A stretch of DNA of 6,644 bases from Nitrospinota bacterium (lineage in GTDB: Bacteria > Nitrospinota > Nitrospinia > UBA9942 > JAHJSF01): contig JAHJSF010000175.1 of the NCBI GenBank assembly GCA_018830405.1, forward strand, positions 1-6,644. Direction: 5' to 3'. The notes beneath the pieces were generated by a model. It saw only the letters and a list, made by a program, of their open reading frames with translations, was not told the origin of the DNA and ran no database searches. Each line of letters starts with the position of its first letter. The first letter of the stretch is position 1. Shown piece after piece: positions 1-6,644 of the stretch. The position numbers were made by a program, and so were the translations under genes.

Positions 1-429
1 TATTTCAAAAAAATTGGGAAAGAAGAACCAAGTTTCGACCTGATTATTTTAGGGGTTGGAGAAGACGGCCACACCGCCTCAATCTTCCCCAATGCCAATA
101 TCGATCAGGATGATAAAAGATGGGTAATAGGAGCAGAAGGGGGAACCCCTCCCCTCCCCCGCCTGACCATGACCTATGAAATATTGAATAGATCATCCGA
201 AACCATCTTCCTCGCCTCAGGGGAAACGAAGGGGGAGATACTAAAAAAGATACTGGAAGAAAATCTGCTTATGTATCCAGCCGAAAGAATAAAGACAAAA
301 AGAGGAGAACCGCTTTGGGTGGTTTATGGAGGAAAGGAGACTTCCCGTAAATTTAGCAAGCTACGCGGCATTGCTGCCGTTAAGATGACAACAGACAATA
401 TTATGTCCCTGACAAGAAAAAACATTTGA
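1..429 (+). CDS. pgl: 6-phosphogluconolactonase (DevB/SOL family), 3' part only
   Basis: The enzyme hydrolyses 6-phosphogluconolactone to 6-phosphogluconate in the cytosolic oxidative pentose phosphate pathway. The reading frame is open from base 1, so the start lies outside the window and only the C-terminal 142 residues are seen (the family is usually about 230-260). The fragment carries the family signature FDLIILGVGEDGHTASIFP at residues 12-30, including the GEDGHTAS loop that contributes to the active site. A second conserved block, R-L-T-M-T with FLASGETK, follows at about residues 54-76. The usual family end (PLWVVYGGKE, matching the common LWxLDxxA block) is followed by about 25 extra residues before a TGA, a tail I do not recognise. 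It is the last gene of the left block, and no clear terminator follows it. The identification is firm; the tail is the only oddity. Confidence 0.93.
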   Translation, partial: YFKKIGKEEPSFDLIILGVGEDGHTASIFPNANIDQDDKRWVIGAEGGTPPLPRLTMTYEILNRSSETIFLASGETKGEILKKILEENLLMYPAERIKTKRGEPLWVVYGGKETSRKFSKLRGIAAVKMTTDNIMSLTRKNI

Positions 430-558
430 GAGCTAGGTTAGAGAGTCAAGGGAAGTAAGATTTACAATCAGTTAAATCGATCTGTTCTTAATAATTGCAG
501 AAGTAACTGGACCAAATCCCTTCCGTTTTTATCAACACGCATACATCAAATTATCCCC

Positions 559-587
559 TTGCACAAAAGTATCTACTCGGATACACT
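559..587 (+). promoter_or_regulatory. Possible promoter and operator of the HigB/HigA-like module
   Basis: TTGCAC (559-564) and TACACT (582-587) are separated by 17 bases, as in a sigma-70 promoter, but match the consensus only 3/6 and 4/6. A perfect inverted repeat GTATC-N6-GATAC (569-584) lies in the spacer and touches the -10 box, where a HigA-type antitoxin could bind. If this promoter is used, transcription would start at or next to the ATG at 594, giving a nearly leaderless message. That would fit the lack of a ribosome binding site there. The rest of the 430-593 gap shows no other clear signal. Confidence 0.3.
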
Positions 588-593
588 AAAAAC

Positions 594-893
594 ATGAACA
601 CGATCCTACGTACAGAAGATTTTGATACGTGGCTTAGAAAACTCAAAGATGCCAGAGGCAAGGCCCGCATAGTTGAGAGAATCCGTTCTGTCGAACGAGG
701 AAATTGGGGCGATTGTAATTCTATCGGACACGGCGTATCTGAGATACGTATTCACTTTGGCCCCGGCTACAGAGTCTATTTTAGCCGGATAGGAGATCTG
801 GTTTATCTGTTGCTTTGCGGGGGTGACAAGGGGAACCAAAAGCGTGACATTGCCAAGGCCCAAGAGATGGCAAAGCTGTTGAAGGAGAAATAA
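594..893 (+). CDS. RelE/ParE-superfamily toxin, HigB/phage Gp49-like (COG3657 type)
   Basis: This is a 99-residue toxin of a type II toxin-antitoxin module. Relatives are ribosome-dependent or related mRNA interferases that block translation when not bound by antitoxin. The group's hallmark C-terminal half is plain: G-V-S-E-I-R-I-H-F-G-P-G-Y-R-V-Y-F at about residues 48-64, then LLLCGGDKGNQKRDI at about 72-86. The N-terminus (EDFDTWLRKLKDARGKARI) matches the usual opening helix, and the length is typical of the family. The ATG has no convincing Shine-Dalgarno sequence. The stop codon lies three bases before the partner antitoxin, giving the reversed toxin-first order that is normal for HigBA and HI1419/HI1420 pairs. 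Nothing in the frame looks broken, so the toxin is probably intact. The exact cellular target cannot be read from the sequence. Confidence 0.9.
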   Translation: MNTILRTEDFDTWLRKLKDARGKARIVERIRSVERGNWGDCNSIGHGVSEIRIHFGPGYRVYFSRIGDLVYLLLCGGDKGNQKRDIAKAQEMAKLLKEK

Positions 894-896
894 ATT

Positions 897-1199
897 ATGA
901 AAACAGATAAAAAATTAAAGATTGCACCATTTGACGCCAGCGACTATCTGGATAGCGAAGAGGCGATTGCCGAATACCTCTCTGCCTCTCTGGAGAATCC
1001 TGACCCAGACGCATTTCTAATGGCCGTGCGCGATGTTGCCAAGGCCAGAGGTGTCTCCGCTGTCGCGTCCGCTTCAGGGCTCGGGCGGGAGAGTCTATAT
1101 AAGACTCTAAAACCGGGGGCACAACCACGTTTTGACACCGTTCGCCGTCTACTTCTTGCCTTGGGTGTGAAACTTGATGTCGTAACACCGCGCCCATAA
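897..1199 (+). CDS. Addiction-module antitoxin, HigA/COG3636-like helix-turn-helix protein
   Basis: This is a 100-residue antitoxin partnering the toxin just upstream. It should bind and neutralise that toxin and repress their shared promoter. The sequence follows the downstream-antidote family closely: an N-terminal F-D-A-S-D-Y-L-D-S-E-E-A-I-A-E-Y-L block (residues 13-29) and a region equivalent to ARARGMSQVA (KARGVSAVA, about 50-58). Then comes the helix-turn-helix with GLGRESLYKTL (62-72), followed by RFDTVRRLLLALGVKL (78-93). The ATG at 897 is supported by AAGGAG at 882-887, nine bases upstream and inside the toxin gene's end. Translation of the pair is therefore probably coupled, with the antitoxin better initiated than the toxin. 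The frame ends in TAA. A simple XRE regulator is the only alternative; the context makes the antitoxin role much more likely. Confidence 0.91.
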   Translation: MKTDKKLKIAPFDASDYLDSEEAIAEYLSASLENPDPDAFLMAVRDVAKARGVSAVASASGLGRESLYKTLKPGAQPRFDTVRRLLLALGVKLDVVTPRP

Positions 1200-1249
1200 T
1201 ACAAGATGTGGGTCAAAGGTCTCCATTCTTGACACAATCCTTATACCAC

Positions 1250-1278
1250 TTGGCAAGGCGTACGTAATGTGGTACATT
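1250..1278 (+). promoter_or_regulatory. Extended -10 promoter of the YefM-YoeB module
   Basis: TTGGCA (1250-1255, 5/6 to the -35 consensus) lies 17 bases from TACATT (1273-1278, 4/6). A TG dinucleotide at 1270-1271 makes an extended -10. Transcription would start near 1285, about 30 bases before the yefM ATG. Confidence 0.5.
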
Positions 1279-1279
1279 A
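1265..1279. promoter_or_regulatory. Palindromic operator candidate over the yefM -10 box
   Basis: TAATGT-GGT-ACATTA is a perfect 6-base inverted repeat that covers the -10 box. A second, overlapping repeat, ATTAT-CGAC-ATAAT, lies at 1276-1289. YefM-family antitoxins are known to repress their own operons through neighbouring palindromes at the promoter, so these are likely YefM or YefM-YoeB sites. Confidence 0.5.
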
Positions 1280-1316
1280 TCGACATAATATTATTTTAAT
1301 TCTTTGGAGAAAAATC

Positions 1317-1559
1317 ATGCCTATTTTGACCGCAACTGAAGCAAGGGCAAATCTTTATCGACTTATTGACGAGACCACCTCGTCTCATGAGCCTATTGTA
1401 ATAACAGGTAAGCGTGGTAAGGCTGTGCTTGTCTCAGAGGATGATTGGCGCTCTATTCAGGAAACCTTGCATCTATTGAATGTTCCCGGAATGCGGGAGT
1501 CGATTCGTGAGGGGCTGGAAACACCTATTGAGGAGTGTGAGGAGAAGGTTGAGTGGTAA
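1317..1559 (+). CDS. yefM: Antitoxin of the Phd/YefM family
   Basis: This 80-residue antitoxin should bind the YoeB-type toxin encoded next to it and repress the operon. The N-terminal DNA-binding fold is clear: MPILTATEARANLYRLIDE (residues 1-19), then the conserved strand P-I-V-I-T-G-K-R-G-K-A-V-L-V-S (26-40) and E-D-D-W-R-S-I-Q-E-T (41-50), the usual SEDDWxSIQETLxLL block. The acidic C-terminal part, about residues 55-80, would be the flexible toxin-wrapping region. I take the ATG at 1317 rather than a longer in-frame start at 1269. GGAGA at 1306-1310 is a well-placed ribosome binding site, the family begins at MP/MxI, and the longer version would run through the promoter and operator. The last seven bases overlap the toxin gene, as expected for coupled translation. 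Confidence 0.93.
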   Translation: MPILTATEARANLYRLIDETTSSHEPIVITGKRGKAVLVSEDDWRSIQETLHLLNVPGMRESIREGLETPIEECEEKVEW

Positions 1560-1807
1560 GTGGCTGGAAGATTCTTTTTACAAAACAGAGTCAGAAGGAT
1601 GCCAAGAAGTTGTCTTCTGCCGGTTTAAAACCAAAGGCCGAGCGATTGATAGGTGTTTTGCACAAAGACCCTTATCAGACACCCCCTCCTTTTGAAAAAC
1701 TTATAGGTGACCTATCAGGTGCTTATTCCCGCCGAATAAACATACAACACCGTTTGGTCTATCAGGTCTTAGATGATAAAAAGGTGGTCAAAGTTATTCG
1801 GATGTAG
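1553..1807 (+). CDS. yoeB: YoeB/Txe-family toxin, C-terminus lost to an in-frame TAG
   Basis: YoeB toxins are ribosome-associated mRNA interferases. The frame begins at a GTG that overlaps the yefM end by seven bases and reads W-K-I-L-F-T-K-Q-S-Q-K-D-A-K-K-L, the normal family opening. E48 and R67 (in S-R-R-I-N-I-Q-H-R-L-V-Y) correspond by my alignment to catalytic E46 and R65 of E. coli YoeB. The protein stops at V-I-R-M after 84 residues. Directly after the TAG the same frame continues T-H-Y-E and then a second TAG. Many relatives end in RMWTHYE, so the stop at 1805-1807 looks like a TGG tryptophan codon with one G-to-A change. The missing His-Tyr pair corresponds to E. coli H83-Y84, so the toxin is probably inactive or weak unless the stop is read through. 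It may still bind YefM. Confidence 0.88.
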   Translation: MVSGWKILFTKQSQKDAKKLSSAGLKPKAERLIGVLHKDPYQTPPPFEKLIGDLSGAYSRRINIQHRLVYQVLDDKKVVKVIRM

Positions 1808-1822
1808 ACACATTACGAATAG
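1805..1822 (+). pseudogene. Stranded end of yoeB beyond the premature TAG
   Basis: TAG is followed in frame by codons for T, H, Y and E, then by TAG at 1820-1822. The position and residues match the conserved end (W)THYE of many YoeB/Txe proteins. This indicates a recent single-base nonsense change rather than a natural shorter protein. Confidence 0.75.
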
Positions 1823-1845
1823 CTAAGATCGAATATCCCTTAAAT

Positions 1846-2274
1846 TCATTCTTTCTTCTTAGCTGGTTTCTCTTCCGCGTCCGGGGTATCTAGGCAGACA
1901 TTTATGTTGTTTTTGATGGCTGTTATGGTGTCTTTCTTTTTATACCGGAATATTTCTATAAGTTTGCGGATATATTTCTTCTCCTCGTCTGTGTAGCCAT
2001 ACGGTGCCTTTAGTTCTGCCACCATCATTTCTATCGGCGGTTCAACAGGAATTGAGTCGTTAAGCAACCAATTCAGATCGAGCTTATCACCGAAGTGATT
2101 TTTAATAGTCGCAATAAAATCGCCACCTGGAGTATTTATCCCTTTTTCGTAATTAAACAGAGAGGTTACAGAGGTCTCCCCAATCTTCGCAAATTTTTCT
2201 TGTGTATAACCACAAGTTTTCTTCCGAAAGTGGAATATTTTTTCGTTTATTAAACCCATGTTTTTAAAAGACAT
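1846..2274 (-). CDS. XRE/Cro-CI-type helix-turn-helix regulator
   Basis: This 142-residue protein is probably a repressor. Residues 9-73 form a Cro/CI-like DNA-binding domain: I-N-E-K-I-F-H-F-R-K-K-T-C-G-Y-T-Q-E-K-F-A-K, then a recognition-helix region T-S-V-T-S-L-F-N-Y-E-K-G-I-N-T-P, and L-D-L-N-W-L-L-N-D. The LNWLL block is common in phage-type repressors. A helical segment follows (about 94-122), then a lysine/glutamate-rich tail. There is no S24 peptidase domain, so it is not a self-cleaving CI repressor. The start at 2274 has no visible ribosome binding site. A second ATG at 2257-2259 (MGLINEK) is an equally possible start and would remove five residues. It is convergent with yoeB and divergent from the unknown ORF at 2397, so it probably controls that gene and itself. 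Its ligand or inducer is unknown. Confidence 0.8.
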   Translation of the reverse strand: MSFKNMGLINEKIFHFRKKTCGYTQEKFAKIGETSVTSLFNYEKGINTPGGDFIATIKNHFGDKLDLNWLLNDSIPVEPPIEMMVAELKAPYGYTDEEKKYIRKLIEIFRYKKKDTITAIKNNINVCLDTPDAEEKPAKKKE

Positions 2275-2396
2275 ATAAAAATAGTTTCAATAATTATTAA
2301 CTTTTATGTTGACTAACTTAAATAATTCTTGCATTATGTCTATAGTAATCAACTAGAATGCGGCATAACATGTAAACAAAAACCGAATTTAAAATA
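2275..2396. promoter_or_regulatory. Divergent promoter/operator region between the regulator and the unknown ORF
   Basis: Toward the right, TTGACT (2309-2314, 5/6) and CATTAT (2332-2337, 4/6) are 17 bases apart. Toward the left, reading the minus strand, TTAAGT (2321-2316) and AATAAT (2298-2293, 5/6) are also 17 bases apart. The two -35 boxes are almost adjacent, so one bound repressor could block both. An imperfect inverted repeat, GTTGACTA (2308-2315) with TAATCAAC (2346-2353), frames the rightward -10, and ATGC-G-GCAT sits at 2358-2366. Both promoters are motif guesses. Confidence 0.4.
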
Positions 2397-2702
2397 ATGT
2401 TAAATCCAGACCAAACTATTCTGTCACGGGGTAAACAGCTTGAGATGGCTATTGCCTCCCAAATGAACATCAAATATAGAGACAGCTTTGATGTTGGCTA
2501 TTACGAGCAATCTCGTTACATAAGAGATCAAATCTCTTGTGATTTTTCTTTTGATATTACCTCTTTGCTCCCTTCCCTTAATGGGACTATTACCGCAACC
2601 CAATGGATATGCGAGAGAACGAATAATAAAGGTCACGCCGGAGCGAACCAGGCCTCCCGCGATATAAAAGAATTTATTAAACGTACCACCAATAACGGTT
2701 AA
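2397..2702 (+). CDS. Small protein of unknown function, divergent from the regulator
   Basis: This is a 101-residue frame that I do not recognise. It is soluble-looking, with no signal peptide or membrane segment. The N-terminal half is helix-prone (R-G-K-Q-L-E-M-A-I-A-S-Q-M-N). A hydrophobic and aspartate-containing middle follows (C-D-F-S-F-D-I-T-S-L-L), then a basic C-terminus (D-I-K-E-F-I-K-R). It starts at ATG with no Shine-Dalgarno sequence. Its arrangement, back-to-back with an XRE repressor and with overlapping promoters, resembles the first gene of a phage-type or plasmid-type control switch. It could be a Cro-like protein or the remaining gene of a shrunken element, but no helix-turn-helix is evident. 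The opposite-strand frame over the same bases is less protein-like. That it is a real gene is likely but not certain. Confidence 0.5.
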   Translation: MLNPDQTILSRGKQLEMAIASQMNIKYRDSFDVGYYEQSRYIRDQISCDFSFDITSLLPSLNGTITATQWICERTNNKGHAGANQASRDIKEFIKRTTNNG

Positions 2703-2781
2703 GAGCTTAGAGATAGAGCCGCTTTTTACTTTCAAGGAGTTTACATATATTTTTGTGTCCCCCAATGATATAGACTTAGTG

Positions 2782-2823
2782 ATTGCAACTTTTGTTAATT
2801 GCCTTTAAAAAACAAGCTGCAAT
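2782..2823 (+). repeat. Imperfect stem-loop
   Basis: ATTGCA at 2782-2787 pairs with TGCAAT at 2818-2823. Pairing continues through CTT and GTT against AACAAG with one mismatch and a two-base bulge, enclosing an AT-rich loop. It could be a weak terminator for the unknown ORF or the end of a lost element; no T-run follows. Confidence 0.4.
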
Positions 2824-2865
2824 AGTATCGGTGCTTTTTAAGAGACCCATAATAAGGGGTACTTA

Positions 2866-2979
2866 TGAGACACCATACACAGCTTACTCAAGACTAAAGA
2901 TGTAAGACTATCAGATATATGCCTTGAAGAAAATAGAATGCAAGCAAAAATGTGTGGGAATAATCATAGGCACACATAA
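2866..2979 (+). pseudogene. Possible remnant of a tyrosine recombinase
   Basis: A 36-codon open stretch between two stops contains the peptide V-R-L-S-D-I-C-L-E-E-N-R-M-Q-A-K-M followed by C-G-N-N-H-R. This resembles the LxxSDIDLExNRIxVxxGKGxKxR stretch of Xer/phage-type integrases, near the first catalytic arginine block. The catalytic residues themselves are absent, and the similarity is short. A neighbouring frame just upstream (G-T-Y-E-T-P-Y) might continue it through a frameshift. It is only a suggestion that an integrase gene once stood here. Confidence 0.22.
2950..2977. repeat. Perfect 7-base inverted repeat
   Basis: ATGTGTG (2950-2956) pairs with CACACAT (2971-2977) across a 14-base loop. 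It is the first of three spaced inverted repeats in 120 bases. Confidence 0.4.
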
Positions 2980-2995
2980 AACAGCGGTGGGTATT

Positions 2996-3016
2996 GGGCT
3001 AAGACACAAATAGCCC
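2996..3016. repeat. Perfect 6-base hairpin GGGCTA/TAGCCC
   Basis: GGGCTA (2996-3001) pairs with TAGCCC (3011-3016) around a nine-base loop. The loop and its edge hold AAGACACA (3001-3008), which is itself complementary to TGTGTCTT at 3050-3057. Confidence 0.4.
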
Positions 3017-3049
3017 TTGGCAAGAGAAATACTGTCCAAAACAAGCGCC

Positions 3050-3070
3050 TGTGTCTTGATTCTTGACACA
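3050..3070. repeat. Perfect 6-base inverted repeat TGTGTC/GACACA
   Basis: TGTGTC (3050-3055) pairs with GACACA (3065-3070). The left arm can alternatively pair over 8 bases with AAGACACA at 3001-3008, so two competing folds are possible. Confidence 0.4.
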
Positions 3071-3244
3071 TTGTCCTAAGCAACAAGAGGTGATAATTAG
3101 CTCTTGAAATATCAATTTTAAGAAATCTTTGCATAATAATCCTCCCCCCTCAAAGCAGGCAAACAACAGCTCTTTTCCCCAATTTTTCACCCACAAATCA
3201 ACCCTTTATTGACAAAGAAATCAGATAGATGTTAGTCTTGTAGC

Positions 3245-3269
3245 TCGGTTGTTACGATGTCACAACCGA
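3245..3269. repeat. Perfect 8-base inverted repeat, possible operator near a promoter
   Basis: TCGGTTGT (3245-3252) pairs with ACAACCGA (3262-3269) across nine bases. There is no T-run after it, so it is unlikely to be an intrinsic terminator. A weak promoter overlaps it: TTGTTA (3249-3254), 17 bases, then AATTAT (3272-3277). This could drive the structured element and the tRNA. Confidence 0.45.
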
Positions 3270-3304
3270 ATAATTATACGGGGTTGAATTCAAAATGATA
3301 ACAA

Positions 3305-3411
3305 GGCGGTGAGGAGGAAGCGACGCAAACATACTTTCCCGTATGTTGAGGAGCTGACGACGAAACCAACGCAGTTAGCGTTTGAAAGCGAGCCCGTATT
3401 GATAGTCTGCC
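3305..3411 (+). ncRNA. Two-module structured element in the tRNA-Leu leader, function unknown
   Basis: GAGGAG-N4-CGACG occurs twice, at 3311-3325 and 3348-3362. Each copy is followed by a perfect hairpin: AACATAC/GTATGTT (3328-3334 with 3341-3347, loop TTTCCC) and AACGC/GCGTT (3368-3372 with 3378-3382, loop AGTTA). GGCGG (3305-3309) could close the whole against CTGCC (3407-3411), the last three bases of which are the start of the tRNA. Purine-rich repeated flanks next to hairpins suggest an RNA fold or a dispersed structured repeat. I cannot assign it to a named family. The strand is inferred from the tRNA, and a DNA-level role remains possible. Confidence 0.4.
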
Positions 3412-3493
3412 GGGGTGGCGGAATAGGTAGACGCAAGGGACTTAAAATCCCTCGGGTTTTATATCCGTGCCGGTTCAATTCCGGCTCCCGGCA
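3409..3493 (+). tRNA. tRNA-Leu (anticodon TAA)
   Basis: The cloverleaf closes cleanly. The acceptor stem is GCCGGGG (3409-3415) with TCCCGGC (3486-3492), with one G-U pair at its base, and the discriminator A is at 3493. The D-arm TGGCGGAATAGGTAGACGC is typical of leucine tRNAs. The anticodon stem AGGGA/TCCCT frames the loop CTTAAAA with anticodon TAA, which reads TTA and TTG codons. A long class II variable arm (CGGG...CCGTG) precedes the T-arm GCCGG-TTCAATT-CCGGC. The 3' CCA is not encoded, since CTC follows, so it must be added after transcription. There is no sign of an integrated element at its 3' end. Confidence 0.96.
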
Positions 3494-3505
3494 CTCTTAT
3501 CTTGC

Positions 3506-3535
3506 AATGACTCTGCCAAGCATAGGATAGTCATT
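3506..3535. repeat. Inverted repeat just after the tRNA
   Basis: AATGACT (3506-3512) pairs perfectly with AGTCATT (3529-3535) across 16 bases. It may help end the tRNA transcript or set its 3' end, but there is no T-run, so it is not a standard terminator. Confidence 0.35.
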
Positions 3536-3603
3536 AAACCAGTAAAACCAACCCCTCCAAAATATTGCGGGAAGGGTGTAAAGAGAAGGAAGAATTGACA
3601 AAG

Positions 3604-4938
3604 ATGGGTATTATTAAGGCTCTTAAGGGTATCAGATACAATGTGGCAAAGGTCGGCAAGATTGAGGATGTGGTTGCTCCCCCCTACGATGTAATCCCTC
3701 CTGAGATGCAGGAGGAACTTTACAGCCGCCACCCGAACAATATAATCAGGCTAATTCTTGGCAAGATAGACCCATCCGATACAGAGGATAACAACCGCTA
3801 CACCAGGGCCAGCAAAGATTTTAACGCTTGGCTCGACGCAGGAGTAATGGTGGAGGATGATTCTGAAGCCCTCTACGTCTACCGCCAAGAGTTTACCTTC
3901 AAGGGAAGAGAGATGTCCCGAACCGGCTTCATAATCGGTTACAGGCTGGATGATTCGGGGCAGGAGAATGTAAAACCGCACGAAAACACCCTGGCCAAAC
4001 CGAAAGAGGATAGGCTTAAACTTACCAGGGCCTGCAAGGCCAATTTTAGCCCAATCTTCGGCCTCTACGACGATGAGGAAGATAAGATCGCCTCTTGTTA
4101 CGCCGGGGCGATATCCAATCCCCCTACCCTCGATTTTAAGGATGATAAAGGGGAGAGACATACAATGTGGGCCGTTACCGATAGGTCGGTCATAGATGCT
4201 GTGGTTGAGGGGATGAAGGCCCATAAAATTATGATAGCCGACGGTCACCACAGGTTTGCTACGGCTGTTAACTACCGGAACGAGATGATAGCCGCCAACC
4301 CCAACTTCACAGGGGAAGAGCCTTTCAACTATGTAATGATGTATCTGACCAATACCAGCGGGCCGAATGAGTTTGCCCTATTCCCCACCCATCGCCTTGT
4401 CCATAATCTTGCAAAGTATAACAAGGATGCCTTTAAAGAAAACCTTACCAAATATTTCGATGTAGAAATATTCACCGCCGGAGGGGGGGATGCTGAGATG
4501 ACCCTGCGCCGCAACCTTATGGATAAGATGCAGAAAGAGGGGAAAAAGACAAACACCTTCGGGGCCTATATAGGCGGAAGGGAGTATCTTAAATTGAGGC
4601 TTAAGGATTTATCTATCGTAGATGATATCGATCAATCAGATAGTTCAGATGCCCTGAAGGGACTCGACATATCCGTTCTTCATTCGATAATCATCAACCA
4701 TATCCTTGGTGTGTCGGCCGAGAACCAGAGCAACCAGCAGAATATAGCCTATACGGTAAAAGAGGATGAGGCTATTAAGGCCGTCGATGAGGGAAAGGCC
4801 CAGCTGGCCCTCTTCCTAAATTCAACAACGGTTGAGGATATTGAGGCGGTGGTTGAGTCGGGGGAGAAGATGCCTCAGAAATCGACCTACTTCTATCCGA
4901 AGCTGATTACCGGGCTGGCCATCAACAGATTAGTTTAA
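3604..4938 (+). CDS. DUF1015 family protein (COG4198), function unknown
   Basis: This is a 444-residue cytoplasmic protein, a full-length match to the DUF1015 family, whose biochemical role I do not know. The conserved blocks are all present: K-G-I-R-Y-N with VVAPPYDVIPP (residues 8-33), H-P-N-N-I-I-R-L (43-50), P-H-E-N-T-L-A-K-P-K-E-D-R (125-137), the striking I-A-D-G-H-H-R-F-A-T-A (211-221), and L-F-P-T-H-R-L-V (259-266). The DGHHR block resembles the motif of ParB/Srx-fold nucleotide-binding enzymes, an inference only. I choose the ATG at 3604 because relatives begin MxxIKxxKGxRYN at this point. Upstream in-frame TTG codons at 3565 and 3595 are possible but unneeded. The candidate ribosome binding site AAGGA (3586-3590) is rather far from the ATG. 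No membrane segment or signal peptide is seen. A REP-like repeat separates it from larE. Confidence 0.88.
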   Translation: MGIIKALKGIRYNVAKVGKIEDVVAPPYDVIPPEMQEELYSRHPNNIIRLILGKIDPSDTEDNNRYTRASKDFNAWLDAGVMVEDDSEALYVYRQEFTFKGREMSRTGFIIGYRLDDSGQENVKPHENTLAKPKEDRLKLTRACKANFSPIFGLYDDEEDKIASCYAGAISNPPTLDFKDDKGERHTMWAVTDRSVIDAVVEGMKAHKIMIADGHHRFATAVNYRNEMIAANPNFTGEEPFNYVMMYLTNTSGPNEFALFPTHRLVHNLAKYNKDAFKENLTKYFDVEIFTAGGGDAEMTLRRNLMDKMQKEGKKTNTFGAYIGGREYLKLRLKDLSIVDDIDQSDSSDALKGLDISVLHSIIINHILGVSAENQSNQQNIAYTVKEDEAIKAVDEGKAQLALFLNSTTVEDIEAVVESGEKMPQKSTYFYPKLITGLAINRLV

Positions 4939-4969
4939 CTCTTTTCCCGCCATATCATTTTTAGGCTTC

Positions 4970-5041
4970 TCCCCTCCCTTGACGGGAGGGGACTAAGGGG
5001 AGGGTGAACTTTATGCCCCCCTCTCCCGCTAGGGGAGAGGG
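4970..5041. repeat. REP-like pair of G/C-rich hairpins
   Basis: Two perfect 9-base stems lie in tandem. TCCCCTCCC (4970-4978) pairs with GGGAGGGGA (4984-4992) around a TTGAC loop. CCCTCTCCC (5019-5027) pairs with GGGAGAGGG (5033-5041) around GCTAG. Between them is AAGGGGAGGGTG. The arrangement resembles dispersed intergenic repeats of proteobacteria. It lies between the DUF1015 gene and larE and could slow transcription or protect the upstream mRNA end. No T-run follows on the + strand. Confidence 0.7.
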
Positions 5042-5094
5042 AATAGTTGCAAGGAACTAGAAAACAAGAGGGCGGCACCCTAAGGCAACCAAAC

Positions 5095-5910
5095 ATGAAC
5101 AACGAAACAGAAAGAAAGTTTAACTCCCTGAAAGAAAACCTGGGGGGGAGGGGGAGCGTTCTGATAGCCTTTTCAGGTGGAGTAGATTCAACCTTTCTGC
5201 TTAAAACCGCCTCCATAATTCCCAATCTTAATCTTCTGGGCGTTACAGCTCTCTCTTCAACCTACCCGAAGTCTGAGCAGGATGAAGCGGTTCAATTGGC
5301 CAAAGAGATGGGAGTTAAACATACCTTAATCGATTCAGAAGAACTAGATATCCCACAGTTTGCAGACAACAACCCCGACCGCTGTTACCATTGCAAGAAG
5401 GAACTATTCAGTAAGCTGAAAGAGATTGCCAAAGAGAATGGGCTAAAATATGTTTTGGATGGTTCTAACGCCGATGATTCCTCCGATTACCGCCCCGGCT
5501 CAAAGGCGGTGGCCGAACTAGGAATTAAAAGCCCTCTCCAAGAGGCGGGGCTAACCAAAGAAGAGATAAGGGAACTGTCGAAGGAGATGGGACTCCCCAC
5601 CTGGGACAAACCGGCCATGGCCTGCCTCTCCTCAAGGTTCCCCTACGGGGAAAAGATAACTAAGGATAAACTGGCGGCTATTGAAGAGGGGGAGAGATTC
5701 CTCAGAGGTCTCGGATTCAGACAACTCCGCCTGAGACATCATGGCAATATCGCCCGTATAGAACTTAGTAAGGATGATATTAAAAGGGTAATTGAGCAAA
5801 ATATGTCGCAACAGATAATAGAGAAGATAAAATCACTCGGTTTTGCCTATGTAACAATAGACCTTGAAGGATATCGAACGGGGAGCCTAAACGAAGTTTT
5901 ACCAAAATAG
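5095..5910 (+). CDS. larE: ATP-dependent sacrificial sulfur transferase LarE
   Basis: LarE activates pyridinium dicarboxylate mononucleotide with ATP and adds sulfur to it during synthesis of the nickel-pincer cofactor of lactate racemase and relatives. The 271-residue frame has the usual family length. It shows the PP-loop S-G-G-V-D-S (residues 27-32), N-P-D-R-C-Y-H-C-K-K (93-102), L-D-G-S-N-A-D-D (121-128), and P-A-M-A-C-L-S-S-R (173-181), where C177 corresponds to the sacrificed cysteine of the lactobacillar enzyme. C97 and C100 together with C177 match the three-cysteine LarE type reported to hold a 4Fe-4S cluster, which could make sulfur donation catalytic rather than suicidal. The ATG at 5095 has AAGG (5082-5085) upstream. 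A longer TTG start at 5047 is unlikely, since relatives begin near the ATG. larB and larC are not in the window. The next gene begins three bases on. Confidence 0.92.
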   Translation: MNNETERKFNSLKENLGGRGSVLIAFSGGVDSTFLLKTASIIPNLNLLGVTALSSTYPKSEQDEAVQLAKEMGVKHTLIDSEELDIPQFADNNPDRCYHCKKELFSKLKEIAKENGLKYVLDGSNADDSSDYRPGSKAVAELGIKSPLQEAGLTKEEIRELSKEMGLPTWDKPAMACLSSRFPYGEKITKDKLAAIEEGERFLRGLGFRQLRLRHHGNIARIELSKDDIKRVIEQNMSQQIIEKIKSLGFAYVTIDLEGYRTGSLNEVLPK

Positions 5911-5913
5911 ATT

Positions 5914-6644
5914 ATGCGCAATAAAAAAATAATATTTTTACTAATGCTCTCCCTGTCCGTCATTTTTGGGGGAATCTCTCGGGCCCAAGACCTTGAAGAA
6001 AGGGTCGTTGAACATACCTTTAAAAACGGGCTCAAGGTTCTGATTCTCGAACGTCACGCCTCCCCCACCGTGGCCACCTCTATAATCTACAAGGTTGGGA
6101 GCAGCGACGAGGAGGAGGGGTATACGGGGATAGCCCATCTTCTTGAACATATGCTCTTCAAGGGGACAAAGACCCTCGGGACAAATGACTATGCCAAAGA
6201 AAGCCCCCTCCTAAAACAGATAGAAAAAACCGGAGCCGCTCTCGACAATGAACTGAGGAAGAGAGGGGGTTCCGATAGGGATAAAACAGACCGGCTGAAG
6301 AAAGGGCTTAAACAGCTCCAGGAAGAGCATAAGACCTTTATTGTCAGAAACGAGTTTTCCGAAATATACGCCGCAAGCGGGGGGACAGGTTACAATGCCT
6401 GGACAAGTGTCGATGCCACCAACTATATAATCAACCTCCCTTCAAACAAGCTTGAGCTTTGGGCAGCCATAGAATCAGACCGGATGAAAAATCATATTCT
6501 GCGAGAATATTATCAGGAGCGGGATGTTGTAATGGAGGAGCGGAGGAGCCGCTTCGAAAACAATCCTGAGGGGACCATCTACGAGCAGCTTATCATCTCC
6601 TCCTTTGAAAACAGCCCCTATAAACATCCGGTAATCGGCCTGGA
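5914..6644 (+). CDS. Exported M16 family zinc metalloprotease, 5' part
   Basis: The frame is open from the ATG to the window end (243 codons), so the 3' part is missing. Residues 1-25 form a signal peptide: basic MRNKK, a hydrophobic core I-I-F-L-L-M-L-S-L-S-V-I-F, and a likely cut after S-R-A. The protein should act in the periplasm. The inverted zinc motif H-L-L-E-H (75-79: H75, E78, H79) sits in the family block GIAHLLEHMLFKGT. By alignment with E-R-D-V-I-L-R-E of mitochondrial processing peptidase, E209 in E-R-D-V-V-M-E-E is the third zinc ligand. About 50 charged, helix-prone residues (roughly 95-150) lie between these motifs, more than in short M16 enzymes. The start lies three bases after the larE stop with no clear ribosome binding site, so translation may be coupled. 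The substrate is unknown. Confidence 0.92.
   Translation, partial: MRNKKIIFLLMLSLSVIFGGISRAQDLEERVVEHTFKNGLKVLILERHASPTVATSIIYKVGSSDEEEGYTGIAHLLEHMLFKGTKTLGTNDYAKESPLLKQIEKTGAALDNELRKRGGSDRDKTDRLKKGLKQLQEEHKTFIVRNEFSEIYAASGGTGYNAWTSVDATNYIINLPSNKLELWAAIESDRMKNHILREYYQERDVVMEERRSRFENNPEGTIYEQLIISSFENSPYKHPVIGL

Follow-up and report, generated by a model that had tools for sequence, protein, structure and literature searches.

The tRNA-Leu locus and the limits of the element

The window, that is, the whole stretch of 6,644 nucleotides analysed here, comes from a Nitrospinota bacterium (genome G000) and carries a tRNA-Leu (UAA) gene preceded by a 122-bp imperfect palindrome (Table 1). Only 10 bp separate the end of this element from the start of the tRNA, and the strand of the element that folds is also the sense strand of the tRNA. 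Elsewhere in the window (594-1807), two adjoining type II toxin-antitoxin-like pairs were recognised with Pfam.

Table 1. Features of the window, with positions, strand and the basis of each assignment (TSD, target-site duplication; TIR, terminal inverted repeat).
Feature	Position	Strand	Basis
Gp49/HI1420-type pair	594-893, 897-1199		Pfam
YefM/YoeB-type pair	1317-1559, 1553-1807		Pfam
Left TSD, TTA	3274-3276		identical TNA on both sides in 13/29 separate family-A loci; here TTA/TTG, one mismatch
Whole element, MITE-like structured repeat, family A	3277-3398	+	R1 covariance-model match, 136 bits; fold z -4.93
5' TIR / outer stem, TACGGGGTTGAATTCAAA	3277-3294	+	inverted repeat; covaries among copies
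G-GC-G / C-AA-C internal loop, 5' side	3305-3308	+	pairs with 3367-3370; near-invariant columns in alignment A1
Tandem-GA rod, 5' strand, with module copy 1, GAGGAGGAAGCGACG (3311-3325)	3308-3325	+	GA/AG in 80-100% of sequences at tandem positions; isolated pairs covary
Apical hairpin AACATAC-TTTCCC-GTATGTT	3328-3347	+	7-bp perfect stem; stems vary yet stay paired across copies
Tandem-GA rod, 3' strand, with module copy 2, GAGGAGCTGACGACG (3348-3362)	3348-3367	+	as for 5' strand: tandem GA/AG, covariation
3' TIR / outer stem, TTTGAAAGCGAGCCCGTA	3381-3398	+	inverted repeat with 5' end
Right TSD, TTG	3399-3401		one mismatch against left TTA
tRNA-Leu (UAA), neighbour outside the element	3409-3494	+	ARAGORN and Rfam

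The true unit is closed by the terminal inverted repeats (18-19 bp), in which the window copy has GGGG/CCC where most copies have GGAG/CTTC, the pairing being kept. The initial annotation had placed the borders at 3305-3411, a segment which folds no better than its shuffles (z -0.99), and had noted a purine-rich module in direct duplication. This duplication is real and far from chance, with copies at 3310-3331 and 3347-3368, 37 bases apart, and it appeared as a direct duplication because the module pairs with its own second copy. The pattern GAGGAGNNNNCGACGA has 18 exact matches in the genome, each inside a copy of one repeat; with at most one mismatch allowed there are 38, against nine for the reversed control. 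Each module had also been described as followed by a perfect hairpin; the first of these (AACATAC/GTATGTT) holds and covaries, whereas the second (AACGC-AGTTA-GCGTT) is disrupted in many copies (AACACAGTTAGCG, AACAAAGATAG) and lies outside the conserved fold.

Upstream of the element are TTGACA (3209-3214) and TGtTAGTCT (3230-3238), read by eye and not listed by the promoter scan, which could constitute the tRNA promoter. In that case the tRNA precursor would include the element, which RNase P would cut off. A scan for promoters and terminators found neither on the sense strand within the element. The left end together with the target duplication makes an outward promoter-like sequence, TTATCA-17-TATAAT, on the minus strand (3273-3301), and other copies with CGTATNA-type ends could form the same. 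A perfect 8-bp hairpin, TCGGTTGT/ACAACCGA (3245-3269), lies downstream of the possible tRNA promoter and ahead of the element. The stretch with the element is also bracketed by TGTTAGTCT (3230-3238) and TGATAGTCT (3400-3408), 170 bp apart, perhaps through an older duplication or by chance.

Fold and covariation

The sense strand of the element is predicted to fold at -42.1 kcal/mol, compared with -25.9 kcal/mol (z -0.81) for its complement. The resulting rod reads GGU-GA-G-GA-G-GA-AGC-GA-C-..-hairpin-..-GA-G-GA-GCU-GA-C-GA-C-GAA-ACC, in which GAGGAG of either arm opposes CGACGA of the other, giving tandem G-A pairs with single Watson-Crick pairs between them. By their sequence context these tandem mismatches would be of the sheared kind. 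GA/GA is the commonest two-by-two internal loop across copies (168/265) and GC/AA, found in families A, B and others, the second commonest (47/265); on the complementary strand such loops are much scarcer and show no pattern that matches. With RNA parameters, 144 of 145 sequences agree in which strand gives the better fold, a few sequences being common to more than one data set, and with DNA parameters the asymmetry is nearly as consistent.

Covariation was examined in an alignment of 20 diverse copies (A1), the test taking in families A, C and D. Both sides change in 22 of the 38 pairs, and 90.6% of cells are paired, compared with about 30% once the partners are slid; none of 500 shuffles equalled the observed value on four of the five measures. 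The single pairs lying between two G-A tandems covary too (columns 38-93 and 41-90). Family B covaries by itself in 14 of 29 pairs, and in 27 of 28 loci the family-A model places it correctly, with weak scores for some of them. These tallies count sequences, not events. Homologues with compensating changes, which the initial annotation had proposed to look for, are present, and the compensating changes exceed the controls both in families A, C and D and in family B. Compensatory change among the aligned copies demonstrates that the predicted fold has been kept.

In spacers between co-directional genes the folded strand was the sense strand in 62 cases and the antisense strand in 30 (p 0.001), a modest bias resting on simple ORF calls, with all four data sets pointing the same way (34:16, 9:3, 7:3 and 12:8). 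In genome G001 a sense copy is situated between a promoter-like GTTTGATATACT and a DUF1015 gene, whereas in G003, G004 and G006 the DUF1015 gene is preceded by a comparable promoter-like sequence and by no element. The sense bias and this leader position point to the presence of the element in transcripts, and we infer that selection acts on the fold of a single strand, most likely as RNA.

Copies, ends and occurrence among phyla

A BLAST search of 3285-3410 against its own genome (1.42 Mb in 185 contigs) gave 49 pieces at about 35 places. These represent family A, with about 35 copies, and are accompanied in the same genome by about 40 copies of a sister family B, in which the module order is reversed (CGACGA..GAGGAG), making some 75-80 copies together. 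Aligned family-A copies form one unit, TACGGAGTTGCATTCAAAATGATAACAAGGCGGCAAGGAGGAAGCGACGCAGGCATAC-loop-GTATGTTGAGGAGCTGACGACGAAGCCAACACAGTTAGCGTTTGAATGCGACTTCGTA, and in most of them the base preceding ATACGG equals that following CGTAT. TNA trinucleotides (N being any base; TTA, TAA, TCA, TGA) match on both flanks in 13 of 29 separate family-A loci, and represent a target-site duplication. Internal deletions between the repeated modules are common (e.g., L038, L041, L044), as is replacement of the apex, at several depths, by an unrelated CCCCC..GGGGG palindrome (L036, L048, L055). Three family-B elements of G000 each have nearby a G+C-rich sequence of 98 nt, alike at L081 1733-1830, L080 1231-1328 and L079 1302-1399, to which the model gives weak scores.

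Relatives were sought by a pattern scan of GTDB genomes. Copies of 94-98% identity were found in Nitrospira bacterium HGW-Nitrospira-1 and the Nitrospirae MAG DP16D_bin.35, of 85-87% in the Nitrospirae MAG WY4.bin7 and a Deltaproteobacteria MAG, and of 77-83% in Syntrophus sp. SW.010. Many Syntrophus copies have quite different ends (TTCCAATTC..GAATTGGAA) on the same core, with exact TAA or TTA duplications, and one copy with ends of this type is also present in G000 (L142). In HGW-Nitrospira-1 a further copy (L089 1-150) is joined at AGTTAG to an apparent 3' half of a tRNA (GTTCGAATCCC..GACGCCA), where ARAGORN recognised no whole tRNA.

At an E-value of 1e-4 or better, R1 matched 9 of 77 genomes of the element's own phylum, 126 of 345 in the phylum of HGW-Nitrospira-1 and 94 of 345 in that of the Syntrophus MAG; at 1e-10 or better these fall to 3, 20 and 30, the E-values being rough. 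Since the large searches scored the best few candidates in each genome, the copies per genome are lower bounds. As negative controls, 68 genomes from the element's own phylum and loci of Y1 genes totalling 92 kb gave no R1 match. Misbinning could account for single near-identical copies in MAGs; it is not the whole explanation, because some carriers (e.g., G710 and G164) look like single-contig genomes.

The terminal repeats vary among families (TACGGAGTT, TTCCAATTC, TACCAATTTG, TTCCACG, TAGATTTTC and others), while ACAAGGC opposite AACGCAGT, which forms the GC/AA loop, and GAGGA under the apical hairpin are common to them. The core and its loops are better conserved than the terminal repeats. 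The TNA duplication was observed in families A and C. Genome G012 contains about 160 copies in 1.4 Mb (from 324 end matches), with a median distance of 25 bp to the adjacent ORFs, and the 109 in the examined part are mostly 94-100% alike. Their flanks read N-TA before TAGATTTTC..GAAATCTA and TA-N after it, and because nothing matches past TA the duplication in G012 is TA, not TNA. As G012 duplicates TA and others TNA, the families may not share one mobiliser.

Searches of plasmids, phages and IMG/VR yielded no match to the element. Against the 4227 families of Rfam 15, at the gathering score, the window returned the tRNA only, and copies of several families gave no match with relaxed thresholds, so that the Rfam search suggested at the outset likewise left the element unmatched. 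The motif sequences were absent from the literature searched, in which reviews and accounts of Geobacter genomes offered no more than general parallels, and no description of the element family was found in the main texts of the open papers covered. The superfamily is widespread, in at least three bacterial phyla, and apparently undescribed.

Nature of the element and competing explanations

Copies of the element are dispersed through the genome, end in inverted repeats and are flanked by target duplications; they belong to a superfamily spanning phyla in which one strand folds into a long rod. The element is short and non-coding, as MITEs are, with many copies, terminal inverted repeats and a target-site duplication (TTA/TTG in the window copy). 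We regard it as likely that this is a non-autonomous MITE-like mobile element, inserted at a TNA site upstream of tRNA-Leu, which belongs to a cross-phylum superfamily with a conserved tandem-GA single-strand fold and probably acts as RNA. Its DNA would have been moved into the TNA site just upstream of tRNA-Leu by a putative trans-acting transposase. The two GAGGAG-N4-CGACGA modules, paired via tandem G-A mismatches, form the rod, with the variable apical hairpin on top. Lying inside transcripts (operon spacers, 5' leaders and here the presumed tRNA precursor), the insertion would be kept tolerable by this compact rod, which may be recognised by an RNA-binding or processing factor, and RNase P would remove the element along with the tRNA leader.

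Searches for DDE_Tnp_1, for Y1_Tnp and, in part of G012, for a gene flanked by the element's ends found no transposase linked to it. DDE_Tnp_1 (PF01609) was absent from five carrier genomes (G000, G012, G710, G164 and G040) and present in 9 of 14 control genomes, and on its absence from the carriers an IS4/IS5-type mobiliser of this kind was rejected. Y1_Tnp did not turn up in G012 or G710, two genomes with many copies, and elsewhere was unlinked to the element. The 551 kb of G012 that were searched contained no transposase flanked by the terminal inverted repeats of the element. An apparent transposon in that genome, with two inverted terminal repeats 1.2 kb apart (L214 6970-8175), encloses an mnmA-like gene and is thus two partial copies, not an autonomous element.

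One of three possibilities offered by the initial annotation was a structured leader or small RNA specific to tRNA-Leu, with a closing stem competing against the acceptor stem, and the element does lie on the strand of the tRNA and ends 10 bp ahead of it, which agrees with this. Such a leader is now extremely improbable, and is refuted as a general explanation, since other copies lie away from tRNA genes and the proposed closing stem (GGCGG/CTGCC, reaching into the tRNA) is unconserved; the real closure is the outer inverted repeat, 3276-3294 with 3381-3399. The element borders fall before the tRNA, leaving without support both the supposed competition with the acceptor stem and an effect on tRNA processing through overlap with it. 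The position beside the tRNA is incidental, and a copy of a dispersed structured repeat, another of the three, proved to be the right one. That repeat could in principle be an ordinary MITE or palindromic intergenic repeat, its copies young and its arms matched by quasi-palindrome correction (template switching), with no selected fold. The target duplications and terminal inverted repeats, the close likeness of copies within a genome, as in G012, and the nested palindromes swapped at the apex all accord with such a repeat. We nevertheless consider it unlikely: template switching would erase the G-A mismatches, which persist across phyla with a fixed 5'-GA/GA-5' polarity and with a partial indication that their positions are kept above the neutral rate, and neither the strand asymmetry with its sense bias nor a core and loops that outlast the terminal repeats would be expected. 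MITEs are usually thought to retain just the ends read by the transposase while the interior drifts. Here the reverse holds: from one family to another the terminal repeats are entirely different and the core is retained.

That one strand alone folds, with DNA parameters included, could also be expected if a structure-specific nuclease or transposase read the fold as single-stranded DNA, as happens in the IS200/IS605, REP/RAYT and attC systems. Tandem sheared GA is stable in DNA, and the terminal repeats vary freely, as though shape and not sequence were read. However, Y1 enzymes are not known to make 3-bp or 2-bp target duplications such as are present here, Y1_Tnp was not found in G012 with its roughly 160 copies or in G710, none of 30 Y1 loci has an element beside it, and a sense-strand bias would not be anticipated, so that a role as single-stranded DNA appears improbable. 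A RAYT/REP identity was rejected on the same Y1 loci, the same two genomes and the target duplications.

Bacterial MITEs such as Chunjie of Geobacter uraniireducens, QMITE2 of Coxiella, Correia/NEMIS and ERIC resemble the element in being small, non-coding and intergenic, with dozens of copies, terminal inverted repeats and short target duplications, and their transcripts are predicted to fold (PMC10969869). The element differs from them in its interior fold, which is maintained from phylum to phylum with compensatory changes and the same set of G-A mismatches, and in terminal repeats, and even a target duplication, that differ between families. Chunjie, compared by description and not by sequence, measures 178-235 bp against 122 bp. 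REP/REPIN sequences, moved by RAYT (Y1), are likewise extragenic imperfect palindromes in many copies with a strand-specific fold; they are shorter (20-40 bp), and the element has target duplications and no Y1 gene flanked by copies. Multicopy palindromic nucleotide sequences of Geobacter genomes (PMC2700814, PMC2996986) are similar by description, being palindromic multicopy intergenic families of Deltaproteobacteria. A conserved fold with covariation is shared with the structured RNA classes of Rfam 15, none of which it matches.

It is possible, and proposed here tentatively, that the tandem-GA rod is itself the true unit of selection, a functional RNA (or single-stranded DNA) module carried among mobile shells with different terminal repeats and target duplications in at least three phyla. 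This would define a class of mobile structured nucleic acid with a conserved fold rather than conserved transposon ends. The interior fold, with its fixed tandem G-A pattern and two conserved internal loops, appears to outlive the ends; should this hold, the cell would contain something that reads it, and the element would be mobile DNA and functional RNA or single-stranded DNA at once. The covariance model could annotate the element in about one in three to four sampled genomes of two large phyla, and with it one could test cleanly whether insertions in operons and tRNA leaders are made tolerable by the fold.

The apex also receives other sequences. In G000 a second palindrome, CAACCCCCTTATTCCCCCTTAACAAAGGGGGATAGGGGGTTG, takes over the element apex at several depths (L036, L048, L055, L013, L050 and others), in the manner of hairpins nesting in hairpin tips. 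In G012 an unassembled multicopy insertion, whose ends resemble GGCACTGCGCAGAAATA, interrupts at least seven copies of the element (L217, L247, L275, L276, L223, L248 and L254), each in the same region of the apex; it may be an IS with the hairpin as its target.
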